Of a stretch of DNA of 64,000 nucleotides, positions 1 through 64,000 are shown one piece after another. The notes under the pieces were generated by a model that saw only the letters and a program-made list of their open reading frames with translations, was not told the origin of the DNA and did not search any database. The position numbers and the translations under genes were made by a program. This DNA is from Clostridiales bacterium (GTDB lineage Bacteria > Bacillota > Clostridia > Saccharofermentanales > Saccharofermentanaceae): contig JAFZQI010000045.1 in the NCBI GenBank assembly GCA_017620475.1, forward strand, positions 1 to 64,000. Direction: 5' to 3'. How positions within the stretch are numbered: position 1 is the stretch's first letter; every line of letters starts with the position of its first letter.

Positions 1-116
1 ATTTGCTTGTCCTCAACGAGGAAATCGCTGAATGTCTTCTTGTCGGCATACCAACGTGTGTCCCACTCTTTGATGACACCGACGCGCAATCCATGGGGAT
101 TAACCTTCTGGCCCAT
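1..116 (-). CDS. rpsC: 30S ribosomal protein S3 (uS3), N-terminal part only
   Basis: Only the first 38 codons are inside the window; the gene runs off the left edge. The translation opens [20 protein letters not shown], the standard start of bacterial uS3, a 30S head protein at the mRNA entry channel. The ATG at 116 is preceded by an AAGGAGG-type ribosome binding site around 121-131. It follows rplV by 13 nt in the usual S10-operon order. Confidence 0.95.
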
Positions 117-129
117 TCTTTATTCCTCC

Positions 130-606
130 TTATACTCTTTCCTTGAGAACTACAGTAACGTGACTTGTTCTCTTATTGATTCTCGATGCAGATCCTCTTG
201 CTCTCGGGATGAAGCGCTTCAGGATCGGTCCCTGGCTGCTGAATGCATCAGCAACATAAAGGCTGGATCTTGTCAGGCCATTGTTGTTTACTGCATTGGC
301 CTCAGCGGACTTCAGAGCCTTCTTCAGAACCGGGGATGCAATCTTCGGTGTGTACTCCAGGATCGCATAAGCTTCCTCCAGATCCTTACCCTTGATCAGA
401 TCAGCAACAACCTGAACCTTACGGGGTGTGATGCGGACATACTTAGCAATCGCCTTGCCCTGATCCTTGCCGATACCCAGAAGTTTCTTCTGCTTCTTGG
501 TAAGGACCGGCTTCTTCGCGTTCTTCTTCTGCTGCTTACCGTAAGCTTCGAGGATTTCAGCGCGATTTGATTCGATATAGTCTTTAGTCAACTTAACTTT
601 TTCCAC
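130..606 (-). CDS. rplV: 50S ribosomal protein L22 (uL22) with N-terminal extension
   Basis: uL22 lines the peptide exit tunnel and binds 23S rRNA. The core begins near residue 52 ([20 protein letters not shown]) and ends with the SHVTVVL strand. The protein is 158 residues, whereas bacterial uL22 is usually about 110. The extra length is a lysine-rich N-terminal segment of roughly 50 residues. The GTG start at 606 has a consensus GGGAGG site 8 nt upstream, and there is no Met codon near the usual start, so the extension looks real. It lies between rpsS and rpsC in the S10 operon. Confidence 0.95.
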
Positions 607-634
607 TATTTTTTCCTCCCTTCAAAGCTTACGA

Positions 635-913
635 TTATTTACCGCCGGACGACTTCTCACCGGCATGGCCTCTAAATGTTCTGGTCGGAGCGAACTCACC
701 CAGCTTGTGACCGATCATTTCTTCAACCACATAAACCGGAACATGACGTCTTCCGTCATAAACAGCGATCGTGTGTCCGACCATCTCAGGATAGATCGTC
801 GAAGCGCGAGACCAAGTCTGTACAACCTTTTTCTCATTCGCCGCGTTCATCGCATTGATTTTCTTCATCAGGGCATCCTGTACGAAATAACCCTTCTTGG
901 TTGATCTACTCAT
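635..913 (-). CDS. rpsS: 30S ribosomal protein S19 (uS19)
   Basis: The 92-residue protein has the normal length and the motifs [25 protein letters not shown] and [16 protein letters not shown]. uS19 sits in the 30S head and contacts the 30S-50S bridge. ATG at 913 has GGGAGG 7 nt upstream. It lies between rplB and rplV in S10-operon order. Confidence 0.97.
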
Positions 914-931
914 TATGGTTCCTCCCTTCGC

Positions 932-1759
932 TTACTTTCTACCCTTAACAATGTACTTGTTAGAATGCTTCTTCTTGTTTCTGGTCTTCTTACCAAGAGT
1001 CGGAACACCCCAAGGTGTAACAGGACCCGGCAGACCGATCGGGGATTTACCCTCACCACCACCGTGCGGGTGATCACAGGGGTTCATGACCACACCACGT
1101 ACTGCAGGTCTTACGCCCATGTGACGATGACGTCCGGCCTTACCGATGGACACGTTCTCGTGCTCATTGTTGCCGATAACACCGATCGTTGCACGGCACT
1201 TGATGGAAACCATACGAACCTCACCGGACGGGAGACGTACCTGAGCGAAATCGCCCTCTTTAGCCATCAGCTGTGCACCGGCACCTGCTGTTCTTACCAT
1301 CTGAGCACCCTTGCCGGGCTTGAGCTCGATGTTGTGGATCATAGTACCAACCGGGATGTTGCTGATCGGGAGCGCATTGCCCGCTACGATATCAACGTCT
1401 GTACCGGAAACTACCTTATCGCCGACCTTCAGGCCCTGAGGAGCCAGAATGTAGGACTTTGCACCATCTGCATACTGGATCAGCGCGATGAATGCGGTAC
1501 GGTTCGGATCATACTCGATAGCAACTACTGTTGCCGGGATACCATCTTTTGTTCTCTTCCAGTCAATAACACGGATCTTACGACGATTGCCGCCACCGAT
1601 GTGACGAACGGTGATACGTCCGTAAGAGTTACGTCCGCCTGACTTGCTGCGTGCAACGAGCAGACTCTTCTCGGGCTCCTTCTTCGTCAGGGAAGAAAAG
1701 TCCGCAACCGTCATGCTGCGTCTTGCAGGAGAAGTTGGATTAAAAGTCTTTACTGCCAT
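932..1759 (-). CDS. rplB: 50S ribosomal protein L2 (uL2)
   Basis: The protein is 275 residues, normal for uL2, which binds 23S rRNA near the peptidyl transferase centre. It has the N-terminal [13 protein letters not shown] segment and the conserved C-terminal [18 protein letters not shown] loop that holds the key histidine. A GGAG-containing site lies upstream of the ATG. It is followed after 18 nt by rpsS. Confidence 0.97.
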
Positions 1760-1791
1760 TTTCTCTCTTCACTCCTTTACCATCAGGCCGA

Positions 1792-2148
1792 TCACTGGCC
1801 GATTCCAAATTCTTCGATTGCTGTCTTATACTTCTTATCGGACTTAGTTGCCTTGCCGCCCTTACCAAGATAAGACGCTTCCTTAGCTTCCATGTCGATC
1901 GTCACAACTGCCTTCTTGAAAGAAGCAGTGGTTCCCTCAACATAACGCTGTCTCTTCTTCTTTCCATCGTAGTTAACAGTATTTACCGCGACTACCTTTA
2001 CGTCGAAGAGCTGCTCAACAGCCTTTCTTACGTCTGTCTTGGTTGCTGTCTTAGCGACGAGGAAAGTATACTTGCCGATCGCTGTGTCATAAGAGCTCTT
2101 CTCAGAGATGACCGGCTTGATGATGATGTCCTGCGGTGCCTTACTCAT
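1792..2148 (-). CDS. rplW: 50S ribosomal protein L23 (uL23)
   Basis: uL23 lies at the exit of the peptide tunnel and is a docking site for trigger factor and SRP. The 118-residue product has the typical IIKPVISEKS start and the VRKAVEQLFDVKVVAVNTVN segment. It is somewhat longer than the usual 95-100 residues because of a C-terminal charged tail (about residues 95-118). Its ATG overlaps the rplD stop codon by 4 nt, which suggests translational coupling. Confidence 0.96.
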   Translation of the reverse strand: MSKAPQDIIIKPVISEKSSYDTAIGKYTFLVAKTATKTDVRKAVEQLFDVKVVAVNTVNYDGKKKRQRYVEGTTASFKKAVVTIDMEAKEASYLGKGGKATKSDKKYKTAIEEFGIGQ

Positions 2149-2768
2149 ACGTACACCTCCATAATCTTCTCTGCAGCTTCCTTAGTCATGATGAAGGAAT
2201 CACACTTGAGGATGTCGAATACGTTGATCGTATTGACGAAAGCTGTCTTTACGGTAGGAATATTTCTGGAAGCCTTCTCAACGTTCTCGTTCTTGCCACC
2301 GAGTACTACCAGTGCGGAATCGGAAACCTTGATTGCCTTCATGAAATCTACCATGTTCTTGGTCTTCATTGTGTCGAAGTCAAGAGCGTCTACAACAACG
2401 ATCTTGCTGTCTGCCATCTTGGAAGAGAATGCAGACTTCATAGCCAGACGTCTGATCTTCTTCGGAACGGTGTAGCTGTAAGATCTCGGCTTAGGCCCAA
2501 AGATGATGCCGCCGCCAACATACTGAGCAGAACGAGTGGAACCGTGACGTGCACGACCGGTACCCTTCTGACGGTACGGACGCTTTCCGCCGCCTCTTAC
2601 TTCGCTTCTTGTTTTCGTGGAATGTGTGCCCTGACGACGATTAGCCAGAATGTTGAGTACTACTGTACGCATTGCTGCAGCGTTCGGCTCAATACCGAAG
2701 ATCGCGTCAGAAAGATCCATCGATCCGACAACGGCTCCACTAAGATTCAAAATATCAATTTTAGCCAT
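2145..2768 (-). CDS. rplD: 50S ribosomal protein L4 (uL4)
   Basis: The 207-residue product is full length. It has the extended tunnel loop region GGGKRPYRQKGTGRARHGS and the globular domain that follows. uL4 binds 23S rRNA and in some bacteria also represses its own S10 operon through the leader RNA. GGAGG lies 10 nt upstream of the ATG. It overlaps rplW by 4 nt. Confidence 0.97.
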   Translation of the reverse strand: MAKIDILNLSGAVVGSMDLSDAIFGIEPNAAAMRTVVLNILANRRQGTHSTKTRSEVRGGGKRPYRQKGTGRARHGSTRSAQYVGGGIIFGPKPRSYSYTVPKKIRRLAMKSAFSSKMADSKIVVVDALDFDTMKTKNMVDFMKAIKVSDSALVVLGGKNENVEKASRNIPTVKTAFVNTINVFDILKCDSFIMTKEAAEKIMEVYV

Positions 2769-2793
2769 TTCTTAGTTCCTCCTTGTCGTCGAA

Positions 2794-3423
2794 TTACTTA
2801 GCCTTTACAGACGACGTGATTGTTACGATGCCGCCCTTAGGACCCGGAACCGCGCCCTTAAGAACGAGGATTCCTCTCTCGCCGTCAACACTGACGACCG
2901 TCAGATTCTGTACTGTGCAATTCACAGCGCCCATGTGACCAGGCATCTTCTTGCCGGGGAGAACACGAGCCGGTGTGGAGTTCGCACCCAGAGAACCTAC
3001 ACGTCTGTGGTACATGGAACCGTGTCCGTCCGGACCGCCCTTCTGACCATGACGCTTGATGTTACCCTGGTAACCTTTACCCTTTGATACACCGCTAACG
3101 TCAACATGATCGCCAACGTTGAGCATGTCGGAGACCTTGATCTCCTGACCGAGTGTGTAATCTTCCTCAGTCTTAAACTCACGGATAGTACGCTTAACGC
3201 TAACCTCAGCCTTTGCGAACTGTCCCTTGTCCGGCTTATTTACAAGCTTCTCGCGAATGTCGCCTGTTGCAACCTTCACTGCCTTGTAGCCGTCCTTTTC
3301 TACCGTCTTGTTCTGAATAACAAACATAGGATTGCATTCAATAACGGTTGCAGGCACTGCCAGACCGCTCTCATCGAAGAGCTGTGTCATGCCGGCCTTT
3401 TTGCCAAGTACGAACTTTGTCAT
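2794..3423 (-). CDS. rplC: 50S ribosomal protein L3 (uL3)
   Basis: The 209-residue product starts KFVLGKKAGMTQLFDESG and contains the GQKGGPDGHGSMYHRR region typical of uL3, which reaches toward the peptidyl transferase centre. The ATG at 3423 has GGAGG 10 nt upstream. The 107-nt gap to rpsJ is the longest inside the operon and contains no clear gene. Confidence 0.97.
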   Translation of the reverse strand: MTKFVLGKKAGMTQLFDESGLAVPATVIECNPMFVIQNKTVEKDGYKAVKVATGDIREKLVNKPDKGQFAKAEVSVKRTIREFKTEEDYTLGQEIKVSDMLNVGDHVDVSGVSKGKGYQGNIKRHGQKGGPDGHGSMYHRRVGSLGANSTPARVLPGKKMPGHMGAVNCTVQNLTVVSVDGERGILVLKGAVPGPKGGIVTITSSVKAK

Positions 3424-3530
3424 TTTGTTGTTTCCTCCTATTTAGGTTATTGGTTCGCGATATGAGTCTCACGAACATGACCTCCGCATATCCTGCCGCT
3501 TGGACTGCCGGCAAGACGCGGAAAATGCCC

Positions 3531-3842
3531 TTAAGCCTTAAGCTCAATGCTAACGCCGGCGGGCAAGTCAAGCTTTGTAAGTGCATCGATAGTCTTCTGA
3601 CTCGGTGCGAAGATGTCGATCAGACGCTTATGCGTACGGAGCTCGAACTGCTCACGGGAATCCTTATACTTATGAGGAGAACGCAGGATCGTGGTGATTT
3701 CTTTCTCTGTCGGGAGCGGGATCGGACCGGAGAAGCTTGCGCCTGTTCTGGTGACTGTCTCGACGATGCGTGCTGCACTCTGATCAAGGAGCTCGTGATC
3801 ATAAGCCTTAAGCTTAATTCTGACCTTCTGATTTGTTGCCAT
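3531..3842 (-). CDS. rpsJ: 30S ribosomal protein S10 (uS10)
   Basis: First gene of the S10 operon; uS10 sits in the 30S head and is also NusE in transcription antitermination. The product is 103 residues starting [17 protein letters not shown]. The reading frame stays open for 33 codons upstream, but the ATG at 3842 is chosen because it has GGAGG 7 nt upstream and gives the family's normal length. Confidence 0.97.
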
Positions 3843-4116
3843 TGTAGTTTCCTCCAATTTCTTTGCTGTTGTTTTTTCTTCACCCTGTTCAGCGTTTCTT
3901 CTGATCCCATCATAAAACCCAGGAAACCAGTTACCGCACACTACGGCACTTTGGGCCTGGGCATGTGTTCTTCAAAACACACGCTGTATCTTCGGGTTCT
4001 TCGCCGGAGATCTATGTCTCCGACTGCTCTGCCTAAGTTACCCGCTTTCTAAAGCACAGCCCGCTTTATCCGGCGGCAATCTCAAGCTTCAACGCTTACG
4101 CATATAAAGTCGCGCA
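3843..4116 (-). promoter_or_regulatory. S10 operon leader RNA
   Basis: This 274-nt stretch between the inferred transcription start (about 4116) and rpsJ holds no gene. It contains several inverted repeats: a CCCAGG/CCTGGG pair at 3918-3961, a GTGTGTTTT/AAGAACACA-type pair around 3964-3982, and a GGAGA/TCTCC pair around 4006-4021. Long structured leaders control S10 operons in other bacteria through L4, so a regulatory role is a reasonable inference. I cannot match it to a known leader class by eye. Confidence 0.5.
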
Positions 4117-4122
4117 GGAGAA

Positions 4123-4151
4123 ATTATACAACGCATGTCTAGGGTTTGCAA
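4123..4151 (-). promoter_or_regulatory. sigma-A type promoter of the S10 operon
   Basis: On the minus strand there is TTGCAA at 4146-4151 and a perfect TATAAT at 4123-4128, separated by 17 nt. It reads toward rpsJ. Confidence 0.8.
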
Positions 4152-4198
4152 GCATTATTTTGAAAAAAGGCTGATTTTTTCGCGTCAAAAGCACTGTT

Positions 4199-5119
4199 CT
4201 ACTTCGAACTATCTGAAATCAGGGCTTTTACGGCTTCCTGAGAGAAGTGATATTTCTGATCACAGAAATGACACTCAAGATCTATCCCATTGGGATCGAG
4301 CGAGAGTTCCTCCAGATCTTTCCTGCCGATTGCCATAAGATTCTTCTCCATTCGTTCTCTGGAACAGTTACACTGATATGACACTTCCCTGCCTTCAAGG
4401 AAACAGATGTCCTTATCTCCTAAGAACATATCCAGGATCTTCTCCGGGTTCATTCCTTCCTGAAGAAGAAATGTCACTTCGGGGAAACCGCCGCTCACGC
4501 GTTCTTCCAAATAAGAGATCGTCTCCTCATCCGCACCCGGGAGAAGCTGTACCATGAAGCCGCCCGCACATGTCACGCCCTTCGAATCAAGACCGACTCC
4601 GAGAGAGACGATGGACGGCGTTTGTTCCGACGACGCCAGATAATAGGTGAAATCTTCCGCAATCTCACCGGAAACCAGTTCCACCTGCCCGATGTAGGGC
4701 TCCTTAAGTCCGAAATCCTTCACTACCGTCAGTTTGCCATTTCCTACCGCGGCTCCGACATTGAGTTTACCCGGACGGTGATAGGTGGTCTCCACGACCG
4801 GTTCCAGGCAATACCCTCTAACATGGCCATGGGAATCCGCAACCGCAGTGATGCCCTGGATCGGTCCATCTGACCGGAGATTCACGGTAAGCGAATCCCC
4901 ATCGCTCTTGAGGGTATCCGCAAGAAAAAGTGTCCCCGTAAGAAAGCGTCCCAATGCCGCCGTGGCTACCGGTGAAGTCTTATGGATCCGAAGTGCTTCT
5001 GATACCAGCTTTGTTGACCGGATCGCCAGAGCCCGTACTTTCCCCTCAAGTGCCGTTGCTGTCACCATATAATCCGAATCATCCGTTGGTGATCCGGGAG
5101 CTAAATAAAAGTCATTCAT
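4199..5119 (-). CDS. hslO: Hsp33, redox-activated holdase chaperone
   Basis: Hsp33 is a cytosolic chaperone activated when oxidation releases its zinc and forms disulfides. The 306-residue product is full length. The C-terminal zinc motif is intact: Cys250-x-Cys252 and Cys283-xx-Cys286. The N-terminal chaperone domain includes the VTATALEGKVRALAIRST segment. It overlaps the upstream methyltransferase gene by 8 nt, so both are probably on one transcript with the FtsEX genes. Confidence 0.93.
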   Translation of the reverse strand: MNDFYLAPGSPTDDSDYMVTATALEGKVRALAIRSTKLVSEALRIHKTSPVATAALGRFLTGTLFLADTLKSDGDSLTVNLRSDGPIQGITAVADSHGHVRGYCLEPVVETTYHRPGKLNVGAAVGNGKLTVVKDFGLKEPYIGQVELVSGEIAEDFTYYLASSEQTPSIVSLGVGLDSKGVTCAGGFMVQLLPGADEETISYLEERVSGGFPEVTFLLQEGMNPEKILDMFLGDKDICFLEGREVSYQCNCSRERMEKNLMAIGRKDLEELSLDPNGIDLECHFCDQKYHFSQEAVKALISDSSK

Positions 5120-5936
5120 TTCTTTTTCCCCGTTTAATAATCGTATTCGGTGCAGGCATCTGACTATCCTTCGGCCTTCTCAGGCAGTAGAAAATCCTCT
5201 CGTCTTTGTCCCCGGGCTTTCTCTTCTTAAGATCGCCGAAAACGGTGACTACTTCCAACCCGCAGGATTCTGCAAGACTTCGGATCTCTTCATCCGAATA
5301 ATACCGCTCGACGATCTCCTCATCACAGCGGTGATACTTTTCACCATCATCCGAACCGAACATCGTCAGTGACGCATAATTCATCCCTTCGGCCGAATCG
5401 TATTCATTCTCCCACAGCACGGCGAACTTTTCTTCAATCGTATAGAAGAATCCGTCCCCCAGAGTGTCCAGGAAATGCTTCTGCGTAGCCACATCGAAGA
5501 TGAAAAGCCCACCCGGATTCAGAAAGCAATGGAAAGACATAAGCAGGTCTTTCAGTGCTTTTGGATCAGTAATATGATTGACCGTATCCAGAAGAGAAAC
5601 AAAGACATCCATCGTTCCGAAAAGGTCCAGCTCCGTCATATCCTGACAAAGAAGAAGGATCTTCTGTTTCTCCTTCTCGGCCCGTTTCCCCGCTCGATCG
5701 AGCATCGGGAGGGAATCGTCGACACCTACTGTATCATATCCTTTTTTCGCGAATTCGCAAGTTACCGCGCCGGTTCCGCACCCCAGATCGCAAAGAAGGA
5801 GGCGTCCGTCATCACCGTCTCCGCTTTGACGTCCGTAGCGTTTTGCGATCCAGTCAACAAAATCCGCCCACGCACGGGGATCAAGATCCTGCTGGAATGC
5901 ATCATAGTAATCGGCTAGAAAATCATAAGCTGACAT
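5112..5936 (-). CDS. class I SAM-dependent methyltransferase, substrate unknown
   Basis: The SAM-binding fold is clear: motif I reads LLLCDLGCGTGAVTCEFAKKGYDTVGVD near residues 58-85, followed by a TELDLFGTMDVFVSLLDTVNH segment. The start is placed at the ATG at 5936 (MSAYDFLADYYDAF), which is how this family usually begins; an in-frame extension of 34 codons upstream would run back into the peptidase gene. The product is 274 residues. A small-molecule or protein substrate cannot be read from sequence. Confidence 0.8.
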   Translation of the reverse strand: MSAYDFLADYYDAFQQDLDPRAWADFVDWIAKRYGRQSGDGDDGRLLLCDLGCGTGAVTCEFAKKGYDTVGVDDSLPMLDRAGKRAEKEKQKILLLCQDMTELDLFGTMDVFVSLLDTVNHITDPKALKDLLMSFHCFLNPGGLFIFDVATQKHFLDTLGDGFFYTIEEKFAVLWENEYDSAEGMNYASLTMFGSDDGEKYHRCDEEIVERYYSDEEIRSLAESCGLEVVTVFGDLKKRKPGDKDERIFYCLRRPKDSQMPAPNTIIKRGKRNE

Positions 5937-5941
5937 ATTTC

Positions 5942-7336
5942 TTATCCTTGAATATAGGGAACCGGATCGACTTTCTCTCCGTTCACTCTTACTTCGAAGT
6001 GCAAATGCGGACTTGTAGATGTGCCGGTGCTGCCGCATTCGGCAATCGTCTGTCCGGCTACGACATAGTCGCCGACAGATACATATACGTCACGGCAGTG
6101 CGCATAGGTCGTCGTAATTCCGTTACCATGGTCGATCACGCAATAATTTCCGTAGTTGACGCTTCCCGTATTCTGACCCTCGACCGGTTCTTCTACCTTG
6201 ATCACGGTTCCATCCGCCGCAGCTACGATCGGGTTGCCGTACTCACCGCCGAGGTCAACGCCCCAGTGCATCTTATCGTAGTGATAGATCGGATGATAAC
6301 GCATTCCGAAGGGCGAATATACGGTGTAGTCACCCGGATACGGCCAGGTCATTTTCATAGCGGGAGAAGACGAACTGCTTCCGCCGCCATTACCGCTTCC
6401 GTTGTTACTGCTGTTTCCACCGCTGTTGTTGCTGCTTCCGCCACCGTTTCCGTTACTTGCCGGCGTAGGTGCTGAGCCTGAATTAGAGGTTTCTTTCTGC
6501 TGGGCAGCAGCGGTTGCTGCCGCTCTTGCGCGTTCTTCCTCTTCTCTTTGCTGCTGAAGTCTTCTGATCTCGTCATCGAGACGATCCGCTTCTTCTTTGA
6601 AAGATTCTTCTTTCTGCTCCCATCTGGAGAGTTTACCGGATGTTTCCTCCAATGCCTCTTCGGTCACCCCGATACGGTTTCGGAGTTCTTCAAGCTGTGC
6701 CTGTTTCTCTTCTGCGATTGCCTGCATGTCCTCCGCTTCCTGAAGCGCATAGACGCTCTTCAGTTCTGCATCGTCCATCGCGATCGTAAGCTGGTCGATC
6801 ATCTGAAGGTCTGCATCACCGATCATGGAGATCAATTCAAGATTGGTGAAGAAACCGGCAATGCTGTCAGAATCCAAAAGGATCTCCAGTGTGGACTTGT
6901 TTTCATAGGCAAACATGACGCTGATACGCTCCGCGTATTCTTCTCTCTTGGCCTGAAGATTCTCCTGCGATTTGATGTATTCATCAAGCGCTTCCTGTTT
7001 TGCAAGGAGAGCCGCTGCATATTGCTCGGAGATTTCTTCATACTGCGCCATCTGCTCATCACTTAAGCCCTTCAGTTCAGCCAGTTCTCCGGAAAGTTCC
7101 CCTTTCTTCTCTCTTAGTTCATCGACCATCTCCGCAGCTTCCTGTGCTTTGCGCTGCGCCTCATCTCTCTGCTCTCTGGCGTCTTCGAGGTCATCCCGGG
7201 ATGGGGTATAAGCAAGGAAATACCGATCAACGGCACGGATCGGTTTTCTGTTCAGAACAGAAAACATAGAAGCACATACTGCTATGGTAAGAAGTACGGC
7301 CAGGACTTTCTTTACTCTTCCGGTAATACGGATCAT
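5942..7336 (-). CDS. coiled-coil M23 (LytM-type) peptidoglycan endopeptidase
   Basis: The 464-residue protein has an N-terminal signal or anchor segment (residues 8-27), a long Glu/Lys/Gln-rich coiled coil (about 50-275), a Ser/Gly/Asn-rich linker (about 280-325) and a C-terminal M23 domain. The zinc ligands are intact: His357 and Asp361 in HWGVDL, and His446 in HLHFE; catalytic His413 is in YAHC. The fold order and the position directly after ftsEX match divisome hydrolases of the EnvC/PcsB type, which FtsEX activates across the membrane. Unlike E. coli EnvC, this one should be enzymatically active. Confidence 0.88.
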   Translation of the reverse strand: MIRITGRVKKVLAVLLTIAVCASMFSVLNRKPIRAVDRYFLAYTPSRDDLEDAREQRDEAQRKAQEAAEMVDELREKKGELSGELAELKGLSDEQMAQYEEISEQYAAALLAKQEALDEYIKSQENLQAKREEYAERISVMFAYENKSTLEILLDSDSIAGFFTNLELISMIGDADLQMIDQLTIAMDDAELKSVYALQEAEDMQAIAEEKQAQLEELRNRIGVTEEALEETSGKLSRWEQKEESFKEEADRLDDEIRRLQQQREEEERARAAATAAAQQKETSNSGSAPTPASNGNGGGSSNNSGGNSSNNGSGNGGGSSSSSPAMKMTWPYPGDYTVYSPFGMRYHPIYHYDKMHWGVDLGGEYGNPIVAAADGTVIKVEEPVEGQNTGSVNYGNYCVIDHGNGITTTYAHCRDVYVSVGDYVVAGQTIAECGSTGTSTSPHLHFEVRVNGEKVDPVPYIQG

Positions 7337-7348
7337 AGCGCCACCTCG

Positions 7349-8248
7349 TTACACTTTCACGTACTTGCGTACGGCGATGCCACTTCCGATGGAACCGATG
7401 ATCACTCCGCATGCCAGGCAAAGGATCAGTACGGACAGCGAGAGGTTCTTCATAGGAAGGATGGCATAGATACTGGTGGGGGCAACATTCTTCATGGCCT
7501 TCTGGTAAAGCGCGTCATAGGCAAAATAGGTGATTCCCCAGGCGCAAAGCGCGCTGACCAGTCCGACGATCGCGCCTTCAACGATATACGGAAGGCGGAT
7601 ATAGCCATTGGTCGCTCCGACGAATTTCATGATGGCGATCTCCGTGGATCGTGAATAAACGGAGATACGTACCATATTAGATATAATGAACAATGATATA
7701 AGGAAAAGTACCGTAAACGCGATGACCGTGGTGATATTTACAGTCCTGGTGGCACGGGTGAGGAACTTCATGACGTTGCTTTCCTGCATAACTTTCTCAA
7801 TTCCGGGGATCGCTCGGATCCGCATGACGACTTCGTCTGCGTAGGACGGATCCGTCAGCTGAACCGTAACCGTGTACGGAAGATAGGTATTGTAGTCGAA
7901 GTCATCCAGGATCGAAGCACTGTCACCCAGTTCTTTTCGAAAACGATTATAATTCTCTTCCGGTGAAAGGCCGTGGTATTCCTTGATCTGCTGAGGATTG
8001 CTCTGCAGATAGCTGACCAGCATATCCATCTGTTCCTGTGTGCAGCCCAGCTTCATGTACACTTCGATCGGCGGCTGCTGCCCGACCTTCTTCATGACAA
8101 AGCGCGCATTGGCCGAGAAAATGAAGAACACGGACATCAGAAGGAGCATCAGGAGGATCGTGGTGATTGAAGCTACCGTCACCAGAGGATGGCGGATGAT
8201 GCCCTGAAAACCCTCTTTAAATGAATTCCACAATGCACGAATACTCAT
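7349..8248 (-). CDS. ftsX: cell division protein FtsX
   Basis: FtsX is the membrane part of FtsEX, which couples ATP hydrolysis to septal wall hydrolase activity. The 299-residue product has one N-terminal membrane helix (about 22-44), an extracellular domain (about 45-165) and three C-terminal helices, the usual four-helix plan. The ATG overlaps the ftsE stop by 4 nt and has GGAGG 7 nt upstream. The M23 peptidase that FtsX probably contacts follows 12 nt later. Confidence 0.93.
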   Translation of the reverse strand: MSIRALWNSFKEGFQGIIRHPLVTVASITTILLMLLLMSVFFIFSANARFVMKKVGQQPPIEVYMKLGCTQEQMDMLVSYLQSNPQQIKEYHGLSPEENYNRFRKELGDSASILDDFDYNTYLPYTVTVQLTDPSYADEVVMRIRAIPGIEKVMQESNVMKFLTRATRTVNITTVIAFTVLFLISLFIISNMVRISVYSRSTEIAIMKFVGATNGYIRLPYIVEGAIVGLVSALCAWGITYFAYDALYQKAMKNVAPTSIYAILPMKNLSLSVLILCLACGVIIGSIGSGIAVRKYVKV

Positions 8249-9456
8249 TCCCGGTCCTCCTTCCTGCTCGAAGGAATATCCGGATCATCAAAATCCTCCA
8301 AAGAACGGGATTCTTTTTTCTTCCCTTTTTCCTTATCTTTTCCCTTGGCTTTTCTCTTCCATCTATCCTTGCCTTTTCCCTTCTCCTCTTCTTTATCCGA
8401 AGGTGATTCGGGCAAGACGTCTTCCTCCTCGGAGGGGAATACCGGGAGCGGCTCTTCTTTATTCGGCTTAGAAGCATTCTCTTCCTTCTTTTCCGGAAGA
8501 GACGTCTCTATCTCTTCTTTCTTCGGACTCTCTGTCTCGGATCCTTCATTTTCCGTCACAAGGACTATTGGCGATTCTTCTTTTTTCACTGAAGGAGACT
8601 TGAGGGATTCTTCTTTTTTTATCGGCTTTGCAGGGACGGTTTCTTCCGCATCTGTTGGGAACTTCGGAAGATCCTCATCCGGTTTTTCTTCCGGCGTATC
8701 AAGAAGCACGGCCGGTGCCGAAGGTTTTTCCGGAGTAAACTCATCGATCATCGACTTCGGAAGTGCCATCTTATCCTCGGCCGTATATCCGGAACCGAAT
8801 TCGTCACGGATAATCAGACCGTCTTCCACCTCGATGACACGTTTCTTCATTCGGTCGACGAGGTTACTGTCATGGGTACATACGACCACGGTCGTCCCGT
8901 TTCTGTTGATCTCCTGAAGGAGCGCCATGATCGACTCCGAAGTCTCGGGATCCAGGTTTCCTGTCGGTTCGTCCGCAACGATCAGCTTCGGGCTATTAAG
9001 CATGGCGCGGGCAATGGCTACGCGCTGCTGTTCACCGCCCGAAAGCTCCAGCGGCATCGAGTTTGCTTTATCGCGAAGGCCTACCGCACCCAGGACAATA
9101 TCAACCATCTGATGCAGTTTTTTCTTGGGAACGCCGATGATCTCACCGGCGAAAGCGATATTCTCTTCCACCGTCTTTGTCTCGATCAGGCGGAAGTCCT
9201 GATAGATGATGCCGATCTGTCGGCGAAGGATCGGCACCAGTGCCCGGGGCATCTTGGAAATGCAGAACTTATCGATGATGACCAGTCCTTCGGTCGGCTT
9301 CTCCTCACGGGTAATACACTTCATAAGTGTGGATTTGCCGGATCCGCTCTTGCCGATAATGAACACGAATTCTCCGTCACGGATAACAAACGTCACTCCG
9401 CGGAGTGCATCCGTGCCGGTCTTGTATGTCTTATGTACATTTTCAAAACGTATCAA
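8245..9456 (-). CDS. ftsE: cell division ATPase FtsE with long charged C-terminal tail
   Basis: The ABC ATPase core occupies residues 1-228: Walker [10 protein letters not shown] (36-44), signature LSGGEQQR (138-145), Walker B LIVADEP and the H-loop VVCTHD. FtsE normally ends near 228 residues; this one has about 175 more, rich in Glu, Lys, Pro and Ser with imperfect KKEES/KPEE repeats, probably disordered. The start is TTG at 9456 with an AGGA site 8 nt upstream; no better start is seen. Confidence 0.93.
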
Positions 9457-9473
9457 AACAGTTTTCCTATCGT

Positions 9474-10571
9474 TTACCAGTTAATATTCCCACCCTGGCC
9501 TGATCGGTCCTGCTTCTCCAGGTAAGTACGTACCATAGCCGCGAGTTTGAACAGCACGGCGTCATCGAAGCTTCTAAGGTCAAGGCCGGTGATCTTCTGA
9601 ACTTTATCCAGACGATAAACCAGTGTATTTCTATGTACGAACAGTTTTCTGGACGTCTCACTTCCGTTGAGGTTATTCTCAAAGAAGCTCTGAATCGTCA
9701 CCAACGTATCCGAATCCAGGGATTCATACGCACCCTTTGGGAATACTTCGTTGAGGAACATATTGCAAAGCGTCGGCGGGAGCTGATAGATCAGACGGCC
9801 GAGGCCGAGCTTGTCATAACGCATGATAAACTGTTCACTCTCAAAGATACTTCCCACACGAAGTGCCAGTGTCGCCTCACGGTATGACTTGGCAATATCG
9901 CGAAGTGTTGGCGCCGGCATACCGATACCTACATGTGCACGGATCATCGACTCAGCGTTGAGATTATCCAGGATCGTCTTACTGACTTCGGTCAGGTAGG
10001 TGTCGAAGTTCTCGCCCAGATCCATGACCAAAACGATCGTCTCCTCATCCATAGCAACTACCATCTGCGTCTTCGTATCCGGGAACAGATTCTGCAGGAT
10101 CTCCAGGCATTCCACGCCATCGTTCTTGCTCACGCGAACGATAAAGACGATGCGGCGGGTGGCAAACGGGATCTTATATTCTCTGGCCTTCAGCGGAATA
10201 TCACCGGGCAATTCGTTTTCAAGAAGAACATTCTTAATAAACGTCTCACGCTCCACATCGGTGTTACGTTCACGCATCGCGGCTTTGATCCACTGGGTGA
10301 CCAGTTCCAGATAGGTTCTGGCTACGGCATCCACTCCACTGATAAATGCGATATACTGCGTTGCGTCGCCAATGACGATCTTCATGTAAGTCTTTCCGGC
10401 CGTACTGGAGAACAGGTCATCGGAAAGAAGGACCGCTCTGGCACTGGAATCCTCAATTCCTTCCCATGCCGGATCCGTGCAGGCCACGACCATTCCGGAC
10501 GTATCCATGACACCAACAGTCAAATCAAGGATCTTCTTTGCTTCGCGCATACATTTCTTTAATTCTTCCAT
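9474..10571 (-). CDS. PucR/CdaR-family transcriptional regulator
   Basis: The C-terminal end (about 300-360) has the PucR-type helix-turn-helix: FFENNLNGSETSRKLFVHRN followed by TLVYRLDKVQKITGLDLRSF. The N-terminal part resembles the sugar-diacid recognition domain of CdaR, and the middle has a GGDEF-like CdaR region. I use ATG 10571, which has AGGTGA 5 nt upstream, rather than GTG 10580. It is 17 nt upstream of ftsE, so it may be co-transcribed with it. The ligand is unknown. Confidence 0.8.
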   Translation of the reverse strand: MEELKKCMREAKKILDLTVGVMDTSGMVVACTDPAWEGIEDSSARAVLLSDDLFSSTAGKTYMKIVIGDATQYIAFISGVDAVARTYLELVTQWIKAAMRERNTDVERETFIKNVLLENELPGDIPLKAREYKIPFATRRIVFIVRVSKNDGVECLEILQNLFPDTKTQMVVAMDEETIVLVMDLGENFDTYLTEVSKTILDNLNAESMIRAHVGIGMPAPTLRDIAKSYREATLALRVGSIFESEQFIMRYDKLGLGRLIYQLPPTLCNMFLNEVFPKGAYESLDSDTLVTIQSFFENNLNGSETSRKLFVHRNTLVYRLDKVQKITGLDLRSFDDAVLFKLAAMVRTYLEKQDRSGQGGNINW

Positions 10572-10649
10572 ACGCTTCACCTAATCTCTTTCGTCATTGA
10601 TTTCGCAGCTGTCCGGAACTACAAAGATATAGTACCGTTTATCCTATTT

Positions 10650-10678
10650 ATCTTAATCTTTTCACGTAAAACTTGCAA
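10650..10678 (-). promoter_or_regulatory. possible promoter of the regulator-ftsEX operon
   Basis: The minus strand reads TTGCAA (10673-10678), a 17-nt spacer and TAAGAT (10650-10655). Both boxes match only 4 of 6 positions, so this is a weak call. Confidence 0.3.
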
Positions 10679-10733
10679 CCTGCCCCACTTATTTCTTCCG
10701 GAAGGAACGATCAGGCGGTATTTCGGGGCAAAC

Positions 10734-10761
10734 AAAAAGGGCCGCCTTTTCAGGCAGCCCC
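10734..10761 (-). terminator. rho-independent terminator after the sugar ABC ATPase gene
   Basis: On the minus strand a GC-rich hairpin with arms GGGCTGCC and GGCGGCCC is followed by TTTTTG. It lies 31 nt after the stop codon of the gene at 10792. Confidence 0.85.
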
Positions 10762-10791
10762 CTAGGAAATATTACACTTCCCTGTTTGCTC

Positions 10792-11958
10792 TTACTGCTC
10801 GTAAACCTCGTCATCATAGGTGTTCTTCGCATTTGCGGAACTGCAGGAGATGATGCTCTGCTCTGTGTCCTTATCGAAGAGGTGTACACGGTTGGTATCA
10901 ACAGCGATATCAACAACTTCACCAACGCGGGACTCGGATGTGGTCGGGTCTACTCTTGCGGTCAGCGGGAGAGAACCGTTAACTGTTACGTACAGGTAGG
11001 TCTCAGCACCGAGCATTTCAACAACGTCGACGTCAGCAGAGAAAGCAGCTTCCGGATGCATGGATACGTAAGTTCCGTCATCGGTGAGAGCCTCAGGACG
11101 AATACCGAAGATAACTTCTGTGCCGTCACGCTCGATAACTTCCGGTACACAGTAGCTCGGAGCGAGCTTGATGGAAGTATTCTCGAATGCAACATAAACA
11201 TCGTCGCCTTCTACGTTGATGGTCGCATTGATGAAGTTCATCGGAGGCATACCGATAAATCCTGCAACGAATGTGTTGACCGGGTTGTCATAGAGCTCCG
11301 TCGGGGAGTCAACCTGCTGGATGAAGCCATCCTTCATAACTACGATACGGGTACCCATCGTCATAGCCTCTGTCTGGTCGTGAGTAACGTAGATGATGGT
11401 TGTCTGCAGTCTCTGGTGGAGCTTTGTGATCTCAACACGCATCTGAACACGGAGTTTCGCGTCGAGGTTGGACAGCGGCTCGTCCATGAGGAATACCTTC
11501 GGGTCACGTACGATAGCACGGCCGAGAGCAACACGCTGACGCTGACCACCGGAGAGAGCCTTCGGTTTTCTGTCGAGGAGGTGCTCGATCTCGAGGATCT
11601 TAGCAGCTTCCTGAACACGACGCTTGATCTCACCACGCTCAACCTTACGGAGCTTAAGACCGAAAGCCATGTTATCGAATACTGTCATGTGCGGATACAG
11701 AGCGTAGTTCTGGAAAACCATCGCGATGTCACGATCCTTCGGGAGTACGTCGTTGATCAGACGATCATCGATGTAGATCTCACCCTCGGAAATATCTTCG
11801 AGACCGGCGATCATACGAAGAGTAGTGGACTTACCGCAACCGGAAGGACCTACCAGGATGATGAATTCCTTATCGGAAATCTCAAGGCAGAAGTCAGAAA
11901 CTGCGACTACGCCGCCATCATACTTCTTAAATACATGCTGAAGTGATAAACTTGCCAT
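10792..11958 (-). CDS. sugar-importer ABC ATPase, MsmX/UgpC type
   Basis: This 388-residue ATPase has Walker [10 protein letters not shown], signature [14 protein letters not shown], Walker [13 protein letters not shown] and a C-terminal TOBE/OB regulatory domain (about 240-388), the plan of MsmX/UgpC/MalK proteins. Such ATPases energise carbohydrate importers and often serve several permease-binding protein sets. No permease genes adjoin it. The ATG at 11958 has GGAGG 7 nt upstream. The terminator at 10734 suggests it is transcribed alone. Confidence 0.9.
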
Positions 11959-12289
11959 TTTAGAACCTCCATATTGCACCGCTTTACGCGGGCACTTTTT
12001 TCTATGGAACTAGAATAACACGCGCTTATTCATGCCGCCACTCGTAAAAATCCCCAAAAAATCACTTTCTTTTTTGACACCCTTTTCAAGCGATTGTAGC
12101 AACTTGACAAAGATACCCTTTCACCGCTTGTGCAGAATGTACAATTTTCCTGATTTTTCAATCTGCCGCTTGCTTTATGCAAGTTTATTCAGTATTCTGT
12201 ATAAATATTAGTGGCCATGATGGGCGCGTCTTTTTCATAGGATACGTCCCGCGCACAATATAATACATATAATAATTTGAGGTTTTTGT
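11959..12289 (+). other. intergenic region between divergent ABC ATPase and arg genes
   Basis: The 331-nt gap holds no credible gene. It contains the two ARG-box-like sites described separately, and a TATAAT at 12259-12264 without a good -35 box. The argB ribosome binding site is a GAGG 8 nt before the ATG. Confidence 0.6.
12176..12213 (+). promoter_or_regulatory. two tandem ARG-box-like operators upstream of argB
   Basis: Two 18-nt sites, 12176-12193 and 12196-12213, resemble the ArgR/AhrC consensus TNTGAATWWWWATTCANW. I count about 13 and 12 of the 16 defined positions. They are 2 bp apart, so their centres are 20 bp apart, close to the two-turn spacing of known ARG box pairs. They lie about 80 bp before argB, the first gene of the arginine operon. 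Arginine-dependent repression is the likely role. Confidence 0.55.
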
Positions 12290-13237
12290 ATGGAGAAAGA
12301 GAAAACACTGCCTACCGTAGGTAACGATATGCAGACATTTATCAATAAGGCGGCAACGCTCATCGAGGCCCTCCCGTATATTCAAAGCCTGGCCGGTAAA
12401 ACCATCGTCATCAAATACGGCGGAAATGCCATGATCAACGATGAATTGAAATCTTCCGTAATGGATGATATTGCTCTTCTTAAGTCAGTCGGAATCAATC
12501 CCGTACTGGTTCACGGCGGCGGACCGGATATCAGTAACATGCTGAAAACCTTGAATGTAGAATCCCGTTTCGAGAACGGACTGCGAGTCACGGACGCTAA
12601 AGTCATGAGCGTGGCCCAGATGGTACTCGTCGGCAAGACCAATAAAGAGATCGTATCTTACCTCGGACAGAAGGGTGTAAAGGCCATCGGTATCAGTGGA
12701 ATCGACGGACACCTGATCGAGTGCGAGAAGCTTACTGAGGATGCCAACGGTAATCCCATCGATGTCGGCTTTGTCGGAAAAATCAAGAACATCAACACCA
12801 AGGTCATCTCCACACTGGCCAACGATGAATATATTCCCGTTGTCGCCCCAATCGGCATCGGCTCCGACGGAGAAAGCTACAACATCAACGCCGATACAGT
12901 CGCCGCTGAGATCGCCGTCGCACTCAAGGCCGAAAAACTCATGACACTGACTGACGTTGAAGGTGTCAAGGCCGTTTCGGAAGACGGCACGGAGACCGTT
13001 CTCCCCGTTCTCACCGAATCCGACATTCACAATATGATCGAGTCCGGCGTGATTACCGGCGGGATGATCCCGAAGGTGACCGGATGCCTGGATACGATCC
13101 GACGAGGAGTCGGCCGTGCACATATTATCGATGGCCGTATACCTCACAGTATCCTGCTGGAGATCTTCACCGGCAAAGGTATCGGCACCATGATCATTCG
13201 TGAAAGAAAACCGTATTTCGAAGGAGAGAAAATCTGA
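12290..13237 (+). CDS. argB: acetylglutamate kinase
   Basis: It phosphorylates N-acetylglutamate, the second step of ornithine synthesis. The 315-residue product has the [12 protein letters not shown] phosphate-binding motif, LVHGGGPDI and a C-terminal ITGGMIPKV segment. The N-terminal helix [13 protein letters not shown] is the type found in arginine-inhibited enzymes, so feedback inhibition is likely. It starts the arg operon with argD 1 nt downstream; argC and argJ are not in the window. Confidence 0.95.
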
Positions 13238-13238
13238 T

Positions 13239-14453
13239 ATGGACGAGAAGCAAGAGAATAAACTGGAACAGATCATAAAATACGACGAAGAATACTATAT
13301 GCCCGTATTCGGGCAGCGCATCCCGCTCGTAGCCGATCACGGAAAGGGCGTCTACCTTTACGGGACGGATGGCAAGAAATACATGGACATGATCGGCGGA
13401 ATCGCCGTCAATATATTGGGACACGGTAACAGCCGTCTCGTACGGGCGATCAGTTCCCAGGCGAAGAAGGTCATTCACTGCTGTAATTACTACTACAACG
13501 AACCCCAGACGATGCTTGCCAAGAAGCTGGTCGATATGAGTTTTGCCGACAAAGTCTTCTTTGCCAACTCCGGCGCGGAAGCCAACGAAGGTGCAATCAA
13601 ACTTGCCCGCGGATACTGGTCGAAGAAAGGCACACCCAAGCCGAAGATCATCACGGCGAAGATGTCTTTCCACGGCCGTACTCTGGCAACGATCGCCGCA
13701 ACCGGTCAGGAGAAGTTCCGGGTTCCTTTCGCTCCGGTCATGCCCGGTTTCGAATACGTTCCTTTCAACGATATCGAAGCCATCAAGAATACGGCAGATG
13801 CGCAGACCGGTGCCATCATGCTGGAACTGATCCAGGGAGAAAGCGGTGTTCATCCGGCCGACTTTGACTACATCCAGGAAGTACGGAAATTCTGTACTCA
13901 GAACAAGATCCTGCTGATCATCGACGAAGTCCAGACCGGTGTCGGACATACCGGAACATTCTTTGCTTATGAGCAGTTCGGCATCCAGCCTGACATCCTC
14001 ACACTGGCCAAGGGATTAGCCGGCGGTGTTCCAATCGGAGCCGTGCTTGCGAATAAAATGGCTGCCACCGGGTTCGGCGTTGGGGATCACGGCTCCACGT
14101 TCGGAGGCAATCCGTTGGCCTGCGCTGCCGGTCTTGCCGTTATCGAGGAGATCGAATCCAAGAACCTTCTCGGAAATGTAATGAATGTGGGCGGCTACAT
14201 TCAGAAGAAGCTTTCTAATATCGCAAAGAAGACCAAGAAGATCGCCGAGGTCCGCGGCAAGGGATTACTCATTGGTATCGAACTGGATTCCGGTTCAGCC
14301 GCTGACGTCAAGATGAAGCTTTTCGAGAAGGGCTTCCTCGTCAGTTCCATCGGATCAAACGTGATCCGTATCGCACCGCCGCTGAACCTCTCGAAATTAC
14401 AGGCCATTAAATTTACCTCTGCACTGCAGGATGTTCTCGAAGGAAAGGAGTAA
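13239..14453 (+). CDS. argD: acetylornithine aminotransferase
   Basis: PLP-dependent class III aminotransferase that makes N-acetylornithine. The product is 404 residues with the FANSGAEANEGAIKLAR motif, the PLP-aspartate region LLIIDEVQTGVGHTG, and the Schiff-base lysine in LAKGLAGGVPIGA. I place the start at ATG 13239, 1 nt after the argB stop and behind AAGGAGA, rather than at the upstream in-frame codon inside argB. The enzyme of this family may also act in lysine synthesis. Confidence 0.93.
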   Translation: MDEKQENKLEQIIKYDEEYYMPVFGQRIPLVADHGKGVYLYGTDGKKYMDMIGGIAVNILGHGNSRLVRAISSQAKKVIHCCNYYYNEPQTMLAKKLVDMSFADKVFFANSGAEANEGAIKLARGYWSKKGTPKPKIITAKMSFHGRTLATIAATGQEKFRVPFAPVMPGFEYVPFNDIEAIKNTADAQTGAIMLELIQGESGVHPADFDYIQEVRKFCTQNKILLIIDEVQTGVGHTGTFFAYEQFGIQPDILTLAKGLAGGVPIGAVLANKMAATGFGVGDHGSTFGGNPLACAAGLAVIEEIESKNLLGNVMNVGGYIQKKLSNIAKKTKKIAEVRGKGLLIGIELDSGSAADVKMKLFEKGFLVSSIGSNVIRIAPPLNLSKLQAIKFTSALQDVLEGKE

Positions 14454-14458
14454 AACAC

Positions 14459-15391
14459 ATGAAACACTATATCGATTTTCACGAAGACGTAACGATCCCG
14501 GAGCTGGATGCACTTCTTAATACCGCGCTGGATCTGAAAGACAAGACGAAGAAGGGTATTCCCCATCCGATCCTTGCAGGCAAGACGCTCGGCATGATCT
14601 TCACCAAGTCTTCGACACGTACTCGTGTTTCCTTCGAAGTAGGAATGTACCAGCTCGGCGGCCATGCACTGTTCCTTAGCGGCGATGACATTCAGATCGG
14701 ACGCGGCGAGACCATCTATGATACGGCTAACGTTCTCTCGAGAATGGTAGACGGTATCATGATCCGTACTTTCTCTCATCAGGATATCGTAGATCTCGCC
14801 AAGTATGGTTCTATCCCGGTAATTAACGGTCTTTCCGATGATCAGCATCCTACCCAGGTCCTGGCCGATCTTCTGACCATCAAGGAGCATAAGGGTGAAC
14901 TCAAGGGACTGAAGATGGCATATGTGGGCGACGGCAACAACATGGCCAACTCTCTCCTGCAGGCCTGCGCGAAAGCCGGCATGGATATCTCCGTAGCTTC
15001 TCCGAAAAACTACACCTGTCCGGAAAAATATGTACTTCAGGCTCAGGAAGACGCCAAGATCACCGGTTCGAAGATCGTCATGACGGAAGACCCGTACGAA
15101 GCCTGCAAGGACGCCGATGTCATCTATACCGATACGTGGGCCAGCATGGGACAGGAAGCTGAGAAAGCCGTAAGAGCGCAGATCTTCAAGGATTACCAGG
15201 TCAACGCCGATCTGTTCTCCACTGCAAACAAGGACGCGATCTTCCTGCATTGTCTGCCCGCTTATCGCGGATACGAAGTAACGGAAGACATTATCGACGG
15301 TCCGCGTTCCGTTGTGTTTGACGAAGCAGAGAACCGTCTGCACGCTCACAAGGCGATCCTCGTGCACCTCATGAGTGAAGCATATGCCTGA
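14459..15391 (+). CDS. argF: ornithine carbamoyltransferase
   Basis: It joins carbamoyl phosphate to ornithine to give citrulline. The 310-residue product has the carbamoyl-phosphate motif SSTRTRVSFE, the DDQHPTQVLAD segment and the ornithine-binding HCLPAYRG loop, all intact. AAGGAG lies 8 nt upstream of the ATG and 5 nt separate it from argD. Catabolic and anabolic forms cannot be separated by eye, but the operon implies biosynthesis. Confidence 0.95.
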   Translation: MKHYIDFHEDVTIPELDALLNTALDLKDKTKKGIPHPILAGKTLGMIFTKSSTRTRVSFEVGMYQLGGHALFLSGDDIQIGRGETIYDTANVLSRMVDGIMIRTFSHQDIVDLAKYGSIPVINGLSDDQHPTQVLADLLTIKEHKGELKGLKMAYVGDGNNMANSLLQACAKAGMDISVASPKNYTCPEKYVLQAQEDAKITGSKIVMTEDPYEACKDADVIYTDTWASMGQEAEKAVRAQIFKDYQVNADLFSTANKDAIFLHCLPAYRGYEVTEDIIDGPRSVVFDEAENRLHAHKAILVHLMSEAYA

Positions 15392-15923
15392 CATTCACGT
15401 TCGGACAGCCAGGTTCGGCGAAGAAGAGACGATACTTCGACTGGTACATGAATCCATGTCATCTTATTGTCGCGATTCGGGGATTCCGGATTCATTTATC
15501 GAAGCGACATTTGAATCCGCAGAGACGGTTAGAGATGCCATCTCCTCCGGAGTAGTATTCGTCGCCCTGAACGACGAAGAAGAGATCCTGGGGACGTGCC
15601 GTCTCTACATCCGTCCCCGAAGAGAACTGGACGATGAGATTGCTAATGCCATTTCCGGTTTTTCCAGCAGGATCGCCTACTTTGCCCGGTTCTCCGTATG
15701 GGACAAGTGGCGCAGCCAGGGGATCGGGAACTACCTGCTTTCCTACTGCGAAAGAGTCGCAAGGCTGACCCACTGTTCGCACATACTCCTTCACACCGCC
15801 TTAAGCAACAAAGGTATGGTCGCCTATTATGAGGCACACGGATTTCAGATCCTGGCTTCGGACGACCGTCGCGGCTATGAGCGTGGTCTTTTCGGGAAAA
15901 AGCTGGCTCCCCTTCCCCGCTGA
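15384..15923 (+). CDS. GNAT-family N-acetyltransferase
   Basis: The 179-residue product carries the GNAT acetyl-CoA motif A (WRSQGIGNYLLSYCERVA, about 112-130) and a typical C-terminal YYEAHGFQ. The ATG at 15384 overlaps the argF stop by 8 nt, so it is translationally coupled to the arginine operon. Because argA is not in the window, an N-acetylglutamate synthase role is a possible but unproven reading; a tailoring or protein acetyltransferase is equally possible. Confidence 0.8.
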   Translation: MPDIHVRTARFGEEETILRLVHESMSSYCRDSGIPDSFIEATFESAETVRDAISSGVVFVALNDEEEILGTCRLYIRPRRELDDEIANAISGFSSRIAYFARFSVWDKWRSQGIGNYLLSYCERVARLTHCSHILLHTALSNKGMVAYYEAHGFQILASDDRRGYERGLFGKKLAPLPR

Positions 15924-16098
15924 ATGAGCAGTTCCATATGCGATGCAGCTATGCACCGCAGGAATAATGTTCGCCCTTCGTTCGGGAAACTATACACAGT
16001 TTGCATATCGGCGTTTTCGTCATTTTCAAAGTCTTTCTTTCTTCCCCTGAATTCTTAGAATAGAATTACTACTTATACACATGGAAGGGGATTGGGTT

Positions 16099-16779
16099 AT
16101 GAATAATTTGAAAGAATACCGGTTGCGTGCAAATCTGAATCAACTACAACTCGCCGAGAAACTTCGTGTCTCCCAGTCGTGCATATCGCGCTGGGAACAC
16201 GGCAGAACTTACCCGGAAGTCACTACCGCCAAGCGGATATCCAAATATCTGAACATGCCTTTTGATCTCATCTTCGGTGCCTCTTTCAAAGGCGGTCCTT
16301 TCTCTCTTCCGGTCTACGAATCGATCCAAAGCGATGGCCAAAAAATCATCTGTACCCGGGAAGGCTGTATCCTTCAGGTTACTGAGGAAGAAATGAGGAT
16401 CCTGCTGACCAGACTAGAGCAGCTTGAAGTCATTTCCCCTTCTGAAAAGGATACTCCGCTTGATCCGGAAATGTTCTTCGGGTATTACTGCACCACGAAC
16501 AATCTTATTCCTCTGGTGACGCCGAATTCGGTAAATATCGTTTTTCAGACAACAAAGGTTTGTCCCGGTTGCATATACTTGATCAGCACAGATGAATTCG
16601 GATGCACTCCCGCCCGTCTCGTGGAGGATGGAAGCGGTCTCATCGCTATACTGAACCATTCCATGTCGCAGTATCAGAAGTATTCTGTTTCCGACATGCG
16701 CGAAGGAACCATCCGCATCCACGGCATTATCGTACAATCGCGTGTTCCCCAGATCCATCCGAAGTCGGACAAAATCTAA
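16099..16779 (+). CDS. XRE-family regulator with degenerate S24/LexA-like C-terminal domain
   Basis: Residues 1-55 form a Cro/CI helix-turn-helix (RLRANLNQLQLAEKLRVSQS, then CISRWEHGRTYPE). The C-terminal half resembles the LexA/CI S24 fold, ending in GTIRIHGIIVQSRVP. The expected catalytic Ser (usually GDSM) reads TTNN and the expected Lys lies at an Arg (PARLV), so self-cleavage is unlikely. The start at 16099 is preceded by AAGGGG. Its stop codon overlaps the convergent ispE stop by 3 nt. Confidence 0.8.
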   Translation: MNNLKEYRLRANLNQLQLAEKLRVSQSCISRWEHGRTYPEVTTAKRISKYLNMPFDLIFGASFKGGPFSLPVYESIQSDGQKIICTREGCILQVTEEEMRILLTRLEQLEVISPSEKDTPLDPEMFFGYYCTTNNLIPLVTPNSVNIVFQTTKVCPGCIYLISTDEFGCTPARLVEDGSGLIAILNHSMSQYQKYSVSDMREGTIRIHGIIVQSRVPQIHPKSDKI

Positions 16780-17684
16780 AGTGTCTTAGCTTTCCCGGCC
16801 CACCATCCCTGGTCCATCAGAGTAAGGAATCGGGGACTGTCTATAATTTCGTCGATTCTTTCTCCCGAATCGAATAATCCGAACACGGCACTTCCCGATC
16901 CGCTCATGGCCGAGAAAACGGCACCGCCCTCTTTGAGCAGCGCCAGTCCTTCCGATATCTCGGGAACCGCGCCGATTGCCGGATTCTGAAGATCATTGCT
17001 CCAAAGCGGGGACGCTGCCCGAACGCGGGCAAGCGGTTCTAAAGAAGACTGCAGATCTTTTTTCAGCCGATCCTTCTCCGTGTCTGTGACAAGGGGGGTG
17101 CCCAATTTGTCGAAAACCGAATAGCAATACGGTGTGGAAACCCCGTTTTCCGGCTTAAGAAGAAGCATCGGGATCCCCGACAGTGACGGCATCGGAGTCA
17201 GTATCTCGCCCACGCCTTCACAAAGTGTCGTCCCGCCCTGAAGGAAGAACGGCACATCCGCTCCTACGGAAAGAGCGATCCTGTGTAGTTCCGAGCGGCT
17301 GACTCTTCGTTCGAAAAGCTCATCCAGCGCCAGAAGGACCGCCGCCGCATCCGAACTCCCGCCGCCAAGTCCCGCCTGAGAAGGAATCACCTTTTTCAGG
17401 CGCACACTCACGGTATACTTCTCCGGCGCAAGTCTCTCGAGGAACCTCATCGCTGCCGCTACCGCCGTATTCTTCACCGGGTCGTCCGGGAGATAATCAC
17501 ATTCGGAAAAGAACTTGACCTCGGAGGTTTCTCCTCCTTTTTTCGGCTCCACCTCCAGATCCAGTTCATCATAAATGGATAGTGTTTGCATACAGCTATA
17601 GAGAAGATGGTATCCGTCTTCCCTTCTCCCTGCCATTCTCAGGAACAGATTGACCTTTGCCGGAGCTTGCCGAGTGATTCGCAT
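16776..17684 (-). CDS. ispE: 4-diphosphocytidyl-2-C-methyl-D-erythritol kinase
   Basis: GHMP kinase of the MEP isoprenoid pathway. The 302-residue product begins RITRQAPAKVNLFLRM, and has the ATP loop QAGLGGGSSDAAAVL and the C-terminal SAMSGSGSAVFGLF motif. The start is placed at ATG 17684 behind AGAGG, because the upstream 20 in-frame codons run through the veg terminator hairpin. It lies downstream of veg, as in other Firmicutes. Confidence 0.94.
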   Translation of the reverse strand: MRITRQAPAKVNLFLRMAGRREDGYHLLYSCMQTLSIYDELDLEVEPKKGGETSEVKFFSECDYLPDDPVKNTAVAAAMRFLERLAPEKYTVSVRLKKVIPSQAGLGGGSSDAAAVLLALDELFERRVSRSELHRIALSVGADVPFFLQGGTTLCEGVGEILTPMPSLSGIPMLLLKPENGVSTPYCYSVFDKLGTPLVTDTEKDRLKKDLQSSLEPLARVRAASPLWSNDLQNPAIGAVPEISEGLALLKEGGAVFSAMSGSGSAVFGLFDSGERIDEIIDSPRFLTLMDQGWWAGKAKTL

Positions 17685-17701
17685 GTTGACCTCTTTATCA
17701 T

Positions 17702-17751
17702 AAAAACAAGCCGCCGTGCTCGCACAGAAAAGTGACTCGCACACGCGGCTT
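17702..17751 (-). terminator. rho-independent terminator between veg and ispE
   Basis: On the minus strand arms AAGCCGCGTG and CACGGCGGCTT (17708-17751) form a hairpin with one bulge, followed by GTTTTTAT. It should end most veg transcripts before ispE. Confidence 0.8.
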
Positions 17752-17786
17752 CTTCCTCTTTGAAATTATTGCCGTTATCTTCAGGA

Positions 17787-18071
17787 TCAGCTGGCCTGTG
17801 TCTCCGCTTCGGCAACCGTTGTGATGTGTACAGTCTTCGTCAGAACATCCACATAACTGTAGGATACGATTTCCTTAGTAGAATTAGCCGGCTTTCTGTT
17901 GCACTTCACTGTGAACATGTTCGGATAGCAGTGATCGAGGATTCCTTCGTGAACGATGATTCTCTTTCTTCCGCCGTTAGAAGTCAGGCGAACAGTTCTG
18001 CCGATAAACGTCTCAAGATTCTTCTTGCACTCTTCAACATCAGATTTAATAATCACTGGCGTTACCTCCAT
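17787..18071 (-). CDS. veg: Veg protein
   Basis: This 94-residue protein matches the short Veg family by its opening (DVEECKKNLETFIGRTVRL), the NGGRKRIIVHEGIL segment and its place upstream of ispE. In Bacillus subtilis Veg is highly expressed and influences biofilm matrix genes; its biochemical role is poorly defined. It has its own strong promoter and terminator here, consistent with high independent expression. Confidence 0.9.
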   Translation of the reverse strand: MEVTPVIIKSDVEECKKNLETFIGRTVRLTSNGGRKRIIVHEGILDHCYPNMFTVKCNRKPANSTKEIVSYSYVDVLTKTVHITTVAEAETQAS

Positions 18072-18105
18072 CTTCTCCCAAAAATGAATAACCTACTGTT
18101 ACGGA

Positions 18106-18134
18106 ATTATATCAGCATTCTTACGCTTTGTCAA
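18106..18134 (-). promoter_or_regulatory. strong sigma-A type promoter of veg
   Basis: Minus strand TTGACA (18129-18134), 17-nt spacer, TATAAT (18106-18111); both boxes are perfect. Confidence 0.9.
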
Positions 18135-18248
18135 TGAAAAGCACAATTTCTAGTGGTCATTTTGCGTAATATAACCAAATATAGTGTTCGTCCATCGGGC
18201 ATATCCTTCCGGATCTGCTCGAATTTGTAACCAAATTGTCATTTCATG

Positions 18249-18277
18249 TTGGCATCCCATGGGGGAAAGCATATAAT
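18249..18277 (+). promoter_or_regulatory. sigma-A type promoter of fhs
   Basis: TTGGCA (18249-18254), 17-nt spacer, TATAAT (18272-18277), about 80 nt before the fhs start. Two copies of TAACCAAAT (18172-18180 and 18228-18236) lie upstream. Confidence 0.82.
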
Positions 18278-18359
18278 GATATGCGAAGATTTTGGCGCAA
18301 GGATCTCTTCCCCAAGGTCTTGCGGATAATACATTCTGATGGAGAAGTGAGGACCGATT

Positions 18360-20030
18360 ATGCTTAGTGATATTGAGATTGCAAGAAATGCCGACATGCT
18401 GCCTATCGAGAAGATCGCAGAAAAACTGGGGATCGCCAGAGACGATCTGGAATTCTACGGAAAATACAAGGCCAAACTGCCGCTGCGCATCCTGAAGGAC
18501 CGCAAAGACAAAAAGGACGGAAAGTTGGTGCTGGTCACGGCGATGAACCCGACCCCGGCCGGTGAAGGCAAAACAACGGTAAGTATCGGTCTCGCACAGG
18601 CTCTCAATAAATTGGATAAGAATGCTATGCTGGCTCTCCGCGAGCCCTCCCTCGGACCGGTCTTCGGTATCAAGGGCGGCGCGGCCGGCGGCGGATACTC
18701 TCAGGTCGTCCCGATGGACGATATTAATCTCCACTTTACAGGAGATCTCCACGCAATTACATCAGCTAACAATCTTCTGGCAGCGATGATCGACAATCAT
18801 CTCTATCAGGGCAACGAACTCCGTCTGGATAAAGAGCGCATTCTCTGGAAGCGATGCCTGGATATGAATGACCGTGCCCTCAGAAGCCTGAACCTGGGCG
18901 TAGGCGGTGGCGTTAACGGCGTTCCGAGAAACGAAGTATTCTCCATCACCGCTGCATCGGAAATCATGGCGATCCTGTGTCTTTCTTCGGATATGGAAGA
19001 CCTCAAGAAGCGCCTGGCAAACATCGCTATCGCTTATGATATGGACGGCAACATCGTTCGTGCCAGCGCACTGAAAGCCGAGGGCGCCATGAGCGTTCTT
19101 CTGAAGGATGCCATCTGTCCGAACCTGGTACAGTCTCTGGAGCATACCCCTGCACTCATCCACGGCGGTCCTTTTGCCAACATCGCGCATGGATGTAACA
19201 GTATCATCGCTACCAAGATGGCGCTGAAACTATCCGACATCGTCGTTACCGAGGCCGGCTTCGGTGCAGATCTGGGCGCCGAGAAATTCCTCGATATCAA
19301 GTGCAGAACCGCCGGCATCTGGCCGAACGCAGTCGTAATCGTTGCGACCGTCCGCTCGCTGAAATATAATGCCGGAATCCCGAAAGAAGAGCTCAATACT
19401 CCGAATGCAGAAGCGGTTGCAAAGGGGTTCCCGAACCTTGCTAAACACATCGAAAACATCCTGAGCTACGGTATCCCGTGCGTCGTTGCCAGCAATCAGT
19501 TCCTGACAGACACACCGGAAGAACTGGATACCCTGCGTCGTCTCTGCGAAGAGAAGGGCGCGAAGTTCGCTCCGGCTCAGATCTTTGCTAAGGGCGGTGA
19601 AGGCGGCATCGAGCTGGCTAACGCCGTTCTGGAAGCCATCGATACTCCTTCCGACGGTCCGCACTACATGTATGAACTGGATATGCCGGTGGAAAAGAAG
19701 ATCGAAGCGATCGCCAAGAATATCTATGGTGCCGCAAATGTGGAGATCCTGCCGGAAGCGATGAAGAAGATCGAAGACTTCACCAAGTCAGGTTTCGGCA
19801 ACACTCCTGTTTGTATTGCCAAGACACAGTACTCCCTGTCCGATGACCTGAAAGTCCTCGGCCGTCCGGAGAACTTTACGCTGACCGTAAGAGACATCTG
19901 GCTTTCCGCCGGTGCGGGATTCCTGGTTGCCCTTACCGGTGCCATCGTGACCATGCCCGGTCTTCCAAAGCATCCGGCCGCCATGGACATCGACATCGAT
20001 GCTGACGGCGTCATTGAAGGATTGTTCTGA
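18360..20030 (+). CDS. fhs: formate-tetrahydrofolate ligase
   Basis: It makes 10-formyl-THF from formate, THF and ATP for purine synthesis or acetogenic one-carbon flow. The 556-residue product is full length. It has the P-loop [18 protein letters not shown], the [14 protein letters not shown] motif and the [13 protein letters not shown] regions. A GAGG site lies about 8 nt before the ATG. The gene following it is 6 nt away, so they may share a transcript although the functions differ. Confidence 0.96.
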
Positions 20031-20036
20031 TTTCCT

Positions 20037-21386
20037 ATGAAGAATCCGAAAAGCAATTATATCGGGGAAGCGCGGAGAATACGCCGTACCCGAATGATTA
20101 TCCGAGGGATCATAGCCGGTGCCGTGATCCTGGTCGTTGCTTTTGCCATTTTCTTTGCATACATCCTTCGTCTAAAAAGCGATATCGATACCGAGTTCTC
20201 CGGAACCACTTCCACCCGGGCATCATTTGTCCCCTCTTCGGAATCCTCACCGGGATCCGAAACAGAGGATCCGGAGCTCGGAGTCACCACAGAGTCCGGG
20301 GCGATCTCTTCGAATTCCGAGCCTTCCGAGAGTACGGATCCGCTTGAGAGCACTGATCCTTCAGAGACTTCCGAAACAGATGAAACCGAAGAGACGGAAG
20401 AATCCGTTGAAACCTCGACCGTGTACACATCCGAAGGAGACGATACAGACCCCTCTGATCCGGAGGATACGACCGCCACGACAACGATTTCTCTTCTTCC
20501 GGATGAGTGGATCGAACCGGAGCCGGTCCTTTTCCCGGAGAAATATCCGCTTCAGACAGTGACGCATGCGGAGCGTGACCAGTCTTTCGCTAATCTTAAG
20601 CATGCTGTCAAGAAATACATTGAGGAACACAGCGAAGTCAGGATCGGATTTTATTACATTAACCTCAACACCAGCGAAGCTTTCGGGTATAACGAGTCTT
20701 CTCCGTTCGTAGTCGGATCTTCGATCTACCTGCCGCTGACCATGATGTACTACGATGATGTCCGCGCCGGGAAGTACTCACCGGACATGGTGGTCCCCTT
20801 CCATCCTTCCTACGTACAGGAAGACACCGAAACTGCATTAGCGGAACTTCCTGACGAGAAACAGTTTTACATGTATCAGCTGGTCTATCTGGCGCTTCGA
20901 GATGGTGACAGTGTCGCTATGAACATGATCCTGGATCATATGGGAGATAAGGATGCTCTTTGGAAAAGACTTTCACAGATGACCTCCTGTATCGACTTTA
21001 CCTCCGTGCAGAACTATACGGATTTTCAGGGGATCCAGCAGAGCGGAGAACACCGGTCTTCTGCTTACGATCTGGCTTCGTATGCCCAGATGCTGTACTG
21101 GCGGTATATGTCCTACCCTTATGATTATCAGGACCTGATCAACGCTCTTTCGTCTTCCGACCAATCCTCGGGAGTAGCACGATATTTCCCTTCCGATTCT
21201 ATGGTCCTTCACAGAAGCGGAAGCAATTCCGAATTCAACAGCGAATCGGATGTTGCGATCATTCTTTCTTACGAGCCGGTCGTCATCTGCGTTACCGTGG
21301 AAGCTGCGACTCCCGAAGCCGCTAAGGAGATTCAGGCAGCTCTTGGGGCACTCGTTTATAATTTCATAAGTTACTGTCATGCTTAG
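20037..21386 (+). CDS. membrane-anchored beta-lactamase-fold protein, probably not a lactamase
   Basis: The 449-residue protein has a membrane helix at about 23-46, a Ser/Thr/Glu/Asp-rich linker (about 55-150) and a C-terminal class A serine-hydrolase-like domain (about 175-449). The domain order is recognisable: SSIYLPLTMMY where SxxK is expected, DGDSVAMNMILDHMG near the SDN region, and HRSGSN where KTG is expected. The Lys of SxxK is replaced by Leu and KTG by RSG, so hydrolysis is doubtful. It may bind wall or peptide ligands. Confidence 0.7.
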   Translation: MKNPKSNYIGEARRIRRTRMIIRGIIAGAVILVVAFAIFFAYILRLKSDIDTEFSGTTSTRASFVPSSESSPGSETEDPELGVTTESGAISSNSEPSESTDPLESTDPSETSETDETEETEESVETSTVYTSEGDDTDPSDPEDTTATTTISLLPDEWIEPEPVLFPEKYPLQTVTHAERDQSFANLKHAVKKYIEEHSEVRIGFYYINLNTSEAFGYNESSPFVVGSSIYLPLTMMYYDDVRAGKYSPDMVVPFHPSYVQEDTETALAELPDEKQFYMYQLVYLALRDGDSVAMNMILDHMGDKDALWKRLSQMTSCIDFTSVQNYTDFQGIQQSGEHRSSAYDLASYAQMLYWRYMSYPYDYQDLINALSSSDQSSGVARYFPSDSMVLHRSGSNSEFNSESDVAIILSYEPVVICVTVEAATPEAAKEIQAALGALVYNFISYCHA

Positions 21387-21394
21387 GCATTTTG

Positions 21395-21403
21395 TGTTAT
21401 AAT
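21395..21403 (+). promoter_or_regulatory. extended -10 promoter of the SRP RNA gene
   Basis: TGTTATAAT is a TGnTATAAT extended -10 box, with only a weak -35 candidate (TGTCAT, 17 nt upstream). Transcription would start close to the RNA's 5' end. Confidence 0.65.
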
Positions 21404-21417
21404 TTCTTCGTATTTTC

Positions 21418-21564
21418 GTCCCGGGTGGTCTACAGTTGGCGGTGGGTCTTGTGCGATGCGAGCCTGTGAACCCTGTCAGGTCCGGAAGGAAGCAGCAGTA
21501 AGCGGTCACTCGTATGTGCCGCAAGGGTGCTTGCCCCGACTGTAGTCCAGCCGGGACGATTTTT
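21418..21564 (+). ncRNA. ffs: signal recognition particle RNA (small bacterial type)
   Basis: The outer stem pairs GTCCCGG (21418-21424) with CCGGGAC (21551-21557), and an oligo-U run follows. The conserved Ffh-binding apical loop is present: CCTGTCAGGTCCGGAAGGAA with AGCAGCAGTAAGC. SRP RNA directs membrane protein insertion with Ffh. It precedes dnaX as in Bacillus, supporting the call. Exact ends are inferred from the stem. Confidence 0.92.
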
Positions 21565-21597
21565 TATCAGACCGCTATCGCGTGAAGGAGGAGTCCC

Positions 21598-23721
21598 ATG
21601 GAACACGTCGCACTATACAGACTATACCGGCCCATGAACTTTGACGATATCGTGGAGCAGCAGCATGCTGTATCTGCTTTGCGCCAGTCTGTTATCACGG
21701 GTAAAATCGGACATGCCTACCTGTTCTGCGGAACGAGAGGAACCGGAAAAACATCCATTGCCAAGGTCTTCTCCCGAGCCATCAACTGCCAGCACCCGGT
21801 AAACGGTAACCCCTGTAACGAATGCGAGATCTGCAAAGGCGTAATCGACGGGTCCCTTCTAGACGTCATCGAGATGGATGCCGCCAGCAATAACAGTGTA
21901 GACAACATCCGCCGCATCTGCGACGAGGTCATGTTCATGCCGGCGAGAGCGAAGTATAAAGTGTACATCATCGACGAGGTACATATGCTATCGACCGGTG
22001 CTTTTAACGCATTACTGAAGACGCTGGAAGAACCGCCGGCGCATGCGGTGTTCCTTCTGGCCACGACCGAGCCGCACCGTATTCCGGCCACGATCCTTTC
22101 CCGATGCCAGCGTTACGATTTCCGTCGTATCACGAATGAAAGCATCGTGAAAAGATTGTCCTTTATCGCCGAAAAACAGCATATTTCTATTGAACCTGAT
22201 GCGCTTTCGGCCATCGCCACCATCGGTGACGGTGCACTTCGTGACTCGGTTTCCCTTTTGGATCAGGTAAGTACCACATCGGAGGGAAAAACCATCACCC
22301 GTGACGACATCCTCCGGATCACCGGCATCGTTGATGAGGCCTTCCTTAACAAATTTGCAACCGTACTTCTTGAAGGCCGTGCCGCCGACCTGCTTCCGCT
22401 TTGCCGTGAACTGGCCATGGACGGACGGGATCTGATCCGTTTCACACTGGATCTGGCACAGTACTTCCGCAACATTCTGGTGACCCGGATCTCTCCTGCG
22501 CCCCAGACCCTGATCGAGTCCACATCCGCTTCTATTGCGGCGATGACCGCACTTGGTAAGCGCACGGATTCCACAGCGCTTCTGTTCTTTATTTCCAAAT
22601 TGTCTGAGCTTGCCGGAGAACTGAAGTGGTCTCCGGCTCCACGCACATCTTTCGAGATCATGATGCTGCGTCTGGCCGCTCGCGGAAATAAGATCGCTCC
22701 GCCTGTTGTAGCGGCACCTGCCCCTGCCCCTGTGGCTGCACCCGTAACAAATGAACCGGCTGCACCTGCGACACCTCCGGCACCGCCTGCGCTTGAAAAG
22801 CCCGCAATAGAAACTCCGAAGCCGGAGGCAGAAATCCCGGCGATCGCAACACCTAAGGTTGAATCTGAAAAGCCGGCAATTGCAACGCCTAAAGCGGAAC
22901 CGGAAAAACCGGCGATCATGATGCCGCCTCCGGTCCTGGACGACCTCAGCGTACCACCGCCGCCGCTGGATGACATCGAAGTCACAGCTCCGCCGGCAGA
23001 CGATATGCAGGTCCCCCCGCTTCCGGACGACCTTGATGCTCCGCCGCCACTGGATGACATCGAAGCCGGTCTTCCTCCTGTCGAGAAAAAGGAAGAACAT
23101 GCCCCCACTGCCGAGGAACTGGCTCACACCCAGCCTACCTCGCCGAACCTGCATAAGGCTTTCGCTTCCGAGCATGTAAGTCAGGGACAGAATACCAACC
23201 TGGCCAAGGCAGCAAGAGAACCCGACGTCCGTGTTCCCGAAATGCCAAGAGATATCCTGGTTCTGGACAATGAGACGGCACCCGTCGCACCTAAGACGCC
23301 GGTATCGAATCTCCAGCAGGTGATCCGTCATTCCGGCGGAGACGCATTTGAAGCAGCCCGCAAAGATTTCCTGGATTATCTGATGAAGGAACATACCTTT
23401 GAATACATGTACATGTGCGATTCCAAGATTGCCTGGCAGGATCAGACGGTATGGTGCATCATGCCGGACAGTTTTGCCACGACAATCGATGAGATCCGCA
23501 AGAATCCCATCATCATGACTCACCTTCTCAGCATCTGCCAGAAACACGAACCCTCACTGATCCACGCACATGTTGTCACACAGCACGACTACGACACTAA
23601 AGCGTCCACGGGCGATCTTGCCGGAATTACGCAGGGATCTGCACAGCCTGACTGGGTCAAAGCAATGGAGAAGGTCAGCGAGAAGAACGGAATTCCGATC
23701 ACACATGTCACGGACATGTAA
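21598..23721 (+). CDS. dnaX: DNA polymerase III subunit gamma/tau
   Basis: AAA+ clamp-loader subunit. The 707-residue product has Walker A GTRGTGKTS, a four-Cys zinc module (CQHPVNGNPCNECEIC), DEVHMLS and an SRC arginine-finger motif in the first 370 residues. Residues about 360-540 are a Pro/Ala-rich low-complexity linker with repeats of PxxAIATPK and PPPLDDIE type. A tau-like C-terminal domain follows. GGAGG precedes the ATG. No perfect A AAA AAG slippery site was found, so a separate gamma form is not predicted. Confidence 0.95.
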   Translation: MEHVALYRLYRPMNFDDIVEQQHAVSALRQSVITGKIGHAYLFCGTRGTGKTSIAKVFSRAINCQHPVNGNPCNECEICKGVIDGSLLDVIEMDAASNNSVDNIRRICDEVMFMPARAKYKVYIIDEVHMLSTGAFNALLKTLEEPPAHAVFLLATTEPHRIPATILSRCQRYDFRRITNESIVKRLSFIAEKQHISIEPDALSAIATIGDGALRDSVSLLDQVSTTSEGKTITRDDILRITGIVDEAFLNKFATVLLEGRAADLLPLCRELAMDGRDLIRFTLDLAQYFRNILVTRISPAPQTLIESTSASIAAMTALGKRTDSTALLFFISKLSELAGELKWSPAPRTSFEIMMLRLAARGNKIAPPVVAAPAPAPVAAPVTNEPAAPATPPAPPALEKPAIETPKPEAEIPAIATPKVESEKPAIATPKAEPEKPAIMMPPPVLDDLSVPPPPLDDIEVTAPPADDMQVPPLPDDLDAPPPLDDIEAGLPPVEKKEEHAPTAEELAHTQPTSPNLHKAFASEHVSQGQNTNLAKAAREPDVRVPEMPRDILVLDNETAPVAPKTPVSNLQQVIRHSGGDAFEAARKDFLDYLMKEHTFEYMYMCDSKIAWQDQTVWCIMPDSFATTIDEIRKNPIIMTHLLSICQKHEPSLIHAHVVTQHDYDTKASTGDLAGITQGSAQPDWVKAMEKVSEKNGIPITHVTDM

Positions 23722-23798
23722 TTTATGTCATAATAGAACGCATAAGCGAATAAACGAAGATAGTCTTTTCTTAAAAGAACATAAGGAGGAACAATAAA

Positions 23799-24140
23799 AT
23801 GCCAAAAGGATTTAAAGGTGGATTTGGAATGGGCGGCGGAAACATGGGTGCACTCATGCAGCAGGCTCAGAAGATGCAGCGCGATATCGAGGCCGCCAAA
23901 GCCGAGATCGACGCTCTTGAAGTGGATGCTACAGCCGGTGGCGGTGTGGTAAAGATCGTCATTTCCGGAACACACGAGATCAAGTCTTTGGAGATCGATC
24001 CTTCTGCAGTCGATCCGGAAGACGTTGAAATGCTTCAGGACATGATCGTTGCTGCTTATAACGAAGCTTCCAGAAAGCTCGCCGAGATCTCCGCAGAGAA
24101 GATGTCCAAGGCTACCGGCGGCGCCAAGCTCCCGTTCTGA
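23799..24140 (+). CDS. YbaB/EbfC family nucleoid-associated protein
   Basis: The 113-residue protein has the family features MQQAQKMQRDIEAAKAEI and VVKIVISGTHEIKSLEIDP. These small dimers bind DNA and sit between dnaX and recR in many bacteria, exactly as here. AAGGAGG lies 9 nt upstream of the ATG. The N-terminal PKGFKGGFGMGGGNMG segment is glycine-rich. Confidence 0.93.
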   Translation: MPKGFKGGFGMGGGNMGALMQQAQKMQRDIEAAKAEIDALEVDATAGGGVVKIVISGTHEIKSLEIDPSAVDPEDVEMLQDMIVAAYNEASRKLAEISAEKMSKATGGAKLPF

Positions 24141-24164
24141 TTCAGATAAAGAAGGAGAGGCACG

Positions 24165-24767
24165 ATGTCCAGATATTCTCCAAGCGTAGCAAAGCTGATC
24201 TCCGAACTCGGGAAACTCCCGGGCGTTGGACCAAAGTCGGCCCAGCGCCTGGCTTTTCACGTTCTTTCCATGCCTCAGGAAGAAGTCAAAAGTCTTTCTG
24301 AAGCTTTAATGGATGCCCGCACTTCTACACGTCTTTGCAAGGTGTGCCAGAACTTTACGGATCAGGAACTGTGCTCTATCTGCGGCGACCCGAAGCGGGA
24401 CCGCTCGACGATCTGTGTCGTTGAGAATCCCCGTGATGTGGCCACCATGGAACGCATGCGTGATTACAATGGCCTGTACCACGTTCTTCATGGTGTATAC
24501 TCTCCCCTAAACAATGTCGAACTCGACTCCATTAAAATCAAGGAACTGATCCAGAGGCTTCGCGAGAATCCGGACACAAAAGAAGTGATCATCGCGACGA
24601 ACCAGACAGCTGAGGGCGAAGCAACCGCCATGTATCTCGGCCGCCTCATTAAGCCGTCGGGAATCAAAGTGACCCGGATCGCTTCGGGACTTCCTATGGG
24701 TTCCGATTTGGAATACGCAGACGATGTCACCCTGTCCAAAGCCATGCAGGCGCGACACGAATTCTAA
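24165..24767 (+). CDS. recR: recombination mediator protein RecR
   Basis: RecR works with RecFO to load RecA at gaps. The 200-residue product has the helix-hairpin-helix KLPGVGPKSAQRLAFHVL, the zinc finger CKVCQNFTDQELCSIC, and the Toprim motif CVVENPRDV with GVYSPLNNV. The four zinc cysteines are present. GGAGAGG precedes the ATG, 24 nt after ybaB. Confidence 0.96.
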   Translation: MSRYSPSVAKLISELGKLPGVGPKSAQRLAFHVLSMPQEEVKSLSEALMDARTSTRLCKVCQNFTDQELCSICGDPKRDRSTICVVENPRDVATMERMRDYNGLYHVLHGVYSPLNNVELDSIKIKELIQRLRENPDTKEVIIATNQTAEGEATAMYLGRLIKPSGIKVTRIASGLPMGSDLEYADDVTLSKAMQARHEF

Positions 24768-24810
24768 TCGTTCATCGAAAATATGAATTTATACTCTGCC
24801 GGAAAAGGAC

Positions 24811-25104
24811 TTAGTCTTCGCTTGGCTTGAAGACTGTCTCACCCGGCATTACCATGCCCAGAGATTCTCTTGCCACTTCCTCGACATAATCATCCGAGCC
24901 GGCTTTTCTGGATCTCTCTGCGGCATCCGCATACTCCGCACTTGCCTGCTGTGCCGCCGCTTCCAGTTCCCTGGATCTCTTTTCCACGCGCGCACGCATC
25001 TCCTTTTCCTTGTTCAAACGCACTGCTACCAATGCAAATACGATAACAAAGAAAACGAAAAGAAGAACTTTTCCAACCGGAGATTTGATCTGTCTGTGCT
25101 TCAT
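24811..25104 (-). CDS. divIC: septum formation initiator, DivIC/FtsB family
   Basis: The 97-residue protein has one membrane helix (residues 10-28), a coiled coil (about 30-68) and the family C-terminal motif YVEEVARESLGMVMPGETVF. It is a bitopic divisome protein that partners FtsL and activates septal wall synthesis. The RqcP gene is next to it, as in Bacillus, so I prefer DivIC over FtsL. Confidence 0.85.
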   Translation of the reverse strand: MKHRQIKSPVGKVLLFVFFVIVFALVAVRLNKEKEMRARVEKRSRELEAAAQQASAEYADAAERSRKAGSDDYVEEVARESLGMVMPGETVFKPSED

Positions 25105-25206
25105 AGCGTCCTTCCGAATAAGACTGATTTCATACCCTATTTATCTCATAAAAAAGAACTTTTGTAAGCCGTGAAGCAATAATTGTAACGAAAATGTAAG
25201 CTATGC

Positions 25207-25464
25207 TTACTCGACTTCCTTGCCTTCAAGAAGCTCATACATTTCCGAAGCTTCCTCCTTGCGAACCGTCTCCTTGATAGACAGAACACGGAATCGTGTC
25301 ACTCCGTTACCGAAGCGGATCTGTACGATGTCGCCCACCTTCACTTCCGCTCCGGGCTTCACTACCTTGTCGTTGATCTCCACACGTCCTGCCGTGCAGA
25401 CCTCATTGGCCACAGTCCTTCTTTTGACCACACGGGACACTTTTAAATATTTATCTATGCGCAT
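25207..25464 (-). CDS. rqcP: S4-domain RNA-binding protein RqcP
   Basis: The 85-residue product is mainly an S4 domain: RIDKYLKVSRVVKRRTVANE then GRVEINDKVVKPGAEVKVGD. RqcP (formerly YabO) binds stalled 50S subunits with RqcH and supports alanine tailing of nascent chains. The ATG at 25464 is preceded by GAGA-rich sequence. It lies 102 nt upstream of divIC. Confidence 0.88.
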   Translation of the reverse strand: MRIDKYLKVSRVVKRRTVANEVCTAGRVEINDKVVKPGAEVKVGDIVQIRFGNGVTRFRVLSIKETVRKEEASEMYELLEGKEVE

Positions 25465-25537
25465 TTACTTTTCTCTCCTGTCTATCTATTCAATAACGCG
25501 GAATCCATTCGGGTTCTGATCCGGCGGTGCCGTCCAT

Positions 25538-25798
25538 TTATCCGATCATGCGGATCATAAAACGGTCAAACGGTACCTTGTCCGAGAACTGATCTTCAAA
25601 GAACGTTGTCTGGTGGAACTGCGCGAACTCACGTGTGTTCTTCGACAGCCAAAGCGGGAAAGGCACATTCATCTCCCGGCACAGCTGCACCAGCGCCTCA
25701 TCCAGTTCTTTTACAAAAGAAGCTTTCTCATTGGTATGGTCGACGACATGGATCTGCAAAACCACATTCATCTTGAAAGTCTTGCCTTCTAGCTTCAT
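25538..25798 (-). CDS. small protein of unknown function
   Basis: I do not recognise this 86-residue product. It has no signal peptide or membrane helix. The first half alternates charge (FKMNVVLQIHVVDHTNEKAS). The second half has a distinctive LWLSKNTREFAQFHQTTFF stretch and an FDRF near the end. Codon use looks like that of its neighbours. It has no close neighbour on its strand and is upstream of rqcP by 73 nt. Confidence 0.6.
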   Translation of the reverse strand: MKLEGKTFKMNVVLQIHVVDHTNEKASFVKELDEALVQLCREMNVPFPLWLSKNTREFAQFHQTTFFEDQFSDKVPFDRFMIRMIG

Positions 25799-25909
25799 CT
25801 TCTACTCTCCCGTGATCTCCGTTACTACGCTTATTATACTCTTTCCTCGCTATTCGTGGTATTCTGTAGTTAGAATGAGGGAAAATCGGACTTTTTATTG
25901 GGAGAGGAC

Positions 25910-26791
25910 ATGAAACACGTATATGATGTAAACGCAAAACGTGAAACCGTTTCCCGCACCTTGGATCGGCGGTACCCTATCTCGTACCCCCACCCGCGCA
26001 AGGTGCCGATTCAGCTGCTCCTTAAAGGGAACAGTGTCCGTATCCGCGTGTTCGTCCGCTACTCCTCAAAAATGTTCCGCTACTATCCCGGAACGAATAT
26101 CACATACGCAGACGTGGCTGAAGCCGGCATCCGCAGAAACTGGTCCGGCAAATATCCCATGAGCTGGCTCGAAGACGACGGCTATGAAATGTCCCGTGCC
26201 CACGCCAGTTACCGCGTACTTACGCAGGACAACAATCCTTCGGACGAGCAGATGCGTCCGGATCCCTCCTCTGCCCGTGTAACGCTGGAGTTCATCCGGT
26301 ACCAGACTCCGCAGGCCGTTAACGACTATCCCGGTCAGCGGTTCGTCAAAATCCGCCTTTCCTACAAGGAAAACCAGGCCGGCCATGTAACCAGTCCGAT
26401 CTGGCGCTGGGGCTGGGGCTTCCTCAAGAGTTTCCAGCCGGAAGCCCTTACCCTCAACTGGTCCAGAACGCAGCCCGGCAACGTGACGATCCGCCAGAGT
26501 AACGACCGTCATACGTTCCAGCAGGAATGCGCCCACGAATTCGGACATCTTCTCGGGCTCGGAGATGCATACGGCGCGGATTACCGCTTCTATTTTGAAG
26601 CGCCCGGCACCACGGACTTCATGATGAACCAGAACCGCCAGGTCAATCCCCAGGAACTGGAGATGGTCCTGACCGCTCACCAATTCAACCGGATGCAGTA
26701 TTTCCCCAAGCAATTTCACCTTGGCACGTTCTTCCGCGGCATGCGCCGTTACTACAAAGTAAACCATCCGCCGAAATCCAAGAAAAAATGA
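25910..26791 (+). CDS. metzincin-like zinc metalloprotease, no signal peptide
   Basis: The 293-residue protein has HExxH followed by an extended zinc site: His209-Glu210, His213 and Asp219 (AHEFGHLLGLGDAYG), and a later DFMM (236-239) that could be the Met-turn. Metzincins usually have His as the third ligand; Asp is found in some families. No signal peptide or membrane helix is seen, so a cytosolic or leaderless role is possible. ATG 25910 is chosen over the TTG at 25898 because GGAG lies 5 nt upstream. Confidence 0.7.
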   Translation: MKHVYDVNAKRETVSRTLDRRYPISYPHPRKVPIQLLLKGNSVRIRVFVRYSSKMFRYYPGTNITYADVAEAGIRRNWSGKYPMSWLEDDGYEMSRAHASYRVLTQDNNPSDEQMRPDPSSARVTLEFIRYQTPQAVNDYPGQRFVKIRLSYKENQAGHVTSPIWRWGWGFLKSFQPEALTLNWSRTQPGNVTIRQSNDRHTFQQECAHEFGHLLGLGDAYGADYRFYFEAPGTTDFMMNQNRQVNPQELEMVLTAHQFNRMQYFPKQFHLGTFFRGMRRYYKVNHPPKSKKK

Positions 26792-26850
26792 ACAACCTGT
26801 TAAATTTTCATTTTTCGTTCTGTTTTTGCGCACTTCAAAGGTCTTTGAGG

Positions 26851-26879
26851 TTGTCTGATGTTTGGTTTCGTTGTAGAAT
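26851..26879 (+). promoter_or_regulatory. probable promoter of the zinc-ribbon/HD gene
   Basis: TTGTCT (26851-26856), 17-nt spacer, TAGAAT (26874-26879), about 80 nt before the start codon at 26960. Confidence 0.55.
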
Positions 26880-26959
26880 AGTCACATAAACATCACGAAA
26901 GGAAACGTGAAAGATGTAAATCCTATACAAATAAAGGATCTGCATCAAAGGAGGTTCAT

Positions 26960-27769
26960 ATGAAAAAGTGTCCAGATTGTGGTATGACAATTGCGAATCA
27001 GGCGATTCGATGCCCGAAGTGTAAGTACGACTTTACAGATGGTCAGGGAAATGTTGCCGGTGCACCCGCAACTTCTTCCAGTAGCGGAACAGAAGTCAAG
27101 GGACGTTCTGCATCCGTTGGCGCAATCATGCCGATGATCATGGTAACTAAAGATAATGTTGATGAACTGTATAACGACCTCAAGTCCAAGATCATCAAGA
27201 GAAAGACAGAATTCGATCACTTCATCGATTTCCTCGAGAACCGCACATCCTGGCTGACGGCTCCGGCCGAGCTGGAAGGTCCTCTGGCATTCGAGAAGGG
27301 TCTTCTCATCCACTCCGTTGGTGTAGCGAAGCAGCTTCTGCGCATTAAGGATACCCTGATGCCGCAGCTCGATGACGAATCCGCAATCATCATGGCTCTT
27401 TTCCATGACGTAGGTAAAGTCGGTGTTGAGGGCAAGCCTCTGTTCCTCCTCGAGGAAAGATCCACCACTTCCACATTGGGTCTGTCGTTCGGTAAGACAC
27501 TTTCCGTTGCTCCGACCTACACGATCAACCCGAAGCTCGTTCACATGAGCGTAGGCGTAAGAAGCCTTTTCCTGGTCTCCCAGTACATGCTTCTGTCTGA
27601 TGACGAAGCACAGGCGATCAGCTATCAGGAAGATATGCAGCTTGTAGATGGCAAGGAGAATCCGTACACGATGATCCTGCAGACCGCCAACAAGTGGCAG
27701 ACCAAGATCTATGAGAATGAAGAAGTCGTTAAGCAGTACAACTTCTCATCATCAGTAGCGAAAGACTAA
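26960..27769 (+). CDS. zinc-ribbon protein with HD-type phosphohydrolase domain
   Basis: The 269-residue product starts with a two-CxxC zinc ribbon (CPDC at 4-7, CPKC at 18-21). The rest has an HD-like core: LLIHSVGVAKQLL supplying the first His, then MALFHDVGKVG with the HD pair. HD proteins cleave phosphate esters of nucleotides or nucleic acids with metal ions, so a nucleotide or RNA substrate is a guess. GGAGG lies upstream of the ATG, and a strong terminator follows. Confidence 0.75.
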   Translation: MKKCPDCGMTIANQAIRCPKCKYDFTDGQGNVAGAPATSSSSGTEVKGRSASVGAIMPMIMVTKDNVDELYNDLKSKIIKRKTEFDHFIDFLENRTSWLTAPAELEGPLAFEKGLLIHSVGVAKQLLRIKDTLMPQLDDESAIIMALFHDVGKVGVEGKPLFLLEERSTTSTLGLSFGKTLSVAPTYTINPKLVHMSVGVRSLFLVSQYMLLSDDEAQAISYQEDMQLVDGKENPYTMILQTANKWQTKIYENEEVVKQYNFSSSVAKD

Positions 27770-27800
27770 TATTACTTCAGTTTCTTTTTCCTTTCTTTTT

Positions 27801-27836
27801 CACCCCGGTGTTTCTCCTTTCTCACCGGGGTGTTTT
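27801..27836 (+). terminator. rho-independent terminator after the zinc-ribbon/HD gene
   Basis: Perfect arms CACCCCGGTG (27801-27810) and CACCGGGGTG (27823-27832) close a 12-nt loop and are followed by TTTT. Confidence 0.92.
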
Positions 27837-27869
27837 ATGTCTTCGCGAAAAGAACTGAATAAGCATAAG

Positions 27870-27922
27870 CCTAAGAAAAGCCCATCTGCCTTTCTTTCGA
27901 AAAACAGACGGTCTTTCTTAGG
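27870..27922. repeat. long imperfect inverted repeat
   Basis: Arms of about 18-19 nt begin CCTAAGAAA and end TTTCTTAGG, with inner arms CATCTG/CAGACG. There are about two mismatches and one bulge, and the loop is about 16 nt. No run of T follows on either strand, so it is not a normal terminator. It lies between a plus-strand terminator and the minus-strand lipoprotein gene. Confidence 0.5.
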
Positions 27923-28016
27923 AGAATAACTATGATTTCTTGCTTGCATATACCTGCGATCCCGCAGATGCGGAACCATCAACATGAGGTCGGCCGGTCT
28001 TTCCGGACCGATCGTA

Positions 28017-28718
28017 TCAGACCGTCCAGATCCCGTTCTTAAGTGATGCGGACAGGTCCTTCGTTAGAAACGGGACATCCCCGTTCGCTTCGCTCACCAG
28101 GATCTTCAGCGTAACGGAAGTATCCGTAATACGATGCACATCGACCGTAATCACACCGGCCGGATCGGACGGATCTTTTTCCGGCTCGACCGTAACAACG
28201 GTATCCACCCACTTTTCCTTCAGCACAACTTCCAGTGCCCTCTTCTCTTTGGCGCTAAGGAAAGCATCGCCGTCAAAAGAGATCTCCCACCGGCTCATAT
28301 CCGCAGGCGTCGAGGACGGAAACATATTGCTGATCTGTGTGGAAATAAACTCTACGCTATTGGACTTGCTGCCCGTGATCCGAACTTCAGACACATCCGA
28401 GAACTGGCAAGGATAAGTTTGAAGCACATATCCGTCGTAGGCCAGGGAAACCGTCATGCCCGGCTTCACCGAAGCTGTCGTGACCGATGAACCGTCCATA
28501 TCATAGATCGGCTGACCGGCGGCGTTGAAAACATAAAGGGAAGTATCTTCGTCTTTCTCGGCGATGGCATAACATAACTGGTTACGTTTATACACGATCT
28601 CCAGATCGATATGTGTTTTATTCCCGCTCTCGCCGGACGGACCCGGTTTCGTGCAGGAGGCACAGAAAAAGAGGACCGACATCAGAAACAAGACACAAAC
28701 ACGTGTTCTTTTTCTCAT
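28017..28718 (-). CDS. putative lipoprotein of unknown function
   Basis: The 233-residue product has a lysine/arginine start, a hydrophobic stretch (about 6-19) and a signal-peptidase II type site CASC near residue 21, so it is probably lipid-anchored outside the cell. The rest looks like small beta domains with no catalytic motif I recognise. ATG 28718 has GGAGG 6 nt upstream, which fits better than the upstream in-frame ATG. No neighbour explains its role. Confidence 0.65.
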   Translation of the reverse strand: MRKRTRVCVLFLMSVLFFCASCTKPGPSGESGNKTHIDLEIVYKRNQLCYAIAEKDEDTSLYVFNAAGQPIYDMDGSSVTTASVKPGMTVSLAYDGYVLQTYPCQFSDVSEVRITGSKSNSVEFISTQISNMFPSSTPADMSRWEISFDGDAFLSAKEKRALEVVLKEKWVDTVVTVEPEKDPSDPAGVITVDVHRITDTSVTLKILVSEANGDVPFLTKDLSASLKNGIWTV

Positions 28719-28838
28719 ATCCATCCTCCTTAACCGTATCACGCCATCACATCCCAAGGCTTACAACTATAGTCTATCGGGCATATATTTCAAAAGTGTG
28801 AATGGCTTGTATATAACTGATTAAGCATAGTGGAGGGT

Positions 28839-28867
28839 TTGACATTATGCCCGATTCATGGCACAAT
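28839..28867 (+). promoter_or_regulatory. promoter of tRNA-Gly
   Basis: TTGACA (28839-28844), 17-nt spacer, CACAAT (28862-28867). The -35 box is perfect and the -10 box matches 4 of 6. Transcription would start about 20 nt before the tRNA. Confidence 0.65.
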
Positions 28868-28892
28868 TTCGTTTGTAATGATATACATATCC

Positions 28893-28966
28893 GCGGGTAT
28901 AGTTCATCGGTAGAACGTCAGCTTCCCAAGCTGAACAGGAGGGTTCGACTCCCTTTATCCGCTCCA
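28893..28966 (+). tRNA. tRNA-Gly, anticodon CCC
   Basis: The 74-nt sequence folds as a cloverleaf: acceptor GCGGGTA/TATCCGC, anticodon arm TCAGC-TTCCCAA-GCTGA with anticodon CCC, and TTCGACT in the T arm. The CCA end is encoded. Confidence 0.93.
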
Positions 28967-28971
28967 GAAGA

Positions 28972-29004
28972 AACTTCGGAACCATACACGGTTCCGAAGT
29001 TTTT
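28972..29004 (+). terminator. rho-independent terminator after tRNA-Gly
   Basis: Arms AACTTCGGAACC and GGTTCCGAAGTT form a near-perfect hairpin with a short loop, followed by TTTTTAT. Confidence 0.9.
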
Positions 29005-29107
29005 ATTTCCCCCTGTTTTCCCCTCACAAATCCATGTTTCATCTTGACTTTTTTCCTTATAGATGGCAAACTGTATGACGTGCTTCACGAAAGCACATCT
29101 TCTATCT

Positions 29108-29183
29108 GCCTTTATAGCTCAGTAGGTAGAGCGCATCCATGGTAAGGATGAGGTCACCAGTTCGATCCTGGTTAAAGGCTCCA
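29108..29183 (+). tRNA. tRNA-Thr, anticodon GGT
   Basis: The 76-nt sequence has acceptor GCCTTTA/TAAAGGC, D arm AGCTCAGTAGGTAGAGC, anticodon arm CATCC-ATGGTAA-GGATG (anticodon GGT), T arm TTCGATC and an encoded CCA. A TTGACT at 29044-29049 may be its -35 box, but the matching -10 is poor. Confidence 0.93.
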
Positions 29184-29215
29184 AAGAGAAGGCCGTATGT
29201 TCCGGCCATAGACAG

Positions 29216-29237
29216 AAGCCCCGATTTCGGGGCTTTT
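29216..29237 (+). terminator. rho-independent terminator after tRNA-Thr
   Basis: AAGCCCCG pairs with CGGGGCTT around a short ATTT loop and is followed by TTTT. A second hairpin GGCC...GGCC lies just upstream at 29191-29208. Confidence 0.88.
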
Positions 29238-29369
29238 GTTGTATCAGGAGCTAACATCTCTGCGGAATCTGCTTTCACTCACCGGACTTGCGCGTTACGT
29301 CAGTTTTTTACCTGAAGATAGGGTATAATGTTTCTTGTAATGGAAATGTATCCGTCGGAGGTATCAGTC

Positions 29370-29810
29370 ATGAAGATCTGTCCCAAATGCAATCATCAGA
29401 ATGCGAACACGGCATCCATTTGTAAGAACTGCGGTGAAAACCTCAATACCACTTCGACCATCGAAGAGGTCAAAGATACCGAGCCGGAAAAGACCGCAAG
29501 GCCGAGAATATCTCTGCTCTTTGCGCTTCTTTCTTTTGCCGCCGGAACCTGCAAAGAAGCTATACCGGCAGCCATGGAGGAAGGCGGCGGAACACCGCTG
29601 ATGTACTGTGCCTACTTTGCCTGTTTTATTCTTTCCGTCCTGCTTCTGGTTCTGAGTATCATCAAGCTGCGCGGCATCTTCAAAGAACCTCCGGTTCCGA
29701 CATCCGGGTTTGCCGCCATGCTTCTGATCGTACTTTGCATCGTTCTTATCTTCCTGGACGTTCTTTCCATGCCTTCCATGGTAAGCCAATTCATCGATCT
29801 GATCCGATAG
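29370..29810 (+). CDS. zinc-ribbon membrane protein of unknown function
   Basis: The 146-residue product starts with a zinc ribbon (CPKCNHQN near 4-7 and CKNCGENL near 18-21) followed by a charged linker and three likely membrane helices (about 44-60, 76-97 and 115-137). Such proteins are common in clostridia and their function is unknown. The ATG at 29370 is chosen because GGAGG lies 8 nt upstream; the in-frame sequence further upstream lacks this. A possible TATAAT at 29322 precedes it. Confidence 0.7.
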   Translation: MKICPKCNHQNANTASICKNCGENLNTTSTIEEVKDTEPEKTARPRISLLFALLSFAAGTCKEAIPAAMEEGGGTPLMYCAYFACFILSVLLLVLSIIKLRGIFKEPPVPTSGFAAMLLIVLCIVLIFLDVLSMPSMVSQFIDLIR

Positions 29811-29937
29811 TACAGAGAAAAAATACCGTCGTATTCATCTATGAACACGACGGTAAATGACATGAATAAACCGTCACAAACATTTCTACGGCCTGTGATA
29901 CAATGTGCGTAGAAAACACGAAAGGCAAGGCGAGAGT

Positions 29938-30681
29938 ATGGCATCTTTTGAAGAAAGACTCAAGAAACTCCAGGACATTCTGGATGATGCGAAGTCGGTC
30001 GTATTCTTCGGCGGAGCAGGAGTCTCCACCGAGAGCGGAATTCCGGATTTCCGCAGCAAAGACGGACTATACAACCAGCACGATGTGCAGTTCGACAAGT
30101 ATCCTCCTGAATATCTTTTGAGCCACAGTTGCCTCTACGACCAGCCGAAGGTTTTCTTCGAATATTATCGACAGAAGATGGACTGCCGGACGATCGAACC
30201 GAACATCACGCACAAGAAACTTGCCGAGATGGAGAGATCCGGGAAACTCACATGCGTGATCACCCAGAATATCGATGGTCTTCATCAGAAGGCCGGAAGC
30301 AAGAAGGTGTTCGAGGTACACGGCACGACACAGCGCGTATATTGCGACAAATGCGGAAAAGAGTATCCATACGATATCCTGTTCACATCGACGGAACCGG
30401 TTCCACACTGCACATGCGGCGGTATGCTCAGGCCGGACGTCACACTCTATGAAGAGAGTCTTCCTCATGAGGCCTGGGATGGAGCAACACGTGCGCTGGC
30501 CAAAGCGGACGTATTCATCATCGGCGGAACTTCTCTGACGGTATATCCGGCAAATACCCTTACCCACTATTTCCGTGGGCAGCATCTGATCATTATGAAT
30601 CGGGATGAGACCGCGCAGGACCGTTATGCGGAGATCGTCTTCCACGAGGGCCTTGGCGAGATCTTCTCACGTATCCATTGA
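29938..30681 (+). CDS. cobB: NAD-dependent protein deacylase of the sirtuin family
   Basis: Sirtuins remove acyl groups from lysines, consuming NAD. The 247-residue product has GAGVSTESGIPDFRS for NAD binding, TQNIDGLH, the catalytic His in EVHGT, a zinc module CDKCGKEY...CTCGG, and GGTSLTVYP. All key residues are present. A purine-rich site lies upstream of ATG 29938. It is 24 nt from the amidase gene that follows. Confidence 0.93.
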   Translation: MASFEERLKKLQDILDDAKSVVFFGGAGVSTESGIPDFRSKDGLYNQHDVQFDKYPPEYLLSHSCLYDQPKVFFEYYRQKMDCRTIEPNITHKKLAEMERSGKLTCVITQNIDGLHQKAGSKKVFEVHGTTQRVYCDKCGKEYPYDILFTSTEPVPHCTCGGMLRPDVTLYEESLPHEAWDGATRALAKADVFIIGGTSLTVYPANTLTHYFRGQHLIIMNRDETAQDRYAEIVFHEGLGEIFSRIH

Positions 30682-30705
30682 CCTTTACTAACGAAAGGAT
30701 AATTC

Positions 30706-31956
30706 ATGAAACAAAAACACACCACCCCGCGCAAGGAACAGCCTGTTTCTTCACGGGAAAACTCTGATGCCTCTTCCACTAAAGAAAACAAAACAGAATC
30801 CGGCTTTTTCAAAAGACTTCTGATCTTCTGCCTCATCGCTGCCATCCTTCTGGGATGCTTTGCGGGAGCGCTTTTCTACCTGGATGAGAACGGAAAGCTT
30901 GAGAGTATCCGCGCACAATTTTCCTCCACCCGCTCCGGGAAAGGAAAGACAGGAGACTATTATCTCGAATCCGACGAGAAAGCCAAATCCAGAAAGAATA
31001 CTTCCGGCAGCACGGGAACAAACGAAACCAGGGAAACGAAAGACTACAGCGATACCGAGCGGGAGACTCTCACATTACCGGATGACGGAGATGACGGAGA
31101 TCTTTGCGGGTACACGATCATCCTGGATGCCGGACACGGCGGACGCGACACCGGCTGCGTGTTCCCTTTCAACAACCCGCAATACAACGAGTGCGACTTC
31201 AACCTTCGTATCGCACAGCGCGTCAAAGAGGAACTGGAAAGCCGCGGAGCCACCGTATATCTGCTCCGTAACGATGACAGCTGGGTCTCACTCTACAGCC
31301 GTATTGCCCAGACGCACCTGATCTGTCTGGACATCGCCGAGAGTCAGGGGATCCTCCCCTTCTCTTCTTCCCGTGCCGACGAACTCCGCGCACTTCTTCA
31401 GGAGAGCGTCGACATCAATGAAGACAGTGTCGCTTCCGGCGGCATGGGGCTCATGGTCGGTTCGGGTGTAGGCGAAGATCTCGAAGAACTTTTCGAGATG
31501 GAATACCAGCTGGATCATGTGCTTTTCCTGTCGATCCATCTGAACTCCCACGAAGCCAGAAGACTGCACGGCACACAGATATTCTATGTCACGGACGAAT
31601 CCGTCATTGAGAGCGAGCGCCACCTGGCAAAAACCAACGCGGATTTCCAAAGATCGGATTTTCCCAAACGTGAAGAGTATTACGGCCGCCACAACGATGA
31701 CAATGAGCTCCTCGCTTGCTGCCTCTACGACAACATCGTAGGCAACATCCCGGACTTCTCTACAAACGCCACACCGGTATGCGCGGACAACTACGCCGTA
31801 CTGCGTGAGCACGGTCTTACCGGGGCTCTGATCGAGGTTGCTTATCTTTCCGACGACAATGACCGCGAGATGCTTCTTCAGGACAGTGTTGTTGACGAAG
31901 TCGCAAGCTCCGTAGGTGATGGCGTAAAGATGTACTTCCTTCAGAGAGGAATCTGA
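30706..31956 (+). CDS. N-acetylmuramoyl-L-alanine amidase (Amidase_3), membrane-anchored
   Basis: The 416-residue protein has an N-terminal membrane helix (about 37-58), a Ser/Thr/Lys linker and an Amidase_3 zinc domain (about 135-412). Zinc ligands are His144 (DAGHGG), Glu162 (NECDFNL) and His278 (SIHLN); the catalytic Glu377 is in LIEVAYLS. A roughly 68-residue insertion (about 205-272) separates the first half from the SIH motif, and the paralogue at 32097 has the same insertion. It cleaves the sugar-peptide bond of the wall, perhaps in daughter separation. Confidence 0.9.
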   Translation: MKQKHTTPRKEQPVSSRENSDASSTKENKTESGFFKRLLIFCLIAAILLGCFAGALFYLDENGKLESIRAQFSSTRSGKGKTGDYYLESDEKAKSRKNTSGSTGTNETRETKDYSDTERETLTLPDDGDDGDLCGYTIILDAGHGGRDTGCVFPFNNPQYNECDFNLRIAQRVKEELESRGATVYLLRNDDSWVSLYSRIAQTHLICLDIAESQGILPFSSSRADELRALLQESVDINEDSVASGGMGLMVGSGVGEDLEELFEMEYQLDHVLFLSIHLNSHEARRLHGTQIFYVTDESVIESERHLAKTNADFQRSDFPKREEYYGRHNDDNELLACCLYDNIVGNIPDFSTNATPVCADNYAVLREHGLTGALIEVAYLSDDNDREMLLQDSVVDEVASSVGDGVKMYFLQRGI

Positions 31957-32030
31957 ATTCTTCTTGACAAACTGATGAAAAAACCTCGGTTTTCCCTCTT
32001 TCTTCGCCGTGTTTTAAGCGAAAATGACCG

Positions 32031-32054
32031 TCTGGTAATTTACAAATTACCAGA
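32031..32054. repeat. perfect 10-bp palindrome, likely operator of the second amidase
   Basis: TCTGGTAATT (32031-32040) and AATTACCAGA (32045-32054) are exact inverse complements separated by TACA. It overlaps the -35 box of the promoter at 32039 and lies 43 nt before the start codon. Symmetric operators of this size bind dimeric repressors, but no regulator is identified. Confidence 0.7.
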
Positions 32055-32066
32055 ATGGCTTATACT
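32039..32066 (+). promoter_or_regulatory. promoter of the second amidase gene
   Basis: TTTACA (32039-32044), 16-nt spacer, TATACT (32061-32066), each 5 of 6 matches. The -35 sits within the palindrome at 32031-32054. Confidence 0.6.
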
Positions 32067-32096
32067 TATATTGCACGTAAAAGAGAGGAAGTAGTG

Positions 32097-33290
32097 ATGA
32101 ATAACAATCAACTGCATTCGAGCCAAAACAGGGGCGCAACCCAAACCAATCCAACCCAACCCTATTCCCAAACGAGACGCCCCGCTCGAAGAAAATCTAA
32201 AGCCGAGATTGCCCGTCGTCTGTTTTTTGCCAAGTGCGTAATCGCCGTGTGCATGACTCTCGTTCTCGGTGGCGTCGTGTATCTTCTCTGCCGCTCGGGT
32301 CTCTTTTCCAAATCCTCCTCAAAGAAGGAGTCATCCATAACCTCCCTGACGTCTGTGATCACTTCGGCGGTCCCTTCGTCAGAGGAGAGTTCCGCTGCAC
32401 CGACCGAGCTTCCTGCTGACATGTCCGGATATACCGTCATTCTGGATCCGGGACACGGTGGATGGGATCGCGGCACTTCGTATCCTTTCAACAGTGACCA
32501 AAACGAAGAGCCGACCATCACCATCAAGATCGCCGGCTATCTCAAGGAAGAACTCGAAAGCCGCGGCGCAAAAGTCTATGTCACACGTACGGAAGACAAC
32601 TACTATTCCCTCTACTACCGCTTAGCGGAAGTACACCTGATCTGCATGGATATCGCCAAAGAAAGAGGCATCCTTCCCTTCTCCGCCGATCGTGAACAGG
32701 AACTCCGTTCACTGCTGCAGAAAATCAAGGACGTCAATGACAACAGTTACGAGAAGGGCGGTATGGGATTCATGGCCGGTACCGGTGCAGGTCCCGAGCT
32801 CAAAGAGCTTTTCGAGATGGAATACCAGCTGACCAATGTCGTATTTATCTCCATCCACCTCAACGCTCACTATACCGACGACGGACAGCCCGTCGACCAT
32901 CACGGTATCGAGGTCACCTACGTAACGGACGATGCAGTCAATGAATATGAGGGCAAGCCGAAGAATCAGACCGCCGGCGCGCCTGTCCGTGAGGCCTATC
33001 ACGGCCGTCCGAACGAGCATAACCTCCTGTTCTGCCAGACCCTGTACGATGCCATCATCGCGGATACGCCGGCACTGAAATCCAATATGGATAAGCCCGT
33101 ATATACCGCCAACTGGGCCGTCATCCGCAAGACCGGACTGGTCGGCACGCTTCTGGAGTTCGGCTTCATTTCACACGAGACCGACCGCGCCATCCTTCAG
33201 GATGAGGCGGCTTTAAAAGTCGTCTGCAGCTCCGTTGCAGACGGAATTGAGGAGTATTTCAAGCAGATCGGCGTAAACACAACCGCCTAA
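32097..33290 (+). CDS. second N-acetylmuramoyl-L-alanine amidase (Amidase_3), paralogue
   Basis: The 397-residue product is clearly related to the gene at 30706: membrane helix (about 42-64), low-complexity linker, then DPGHGGWDRG, NEEPTITIKIA, SIHLNAH and LLEFGFIS with the usual His-Glu-His-Glu set. It carries the same insertion, with shared GILPFS and ELFEMEYQL motifs. The start at 32097 (AGAGGAAGTAGTG upstream) is preferred over the in-frame codons upstream. The extra copy may be induced separately, judging by its operator. Confidence 0.9.
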   Translation: MNNNQLHSSQNRGATQTNPTQPYSQTRRPARRKSKAEIARRLFFAKCVIAVCMTLVLGGVVYLLCRSGLFSKSSSKKESSITSLTSVITSAVPSSEESSAAPTELPADMSGYTVILDPGHGGWDRGTSYPFNSDQNEEPTITIKIAGYLKEELESRGAKVYVTRTEDNYYSLYYRLAEVHLICMDIAKERGILPFSADREQELRSLLQKIKDVNDNSYEKGGMGFMAGTGAGPELKELFEMEYQLTNVVFISIHLNAHYTDDGQPVDHHGIEVTYVTDDAVNEYEGKPKNQTAGAPVREAYHGRPNEHNLLFCQTLYDAIIADTPALKSNMDKPVYTANWAVIRKTGLVGTLLEFGFISHETDRAILQDEAALKVVCSSVADGIEEYFKQIGVNTTA

Positions 33291-33308
33291 TTCAAACGAG
33301 GTCTTCCT

Positions 33309-34178
33309 ATGAACATCGCGATCGTCACCGGCGCCTCCTCCGGAATGGGAAAAGCATTTGTCAAGCACCTTGCTTCGGAAGAAGATGCGCGTCTCGGCGC
33401 CCCTTACGATGAGATCTGGATGATCGCCCGTTCCCGCGACAAACTGGAGTCCCTTAAAGAAGAAATCTGCGGAACGAAGACAGAGTCTTCCGGCACAAAG
33501 ACATCTGCAGTCTCCGATTCCTCCGCGCGAAAAGCACTGCTCCGCGTCGTTTCTTTAGACCTGACCGATCCGTCCTCTATTTCCGTTTTATCCGATATGC
33601 TCGCTTCCGAAAAGCCCACCATCCGCTTGCTCATCAACTGCGCAGGCATGGGAAGAAACGGTGCTTTTGCCGAGCAGACTAAAGAAGACACCCATTCCGC
33701 CATCACGCTTAACTGTGGCGCCCTTTCCGAACTGACAAACATCTGTCTTCCATATATGATTCCGGCCGCGGCATCGCTCTCCAAACAAGAAGCCCCACGC
33801 ATCCTCAATATCGCCTCGTCCGCAGGATTTCTCCCGCAGCCCGGCTACGCGGTCTACGCCGCCACCAAATCCTATGTCATCTCTTTCTCCCGTGCGCTCT
33901 CGGAAGAACTGAGAGGAAAGAATATCACGGTGACCTGCGTCTGTCCCGGTCCCTGCGATACAGACTTCATCAAGCTCAGCAAGAACGACCCGAATGCCAC
34001 CTTCACCGGAATCAAAGCCAGGTTCGTCACTACCACGGACAAGCTTATTCCGGCCTCCCTTAAGGCCACAAAGAAGGGGAAGAGCATGCTGGTCTACGGG
34101 CTGGGTCAGAAGGCACTCCACGTCGCCTCCAAGATCCTTCCCACCCGGCTTATTCTCTTTTTCGAACGCGGTGTGTAA
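33309..34178 (+). CDS. short-chain dehydrogenase/reductase family protein
   Basis: The 289-residue product has the SDR cofactor motif TGASSGMGKA near the N-terminus, the NCAGMGRNGAF segment, and the active-site YxxxK in YAVYAATKSYV. The start has GAGG 7 nt upstream. An acyl or sugar substrate cannot be read from sequence. It follows the second amidase by 18 nt and may be in the same transcript. Confidence 0.85.
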   Translation: MNIAIVTGASSGMGKAFVKHLASEEDARLGAPYDEIWMIARSRDKLESLKEEICGTKTESSGTKTSAVSDSSARKALLRVVSLDLTDPSSISVLSDMLASEKPTIRLLINCAGMGRNGAFAEQTKEDTHSAITLNCGALSELTNICLPYMIPAAASLSKQEAPRILNIASSAGFLPQPGYAVYAATKSYVISFSRALSEELRGKNITVTCVCPGPCDTDFIKLSKNDPNATFTGIKARFVTTTDKLIPASLKATKKGKSMLVYGLGQKALHVASKILPTRLILFFERGV

Positions 34179-34184
34179 TTACGC

Positions 34185-35105
34185 TTAGGACCCGGGAAGC
34201 TTAAATATCGTCTTCTCCTTCCCCTTTGTGACCCATTTCCGAAGGATGTCCATGGCTTTCCCGATCAGGATGCCGATGAGAAATCCCACGACATTCATCC
34301 ACAGGTCATCAATGTCGCACTGACCGATCCTCAGGAAATACTGGCACCCTTCGATCACACCGGCCAGAACGACCGGGATCAGATAGAGGATCCACTTATG
34401 CGGGCGTTTGCGCCACCATAGTCCCAGATAGAAGCCCAAAGGCGCAAAGATAAGAAGGTTGCCGAAAAACTGGACGAATACTCCGCCTTGAAAACGACCG
34501 GACCGGATGTGCGGCCAGTACGTGGCAAATGCGCCCTTGAAGGGGATCAGGTTCAGCGTGACCGCCTCAGGAACGACCGCACTTCTCTGGAAGATAAAAA
34601 GGTCCAGAAGCAGGATAATGTAGAGGATCGAGAACACGATACTCGAGCACAGGAACCCCTTACTGAAGGTCTTTCGGATATGGGACGCATTCCATTTCTT
34701 ATGGGCAAACAGCCGTATCAGAAGAGTGATCGTAACCCCGCCGCACCACATCAGGATAATGCGGAACCACCACTCGTAATCCATGTTTTTTAAGATGGCC
34801 TTCCATCCGTCATTCCGCACCCTGTTAAATACAAACAGTGCCACATTCAAGAGAAGTCCGCCCGTCTGAAGAAGGGAACAGATAAAGTGGCTCTTCGACA
34901 GAAGAAACATCATGAGCGTAATGGCCAGCGAGGCGCCGAGCAGGAAGATCTCCTGCGTAGGAGATAGGAACCGTTCACTATACCCGATAAAGAACGGATG
35001 CAGAAACACACCCAGGATAAAGAAAATCGTCTGTATCGCAGGATGTGTTTTCTTTGGCTGACGGGATCGTCTCCCGCTTTTATTCCGATTCGTTGTTCGC
35101 GTCAT
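34185..35105 (-). CDS. VanZ-family membrane protein
   Basis: The 306-residue product has about seven hydrophobic helices and a VanZ-like core ([20 protein letters not shown], then [10 protein letters not shown]). VanZ-family proteins are often linked to teicoplanin tolerance, but most members have no known role. Its ATG overlaps the stop codon of the cellulase gene by 4 nt, so the two genes are translationally coupled. Confidence 0.85.
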
Positions 35106-38100
35106 TCTTCCCCGCTGTTTTCCTGTTCCGGTTTCTTAGTATCTTCCGGCTTCGTTTCATCCGGATTCGGCTTGGCCCAGATCGGTCTGCCGTTCGGGAT
35201 TGCAGAACCGGAAGCCCATGTCGGAAGGATATTCTCTTTCGGCTGAATCGGCTCCGTTTCCGACCTTGGGACGGAAGACCCGAAGTCCTTTAAGATCCCC
35301 GGAGTACCCGTGTCGGCAGGACGTGATGCGGTTGCACCTGCTCCGGTTTGACGTGACATCGATGCACTCGTATTGCCGGGACGCGTTGCCGATGTACCTA
35401 TCCCAGCCGGACGTGGCATCGGGCGGGTCGAGCTGACCGGACGGGCAGCAGAACTGCTTGGTCTGGCCGGACCGGTTCCCTGTCTCTTAAACGGCGATTT
35501 CGGTGTAGACTCATCGGAAGAAGCGCCTGCCGAAGAATCATTCTTCGCTTCCGGATCCGAAGTCTGCGTCGCTGCGGAAGCGGAGGCCGCCGTTGCAGAA
35601 GCCGAAGCCGCAGGTCTTGCCATCGGGCGCGGATTTTCGCCTGCTGACGCAGATTTAGCTGACGGACGCAGATTCGTACCCGCCGCCGGTTTGGCTATCG
35701 GTCTCGGACTCGGCCTGATCGAAGAACTCTTTGCCTGCGAAGCTACAGCGGATTTATCCGAATCAGAAGCCGCCTCGCCCTTTTTCGTCGGACGGTATTT
35801 CCCCGCGAATTCATTATTCTTCTTGCTTTGCGGATACATATCCGGACTGAACTGGAACCGCGAACTCGGTTCCGGCTCGATTTCCCACGGAATATCTCTC
35901 TTGAGTTTCTCCGGAAGGTAGAAATGATCGATAATGCGGTTCCATACCTTCGGGAGCTTGATGAAGAGATAAAGCCCGACAAGGATCAGAAGAAGCAGAA
36001 GGATAAGGAGGACATAAATGATGATCTTCTTTACGGAAATGCTCTTCTTCCCTGCACTTGCCGCGGTCGCCATCGCTGCTGCCGCACCTTCAGACGGAGC
36101 GGTATCAGAAGGATCCGCCGGTGTCGTATCATCCGGCGCCGGATCGTTCTTCGGTGAAGACGGTGAAAGCGCTCCGGAATAAGCGGAAAGAGCGATACCA
36201 TTTGCTCCCAGCGGAACCTCGTGGTCCAGACCGACGAACTTATCGTCGTCCTGCCAGAGTACTTCTTTGACAAAAGCATACTTCGCCTCATCCCAGGTCG
36301 TAAAGTCATCAAGGACAAGTCCTCCGGTATCACCTGAATTGGAATTGAAGCACCAGAAAGTATAGTTCAAGTTCTTTTCGCCAATGAGCTGGCGCAGGTA
36401 CGTCATCCATGTCAGGTTCGGTTCCGTCATAAAGCCGCCCCATTCACCGATCAGAAGCGGAGCAATATTCTCGTCATAGATATAAAGCCAGTTCTCGTTC
36501 CAGCAATCCGCCTGCAGGGACTCGTAGGTGAAATCGCCTTCAAACCAAGGCTGCTTATAGACCGTCGGGCCATAGTCATGAGGAGAATACACGATCTGAC
36601 GGTTTCTCTCCTCCGAGCCGAAATCGATGGGGTAGTCCTTCACTCCGCGGAGATTGGCGCCCCACCAGTTGAAGTAGTAATCGTCATTGTTCGTGCTGGA
36701 AAAGTCCCCGTTGGACGCGATATCCTTCGGATAGATCTCGATTCCCTCGATAACGATCAGGAGATTGGGATTCTTATCCAGTACCAGATTGCCGGCCGTC
36801 TCAGCGACATACTTCCAGTTGTTGTCCTGCTGGGAATTATTCCAGATTGCCTTCTCCTCGTTCGGCTTGCCATGCGGCTCGTTCTTGAGGTCAAATGCGA
36901 TGATCGTGTCATCATTCTTATACCGGTCGGCAAGGTAGGAAAGGGCATCGTAGTAATCCTGAAGAGAGACCTTATCCGTATACCAGAGGTTGGTCATGTG
37001 CCCGGACGCATCCGTATTGGCACTGTGGATATCGAGCATCACCTTGATGCCATATTCCCGGCAAAGCGAAAGAGCGTAGTCAAAGATCTCCTGACTGTTC
37101 ATACCGACAAGCTCGGCATTGGTCGCCTGATTGAAGTTCGCCTGCGGGTATTCTCCCTTCTTCCACTGAAGCGCCAGCTCGGCGGACATTGGAATACGCA
37201 GAAGATTGAATCCGTGATCGGCGATTGCCTTCAGTGCATCAGCCATGTTACAGTTCCAGCACCCGTCGAAAATGTTCGTGCCGGTGTTATATCCGAACCA
37301 GTTTACGCCCGTAAGCCAAACCTGTGTACCGTTTCGGTCTACGATCCGGTTCCCGTCTGTAGTCAGCCAGTCATCCCCGTCGACAGGAGTATGTGTTCCG
37401 GCACCCGGGTCTTCCGTTTCAGACGGAGCCTGTGTGGATTCCGTCGTCTCCGAAGAGTCCGAAGGATCAGAAGGCGTCGGCTGCACAGTCGTCTCCGATG
37501 GCGCCGGAGTTACCGTAGCCACCGTACCCGGGACGACCGTCGGATCTGCCGGTTTCGTCGGTGTGGGTGTCACCGGTTTCGTCGGTGTGGGTGTCACCGG
37601 CTTCGTCGGCGTGGGTGTCGCCGGCTTCGTTGGTGTAGGTGTTGCCGGTTTTGTCGGCGTAGGTGTCACCGGCTTCGTCGGCGCAGGTGTCACCGGCTTC
37701 GTCGGCGTAGGCGTTACCGGCTTCGTCGGCGTAGGTGTTACCGGCTTCGTCGGCGTGGGTGTTGCCGGCTTCGTCGGCGTGGGTGTTGCCGGCTTCGTCG
37801 GTGTAGGCGTCGCACCCTTCGTCGGCTTCGGCGTCGGCGACGGAGAAGGCGTCGGCGGGGCAGCGAACTCCGGCTTGATCGTCACGGTAAGGTTCTTTTC
37901 CTCATATTCTCCGGACAGGTTGAAGCCCGCGACTTCAATCGTTTGTCCGGGAGGAACGAGTTGCCATTCACTCTGATTCGTAAGACGGATATGATTATTA
38001 CTGATCTTATCTTCGCCGCAGTTCCAGGACCCGTCAAAGGTCGCGCCATCCGGCAGATAGATATTGATCACCCAGGATGTGATTTCACGCCCGCTGGAGT

Positions 38101-38251
38101 TGGTCACGAAGATGTCGTACGAATTTCCTCCGTTACGGCGGATTGCTTTCACCGTAACATCATCCGCTGCTCGAAGCACACGCAGTGGCGCAATGAGGAA
38201 AATCATCACAAGAATCAGACTCGTGATATACCGAAATCTCGTTTTCTCCAT
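35102..38251 (-). CDS. membrane-anchored GH5 cellulase with cellulose-binding-like domain
   Basis: The 1049-residue protein has a signal peptide (1-28), an N-terminal CBM2-like domain (about 31-128), a TPTPTKP repeat linker (about 147-236), a GH5-type catalytic domain (about 290-680) with acid/base Glu458 (LKNEPHG) and nucleophile Glu603 (IGEWGG), a hydrophobic helix (742-764), and a Ser/Ala/Pro/Arg-rich tail of about 285 residues. The basic residues just after the helix predict the tail is cytoplasmic. Endoglucanase or mannanase activity cannot be separated by eye. It follows the aro genes on the same strand by 4 nt. Confidence 0.85.
37544..37813 (-). repeat. tandem 24-bp repeats encoding a Pro/Thr linker
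   Basis: About eleven 24-nt units encode TPTPTKP with the next residue Ala, Val or Asp. The third-codon bases vary between units, so it is an old but still expandable array. It encodes the linker between the carbohydrate-binding and catalytic domains of the cellulase. It is not a CRISPR array. Confidence 0.9.
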
Positions 38252-38255
38252 CGTC

Positions 38256-39005
38256 TCACATCCCCTTGTTGTTAAGCTCCTGCTGTCTTTCCTTCGAAAG
38301 GCGTAATGTCTCCTTCATCCACGCCTTCGCGTATTCGGAATACTCCTTATCCACAGACTTCTCGACGCCGTCCAGTATCTCGGCCTCGCGCTGAGGAACA
38401 TATGTCGGAAGGCCACGCTCCGACTTGATCTTCGCAATTCTTTCCGAGTGCTTCATCCTCCGCTCGAAAAGCACCAGCATCTGGCGGTCGATCTCACTGA
38501 TCGCTTCCCTCTCCTCTATAAGAGGATCCTCATCCGAAGTGCCGTCGGCCGGTTCTTCGCTCGACGGATCCGCCATGTACTTCTCCACCAGTTTTTCCAT
38601 TGCCAGAAGATACCCCTTCACGCCCATACCGGAGATCTGCTCAACGCAGACCGCCTCGATCACGGAACGGTTCCGGAAATCCTCACGGTTATGGATATCG
38701 GAAAGATGTACCTCGACGACCGGGATCTTAATCAGTTCGATCGCATCCCGGATCGCAATGCTATAGTGTGTATATGCACCGGCATTCAGGACGATACCGT
38801 CCACCACGCCCATCGATGTATGAAGTTTCCTGATCATCGCGGACTCGGATTCCGACTGGAAGCACTGCACTTTCACGCCCAGTTCGATGCCTTTGTTAAT
38901 ACAGGCATTTTCCAGATCGGAAAGCGTACCGCTGCCGTAATGCTTCGGATCGCGTTTTCCGAGCATCGACAGATTCGGGCCGTTCATGATCAGTATCGTT
39001 TTCAT
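38256..39005 (-). CDS. aroQ: type II 3-dehydroquinate dehydratase fused to chorismate mutase
   Basis: Residues 1-145 are a type II dehydroquinase: [18 protein letters not shown] (Tyr23 as base), [10 protein letters not shown], and [11 protein letters not shown] with His100 and Arg111. Residues about 160-245 are an AroQ-class all-helical chorismate mutase ([32 protein letters not shown]). A charged linker joins them. The first domain makes 3-dehydroshikimate, the second converts chorismate to prephenate. It ends 4 nt before the cellulase start. Confidence 0.9.
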
Positions 39006-39059
39006 GTATCTCCTACTCCTTTATTTCACCGGCAAAAGCAGCCGCACCGCGCCGCCGGG

Positions 39060-40136
39060 TTATTCCGGTCTTCCCATATACGCATCCAGAAGCGCCAGAG
39101 CCAGGCACCCCTCAGCTACCGGAAGCGCACGCGGCACGATACATGCATCGTGTCGTCCCTTGATCTCGATCTTCACGTTCTCCTTCGCCTCCAGATCCAC
39201 AGTATCCTGTTCCCTGGCAATCGAAGGAGTCGGTTTGAAAGCCACCTGCGCCAGGATCGGCATCCCGTTACTGATACCGCCCTCGAAACCTCCGCCGTGA
39301 TTGGTAGTCATGCGGAGCTTCCCGTCCTTGAACTGCAGATGGTCATTGTTCTGCGAGCCTCTTCTCGATGCCACTTCAAAGCCGCTTCCGAAGGACACGC
39401 CCTTGACTGCAGGAACGCCGAACATCAGCTGGGCGAAACTGCTCTCCACCGTATCCCACATCGGTGAACCGACACCTCCCGGGAATCCGGTCGCCATCAC
39501 CTCTACTATACCACCGACCGAGTCATTCTCCAACTTTGCCGCCTCGATCTCCTCTTTCATACGGGCCGCCACGGCCGTATTTTCCTGGGGAAAAGCCCCC
39601 TCTGTCGGAATCACCGGCGTCTCCTCTTCTTCCCAGCTTCCGGCGGAGATCTTCCCGATACGGATAATGTGCCCGTACACCTCGGTTCCGCAAACGGCCT
39701 TAAGGACCTGTTTTGCGATTGCCCCGGCGAAAAGCACCGGCGCCGTCAATCGTCCGGAGAAGTGTCCGCCGCCTCTCGGATCATTGTTCATCTTATAACG
39801 AAGTCTTGCTGTATAGTCCGCATGTCCCGGTCTCGGCGTGACCGTAAATCCATCGTAATCGGAGGAATGCTGATTGGTATTCAATATCTCGATACAAAGC
39901 GGTGTCCCCGTCGTTTTGCCATTATAGATCCCGGACAGGACCGTAGGAAAATCCGGTTCTTTGCGCGCGGTGGATCCCGCCTGGGAACCCGGCGCTCTCC
40001 TCTGCATTTCCTTAACGATCTGTGCCTCATCGATGGCGATGCCGGAAGGAAGCCCGTCGATCAGAACACCGATCGCCGGTCCGTGCGACTCTCCATAGAC
40101 ACTTATCTTCAAGCGGTTACCCCACGTTGATCCCAT
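39060..40136 (-). CDS. aroC: chorismate synthase
   Basis: This FMN-dependent enzyme converts EPSP to chorismate. The 358-residue product has the family motifs YGESHGPAIGVLIDGLP, the RPGHADY region, GGGHFSGRLTA and RHDACIVPRALPVAEG. It overlaps aroA by 20 nt; GGAGG lies 8 nt before the ATG. Confidence 0.96.
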   Translation of the reverse strand: MGSTWGNRLKISVYGESHGPAIGVLIDGLPSGIAIDEAQIVKEMQRRAPGSQAGSTARKEPDFPTVLSGIYNGKTTGTPLCIEILNTNQHSSDYDGFTVTPRPGHADYTARLRYKMNNDPRGGGHFSGRLTAPVLFAGAIAKQVLKAVCGTEVYGHIIRIGKISAGSWEEEETPVIPTEGAFPQENTAVAARMKEEIEAAKLENDSVGGIVEVMATGFPGGVGSPMWDTVESSFAQLMFGVPAVKGVSFGSGFEVASRRGSQNNDHLQFKDGKLRMTTNHGGGFEGGISNGMPILAQVAFKPTPSIAREQDTVDLEAKENVKIEIKGRHDACIVPRALPVAEGCLALALLDAYMGRPE

Positions 40137-41517
40137 ATATTTTTCCTCCCAAACTCAGATACTCCTCAAAAAACGACGGGTAGGATTTCTCCACCGCGCC
40201 CGGATATTCGATCCACACCGGTCCGCCGGCTTTCGTAGCCGCAATCGCTGCCGCCATGGCCAGTCTGTGATCCTTACAGCTATCCACCGTTCCGCCGGTA
40301 AAGCACTTGCCGTCCAAAGCCGGATACTCCCGATTCAAAAGCACTCCGTTACCGGTTATTTCATCACTATGCTTCCCGATTCCGCCCTCGATTAGAAGGC
40401 CGTCTTCCGTGATCTCGACATTTGCGCCCAGTGCCGTAAGCATGGCGGCTGTCGAGGCAATACGGTCCGACTCCTTGATACGAAGCCTCTCTGCATGAAC
40501 GATACGTGTCCGGCAGTTCGTTGCCGCTGCCGCCACGGAAAACACCGGTACCAGATCCGGTACGTCACGGGCATCCATCTCGAAAGTCACCTTCGAGCCG
40601 TTCTCGTCGCTTTGTTTTCCGGCCTGCATCAGACCCGAAAGAAGGGACTCGATCGCCCGGTCTCCCTGCGAGGTCTTCTTCGGAAGATTAGTAAGAACAA
40701 TGGAAGATCCGAGGTAGTTCGCAACCAGCCAGAACGCCGCCTGCGAATAGTCCGCCTCCACCTCATAAGGGATGTTCCGTGAAGGTTTCTGACGGCCGCT
40801 TAAGTAAAAGCCGTTCGCATCCTGCGCCACATCCACACCGAATTCCCTCATGACCTCACGCGTCATATCCACATAGGGACGGGACTCAAGTTCCGTAGTT
40901 AAGGTGATCTTCGATGTGCCATCAGCCGCCGACAGCGCCATAAGAAGGCCGGAGATATACTGTGAACTGACATTTCCTGGAAGCCCGTAGGTACCCGCCT
41001 TCATCTTCCCGCGGATCTCCAGCGGAAGAGAAAGGCCGGTCTGATCAAGATAGATCATTTGCGCACCGGAACCGGCAAAGACCTGCTCATATTCCCGGAT
41101 CGGACGCTTCGGCAGCCGTCCGGACCCGATGAAACGGGTATGCACACCCAGGACCGCCACAAGCGGGATCAGGAAACGAAGCGTCGATCCCGACTCCTTG
41201 CAGTCGATGACGACCGGTTCCGAATCGCCGTTCAGCCGGGCTTTCCCGTCAATCAGATCTCCCTCGTCACCTGAAAGGGCCATCGCCTCGGAGATCCGGA
41301 TAAGCGCCTTCTTTGTCGCGGTAATATCGTCCGAGATATGCTGCTCATCGATCTTTGCAAGCGAAACATCCCCGGCAAGGAATGCCATAATGAGCGCTCT
41401 GTGCGCTGCACTTTTACTTTGCGGCACCTTCACGGAGCCGGTCAAAGCAGAGGGTTCGATCCCCAGTTTTCCGAACGCAAAAAGCGCCGCGATCTGTATC
41501 TTCTTATCGGTTTCCAA
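40117..41517 (-). CDS. aroA: 3-phosphoshikimate 1-carboxyvinyltransferase (EPSP synthase)
   Basis: It adds enolpyruvyl from PEP to shikimate 3-phosphate. The 466-residue product has VPQSKSAAHRALIMAFLA, the GSGRLPKRPI region, and ERLRIKESDR and DHRLAMAAAI near the C-terminus. The start is a TTG at 41517 with GGAG 5 nt upstream. Its N-terminus reads SKSAAHR where class I enzymes often have KS(I/V)SHR; glyphosate sensitivity cannot be judged by eye. Confidence 0.94.
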   Translation of the reverse strand: METDKKIQIAALFAFGKLGIEPSALTGSVKVPQSKSAAHRALIMAFLAGDVSLAKIDEQHISDDITATKKALIRISEAMALSGDEGDLIDGKARLNGDSEPVVIDCKESGSTLRFLIPLVAVLGVHTRFIGSGRLPKRPIREYEQVFAGSGAQMIYLDQTGLSLPLEIRGKMKAGTYGLPGNVSSQYISGLLMALSAADGTSKITLTTELESRPYVDMTREVMREFGVDVAQDANGFYLSGRQKPSRNIPYEVEADYSQAAFWLVANYLGSSIVLTNLPKKTSQGDRAIESLLSGLMQAGKQSDENGSKVTFEMDARDVPDLVPVFSVAAAATNCRTRIVHAERLRIKESDRIASTAAMLTALGANVEITEDGLLIEGGIGKHSDEITGNGVLLNREYPALDGKCFTGGTVDSCKDHRLAMAAAIAATKAGGPVWIEYPGAVEKSYPSFFEEYLSLGGKIYGINVG

Positions 41518-41531
41518 ATTTACTCCTTCAT

Positions 41532-41567
41532 GGCGGTTTCACTCCTCACTTCATGTGAGAAACCGCC
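41532..41567. other. hairpin between aroB and aroA
   Basis: GGCGGTTTC and GAAACCGCC form a perfect 9-bp outer stem, with an inner TCAC/GTGA stem and a five-base bulge. On the minus strand, the sense for aro transcription, no T run follows; instead it lies directly upstream of the aroA ribosome binding site. It may affect aroA translation or stabilise the RNA. On the plus strand TTTT follows. Confidence 0.55.
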
Positions 41568-41606
41568 TTTTCCACACCGCCCGGAATCTTTCGCCCGGGC
41601 AGCTTT

Positions 41607-42647
41607 TTACAGCAGGTCGTGAAGTTCCTGCTCCGACAGCGGACGGGTCTTGCTGTCACCGATATCGTTGATCATGACATAGTAGACCTTGCCGTTAAGT
41701 TTCTTCTTATCCGACAGCATCGTCCGGTAGAGGTCCTCGACCGGAAGATCGGTGGAGGTCGGTAAGTGCCACTTCTCGAGCACGGCCATGATCCGCTCCT
41801 TAATGCCCTCCGGAGTCTCGCCGAGTTTCACGCCCAGTTCGCAGGCCTTGACCATACCGATGGCCACCGCCTCGCCGTGGGTATATCTCGTGTAGCCGGA
41901 GACCTTCTCGATCGCGTGGCCCCAGGTATGACCGAAATTAAGAAGCATTCTCTCGCCGGTATCATACTCGTCGTTCTGCACGACCGTCGTCTTGATCTTC
42001 ACGCAGCGCTGGATCATCCACTCCATGTCCGCCTGGCCCTTCTCGATCGCCTCGAAAAGCATTGCGTCGCGGATGCATCCGTACTTAATGACCTCGGCCA
42101 TGCCCTCTGCCATTCTGGCTCTCGACAAAGACTTCAGAAGGCCCGGATCGATGACCACGGCCTTCGGCTGGTAGAAGGCGCCCACCAGGTTCTTCCCGAA
42201 GGGCATATCGATGCCGGTCTTACCGCCGATAGACGAGTCCACCTGCGCCAGAAGCGTCGTCGGCACCTGAATGAGATTACATCCGCGCATATAGGTCGCC
42301 GCCGCAAAGCCGGCCAGATCGCCGACCACACCGCCGCCAAGGGCGATCACGAGGTCGGTCCTCGCCATACCGAAAGCATTCATCGCGCCGTAGATCTCAA
42401 AAAGCTTCGTCTCACATTTACTCTGTTCCCCGTTCGGAATCGTATAAGAAGCCACCTCGAAACCCGAAGCCTTCAGTGCTTTTTCCGCGGAAGCATAATA
42501 AAGTCCCTCCACGATATCGTCCGTCACCACGAACGCTTTACGGCTTCGAACGGTCTTGCCCGCCACTTCTCCAAGCTGGGCGAGCGCCCCTGTACGGATC
42601 AGGATCGGATACTTTCCATGATTGGTATTGGCCATGATCTCCGGCAT
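41607..42647 (-). CDS. aroB: 3-dehydroquinate synthase
   Basis: It cyclises DAHP to 3-dehydroquinate using NAD and a metal ion. The 346-residue product has GGGVVGDLAGFAAATYMRG, the TTLLAQVDSSIGGKTGI motif and the metal ligands in FGHTWGHAIE and THGEAVAIGM. AGGAGG lies 8 nt before the ATG. DAHP synthase, which supplies its substrate, is not in the window. Confidence 0.95.
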   Translation of the reverse strand: MPEIMANTNHGKYPILIRTGALAQLGEVAGKTVRSRKAFVVTDDIVEGLYYASAEKALKASGFEVASYTIPNGEQSKCETKLFEIYGAMNAFGMARTDLVIALGGGVVGDLAGFAAATYMRGCNLIQVPTTLLAQVDSSIGGKTGIDMPFGKNLVGAFYQPKAVVIDPGLLKSLSRARMAEGMAEVIKYGCIRDAMLFEAIEKGQADMEWMIQRCVKIKTTVVQNDEYDTGERMLLNFGHTWGHAIEKVSGYTRYTHGEAVAIGMVKACELGVKLGETPEGIKERIMAVLEKWHLPTSTDLPVEDLYRTMLSDKKKLNGKVYYVMINDIGDSKTRPLSEQELHDLL

Positions 42648-42771
42648 AATTCATTCCTCCTGTTTTCCGGCTGTTTCAGTAGCCGGTTTTCTTATTTCGA
42701 TGCGCCCTGCGAAGCGCTTGTTCGTTTTTTCCTTCGTCCCTTCAGGCGCCTCATTTCTTCTTTCTATTTTA

Positions 42772-44238
42772 TCACGGCAGGAGCAGTTTCTTCATCCTAT
42801 CGAAAAGCACTTCCACCGGTTCAGCCGCCGGCAATATCACGTCGGATCCTTCCACGTAGGAAGCCTCCCGCGATTCCAGTCTCGCGCACATATTCCTGTA
42901 CGCGGTCTCCTTATCCGAAGCCTGAAGAAGCGGCCTGGTCGTATCGTCCTTGACCCGCTCCCAGATGGTATCCGCGTCCACCTTAAGGTAGATCACCACC
43001 GCCTTACTTTCAGAAAGAAGCACGCGGTTCTTTTCCTGCGTCAGTACGCCGCCGCCAAGGGAAATGACCTCGGAGCCCGGTGTCTCGAGCACGGCCCTAA
43101 GGACATCGTGCTCCATCCTGCGGAAGGTCTCTTCGCCGTCTTTTTTAAATATCTCGGTGATCGGGCAGCCCGCGATTTGAACGATCCGCTCATCGAGATC
43201 GAGGAACGGGATCTTCATGTCCTCGGCGATCCGTCTTCCGATGGTGGTCTTGCCCGCGCCCATGAACCCCGTCAGCACGATCTTCATGGGGTTCTTCTCC
43301 CAAAGTTTCTTTCTCACATCCGGCAGGATCGCTGCCAGTCTTTCGTCGTCAAAATGCGCGTCCGGCGCCCAGATCTTCTCGGCCGCGATGGCCTGATTAA
43401 GGAGCATCTTTAGGCCCGAAACCGCGGTTCCGCCCTTCACGGTTTCGTCGCCCTGTGCCCCCGCTCCGGATGTCATGCCGGCTCGAACCTGCATGCAGGA
43501 CTTCGTCGGACAGGGATTATAGATCGTATCGAAAAATGTGCCGCCTGGTGAAAGCAGATCAAGATGCGGTGCCACATCATGGACATTCGGCCACATGCCG
43601 CAGGGCGTGCCGTTTAATACGACGTCAAAAGTACTTGTCCCGGAACCGTCTTCGCCGCCTGTCATGGAAGCTGCCTCTGTCGCACCGGCCAATTCTCCGG
43701 CCGTTGCTTTGCCCGAGGCCGTTTCACCTGTGTCCGCATCCGTCACCACGCATACCTTCTCGTACCCCTTTTCCTTGCACTCATTCACAAGAGCCAGTGC
43801 TTTTTCCTCCGAACGGGCCCAAACCGAAAGATCCGCGCCGGCCTTCAGGGCTTCGATGGCCATCATGCGGGCCACGCCGCCGGCTCCGAGAAGAAGGACT
43901 TTCTTTCCCTTCATGGGGATATTGCAGGACAAAAAACCGTCCACATCCGTGTTATAGCCCACACGGCCGCAGACCGTATTCGCTGCGCCGTACTCCTTCA
44001 CCATCGGTGCGATGTCGTCGAGGAAAGGAAGGATGCTGACCTTATGCGGAATCGTGACATTAAAGCCCGTCAGATCACGCATCAGGATCGGCGCGTATTT
44101 CGGAAGCTCCTCCGGTGTGATTTCGTAGAGTTCGTATTTCCCGGAAATGCCGCTCGCCTCCATGATGCGCTCATGGATATACGGGGACATGGAATGCCCC
44201 AGCGGGCAGCCGATGAGGCCGGCCTTAATCACACTCAT
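42772..44238 (-). CDS. shikimate dehydrogenase fused to shikimate kinase
   Basis: Residues 1-290 are AroE: SPYIHE, NVTIPHK (Lys66), NTDVDG (Asp98) and the nucleotide loop LLLGAGGVARM. Residues about 318-488 are AroK: GFMGAGKTT, LDLDERI, TFRRME (the shikimate-binding Arg) and SLGGGVL. An extra Gly/Ala/Thr-rich segment sits near 170-205. The two halves catalyse consecutive steps from 3-dehydroshikimate to shikimate 3-phosphate. ATG 44238 has GGGAGG 6 nt upstream. It overlaps the tyrA stop by 14 nt. Confidence 0.9.
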   Translation of the reverse strand: MSVIKAGLIGCPLGHSMSPYIHERIMEASGISGKYELYEITPEELPKYAPILMRDLTGFNVTIPHKVSILPFLDDIAPMVKEYGAANTVCGRVGYNTDVDGFLSCNIPMKGKKVLLLGAGGVARMMAIEALKAGADLSVWARSEEKALALVNECKEKGYEKVCVVTDADTGETASGKATAGELAGATEAASMTGGEDGSGTSTFDVVLNGTPCGMWPNVHDVAPHLDLLSPGGTFFDTIYNPCPTKSCMQVRAGMTSGAGAQGDETVKGGTAVSGLKMLLNQAIAAEKIWAPDAHFDDERLAAILPDVRKKLWEKNPMKIVLTGFMGAGKTTIGRRIAEDMKIPFLDLDERIVQIAGCPITEIFKKDGEETFRRMEHDVLRAVLETPGSEVISLGGGVLTQEKNRVLLSESKAVVIYLKVDADTIWERVKDDTTRPLLQASDKETAYRNMCARLESREASYVEGSDVILPAAEPVEVLFDRMKKLLLP

Positions 44239-45319
44239 AACCGGCCTCCCGCAGAAGCGCATACGCCTCCACCACTTCTTTGGCAGTTCCGAGCAGAAGG
44301 CTCACCTGACCGCCCTCATACGTTCTGAAGTTGCGGATGTTGATATTACGGATATTGATATTGCCCTTCCCGAGAATGGCCGTGATACGGGCAAGTTCGC
44401 CGGGCTTATCGTCCACATACACCGTAAGTCCCGCCGATGCTTCCAAGGCCCCTCTCATGTTGCTGTCAAGGTGATCCCGGTAGCAGGCACCCTGTGTGAA
44501 GAGTTTCTCCAGGCCGCTTTCATTGTCCGCCGCAATCGTATTTCTCCATCGGGAAAGAAGATCGATATAGTCATCCAGTACGGGAAGCAGAGTTTCTTTG
44601 GAATTCTCCGTGATCCCTGCCCACAGCTTCGGATCGGAAGAAGCGATACGGGTGATATCCCGAAATCCTCCCGCCGCCATGCGTCCGAGGGCGCCATCGT
44701 CCTTCTCCGCAAGAAGAAGCGACAGGCTGCTGGCCACGATATGCGGAAGATGTGAAACCGCCGCTACGCGCATGTCATGCTCTTCCGCAGTCATATACAT
44801 CGGAATCGCACCGATCTTCCTGATCAATGCTTCAAGGCCCATCAGTTTCTGAACGGGGATCGAGGAGTCTTCAGGAAGACAGAGCACATAGAGGGCATTT
44901 TCAAAAAGAGAGCCACTGCTGCAGGCATAACCGTGACGTTCGGATCCCGCCATCGGGTGTCCGCCGATGAAGTTGGGAAGACAAATCGATTTCATCACCG
45001 GCCGTTTGACCGAACCGACATCCGTAATTACGCCGATATTCAGTGCCGCCAGTTCCGGCTCCATCTTCGTGATGGCATCGATCGGTGCACAAAGAATGAC
45101 CAGATCGCACCCTTCAAGAATCGAAAGGTCATCTGTGCTGAACTCCGTTATCGTTCCTTCTTTTCCGGCCAGCTCCCCGGCCTTCGGATCCGGGTCGATA
45201 CCCACGATCTCCTGCACATCCGTACGCTGCCGGATCGCCTTGGCCAAAGAGCCTCCGATCAGGCCCAGTCCAACGATTCCCGCCTTACGGATCCCCACAG
45301 GTTTTGCCTCTTCTATCAT
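44225..45319 (-). CDS. tyrA: prephenate dehydrogenase with C-terminal ACT domain
   Basis: The 364-residue protein makes 4-hydroxyphenylpyruvate from prephenate. It has the NAD motif GIVGLGLIGGSLAK, the GGHPMAGSERHG segment with a conserved His, and a C-terminal ACT domain (about 290-364), usually the tyrosine feedback site. I start at ATG 45319, which has GAGG 8 nt upstream, because the upstream in-frame ATG at 45352 overlaps the promoter's -10 box. Confidence 0.92.
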   Translation of the reverse strand: MIEEAKPVGIRKAGIVGLGLIGGSLAKAIRQRTDVQEIVGIDPDPKAGELAGKEGTITEFSTDDLSILEGCDLVILCAPIDAITKMEPELAALNIGVITDVGSVKRPVMKSICLPNFIGGHPMAGSERHGYACSSGSLFENALYVLCLPEDSSIPVQKLMGLEALIRKIGAIPMYMTAEEHDMRVAAVSHLPHIVASSLSLLLAEKDDGALGRMAAGGFRDITRIASSDPKLWAGITENSKETLLPVLDDYIDLLSRWRNTIAADNESGLEKLFTQGACYRDHLDSNMRGALEASAGLTVYVDDKPGELARITAILGKGNINIRNINIRNFRTYEGGQVSLLLGTAKEVVEAYALLREAGYECD

Positions 45320-45350
45320 TGCCTCTACCTCGGTTTTTGAAAGTAGGTAC

Positions 45351-45359
45351 ATTATAGCA
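45351..45359 (-). promoter_or_regulatory. extended -10 promoter of the aro operon
   Basis: On the minus strand TGCTATAAT forms a TGnTATAAT extended -10 box. The position of a -35 box 17 nt upstream is poor (AGGCGG). Transcription would begin near 45344, 25 nt before the chosen tyrA start. Confidence 0.6.
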
Positions 45360-45431
45360 TGAAGACGCCCTCACCGCCTACGATAACCCACAGAAAAGCC
45401 GTGAATCGACAAGGTTTGTGTGCGAAACAGG

Positions 45432-45500
45432 AAAAAAGAAAACACTCCTTGCGGCTTCGAACAGTTTGCTTACGCAAAACTCGCCGCGCGGAGTGTTTTC
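45432..45500. terminator. hairpin terminator between solute-binding gene and tyrA
   Basis: Long arms GAAAACACTCC (from 45438) and GGAGTGTTTTC (to 45500), with an inner GCGGC/GCCGC match, form a stable stem. On the minus strand TTTTTT follows, so it should end transcripts of the gene at 45563; a TTTT run also follows on plus, so it may work both ways. Confidence 0.8.
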
Positions 45501-45562
45501 TTTTATTCATTCCTACATCTTTCGCTCATCGGCTCTTCTGCAGGATTCTCATGCATTTCGCA

Positions 45563-47995
45563 TCACTGGCTTTCCTGCAGGATCACCATCACGCGGTTCT
45601 GGATCACCGCTGCCACATCGTCCACCGATTTTTGGCCGACGAAGTAGGCTGCCGCCTCTTCTTTTACCACGGCAAGGATGGCCGGATAGGTCGCGATCTT
45701 CCTGTCGATATGCTCGACCTGATCAATGAACTTCGTGATGTCAGCCTCCTCGATCGTCTCGACCGGCCGGACATGAGGATCACCCTGCATATCCTGCTTC
45801 ATCTTCTCCACTTCCTTAGCCTGTAGTTGGACCCGCTCATCCAAAGCGGCGCGGTTCACCGGGATTCCGAATCGCCCGCCCAGGGCCATCTGTGAGGTTT
45901 CCTCCAGAAGATACTTCACGAAGTCCCAGGCCTCCTCCTTGTGTTTCGAGAAGGATGAGATCGCAATCGACAAATTCGCCGTCGCGCCGAATCCCGAACC
46001 GGAAGAGGAAGGGTATCCCATGTAGGAGATCTTTCCCTGATTAAGGTTCCGGTAATCGGCGATTTCTCTTGCGCCATCGAGAAGATAGGTCACCATGACC
46101 CAGAGCCCCGCGTCTATACCGTCGAGGACCGGATCGCCTTCATAGTCATCACCCAGATCCTGCCGTTCCCTCTGCACTTCGCAGAGCTTCGCAATCTCAA
46201 GGAGCGATTTAAACTCGGGAGAATCGAACTTCGCTTCGCAGGAAGCATAGTCGACGAAGTAAGCGATATCGCTGCAGAGCATCTTCTCCATAAGACCCTC
46301 GGCCTTTTGGCTGAAGAACGCCGTCGTCCCATCCGGTAACTGCCGGACCACAGAAAGGAAATCCGAGTACGTCCAGCCGTACCGGCTCCCGCAGATATCC
46401 GAATTCCCGAGAAGGCCCTGACCCTGTACGAGCAGCGGCATCTGGAACAGTTTTCCGTCCGTTTCAAAAGCTCTGAACACGTTATCGAAGTACTGACTTC
46501 TTTCGATCCCGGATGTCCCGTCGACGAAAGGATTCAGATCGCAAAGGATCTCTTCGTTTTCGAACTCTCCGAAATCCGTGAAATTCATCAGGAGATCCGG
46601 ACCGGTTCCGGACTTCATGTCCAGAAAGATCTTGTACGCCATATCCGCATTTCCCGCATTGACGGGCATGACCGAGTTGACATCATCCCTCGTGTCATAG
46701 GTCATAACGCGGGCCTTGCCGTCCGGACGTTTGTTGTAATCGATCAGAAGATCGATGAGCGTGGAATCATAAAGACCGTAGGCACTCAGGTGAAGAAGTG
46801 TTTTTCCCGCATGGGGATTTGTTGCCGTCCTCTTAAAGTGCGTCACATAGGCACTTTCTTCGTCCGCCTCGATATCGTACTCATACTCCAGGAAACAAAT
46901 CTCCCCTTCCGAGATCATCTTGCACGTGTCAGTCTTCAGGTTATACCAGTTGATATCCGTCTCATTCCAGTTAATAACGGCTTCCATATCACCGGTCAGA
47001 AGATCCACCTTGACGATGCCGTTGGACCCGACTGCGAAACAGGCATTCTCGCCCTGGAAAACCGTATCCGGCACCTTCGACGAGATCTCGATCATATCGC
47101 CAATTGGGTTTCCTGTTGCTTCATCGATCTCCCGGATATAGCGTTTCACAGGATAGTCCCAGTCGTTGATGTAATATAGATAGATCTTCCCGTCTATGAA
47201 AAACGCATCATGAACCGACCCGTTCTGCATAGAAGAACGCTCGTCCGGGGCCAGACACCAGAGTTCTTTTCCGTTTTTATCCACAAGGATCACTGCACCC
47301 AAATTGGAAAGAAGGATATTCCCGGAAGGAAGGATCGTCGACTTACCGTTCCAGGAAGACAGATGATACTCCGTGTAGCTCAGCGGTTCTTTTCCGATCT
47401 GTTCTCCCTTGTCATTAAACATGAGGATATCCGCATAAAAACCATCACTCATCGTGATCTCGGTCATACCGAGATTCCCGTCCGCCGTTTCAAAAGCCAT
47501 GCCGGGCGAGGAATCCAGACTATCCACCAAAAGCGTGAACTGATATTCTCCGGACGCATTAAAGACGGCCAGACCCTGCTCGTAATAGTCCGAAGCGATC
47601 CTTACGAATTCATCGTATTCATCCGGGAACTTGATCTGATCAACCTGTTCCTGGACACCCGGCGGAAATTCGTACTTGCGATAGATCTCCTTCACGATGT
47701 ATTCTCCGACGAAGGCCGGTTCACCTACGGACCAATCCTCCTCAACTTTTTTCGAAGGATCCGATGGAACAGTAAGTTCCCATCTCTCCACGTCGTAATA
47801 GGGATCCTCAGGTTTCACGATATCTACCGTGTAGTCCACGTTGTTATTGGGATTATCCGGATCCATCGTCACACGCGTCGGCAGATCCGAAGGATTCGAT
47901 GAATCACCCGGATCCGACTTCTTACACGCACTTGTAAATACGATCGATACCGCTAGAAAAACACTGGCCAGCTGCCTTATCTTTCTATTCCCCAT
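45563..47995 (-). CDS. large solute-binding lipoprotein with N-terminal repeat-rich domain
   Basis: The 810-residue product has a lipoprotein signal (VFTSAC, Cys24). The N-terminal 380 residues are beta-rich and repeat-like (a beta-propeller is a guess), and residues about 400-780 resemble ABC solute-binding proteins (MKSGTGPDLLMNF, FSKHKEEAWDFVKYLLEE). Such proteins usually feed sugar importers, but no permease is adjacent. GGGGG lies 7 nt before the ATG. Confidence 0.8.
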   Translation of the reverse strand: MGNRKIRQLASVFLAVSIVFTSACKKSDPGDSSNPSDLPTRVTMDPDNPNNNVDYTVDIVKPEDPYYDVERWELTVPSDPSKKVEEDWSVGEPAFVGEYIVKEIYRKYEFPPGVQEQVDQIKFPDEYDEFVRIASDYYEQGLAVFNASGEYQFTLLVDSLDSSPGMAFETADGNLGMTEITMSDGFYADILMFNDKGEQIGKEPLSYTEYHLSSWNGKSTILPSGNILLSNLGAVILVDKNGKELWCLAPDERSSMQNGSVHDAFFIDGKIYLYYINDWDYPVKRYIREIDEATGNPIGDMIEISSKVPDTVFQGENACFAVGSNGIVKVDLLTGDMEAVINWNETDINWYNLKTDTCKMISEGEICFLEYEYDIEADEESAYVTHFKRTATNPHAGKTLLHLSAYGLYDSTLIDLLIDYNKRPDGKARVMTYDTRDDVNSVMPVNAGNADMAYKIFLDMKSGTGPDLLMNFTDFGEFENEEILCDLNPFVDGTSGIERSQYFDNVFRAFETDGKLFQMPLLVQGQGLLGNSDICGSRYGWTYSDFLSVVRQLPDGTTAFFSQKAEGLMEKMLCSDIAYFVDYASCEAKFDSPEFKSLLEIAKLCEVQRERQDLGDDYEGDPVLDGIDAGLWVMVTYLLDGAREIADYRNLNQGKISYMGYPSSSGSGFGATANLSIAISSFSKHKEEAWDFVKYLLEETSQMALGGRFGIPVNRAALDERVQLQAKEVEKMKQDMQGDPHVRPVETIEEADITKFIDQVEHIDRKIATYPAILAVVKEEAAAYFVGQKSVDDVAAVIQNRVMVILQESQ

Positions 47996-48008
47996 ATGCC
48001 TGCCCCCT

Positions 48009-48038
48009 TATCGGATAACTACTTATCTTTATCGGATA
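48009..48038. repeat. direct repeat of TTATCGGATA upstream of the first solute-binding gene
   Basis: Two exact copies, TTATCGGATA at 48009-48018 and 48029-48038, lie 20 bp apart (about two helical turns) and just upstream of the ribosome binding site. The spacing would suit a two-site regulator, but a -35 box is not clear. Confidence 0.5.
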
Positions 48039-48113
48039 GGTACTCATCCTCATTCTACGCGGACAAGATTACAACCGGGTAACGCCCGCATCTCGTTTTC
48101 GCTATATGGCGCA

Positions 48114-50543
48114 TCAGCCCCGCTCGTTGATCACCGTTGCCGTCCGGTTCTGGATATTCTTCGCCACATCCGCCGCTGAGCGGTTCCCGAGGATATAGCC
48201 CTCGGCTTCTTCCTTGATCAGAAGGAACACCGTCTTGTCAAAACCTCTGACAGATTGGATGTTTTCCAGAAGTGCAATCGCCCGTTCGACCGTTTTTTCA
48301 TCAAGCTGCGGAAGACTTGTGAGATATTCCTGCATATATCCGACACCCATATTTTCCATCGATTCCCTATAAAGGTCAACCTGATGGCGGAGCACCTCTT
48401 CACAGGCCTTTCGGTGGACCGGGAATCCTTCGACCGCATCCGCACATTCTTCCTGCGTCGGCTGGTCAAAAAGGAATTTCACGAAATCCCATGCTTCTTT
48501 CTGGTAAGCGGAAGAATTGGAGATGCCGATACTCAAGTTATACTCGACCGAGAATCCTCCTTTTTCATTTCCGGGACAGCCGATGAATTCGACATTTCCG
48601 TCATTTACCGCATCGAACTGGGCAAATTCCAGAAGATGGGTCAGTCTTCCGAATGCTCCGGCCGTCATACCTTCCTGCATGAAGTGGACGTCGGGATTGG
48701 TACCCATATAGAAATCCGCGACCGTGCTCTCGAAGATTTCTCCTTCGGATCTGGATGAACCCAGTTCTTTTACGGCTTCCAGGATGTTCAGAAACTTCGG
48801 GTCATCGAAGTGGACCGCTTTATTCTCGTAATCGATAAAGGTCCTTCCCTCTCCATAGATAAGCGTTTCCAGAAGCTGTGCCCAGTTTTTCTCCGGGATC
48901 ATGGTCATGCCGTTGGGAAGGCTTTTGGAAATAGACAGCAGATCCTCATAGTTCCATGTTGTTTTTCCATTAGCATACTGCTTATCGATAACCATTCCAT
49001 AAGCAATGAAATTGGCCGGGATCTGATAAAGGTGTCCGTCCTTTTCACATGCACGGAAAATATGATCGAAGTAGTCATCGCGATTCAGTCCGTTCTCTCC
49101 GTCGATAAACGCATTCAGGTCACAAAGGACCTTCTCGTTATCAAACTGGCTGTACTCACCGAAATTGATAAGGATATCCGGTCCCGCTCCGGAAAGCATA
49201 TCCAGATAGACCTTATCGACTGTCTGGGAAACGATCTCCGCTTCGCTCAGATCCTCCGGAGGGAAGGGTGTCGACATGATCGAGTAGTCCACATACTCGA
49301 TCCGGATATCTTTACTTGCATCCAGATTATAATCGACGATCCGGTCCATCAGCACATTGGGGATCATCGCTGAATTTATCGGCGCGGCCACGGTGAGGAT
49401 CTTCTTTCCGGCATGCGGATTCTTCTCCTCTTTAGTAAGTTTGACAAGATAGTTCCGGGGCTGCCCGCTTGTTTCAAAGTACGGATCATCGCCGGTCGTG
49501 AGACTTCTGACGAAATACAGTTCATCCTCTGAACGGACATATAAGGCGCTGATCCCGTTACGGTTCACATCCAGGTCGTTCCAGGAAAAGAGCGTTTTCG
49601 TTGTCGTTCTTCCTACGATATCGACCTTTTCCATACCGTTTCCGTAGAGATAATAGATACCGTCATTCCCCTGCGAGAAAGAAAGTCCGTCTGATTCGAT
49701 CCGCTGACTTCCGAGTTTTCCGGAAGAAAGATCAAACTCGCGTAAGCAATCGGCGCTTATGCCGTCCTCCGCATCCGGAAGCCACAGCAAAATATAGTAT
49801 TTTCCGTCCTGATGAAAGAGTCCCTGAATCACTTCCCCCTCAGTGACCCGGTCGGTTACGATGCATTTTCCCGACGCATCAAAGAGCATGACATCACTCC
49901 AGCCGACGCAGAGGAATCCGCCATCTTCCGTCATCGCGATATCGCTGAACATGCAGTCCTTGCAGTCCAAGTCGAAAAGCTTTACCAGTTCACCCGAGTC
50001 GGTCACTTCTACGATCGAGTACGTCATGATCCAATCCGGAGCCTGGCCGTAATTTTCAAGAAGTGCCAGGAGCTTCCCGTCTTTTCTTTCGAACATCTTA
50101 GTAACTGAAGGGCTTCCCGGCCCGCCATAAGGGATCGTACAGCGGATACTTCCGTCCAGGTTATAAACGATCACGCCGCTGTCCGAATAACGGGCAAACT
50201 CATTCATGAGCCTCTCGCCATCTTCCTCAGAATAGCTCAAAGGATTCATGATGTATTTCTGATACTCTTCCTGAAGCTCTGCCGGTATCACATACGTGAT
50301 ATCATAACTGGTGGTCACGCATGAACTTAGAGCCGTAAACCTGCCCATCATAGCCGAATCCAAAACCAGATCCGGATCCGCCTTCGGAATGGGAAGTTCG
50401 ATCTGTTCGGCACGATAGTACGGATCGCTTTCCTGAACCGTTTTCACGGCCTTTCCCGATTTCTTCTTCGAGCACGCTACCGACGGCATTATCAAACTGA
50501 AGCAAAGGATACCTGCAGATATGCATTTGAGCGTTTTTTTCAT
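48114..50543 (-). CDS. large solute-binding lipoprotein, paralogue
   Basis: The 809-residue product has a signal peptide and a lipobox VAC near residue 24. Its N-terminal half is like that of the gene at 45563, and the C-terminal half (about 380-770) resembles solute-binding proteins (MLSGAGPDILINF, YQKEAWDFVKFLFD). The two genes look like diverged duplicates. The start at ATG 50543 has GGAG 7 nt upstream; the in-frame region upstream is not used. It ends 118 nt before its neighbour begins. Confidence 0.8.
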   Translation of the reverse strand: MKKTLKCISAGILCFSLIMPSVACSKKKSGKAVKTVQESDPYYRAEQIELPIPKADPDLVLDSAMMGRFTALSSCVTTSYDITYVIPAELQEEYQKYIMNPLSYSEEDGERLMNEFARYSDSGVIVYNLDGSIRCTIPYGGPGSPSVTKMFERKDGKLLALLENYGQAPDWIMTYSIVEVTDSGELVKLFDLDCKDCMFSDIAMTEDGGFLCVGWSDVMLFDASGKCIVTDRVTEGEVIQGLFHQDGKYYILLWLPDAEDGISADCLREFDLSSGKLGSQRIESDGLSFSQGNDGIYYLYGNGMEKVDIVGRTTTKTLFSWNDLDVNRNGISALYVRSEDELYFVRSLTTGDDPYFETSGQPRNYLVKLTKEEKNPHAGKKILTVAAPINSAMIPNVLMDRIVDYNLDASKDIRIEYVDYSIMSTPFPPEDLSEAEIVSQTVDKVYLDMLSGAGPDILINFGEYSQFDNEKVLCDLNAFIDGENGLNRDDYFDHIFRACEKDGHLYQIPANFIAYGMVIDKQYANGKTTWNYEDLLSISKSLPNGMTMIPEKNWAQLLETLIYGEGRTFIDYENKAVHFDDPKFLNILEAVKELGSSRSEGEIFESTVADFYMGTNPDVHFMQEGMTAGAFGRLTHLLEFAQFDAVNDGNVEFIGCPGNEKGGFSVEYNLSIGISNSSAYQKEAWDFVKFLFDQPTQEECADAVEGFPVHRKACEEVLRHQVDLYRESMENMGVGYMQEYLTSLPQLDEKTVERAIALLENIQSVRGFDKTVFLLIKEEAEGYILGNRSAADVAKNIQNRTATVINERG

Positions 50544-50586
50544 GACTCTTCTCCCCGATCCATTCATGAATTTCCATTGTAATTTC

Positions 50587-50630
50587 ATTATATAGACCCT
50601 ACATCAAGGAAAAATGACGTATGCGTCATT
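50587..50630 (-). promoter_or_regulatory. promoter and palindromic operator of the second solute-binding gene
   Basis: A minus-strand TATAAT sits at 50587-50592 about 44 nt before the start codon. The -35 region at 50610-50615 (ATTTTT) is poor but overlaps a perfect palindrome: AATGACG (50613-50619), TATG, CGTCATT (50624-50630). A regulator probably binds here. Confidence 0.55.
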
Positions 50631-50715
50631 CTCACCGTGACGATTCCGTCATACATCCCGAAGTTCCTTTCCCGAAGTTTTTTCCCAAAGGTCTTTCCCC
50701 GAAGATCTTTTCCGG

Positions 50716-50758
50716 CAAAAAGATCCGGCGGGAACCGCATCATGCCATTCCCGCCGGA
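50716..50758 (-). terminator. rho-independent terminator of the vWA gene
   Basis: On the minus strand arms TCCGGCGGGAA and TTCCCGCCGGA are followed by TCTTTTTG. It lies about 85 nt after the vWA gene's stop codon. Confidence 0.85.
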
Positions 50759-50841
50759 CCCGCTTTCACTTTTTTCGCTTTTGCTCGTCCTTACTTATCC
50801 TCTTTCACGCTTTACGGTATTGCTCGTCCTTACTGTTTCGA

Positions 50842-51558
50842 TCAGCCTCTGGCCTCGAAATCCTCATCGATTGCTTTTCTCCAGGCCGTCCCCGCCTTGC
50901 CGCGCTTTCTCACACTGCCGATGGCCTCGCTGAGGCACTCATAGTTCAGCGCCGTGCCGGCCGCATCGCAGTGGTAGTTGACCGCATTTTCCTTCGCGAT
51001 ACCAAATCTTCCTGCCGTCTCGATCGCATCAATGTTCGCACCCAGGAACAGGAACTCCCATCCCTTGCCCTTCTTCTTCTCGATCATCTTCTTGACCTTG
51101 TCCGAAGAATACTCGCGGCTACTGTTCTCCATTCCGTCCGTCGTGATCACGAAGATCGTGTGCGCCGGCACATCCTCTTCCCGGACATACTTGTGTATCC
51201 CGCTGATGTGATGGATCGTAGATCCGATCGCATCCAGAAGCGCCGTGCTGCCTCTTACAAAATAATCCTTTTCGGTCATCTCTTTGATCTCCGAGAGTTT
51301 CACTCTGTCATGCAGTGTCTCCACTTTCGAATCGAAAAGCACTGTGGTGACGTAGCATTCGCCGTCCTCTTTCTTCTGCTTATTGATCATGGAGTTAAAG
51401 CCTCCGATCGTGTCGCTCTCCAGGCCTCCCATCGAACCGCTTCTGTCGAGAATAAAGACGATCTCCGTGATGTTGTTCTTTGCTTCGCTCTTCTTTGCTG
51501 CCTCGATCTTCTCTTCCTTCGTGTTCTTTTTATCTGCATTCCAAGTAATCTTTTTCAT
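50842..51558 (-). CDS. von Willebrand factor A domain protein
   Basis: The 238-residue product has the metal-ion site of vWA domains: Asp38-x-Ser40-x-Ser42 (LDRSGSMGG), the Thr in RGSTALLDA and Asp in TTDGMENSS. The first 27 residues are lysine-rich and no signal or membrane helix is seen, so it is cytosolic. GGAGG lies upstream of the ATG. Bacterial vWA proteins often act with MoxR AAA+ ATPases, but none is adjacent. The 241-nt gap after it (51559-51799) shows no credible gene. Confidence 0.85.
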   Translation of the reverse strand: MKKITWNADKKNTKEEKIEAAKKSEAKNNITEIVFILDRSGSMGGLESDTIGGFNSMINKQKKEDGECYVTTVLFDSKVETLHDRVKLSEIKEMTEKDYFVRGSTALLDAIGSTIHHISGIHKYVREEDVPAHTIFVITTDGMENSSREYSSDKVKKMIEKKKGKGWEFLFLGANIDAIETAGRFGIAKENAVNYHCDAAGTALNYECLSEAIGSVRKRGKAGTAWRKAIDEDFEARG

Positions 51559-51799
51559 GTTCTTTTCCTCCTTAAACTTGTTGCGGTCTCTACTGTCCCG
51601 AGGCTCTGCGCCCTTCGCCGCCGGACATTTTCGATCCTGCGGTTGTCAGGATGTTCCCCGGGCTGCCGGTGCATTTCGCGCCGCCACATCTCTTTCTTAC
51701 AAGTTCATTAAACAGGAAAAATGATTCCAAAAGGTCGCCCATCAAGCGACAAATACAAAACGCATAAAACGTGCTTTCGCTATGTCCATGCACTGGAGA

Positions 51800-52951
51800 T
51801 TATTCCGGCTGGATGTCGATAATGCAGTACTCGGAAACCGTTCCGCTCTTATACGGAATCGCCCAGTCCGCGATACCTGAAGTCACGATAAATGTCGTAT
51901 TGTCTTTGACCTTCAGTCCGTAAGTTGCATCGTTCGCACCGAGGAGATCGCTCAGAATTCCGACCGGGAACATCTGTCCGCCATGGGTATGTCCGCTCAG
52001 GACCAGATCGCACCCCGCCTGCGCCTCGGCCGCATAGTCGTTCGGCTGATGGTCCAGCACGATGGTGTAATAGGCGGGCTGGATAAACATCAGGAGACGG
52101 TCGATCGTCATGCGTTCCATACTGCGGTCATTGCGCCCGACAAGATAATACTTATCCGCAATCAGGACGGACTCATCCTCAAGGACGGTCACATCGTTCT
52201 TCCGAAGTTCCGAAAGCAGATCGTCATACGAGAAGCCGCGGTTATCGCTATACCCGGCATCGTGATTTCCGGGCACATAATACACGCCGTAGGTCGTATT
52301 CATTTCTCCGAGTGCCGCACAGCTTCTCACCATATCCGTTTTACTGGTGTCGTCATCTACAAAATCACCGGCGATAACAAGGATATCCGGATGCTGCTCC
52401 TCGATCGTTTTCATGTGTTCGGCAAAGCCGTTTCCGTCAAAACAGGCACCGACATGCGAATCCGCAATCAGCGCGACGCGCAGCGGCGGCACATCTTTGT
52501 CGGTCTTGATCGTGTACTCGGTCTTACACACATGCACCGCCAGATAGTAGCAGACCGCCATGTAGATCACCGTCAGAAGCATCGCCAGAATACCCGCCAT
52601 CCAGAAAGGAACCGTCTTCTCTTGCGGACGTTTTCTCTCATTTTGTTCTTTCGCATCATTCTTCCGAACGACCCATTCCACAAACTTCATCAATTGTTCC
52701 AGCAAAGCCCAGAAAACGATCAAGTGAAGTACCGGCACGATAAGAATATAGGGCCACACCACACAGCCGAGGATCAGAAGGATCATGACCGCAGCCGCGG
52801 CTCCCGTCGCCACAGAACGCTTTTTCTTCGGAACATCCTCTGTTTTTTCCCCGAGAAGGAAAAGCCTTCTGAAACGGGAAAACAAATACGCAAGCCCCAC
52901 GATAAGGAGGATCGCCAGAACCGCTATTAAGATGAAAAACCAATGCATCAT
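51800..52951 (-). CDS. membrane-bound metallophosphoesterase, YkuE-like
   Basis: The 383-residue protein has about four N-terminal helices (about 4-24, 46-66, 68-88, 116-140) and a C-terminal calcineurin-like phosphoesterase: ADSHVG, AGDFVDDD, GNHDAG and SGHTHGGQ, which give a two-metal site. The position of the catalytic domain relative to the membrane is uncertain but may be outside. It starts 1 nt after the FeS gene stops. Confidence 0.85.
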   Translation of the reverse strand: MMHWFFILIAVLAILLIVGLAYLFSRFRRLFLLGEKTEDVPKKKRSVATGAAAAVMILLILGCVVWPYILIVPVLHLIVFWALLEQLMKFVEWVVRKNDAKEQNERKRPQEKTVPFWMAGILAMLLTVIYMAVCYYLAVHVCKTEYTIKTDKDVPPLRVALIADSHVGACFDGNGFAEHMKTIEEQHPDILVIAGDFVDDDTSKTDMVRSCAALGEMNTTYGVYYVPGNHDAGYSDNRGFSYDDLLSELRKNDVTVLEDESVLIADKYYLVGRNDRSMERMTIDRLLMFIQPAYYTIVLDHQPNDYAAEAQAGCDLVLSGHTHGGQMFPVGILSDLLGANDATYGLKVKDNTTFIVTSGIADWAIPYKSGTVSEYCIIDIQPE

Positions 52952-52952
52952 G

Positions 52953-53849
52953 TTAACTCTCTTTTCTTTCAGCAGAAACGGCAGCCGTATTGCCCCGTAT
53001 ACCCATCACCAGTGCCCCCGTCGGACAGCTACGCAGGCAGTCCCCGCATCGGACACACTCCATGCTGTTGGGGATCTTTGACGGATCGATGTTCATTTTA
53101 CATGCTTTCGCGCATGCATGGCAATCCACACACTTTCCCGTATCCAGGTGCATTCTGTAAAGGGCGAACCGGTTAAAGAATCCGTAGAAAGCACCCAGCG
53201 GGCAGAGATATCTGCAAAAGGGCCTCCATACGATCAGTCCGGAAACAAGAATAATCAGAAGAACGATCAGTTTCCAGTGAAAAAGAGCTGCCATCTGCGG
53301 GCGTATCGACTTATTAACGATCGCCATCAGAATGCCGGAGATCGTTCCCGACGGACAGACATATTTGCAGAACGTCGGCGTCAGCGGAATGCATAGCGGC
53401 AGGATGATCACCAGAACCAGAAGCACAGCATACTTCAGGTATCTCAAATACTTGTCCAGGAAGAACTTGTTCTTCTTGAAAAAAGGGATCAGATAGATCA
53501 GGTCCTGCAGAAATCCGAACGGGCAAAGAAGCCCGCATACGGCTCTTCCCAAAAGCGCGCCGGCAAACAGCAGAATACCCAGAACATAGTACGGGAAACG
53601 GAAAGTCCTGGCACTTAGGAAACTCTGCAGCGAACCGACCGGACAGGCGCTTACCGCTCCCGGACAGGAGTAACAGTTTAGTCCCGGCACGCAGACTTTC
53701 TTCGTCGCACCCGTATAGATCTTTCCGGTAAAGAATCCCTTGAAGTTGGCATTCTGAATCAGTACCGCCACAGCCTGGATCCCCATATGGACGCCCTTGC
53801 CGGATCGTATGGATGGTTTTTCTTTCGATGATCTATCCAATTCCGACAC
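52953..53849 (-). CDS. 4Fe-4S membrane protein, NapH/NosR-like
   Basis: The 298-residue protein has about five helices and many cysteine motifs: CYSC, CGLLCPFG, CKYVCPSG, CRYLCPLG and two ferredoxin CxxCxxCxxxC(P/K) clusters (VDCHACAKAC and VRCGDCLRSC). This is the plan of NapH/YccM-type electron transfer proteins that take electrons from membrane quinol. The start at 53849 (GTG) overlaps the CD1871A stop by 17 nt; an ATG further in (near residue 22) is an alternative. Confidence 0.85.
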   Translation of the reverse strand: MSELDRSSKEKPSIRSGKGVHMGIQAVAVLIQNANFKGFFTGKIYTGATKKVCVPGLNCYSCPGAVSACPVGSLQSFLSARTFRFPYYVLGILLFAGALLGRAVCGLLCPFGFLQDLIYLIPFFKKNKFFLDKYLRYLKYAVLLVLVIILPLCIPLTPTFCKYVCPSGTISGILMAIVNKSIRPQMAALFHWKLIVLLIILVSGLIVWRPFCRYLCPLGAFYGFFNRFALYRMHLDTGKCVDCHACAKACKMNIDPSKIPNSMECVRCGDCLRSCPTGALVMGIRGNTAAVSAERKES

Positions 53850-53988
53850 ACTCCATACAGATCCGGATAGCTTTAGTCAGCACGGATCTCTCCTGCCCGA
53901 GAACGACCCCGGTCACGATCAGCGCAGCGGCTGCAAGAATCAGCACCACGGCAACAATATTCTTCTTTTTTTCGGTTAATCTCTTCAT
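53833..53988 (-). CDS. CD1871A family CXXC membrane miniprotein
   Basis: A 51-residue protein with one membrane helix (about 11-32) and a C-terminal IRICMECVGIG motif. This is the short CD1871A family, named from Clostridioides difficile, where its gene sits between a thioredoxin-like protein and a 4Fe-4S protein. Here it has the same neighbours. Its role is unknown; the two cysteines suggest a redox or metal function. The start at 53988 has a GAGAG site; longer in-frame extensions exist. Confidence 0.8.
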   Translation of the reverse strand: MKRLTEKKKNIVAVVLILAAAALIVTGVVLGQERSVLTKAIRICMECVGIG

Positions 53989-54081
53989 AGACAACTCTCG
54001 TGTCTTCGCCTGCACAGCACGCGGGTACAGCTTATACATGGAACTGCAGCACCATATTGAAAGCTGCATGTCCTGATGTTC

Positions 54082-54705
54082 TCAGATGTACTGCTTGATG
54101 ATCTGCATCCATCCGTTATAGTCTTTACTGCCAACGACCGTCTTCTCCCCGTCAGACATATCGATGACATGCCCGTTCTGATCCACAAAGATCGTCGTCG
54201 GAACATATCCCGTCTGAAACGGGTCAAATGCACTTGTATAGAAACAGATCGGATACGTGATCCCGGCATCTGCAAGGACAGATTCCACATCCTCTTCCAT
54301 TCCTTCCGTCGAATACACGCCGATGATTGCAAATCCCTGATCCTTGTACTCTTCGTAGATCTTTTCCAGTTCGGGCATCTCCTCGACGCACGGTCCGCAC
54401 CAGGGCTCCCAGAAGTTGATCATGGTCAATTTGTTCTCGGCAAAAACACTCTCGCTGATCTGGTTTCCGTCTCTGTCCGTAATGGAGAACGTGATCTCCG
54501 GCTGGAAATCTCCGTTAACTGTTTGGGGAGCTTCTGTCGTTTCTTTTGTTGTGTCCGTCTCTTCATCGGAAGTGTCTTCCACTTCTTCCGTAGTTTTCTT
54601 CGTAACCTTCTTTTTCTTTTTCGTTTCTTCCTTCTTGCTGCAGCCGGCGCCGACACTCACCACCAGCATCATCGCAGCCATCAGAAGCGCCATTCTTTTC
54701 TTCAT
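54082..54705 (-). CDS. TlpA-like thioredoxin-fold lipoprotein
   Basis: The 207-residue product has a lipoprotein signal ending in VGAGC (Cys22), a long Lys/Glu/Thr linker (about 24-62) and a TlpA-type thioredoxin domain with WCGPC near residue 100. The Pro in VPTTIFVD is the cis-proline. It should reduce disulfides on the outer face of the membrane. It is 14 nt after the GH43 gene and 93 nt before the CD1871A gene. Confidence 0.88.
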   Translation of the reverse strand: MKKRMALLMAAMMLVVSVGAGCSKKEETKKKKKVTKKTTEEVEDTSDEETDTTKETTEAPQTVNGDFQPEITFSITDRDGNQISESVFAENKLTMINFWEPWCGPCVEEMPELEKIYEEYKDQGFAIIGVYSTEGMEEDVESVLADAGITYPICFYTSAFDPFQTGYVPTTIFVDQNGHVIDMSDGEKTVVGSKDYNGWMQIIKQYI

Positions 54706-54719
54706 AGAGTTTCTCCTTT

Positions 54720-56390
54720 TTATTCTTTTTCCCCGGGAAAGAACCGGAAGTCCGAAAACCCCGCTTTCCCTTCTGTGACCTTCGTCGAATACATAAAAAG
54801 CCCGAATCTCGCTCCGGTAAAATGGTCCAACCGGAATCGGAGCTTATGCGGTTTCCCGATATTTTGCCACGACCCGTCCCGATCGGTCAAGCAGACCGCC
54901 TCATCTTTTTCATTTTCGAAAAGCACTTCCATCCGGACTTTCACCGGTTCATCATCTTTTCCGCTGACCCGCAGCACCTGTGCTTCTCTCTCTTCCAGCT
55001 TCGTTCCGGCAACCGGACTTAGATCCCAAGGTCCCTCTTCACTTTTATGCCCGTACATAACCTCGAAGAGTTTTCCGTCACGCCGTTCGACCCCGACCCA
55101 GCAATAATCGCCCTGTAGCGCCACAAGCCCTGCACAGTCGCCCTCCGAAAGGTGTGCGCAGTCGATCGTGACTTCCGCGGCACAGGACGGATATATCATC
55201 CTCTGGGTGATCGTATTTTTGGCATGGTTGATATTCAGGCTCAGTTTGTCTGAGGTGATCCAGAACTTCCCGCTTTGTTCATCCCGATAAACCAGGCGGA
55301 GGTCCGGCTCATGATTGAACTGCCAGAAGCTCCGCATCCCGAAACATCCGAACTTCCTTTTGAAATCCGGAGAGAAATCCTCCCGAAGTCCCTCTTCCCA
55401 GGTGAATCCATACTTGAAATCATCGCTTCCCGCAAGCGGTGCATACCCGTCCTCACACGTTTCGTGAAGCAAGGGATCGCACGCTTCTTCTGCCACGAGG
55501 CAGGCATCCGACACGGGAAGAGTAAGTTCCGAAGGAGCCTTCCCGTCGATTCCGAATACGGGGCGATCGTCTTCCCATGTCATCGGCACGACCACGGGGA
55601 TACGCCCGATTGCACCGCTGTCCTGGAAAAGCACGGCGTTCCATACTCCGTCTGCTCCGCAGACGATACCGCCTTGCGCGATGCCGGAATTCCGAAATCC
55701 CATATCGTCATTAAACACATCACCGCCCGTAAAATCACCCTCCAGGGAGTCGGATGAAAAACATGCTTCCACACGCCGCCATTTCTCTTCCAGAGAATGG
55801 ATCATAAAAAGATAGTACCGCCCGTTGATTTTATATAGGTGGGAACCCTCATAGCCCAGAGGCGTCTTCTCCGAATCCTGAAGGAGAAGACGATTCAGTC
55901 CTCCCTCCTTCGGACCGCGAAGATCCGCATCCAATTCCGTCAGATAGATCTGCCGGTTGCCATACACCACATAGACCCGATCGTCATCGTCGAAAAGAAG
56001 CGAACAGTCGTGGTAAAAACCGGATATCTCGCTTTTGCGCCAGGGACCTTCGATCTTCTCTGCCCGGTACAGATATGTCTTTTGGGTATCGTTGCACACG
56101 AAGGCCACATAGAATGTCCCCTTGTGATAGCGGAGACTGGCCGCCCACATCCCCTTGCCGTACACGTATTTATCTTCCTGCAGGCACTGCGCCGGAGTAC
56201 TGTCCAAAAGGTCAAAGACATATGCCGCATGCTCCCAGTTTAGAAGATCGTAAGAACGAAGGATCTGTCCTCCCGGAAGAAAATGCATTGTAGTGGAGAT
56301 CATGTAATATACGCCATCGGCAAAGATAATATCCGGATCCGGGAAATCCATTCTTAAGATGGGATTGCTTCCGGTACTCATTCTACCCAT
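54720..56390 (-). CDS. GH43 glycoside hydrolase, probably xylosidase or arabinofuranosidase
   Basis: The 556-residue product has the GH43 five-bladed propeller: the base Asp is in FPDPDIIFADG, the second Asp in YHDCSLLFDDD, and the acid Glu in YEGSHLYKING. A C-terminal beta-sandwich (about 345-550) is typical of the intracellular subfamily. There is no signal peptide, so it should act on imported oligosaccharides. The start is uncertain; ATG 56390 has AAGG 7 nt upstream, while ATG 56396 and 56381 are alternatives. Confidence 0.87.
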   Translation of the reverse strand: MGRMSTGSNPILRMDFPDPDIIFADGVYYMISTTMHFLPGGQILRSYDLLNWEHAAYVFDLLDSTPAQCLQEDKYVYGKGMWAASLRYHKGTFYVAFVCNDTQKTYLYRAEKIEGPWRKSEISGFYHDCSLLFDDDDRVYVVYGNRQIYLTELDADLRGPKEGGLNRLLLQDSEKTPLGYEGSHLYKINGRYYLFMIHSLEEKWRRVEACFSSDSLEGDFTGGDVFNDDMGFRNSGIAQGGIVCGADGVWNAVLFQDSGAIGRIPVVVPMTWEDDRPVFGIDGKAPSELTLPVSDACLVAEEACDPLLHETCEDGYAPLAGSDDFKYGFTWEEGLREDFSPDFKRKFGCFGMRSFWQFNHEPDLRLVYRDEQSGKFWITSDKLSLNINHAKNTITQRMIYPSCAAEVTIDCAHLSEGDCAGLVALQGDYCWVGVERRDGKLFEVMYGHKSEEGPWDLSPVAGTKLEEREAQVLRVSGKDDEPVKVRMEVLFENEKDEAVCLTDRDGSWQNIGKPHKLRFRLDHFTGARFGLFMYSTKVTEGKAGFSDFRFFPGEKE

Positions 56391-56438
56391 ATACATGCCT
56401 TTCTGCTTCTAATCAAGCCGCGTATGCTTCATACACTG

Positions 56439-57014
56439 CTATCTTCCCTTGAAGATGATGATCGGTATCGGCGGACAATTGCTCCGGTTTACAAACGGCA
56501 TCTCGACGACCGTATACCGTGAACTGTCGATCGTCGGCAGATACTCAAGGAGTGCATCTTTTTCCTCAAAGCCGGTCTCCCGGCCATAGTAGAGGATCAG
56601 CGTCATGATCCCGCCGTCCTTAAGAAGTTCCAGTCCCGCTTCGATCGCCGGGATACTGGTCTCCTTCTTCGTAAAAATATTATGGTCGCCTTTCGGAAGC
56701 CATCCGAAATTAAATGTGATGCAGGATACCGTTTCCGGATCCGCGTATTTTCTCATCTCACTGTGACTTTCCAGATACACATCCGCCCGATCTAAAAGGC
56801 CTCTTTTCTCAAGAAGTTCCTTTGTACTTTTTACCGCATCTTCCTGAATATCAAAAGAGAGCACATGCCCGGAACTTCCTGCAAGTTCACAGAGAAGCGC
56901 CGTGTCATTTCCGCGTCCGGCGGTGGCATCGATGCAGAGATCGCCTTCCCGAACGTGTTCACGGATGACTTTGGAGATAATGTCGAGCGCACTAAATGAA
57001 GGCCGTCTGTCCAT
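56439..57014 (-). CDS. mnmM: tRNA 5-aminomethyl-2-thiouridine methyltransferase MnmM (YtqB type)
   Basis: The 191-residue product has the SAM motif DATAGRGNDT, the FNFGWLPKGDH signature of this class I family and a C-terminal RSNCPPIPIIIFKG. It forms the mnm5 group of the wobble uridine in Gram-positive bacteria lacking MnmC. It is 6 nt after the ArsR gene. Confidence 0.85.
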   Translation of the reverse strand: MDRRPSFSALDIISKVIREHVREGDLCIDATAGRGNDTALLCELAGSSGHVLSFDIQEDAVKSTKELLEKRGLLDRADVYLESHSEMRKYADPETVSCITFNFGWLPKGDHNIFTKKETSIPAIEAGLELLKDGGIMTLILYYGRETGFEEKDALLEYLPTIDSSRYTVVEMPFVNRSNCPPIPIIIFKGR

Positions 57015-57020
57015 GTAAAC

Positions 57021-57350
57021 TTACAGTTCTCCGATATGTTCCTGTCCGATCTCCAGGATCGACTTAACATGTCCGTCTGCCAATTCGTAGCAGATCGCCT
57101 TCCCTGCGCGGGTACTCTTGACCAGTTTATTCTGCTTAAGGATCTTCAGCTGATGGGACACCGCCGATTGATTCATTTCCAGTTCGCTTGCCAGATCTCC
57201 CACACAGAGCGATCCCTGCATAAGCGCATATAAGATACGGATACGCGTTGAATCTCCGAACACTTTAAAGAGATCAGCCAGATCGTAGAGCTGCTCCTCC
57301 ATCTTCTTATTTTCCGTCTTCTTGGTTGTTTTCGGCATGATCGTTACCAT
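57021..57350 (-). CDS. ArsR-family zinc-sensing repressor
   Basis: The 109-residue product is a winged-helix repressor (QSAVSHQLKILKQNKLVKS). Its last helix has the alpha-5 metal motif DxH-x10-H-xx-E (DGHVKSILEIGQEHIGE), typical of zinc sensors CzrA/SmtB. Regulated metal transporters are not adjacent; its neighbours are mnmM and the shikimate kinase-like gene. It overlaps the end of the latter by 44 nt. The start is uncertain between 57350 and 57338. Confidence 0.85.
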   Translation of the reverse strand: MVTIMPKTTKKTENKKMEEQLYDLADLFKVFGDSTRIRILYALMQGSLCVGDLASELEMNQSAVSHQLKILKQNKLVKSTRAGKAICYELADGHVKSILEIGQEHIGEL

Positions 57351-57894
57351 CCTTCCTTATCAGAGGTCTTTCCTGTTCTTCTTCCTCCGGATCACCGTTA
57401 AGCACCGCCAGTATCCTTCGGGCCACGACCTTCGGCGTGGTATGGAAGGTCCGGATACGGATGTCCGCATATCTCATATAAAGCGGTTTTCTCTCACGGT
57501 ATACGCTGGCAATCGTCTGGTTCGGTGCCAGGACCACTCCGCGTTTCTTCGGATCGCCCATCCTTCTTCGAAGCATAGGAAGATCCGTTTCCAGATAGAT
57601 CACCGTCGCAACGGAATTCAGATACATCATGCCATACTGGCAGAATACGGCACTTCCTCCCGTTGCCACGACCTTCGGAGTATTATCCAAAGACAGAAGA
57701 GCCTTCTCCTCTGCAGAAAGGAAATACTCCATTCCCTTCTCCTGCTGGATCTTCTCCAGCGGCATTCCTTCTTCTTCACGTATCAGATTATCCGTATCGA
57801 TGAAGGGTACTTCCAGTTCCTGAGCAAGGATCCGGCCGATCGTGGTCTTCCCACATCCGGGCATACCTATGAGGACGATCATTTTGTCCAACAT
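57307..57894 (-). CDS. shikimate kinase-like P-loop kinase
   Basis: The 195-residue product has Walker A GMPGCGKTT, DTDNLI and a TGGSAVF segment. The lid end is RERKPLYMRYADIRI. Compared with true shikimate kinases the FRxxE motif reads FLSAEE, so the substrate-binding Arg is missing, and GGG reads GGS. The real shikimate kinase is fused to AroE at 42772. This paralogue may use another substrate. The start at 57894 has GGAGG 6 nt upstream. Confidence 0.8.
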   Translation of the reverse strand: MLDKMIVLIGMPGCGKTTIGRILAQELEVPFIDTDNLIREEEGMPLEKIQQEKGMEYFLSAEEKALLSLDNTPKVVATGGSAVFCQYGMMYLNSVATVIYLETDLPMLRRRMGDPKKRGVVLAPNQTIASVYRERKPLYMRYADIRIRTFHTTPKVVARRILAVLNGDPEEEEQERPLIRKDGNDHAENNQEDGK

Positions 57895-57938
57895 AGTATC
57901 CCTCCTTTCCGGCCGATTCACTTGCGCATTCTATTACT

Positions 57939-57947
57939 AGTATACCA
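57939..57947 (-). promoter_or_regulatory. possible extended -10 promoter of the kinase-arsR-mnmM operon
   Basis: Minus-strand TGGTATACT gives a TGn extended -10 with TATACT (57939-57944). No convincing -35 box is seen. Confidence 0.4.
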
Positions 57948-58040
57948 ATTCCTTCGCATATTCGTTGATGCAAAAAGAAACTCTTCGTAAATATCTCGAA
58001 ATTTCGTGCAACTTCTCTTATTTTCCATCCGCACCGCCTT

Positions 58041-58049
58041 TGCTATAAT
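58041..58049 (+). promoter_or_regulatory. extended -10 promoter of the MATE gene
   Basis: TGCTATAAT at 58041-58049 with a poor -35 region. Transcription would start near 58056, which rules out the TTG at 58059 as a normal start codon. Confidence 0.6.
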
Positions 58050-58094
58050 GGTTCCTGTTTGAAAGATATCCCATTTCTACGAGGCATTTCCACC

Positions 58095-59486
58095 ATGGCT
58101 GCAGCGGCGTATGACCAGAAACAATTTAAGAAGATGACCGAGTCTCCGGTCTGTCCTTTGATCTGCCGGCTGGCCATCCCCACGACAGTGAGCATGCTCG
58201 TTACCGGTATCTACAATACCGCCGATACATATTTCGTTTCCCAGCTTGGTAAAAGCGCCTCCGGCGCAGTCAGCGTCGTATTCTCCCTTATGGCCTTGAT
58301 CCAGGCCATCGGATTCACCCTGGGCATGGGCGCCGGAAGCATCATTTCACGCTCCCTCGGTGCCAAGGATCGGGAGACCGCCGGACGGGCTTTGTCTACC
58401 AGTTTCTTCTCCGCTCTGGGTATTGGAGCCCTGATTACGGCACTGGGTCTGATCTTTCTTGAACCGATCATGAACCTTCTCGGATCTACGCCGACCGCAC
58501 TTCCTTATGCGAAAATCTATGCCCGTTACATCCTTTTGGGCGCTCCCATCATGATGGGAACCTATGTACTCAATAATCTCTGGCGCTGGGAGGGCAAAGC
58601 CGTCTTCTCCATGATCGGTATCGGCCTGGGCGGCGTCCTCAATATCTTCCTTGATCCGCTCTTCATTATGGAGCTGGATATGGGGGTAGCTGGTGCAGCC
58701 ATCGCTACACTCCTTTCCCAGTGCATCTCATTCATCCTTCTTCTTGTACCGGTCATTCTCAAGAAGAATGTCGCCAAACTCAGCATCCGCAACTTCTCCA
58801 AAGATCTGTCCTTCCACGGCAATATCTGGTTTACCGGACTTCCTTCCCTTCTTCGTCAGGGGCTTGCCAGTCTGTCGACCATTTTTCTGAATCTTCAGGG
58901 AGGAAACCTGGCCGGCGATGCGGCACTCTCTGCAATGGGTATTTTCTCTAAGGTCACCATGCTGATCTTCTGCGTCCTTCTGGGTATCGGACAAGGATAT
59001 CAGCCGGTACTAGGCTACAACTTCGGCGCGAAGAAGTGGGATCGTATGAAGACCGCTTTCACCTTCACCTGGATCTTCGGAACCTCCATCATGCTGGTGT
59101 TCGCGGTTCCGCTATTCTTCTTCGCCCCACAGCTGATGCCGCTCTTCATCGATGATGCGGAAGTCATCTCCATCGGAACCCGGGCACTCCGTCTGGAAGC
59201 TTTCATCCTTCCTCTTCTGACGGTCAACGTCATGTGCAACATGACCTTCCAGTCGATCGGCGAGCGCTTCAAGGCATCGTTTCTGTCCTGTCTGCGCCAG
59301 GGTTTCTACTTCATTCCGCTGGTCCTTCTGCTCCCGCACTTCTTCGGCATCTCCGGAATCGAGGCCGTCTACCCGGTATGTGACCTTCTTACCTGCATGA
59401 CCAGTGTTCCCTTCGCCGTTCATTTCCTCTATAGACTGACGCATGGCCGGCTCTCGGCTCAGCAGCAGGCAAAAGAAGAAATCTGA
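58095..59486 (+). CDS. MATE-family multidrug or metabolite exporter
   Basis: The 463-residue protein has 12 hydrophobic helices and MATE features: RLAIPTTVSMLVTGIYNTAD near the start, and the repeated GMGAGSIISRSLGAK. MATE proteins export drugs or metabolites using Na+ or H+ gradients. ATG 58095, behind GAGG, is chosen instead of the TTG at 58059 because the latter coincides with the predicted transcription start. It ends 87 nt before the convergent gene at 59574. Confidence 0.88.
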   Translation: MAAAAYDQKQFKKMTESPVCPLICRLAIPTTVSMLVTGIYNTADTYFVSQLGKSASGAVSVVFSLMALIQAIGFTLGMGAGSIISRSLGAKDRETAGRALSTSFFSALGIGALITALGLIFLEPIMNLLGSTPTALPYAKIYARYILLGAPIMMGTYVLNNLWRWEGKAVFSMIGIGLGGVLNIFLDPLFIMELDMGVAGAAIATLLSQCISFILLLVPVILKKNVAKLSIRNFSKDLSFHGNIWFTGLPSLLRQGLASLSTIFLNLQGGNLAGDAALSAMGIFSKVTMLIFCVLLGIGQGYQPVLGYNFGAKKWDRMKTAFTFTWIFGTSIMLVFAVPLFFFAPQLMPLFIDDAEVISIGTRALRLEAFILPLLTVNVMCNMTFQSIGERFKASFLSCLRQGFYFIPLVLLLPHFFGISGIEAVYPVCDLLTCMTSVPFAVHFLYRLTHGRLSAQQQAKEEI

Positions 59487-59573
59487 ACCTGACCTCCGCT
59501 TCTGCGAAGAGGCGGTATACCTGTTCACCCGTTCTTTCCTTCTGAAGAAAAAAGTCATCCTTACTCACCTCAT

Positions 59574-60347
59574 TTACTCCGGAAGAAGTTCGCACCAAAG
59601 TCTCGACTTCATCTCATTAAGCGCATATCTCGGATTCTGCGGAACTTCGATATGCAGATGGTCATACCAGGACTTCCATAGATACTCATACACATTCTTC
59701 TCATCATAAAGAACAGGAAGATGCAGTTTCTTCATCAGCGTCACCATCGTCCCTTCTTCCCGATGGACAGCCGCCATCTGATGGGTCTTATCGTAGACCA
59801 GAAAATTCATATCCAGGAACCTTTTTTCGAAGTAATCGGCAAGCGCCGGAAGTACCCGGTTCCTCGGGGTGATACAGGAAATCATCACATCCGAATACGA
59901 ACGGAATTGCAGTTTCCCCTCAATATTCTTCACCTCCGAGCGGTAACTTCCACTGGACTGAAGGATCGTGAGGATCAGTTCCTCCTGTTTCTTCATATCC
60001 GAAAGCCCGGCCTGCTCCCAGTTCTCCAAAGACAATACCGCTCTTCCCCGGTCATATCCGAGGCGGATATACCGGTAAAGTTTGATTTCTTTATTCGGAA
60101 GATGGGTAAGGAAAGCCTCCTTCACAATATCCTGTGCTTCGATCCCGATCTTGCGGCTCAGTGATACATACACGCTCTGCGCCTGATTCCAGTTCGTCGG
60201 GATCCATACCGCTGTTTCACCAAGGAGCGGAAGCCCCTCTTCCACATAGATATGCTTCGGTACCTCCTGTCGCACATAGCTCTGGTAAATGCAGCACAGA
60301 AATCCTTCAAAAGTTCCATCATAGATATATTCCAGATCATTCTCCAC
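59574..60347 (-). CDS. TIGR03915/DUF4130 family putative DNA metabolism protein
   Basis: The 257-residue product opens with the family signature YIYDGTFEGFLCCIYQSY, and later has FRSYSDVMISCITPRNRV. This family is usually encoded next to a radical SAM partner (TIGR03916), and both are suspected to act in DNA repair; here no partner is in the window. The start is GTG at 60347 with GGAGG 8 nt upstream. Its promoter contains a LexA-type box. Confidence 0.78.
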   Translation of the reverse strand: MENDLEYIYDGTFEGFLCCIYQSYVRQEVPKHIYVEEGLPLLGETAVWIPTNWNQAQSVYVSLSRKIGIEAQDIVKEAFLTHLPNKEIKLYRYIRLGYDRGRAVLSLENWEQAGLSDMKKQEELILTILQSSGSYRSEVKNIEGKLQFRSYSDVMISCITPRNRVLPALADYFEKRFLDMNFLVYDKTHQMAAVHREEGTMVTLMKKLHLPVLYDEKNVYEYLWKSWYDHLHIEVPQNPRYALNEMKSRLWCELLPE

Positions 60348-60369
60348 GCCCGGCGCCTCCTTTCTTAAA

Positions 60370-60383
60370 CGAATTTATGTTCG
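60370..60383. promoter_or_regulatory. second LexA-like site downstream of the promoter
   Basis: Read on the minus strand it is CGAACATAAATTCG, which matches about 11 of 14 positions of CGAACRNRYGTTYC. It lies 43 bp from the first site (four helical turns), in the predicted 5' untranslated region. Confidence 0.45.
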
Positions 60384-60402
60384 TTTTTATTATGGTGAGG
60401 TC

Positions 60403-60432
60403 ATTATAATACCGAACGTTTGTTTCTGTCAA
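60403..60432 (-). promoter_or_regulatory. promoter of the DUF4130 gene
   Basis: Minus-strand TTGACA (60427-60432), 18-nt spacer, TATAAT (60403-60408), both perfect. The space between them holds a LexA-like operator. Confidence 0.85.
60413..60426. promoter_or_regulatory. LexA (SOS) operator between -35 and -10
   Basis: CGAACGTTTGTTTC matches 13 of 14 positions of the Gram-positive LexA box CGAACRNRYGTTYC. Its place between the two promoter boxes would block RNA polymerase, so DNA damage should induce the gene. Confidence 0.7.
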
Positions 60433-60445
60433 CGGGGATTTCTGT

Positions 60446-62101
60446 TTAGATTTTGTACTCCTGATCACATATGGAAAGTACACTCATGCGGTGTGTTACG
60501 ATGATCACCGTACGGTCCGTCATGGATCGCAGATTTGCAAGAAGCCTCTGCTCCGTCTTCTCATCAAGTGCACTGGTTGCTTCGTCCAAAAGCAATATCG
60601 GATGCGATGACATGACTGCTCTGGCAATCGCGATACGCTGCATCTGTCCTTCCGACAAACCGGCTCCCCGCTCGCCGAGTAGGGTTTCCAGGCCATCCTC
60701 CAATGTGTCCACAAACTCATCTGCACAGGAGATCTTCAGGGCTTCCCGGATCTTCTCCTCCTGCTGCATCTTCTCATTATCCTCGAAGCATACCACTTCC
60801 CGGATCGTACCGGACATCAGCTGATTGCCCTGCGGCACATATGCGAAAAGCTGTCTTTTAGCCTGATCCAGCGGAATCTTCCCTTTCGGGGTCTGCACAT
60901 AGCACTGGCCCTCAGAAGGATGGTAAAGCCCCATCAGAAGCCGGAGCGCAGTGCTTTTGCCTGAGCCGGAATGGCCGGTGATGGCCACATACTCGCCTTT
61001 ATTGACCGACAGGTTAAAATCGCGGAGCACGAAGGTCTCCTTCCTGTCTTCATCTTCGCTGCTGTACGCAAAGTCCACATGGTCAAAGCCCAGTTTGCTG
61101 AAATCCTCAACACCTTCCGTCGGGACATCATTACGGATATAAGGTTCCGCTTCCATAAGCCGCTCGGCGCTGGCCAGCATCGCATAGTATCTCGGAAGGA
61201 TCCCGGTGATATTGGCGATCGGAGACTGGATCTGCGCAATCAGCTGAAGCACTGCGGTAAAAGTACCGTAGGAAACCGTTCCCTGAAGGATCCCGTATCC
61301 GCATACCAGCGCACCCAGAAGGAAAGTGCCTCGGAAGAATATTCCGTAGGCAACCTGAGCCAGATTAAAGAATCTGACTCTTCGCATCTTGGCATCCAGG
61401 TGCTTCTTCATTCGCTCGTCGGCACCCGCCTGCACATTTTCTTCCTGTGCGAAAGACCGTACCACGACCATATTCTGCAGATGCTCCGTCATATACACAC
61501 GCAGATCACCATCCGCCTCCTGGATGCGGTGATAGAGCGCTTTCATCCTCTTTCGGAAAAGCATGGCCACCACGCCTACGATCACTCCCGTAGGTACCAC
61601 GACATATGTCAGTATCGGACAGAGGATCAGCATATAGATCAGGGCACCCAGAAGCTGGACGATCATGCCGATCAGATCCGGAAGGATCTGGGCCATATTC
61701 TCAGAGATCACCAGCGTATCGGAAGTCAATCGGTTCATCCATTCTCCCGAATGGGTACCGGCAACATAGGAATAATCATCCCAAAGTAAAGTGTGGAAAA
61801 GCCTGGATTTAAAAGCATTTTCAAAAACGCCCTGCGCCCGGATCCGCAGCGGCCGGTATAAAGCCCGAAGGATCAGCTGGATCGCGACAACCGCCGCCAG
61901 GAAGATCGCCGCAGAGACAAAAGCACTGTGGTTTCCTTCTGCCGCCCGGTCGACCACATTCCGAAGGATCGCCGCCTGCACCGTTGCAAAAAGCGCCAAG
62001 GCGCTCTGGATCAGCGTCAGCCAGATCACATTCCACTTATGCTTTCCGGTCACCCGCCAAAGGAATTGCAGTGTAGGTTTATTCTTCTGCGTCTTACTCA
62101 T
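60446..62101 (-). CDS. ABC transporter, fused membrane and ATPase domains (exporter type)
   Basis: The 551-residue protein has six likely membrane helices in the first 310 residues and a nucleotide-binding domain after them: Walker A GHSGSGKST, signature LSEGQMQRIAIARA and Walker B LLLDEATSALD. Half-transporters of this kind work as dimers, often exporting lipids, drugs or peptides. The ATG overlaps the HprK-like gene by 8 nt, so the two are translationally coupled. Confidence 0.9.
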   Translation of the reverse strand: MSKTQKNKPTLQFLWRVTGKHKWNVIWLTLIQSALALFATVQAAILRNVVDRAAEGNHSAFVSAAIFLAAVVAIQLILRALYRPLRIRAQGVFENAFKSRLFHTLLWDDYSYVAGTHSGEWMNRLTSDTLVISENMAQILPDLIGMIVQLLGALIYMLILCPILTYVVVPTGVIVGVVAMLFRKRMKALYHRIQEADGDLRVYMTEHLQNMVVVRSFAQEENVQAGADERMKKHLDAKMRRVRFFNLAQVAYGIFFRGTFLLGALVCGYGILQGTVSYGTFTAVLQLIAQIQSPIANITGILPRYYAMLASAERLMEAEPYIRNDVPTEGVEDFSKLGFDHVDFAYSSEDEDRKETFVLRDFNLSVNKGEYVAITGHSGSGKSTALRLLMGLYHPSEGQCYVQTPKGKIPLDQAKRQLFAYVPQGNQLMSGTIREVVCFEDNEKMQQEEKIREALKISCADEFVDTLEDGLETLLGERGAGLSEGQMQRIAIARAVMSSHPILLLDEATSALDEKTEQRLLANLRSMTDRTVIIVTHRMSVLSICDQEYKI

Positions 62102-62909
62102 CCGTCCCCGGCTCTTCTTTCTGATTCATACCCGCAAAGGCTACCTTTGCCGCTTCAATATCCATATTACAATATAGATCGTAAAAAGAAACACTTCTCA
62201 TCAGAAGATCGATCAATTTCATGGTCTGACCAAGAGCCACCGGATCAGACGGACGGTACGTCTGCTGTACCAGTGTCGGATATTTCTCCATCGGATCGAT
62301 GGGATGGATCTCATTTTTCTCCCCGCGGTTCAAAAAGCATATCGCCTTCAGCGGCACACACTTGTTCGTACTTAAATGGTGCTTCCCGTCCCATGGCGTA
62401 CCACACGCCAGGACACGGTCCTTTTCGATCCGGATCAGCGGCTTGTCATCGTTGATCATCTGCGCCCGATCTCCGAAAAGCTCCCGCCAACGCTTCGTAT
62501 GCGTGGATTTTCCCGTTCCACTTATCGCCGTGAAAAGGTACGCCTCATCGTCTACGGCGATGACTGAACCGTGCATCAGGACGATGCCTCTTTCCGGCAT
62601 CGCCTCCGCGATCTGGCGATAGACCGCAAGTCTTTCCAGATACTCCGGCGGCCAGGTCACCCTCGGCGAGCCATCACGGTCATGGGCGCGATCGGATGTA
62701 TTTTGCTCACGTGTCAGTTCCTCCGGGAGGACCTTCACGCGGATCGGCTCACTTTCCGAACCGTTCTGTTCAGACCCGATGTCACGGTCTCCTTCCGTCT
62801 CCCCGTCTCCGGAAACGCAATAAGGAGCCAGGAAGGCTTCTGTCTGCGGGTACAGACAATCCACCTCCACCGGCTCCTTTGCTAATGTAATTCTGATTAT
62901 GTTACTCAC
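62094..62909 (-). CDS. HPr-kinase-like P-loop protein
   Basis: The 271-residue product has an N-terminal region of unclear fold (about 1-95) and a C-terminal HprK-type kinase core: Walker A ISGTGKSTHTK, DDKPLI and CGTPWDGKHH. Such proteins often occur in peptide-tailoring (RiPP) clusters as kinases or in peptide ABC exporter operons, and not with HPr. The start is GTG 62909, behind GAGG at 6 nt, although an in-frame TTG lies 12 nt upstream. That longer form would overlap clpC. Confidence 0.7.
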   Translation of the reverse strand: MSNIIRITLAKEPVEVDCLYPQTEAFLAPYCVSGDGETEGDRDIGSEQNGSESEPIRVKVLPEELTREQNTSDRAHDRDGSPRVTWPPEYLERLAVYRQIAEAMPERGIVLMHGSVIAVDDEAYLFTAISGTGKSTHTKRWRELFGDRAQMINDDKPLIRIEKDRVLACGTPWDGKHHLSTNKCVPLKAICFLNRGEKNEIHPIDPMEKYPTLVQQTYRPSDPVALGQTMKLIDLLMRSVSFYDLYCNMDIEAAKVAFAGMNQKEEPGTDE

Positions 62910-62917
62910 ACCCGACC

Positions 62918-64000
62918 TCAATCTTCCGAAGTACCAAGGCCTCGATCTTTCGAGAGGACCAGAGCTTCCTTCTTACGGATCACGATCTCGTCGTTCTCCG
63001 CGTCTACCAGCGCCGTAGAGCCGGCTTCAACGGTTCTGTCGAGAAGTGCCTCGGAGAACTTATCCTCGACCATCGACTGGATGACACGCTTCAGCGGTCT
63101 TGCACCGTACTGCGGGTCGTATCCTTTCTTCGCCAGAAGCTCTCTGGCCGCATCCGTAAGCTCGATTTCAATACCAAGCTCCTTGACCCGGTTGGAAAGT
63201 CCTGCGGTAAGAAGATCAACGATCTTCAGGATCGACTGCTTGCCCAGCATACGGAAGAAAATGATCTCATCCACACGGTTGATGAACTCCGGATTGAAGG
63301 CCTTCTTCAACTCTTCCAGCACAAGTTCCTTCGCTTCGCTATAGGACTTGCCGCCGTAGAGTCTCTCTGTATCGGCCTCATCAACGAACGGATCGTCGTC
63401 CTTCTTTTCCGTCGGCACTGAAAATCCGATATGGCGTCCTGCCGAGGTAGTCAGCATTCTGGCACCGATATTCGATGTCATGATGATGATCGTATTCTTA
63501 AAGTCGACCACACGTCCCTGACCATCGGTCAGACGTCCGTCATCGAGGATCTGCAGCATGGAGTTGAAGATCTCCGGATGCACCTTCTCGATTTCATCGA
63601 AAAGCACTACGGAATAGGGCTGGCGGCGTACTTTCTCCGTGAGCTGTCCGCCCTCATCGTATCCCACATAACCCGGCGGCGAACCGATGAGTTTTGCGGC
63701 ATCGTGCTTCTCCATGTACTCGGACATATCGACACGGATCAGTGCATTCTCGTTACCGAACATGACCTCTGCCAGCGCCTTGGCCAGCTCCGTTTTACCT
63801 ACACCGGTCGTACCGAGGAAGATAAAGGATCCGGACGGACGCTTCGGGTCCTTAAGTCCCAGACGGCTTCTTCGGATCGCCTTAGCGATCGCGGTCACCG
63901 CCTCATCCTGACCGATCACACGCTTCTTCAGTTCTTCTTCCAAAGTCTTCAGACGCTCGGCATCGCTCTCCGTGATCTTCTTTACCGGAATACCCGTCCA
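62918..64000 (-). CDS. clpC: ATP-dependent Clp protease ATP-binding subunit ClpC-like, C-terminal part
   Basis: Only the last 360 codons are here; the gene runs off the right edge. It has the second AAA+ domain of Clp ATPases: GTTGVGKTELAKALAEVMF (Walker A), VVLFDEIEKVHPE (Walker B) and MTSNIGARML, then the arginine-rich C-terminal D2 small domain. The reading WTGIPVKKITESDAERL at the edge is typical of ClpC. A 20-residue acidic insertion lies after the HIGFSVP segment. Its stop codon lies 9 nt upstream of the HprK-like start. Confidence 0.88.
   Translation of the reverse strand, partial: WTGIPVKKITESDAERLKTLEEELKKRVIGQDEAVTAIAKAIRRSRLGLKDPKRPSGSFIFLGTTGVGKTELAKALAEVMFGNENALIRVDMSEYMEKHDAAKLIGSPPGYVGYDEGGQLTEKVRRQPYSVVLFDEIEKVHPEIFNSMLQILDDGRLTDGQGRVVDFKNTIIIMTSNIGARMLTTSAGRHIGFSVPTEKKDDDPFVDEADTERLYGGKSYSEAKELVLEELKKAFNPEFINRVDEIIFFRMLGKQSILKIVDLLTAGLSNRVKELGIEIELTDAARELLAKKGYDPQYGARPLKRVIQSMVEDKFSEALLDRTVEAGSTALVDAENDEIVIRKKEALVLSKDRGLGTSED

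Follow-up and report, generated by a model that had tools for sequence, protein, structure and literature searches.

The window analysed here is a stretch of 64,000 nucleotides from a Clostridiales bacterium (contig JAFZQI010000045.1). Five closely spaced genes are found in it:

54720–56396, minus strand: GH43 glycosidase with a GH43_C2 domain (PF04616, 116 bits)
54082–54705, minus strand: TlpA/ResA-like lipoprotein of 207 aa with a WCGPC motif (PF00578, 57.8 bits)
53833–53988, minus strand: CD1871A family protein of 51 aa (NF040920, 50.6 bits; cut-off, 32)
52953–53849, minus strand: NapH-like (Fer4_5) membrane iron-sulfur protein of 298 aa, referred to as FeS hereafter (PF12801, three stretches)
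51800–52951, minus strand: calcineurin-like metallophosphoesterase with N-terminal membrane helices, recognized by eye (PF00149, 57.8 bits)

The gene order and the gaps of 14, 93, −17 and 1 nt given in the original prediction agree with the ORF coordinates. The overlap of −17 nt between the CD1871A and FeS genes depends on the predicted start of FeS, the GTG at 53849; the start may be this codon or a later one, and in several homologues the first usable start lies past the CD1871A stop codon.

The three middle genes encode proteins that can be assigned to families. The TlpA protein has the thioredoxin-like domain, the CxxC and the conserved Pro of TlpA/ResA-type lipoproteins, together with a lipobox cysteine identified by eye; its score for ResA proper (NF002854) is below the cut-off (79.3 vs 170 bits). 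Among the PDB structures, ResA is the best match (1e-15), and the pneumococcal Etrx2 (4hqz, 2yp6) follows at 1e-10. The 51-aa protein is a member of the NF040920 CD1871A family, whose name gives no function: by eye, it consists of a Lys/Arg-rich N-terminal end and one membrane helix, and it terminates in CMECVGIG, which contains the CxxC. FeS belongs to the NapH-like superfamily of Fer4_5 proteins, with 4Fe-4S motifs and with Fer4_5 (68.4 vs 22 bits, three stretches) and Fer4 (38.3 vs 21.1 bits) above the gathering scores.

The original prediction had regarded the trio of TlpA, CD1871A and FeS as a conserved clostridial unit, and the comparison of genomes bears this out. FeS directly follows CD1871A in all 44 loci of the class sample in which the motif is kept, and it lies on the 3′ side of CD1871A in 57 of 57 further loci of the phylum sample and in 76 of 80 named loci, which were found via FeS; among the remaining four, CD1871A is on the 3′ side in three and degenerate in one. 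The FeS genes were scored by reading all frames, and intact genes were shown in this way. The reverse search gave a strong FeS match in 44 of 291 genomes, namely 43 with CD1871A over the cut-off and one with a contig break. The 44 do not include two of the 45 class hits, which are without the CD1871A cysteines and score below the family cut-off: L075 lacks FeS, and lacks TlpA too apart from a weak match (1e-5), and in L076, where TlpA is present, the contig stops 174 nt beyond the hit. Thus the linkage of CD1871A and FeS exceeds chance, and the pair is almost inseparable. A TlpA-like gene is frequently found nearby (82 of the 101 class and phylum loci, and 72 of the 80 named loci), while none was seen in the fetched stretch of the other 19 of the 101. 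In two genomes (L064 and L067), FeS, a TM segment and TlpA form one ORF. The conserved unit is these three genes only, and it is called the module below. Two-component and ABC-transporter genes occur near some module loci. There is no strong tie of the module to mobile elements: one of 72,556 plasmid records and three unannotated phage-labelled records matched it (E ≤ 1e-20).

The cysteines of all three proteins are highly conserved. The original prediction had staked its reading on the conservation of the CxxC in the small protein, and this motif is conserved across the 101 loci with FeS, with a TGA codon at its first Cys in L060 (see below); in the family alignment (A2, from which L051, L060 and L076 were left out) and in the loci, the motif sits at the very C-terminus, near the membrane helix. 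FeS carries ten conserved cysteines in its membrane part and two C-terminal 4Fe-4S motifs. The FeS alignment (A1) contains 40 of the 44 proteins; L051, truncated by its contig, and L064, L067 and L071, which are longer or fused, were not used. Across the 160 proteins of the main group, all 18 cysteines show little or no variation; of 21 divergent proteins, 18 have Pro in column 53 and eight are without the cysteine at 161. The AlphaFold2 model of FeS (pLDDT 82.6) has convincing structural matches to ferredoxin domains only. Against solved membrane folds in the PDB, neither the whole model nor the membrane-only one had a Foldseek match at E ≤ 0.001, an absence that does not show a new fold, and the membrane part gave no VIA match with Z of 2 or more. 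In TlpA, C103, C106 and P169 are invariant in 30 aligned homologues (A3), all of them without TGA.

A TGA codon replaces the codon of the first active-site CxxC Cys of TlpA in 22 of 82 loci, and the first CxxC Cys of CD1871A in one locus, L060. A SelB match over the cut-off was found in 22 of 23 TGA-bearing genomes, as compared with 21 of 48 other module genomes. Because TGA occurs at the predicted reactive cysteines and SelB is present in nearly all the host genomes, these codons point to selenocysteine thiol catalysis in part of the modules. TGA is absent from the window TlpA and likewise from the 72 TlpA genes found in the 80 named loci, which are nearest to the window. A SECIS-like hairpin sought 3′ of the CD1871A TGA folds no better than shuffled sequences (z = −1.2).

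The distribution of CcdA/DsbD, scored as a PF02683 match at E ≤ 1e-8, was also compared. In the class, 14 of the 44 module genomes have it vs 133 of 247 others (Fisher p = 0.009), and in the phylum, 13 of 60 vs 249 of 338 (p = 3e-14); neither p value is corrected for phylogeny, and the two samples have 15 genomes in common. Module genomes thus tend to lack CcdA/DsbD, that is, the two mutually avoid each other. They occur together in the 14 class and 13 phylum genomes, and this is the rule in families f81, f113 and f149; both are missing in G200, G241 and G260, which belong to the same family as the window. The window genome, 81.6% complete, gave no PF02683 match at E ≤ 1e-8, and no module protein gave one even at E ≤ 0.01.

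The original prediction had proposed a membrane redox relay toward extracellular thiols, and a redox module is supported by the conserved CxxC, the linkage of CD1871A and FeS, the frequent TlpA, the FeS-TlpA fusions, the TGA codons and the avoidance of CcdA/DsbD. We consider it probable that TlpA, CD1871A and FeS constitute a transmembrane thiol-reducing pathway, an FeS-based stand-in for CcdA. In this pathway, the C-terminal 2x[4Fe-4S] domain of FeS would take up electrons from a reductant in the cytosol, for which ferredoxin is the likeliest candidate, and the ten other conserved cysteines of FeS would hold the clusters or form the cysteine pairs through which the electrons cross the membrane. 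The electrons would then pass to the extracytoplasmic CxxC of CD1871A, which would reduce the surface lipoprotein TlpA, and TlpA in turn would reduce disulfides or oxidized residues on surface proteins. The job would be the same as that of CcdA/DsbD elsewhere, with an iron-sulfur-based membrane step instead. We infer the topology, the direction, the donor, the carrier role of the CxxC and the substrate; what the comparison shows is that the genes are linked and sometimes fused, that the cysteines are conserved, that TGA codons occur, that CcdA is avoided and that menaquinone genes are missing. More tentatively, the module may be a membrane-embedded ferredoxin:thioredoxin reductase, in which iron-sulfur centres instead of cysteine pairs or quinones would take the electrons across the membrane, and a tiny protein with a C-terminal CxxC or UxxC would turn one-electron into two-electron chemistry; this would be a further chemistry for moving reducing power across the bacterial membrane to extracellular thiols, and it would replace CcdA in many quinone-free anaerobes, sometimes with selenocysteine.

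CD1871A may instead be a small subunit with a CxxC that coordinates or shields an iron-sulfur cluster of FeS, so that FeS would reduce TlpA directly, because CD1871A is kept with FeS in the 19 of 101 loci with no TlpA found nearby. The fixed position of the motif at the extreme C-terminus, close to the membrane helix, is also in line with this, as is the occurrence of FeS-TlpA fusions without any CD1871A-FeS fusion; in the loci printed, the latter is not seen because the CD1871A frame stops only a few residues past the motif. However, the TGA that L060, from a SelB-bearing genome, has at the first CxxC Cys suits a redox nucleophile better, single case as it is, and we regard the ligand role as unlikely. 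Inward flow is less likely still: TlpA would oxidize surface thiols, and the electrons would reach an acceptor in the cytosol via CD1871A and FeS, in the manner of DsbA/DsbB and quinone. The same parts would make this feasible, and disulfide formation requires some electron sink in anaerobes that have neither quinones nor oxygen. However, TlpA is closest to ResA and akin to the Etrx reductants, and the module seems to replace a reducing system, CcdA/DsbD.

It is very improbable that FeS is a NapH-type quinol dehydrogenase supplying an extracytoplasmic acceptor. It shares the Fer4_5 superfamily and matches a NapH-like profile, but the scores for NapH proper are below the cut-offs (NF007013, 51.7 vs 234 bits; TIGR02163, 64.2 vs 213 bits). 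The Fer4_5 membrane part with CxxxCP motifs is common to FeS, the NapH/NosR/PceC-type proteins and flavinylated NapH-like proteins, while the C-terminal 2x[4Fe-4S] is common to FeS, NapH and NosR and lacking in PceC (PMC5928378, PMC8238504); NapH-like systems with flavins (PMC8238504) would also favour this reading. FeS differs in having three CxxxCP motifs and an additional N-terminal CVPGLNCYSCPGAVSACP motif, and its partners are CD1871A and TlpA. Moreover, no FMN-binding Pfam match was found in the ten window proteins scanned, FeS included, and none of the 44 class module genomes, some of which are incomplete, the window's included, has MqnC or has MenD over the cut-off (four weak MenD matches fall below it). 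Finally, a single functional cluster of all five genes, in which redox would be tied to the hydrolysis of sugars and the cleavage of phosphoesters, is suggested by the title of the original prediction and favoured by the tight spacing at both ends (14 and 1 nt), but it is hardly credible: GH43 and the phosphoesterase were not matched in 45 other class loci, where gene calls are incomplete, or by tblastn in 84 loci including the nearest relatives, except for one GH43 more than 2 kb from the module (L230), so that as far as checked they lie beside the trio no more than by chance and look like chance neighbours.

The proposed thiol-reducing pathway can be compared with known systems. In FTR, an iron-sulfur centre adjoining a disulfide carries out electron transfer to thioredoxin, and both FTR and FFTR are soluble and cytosolic. 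As the module would, they deliver ferredoxin electrons to thioredoxin (FFTR: PMC10880999), whereas the module would act across the membrane. The CcdA-Etrx1/Etrx2-MsrAB2 system of Streptococcus pneumoniae, demonstrated by others (PMC3914529), is an analogue: there, and in Gram-negative DsbD, a membrane protein likewise supplies electrons to a TlpA-type surface lipoprotein. In contrast to the cysteine-pair protein CcdA/DsbD, the membrane step of the module would be carried out by the Fer4_5 protein and the 51-residue CxxC protein. A search for MsrA/MsrB motifs near the module found an MsrAB-type lipoprotein in only one of 182 loci (L043), and MsrAB as a general client is therefore not supported.

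To our knowledge, there is no settled answer to how strict anaerobes without CcdA or quinones keep their surface proteins reduced. The trio as an operon is already known: a 2025 preprint (PMC12637426) describes a three-gene 4Fe-4S/TlpA/CxxC operon assembled from gut Clostridia, evidently the same trio, and reports it as a marker in stool for the immune side effects of treating cancer. Its accessible text suggests that the operon has a general role in redox and reduces targets that are extracellular or on the surface, with no analysis of selenocysteine, fusions, CcdA or quinones there. Our search, mostly outside subscription journals, found this one preprint on the trio and no paper on its mechanism. 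According to the available part of another report, the CxxxCP motifs of RdhC/PceC have no assigned function (PMC5928378). If the proposed pathway is true, it would provide a genetic handle in gut Clostridia, name a job for the CD1871A family and suggest what the CxxxCP motifs of NapH-like proteins may do. It would also give a mechanism to the operon, for which the preprint describes a link with the side effects of immunotherapy in cancer.

The cluster in the window consists of five genes, the names of which were each upheld by family searches:

54720-56396, minus strand, GH43
54082-54705, minus strand, TlpA, a TlpA/ResA-like lipoprotein with a WCGPC active site
53833-53988, minus strand, CD1871A protein of 51 residues, carrying a CxxC motif
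52953-53849, minus strand, FeS, a NapH-like iron-sulfur membrane protein
51800-52951, minus strand, membrane metallophosphoesterase

Recomputation gave the same spacing of 14, 93, -17 and 1 nt. The original prediction also linked GH43 and the phosphoesterase to the other three genes, and this part found no support as a conserved neighbourhood: neither turned up in the other 45 loci of the class (greedy gene calls), and tblastn found neither in 84 loci, including the nearest relatives, except for a GH43 more than 2 kb away in one of them (L230). Within this search, confined to the class loci and these 84 loci, the two genes look like chance neighbours of the module and are treated as such. A consensus scan counted 6 promoter-like sites against 9.0 in shuffles, i.e., fewer, and 14 terminator-like sites against 9.2, i.e., somewhat more; these counts are thus uninformative on transcripts. 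Elsewhere in the window, two long adjoining genes at 45563-47995 and 48114-50588 look, by eye, like lipoprotein genes built alike, the latter product having a C-terminal solute-binding domain (PF01547). Shikimate-pathway-type genes occur at 38256-39005, 42772-44262 and 57307-57921. By eye, two of these join dehydroquinase to chorismate mutase and shikimate dehydrogenase to shikimate kinase; the remaining one, which adjoins ArsR and MnmM, is shikimate-kinase-like (NF040667, 160 bits, under the cut-off of 197).

A nearly perfect pairing was found between CD1871A and FeS. Among 291 class genomes searched with NF040920, the CD1871A model, 45 gave matches, 43 of them above the curated cut-off. Apart from the window's own, every match (45, from 44 genomes, one of which has two) was fetched with its flanking DNA and oriented. 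FeS directly follows CD1871A, often overlapping it, in 44 of 44 class loci, i.e., the window and the 43 loci in which the motif is retained (with TGA in the CxxC of one, L060). The two remaining matches are below the cut-off, lack the cysteines and have no FeS within reach; one lies at a contig end, and the other, L075, encodes a CD1871A-like protein that reads SLHY where CxxC is expected. In the phylum sample of 398 genomes, 60 had a match (45 above the cut-off), and all loci of the 57 new genomes were fetched. FeS lies 3′ of CD1871A in all 57, at 2.2 kb in L152 and closer elsewhere. The predicted conservation of the CxxC was borne out in all 57 as well, including some divergent members with CLSCIGIQ or CASCIGLR, which form a group of their own.

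The reverse search, with a profile from 40 FeS proteins (E <= 1e-40, at most 8 candidates being scored in any one genome), matched 46 of the 291 class genomes. The 44 strong matches belong to the 43 genomes with CD1871A above the cut-off and to one (G270) in which the gene pair falls at a contig break; the other two matches, which are weak (about 1e-52), are in genomes without a CD1871A match. In the best 80 of 591 named loci found through FeS, CD1871A is directly 5′ of FeS in 76, 3′ in three and degenerate in one. Four named loci (L202, L209, L229 and L243) come from contigs labelled Treponema or Spirochaetales (Treponema berlinense is one), suggesting that the module has passed out of Firmicutes. 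On an annotated plasmid record of Peptoclostridium acidaminophilum (L244), the 4Fe-4S gene overlaps that for CD1871A; 1.5 kb upstream, beyond an opposite-strand MFS gene, is a gene for TlpA. An FeS homologue is also encoded on an unverified phage-labelled faecal scaffold (MT836098), possibly a bacterial fragment. Just upstream of four class loci (L042, L043, L047 and L052), genes recognized by eye as a two-component system are oriented away from the module and might regulate it.

TlpA is the looser partner. Within the fetched stretches (up to 5 kb per side, shorter at contig ends), a TlpA-like gene was found in 82 of the 101 loci, and in 72 of the best 80 of 591 named loci, either 5′ of CD1871A or 3′ of FeS; for the 44 class loci the counts are 21 and 16, with none in 7. 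In two genomes of one family (L064 and L067), a single ORF fuses FeS to a TlpA domain by way of a membrane helix (by eye); there, CD1871A forms the C-terminal end of a separate multi-helix membrane protein. Among solved structures, ResA is closest to the window TlpA, and Etrx2 is related.

Of the 82 TlpA genes, 22 have TGA in place of the first Cys codon of the active-site CxxC; homology on both sides of it was displayed for 16, the other six resting mainly on the profile match. Same-genus relatives keep Cys at this site (L048 versus L041 and L049). In L060, TGA is the first Cys codon of the CD1871A CxxC, for which no convincing SECIS element was detected. SelB was above the cut-off in 22 of 23 TGA-bearing genomes, all but G455 (about 90% complete), as compared with 21 of 48 tested module genomes outside this group, and had no match above the cut-off in the window's own genome. 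None of the 72 TlpA genes in the best 80 of 591 named loci has the TGA, so this trait lies outside the window's kin. We infer that these codons are read as selenocysteine. The main rival to a thiol-carrying CD1871A is that it ligates a cluster instead; on this point, selenocysteine at the predicted reactive positions of two module proteins would be the best sequence evidence of thiol chemistry for both.

A NapH-like quinol role of FeS is unlikely in the class module genomes, since MqnC was found in none of the 44 and MenD was above the cut-off in none (4 weak matches below it). CcdA/DsbD (PF02683, E <= 1e-8) occurred in 14 of 44 module genomes versus 133 of 247 others in the class (Fisher p 0.009) and in 13 of 60 versus 249 of 338 in the phylum (p 3e-14), where 15 genomes are common to both samples and the statistics ignore descent. 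Setting aside genomes with neither module nor CcdA, family f93 has CcdA in one of five module genomes and in five without the module, and f106 in none of four and in two others. The opposite pattern is seen in f81, f113 and f149, whose sampled module genomes also have CcdA, as do two of three in f99. Neither the window genome nor any of the seven relatives sampled from its family has CcdA, and three of these relatives also lack the module.

Among 181 FeS proteins, the main group (160) shows invariant or nearly invariant cysteines at ten positions outside the ferredoxin domain (53, 59, 62, 69, 105, 109, 161, 165, 212 and 216) and at eight within it. Of the 21 divergent proteins, 18 have Pro at column 53 (with Cys close by in all five displayed), 8 lack Cys 161 and one lacks Cys 275. 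Mean K+R versus D+E is 4.5 versus 1.2 for 105-131, 3.5 versus 0.02 for 207-232, 2.4 versus 2.0 for 154-183, and 4.0 versus 0.5 over the 46 residues of 41-86. Model helices and these charges faintly suggest a cytoplasmic position for 105/109, 212/216 and the ferredoxin domain, and an outer one for 53-69 and 161/165. Such a topology would provide a ladder that starts at cytosolic clusters and ends at an outer six-cysteine group beside the CD1871A CxxC. Structure searches found no solved relative of the membrane part, which bears neither way on the novelty of its fold.

The NCBI family model for CD1871A has a name that gives no function. A November 2025 preprint (PMC12637426) ties a 4Fe-4S/TlpA/CxxC operon of gut Clostridia to immune side effects of melanoma therapy, and proposes a redox role with reduction of extracellular or surface targets. 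Excerpts of other papers describe flavin-linked NapH-like and DsbD systems (PMC8238504) and RdhC/PceC CX3CP motifs to which no function is assigned there (PMC5928378). A Clostridia thioredoxin paper (PMC10880999) has neither TlpA nor CcdA in its main text. PMC12772354 lists C. difficile CD18710 within a conjugative transposon, where CD1871A, judging from its name, probably also lies. The portions of the literature searched held no mention of the nearly invariable linkage between CD1871A and FeS, of TGA codons or fusions, of CcdA avoidance or of the missing quinone genes.

The module is best read as a thiol-reducing pathway that runs outward: a cytosolic donor, be it ferredoxin or another, would reduce the FeS clusters, these the CD1871A CxxC, and the latter TlpA, which would act on surface substrates. 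One of 182 loci (L043) has a surface MsrAB-type lipoprotein ORF, starting about 3.5 kb 3′ of CD1871A and 1.5 kb downstream of the module TlpA, an arrangement resembling pneumococcal etrx1-msrAB2. The module would act like the pneumococcal CcdA-Etrx-MsrAB2 system, as described in PMC3914529, yet it is no CcdA.
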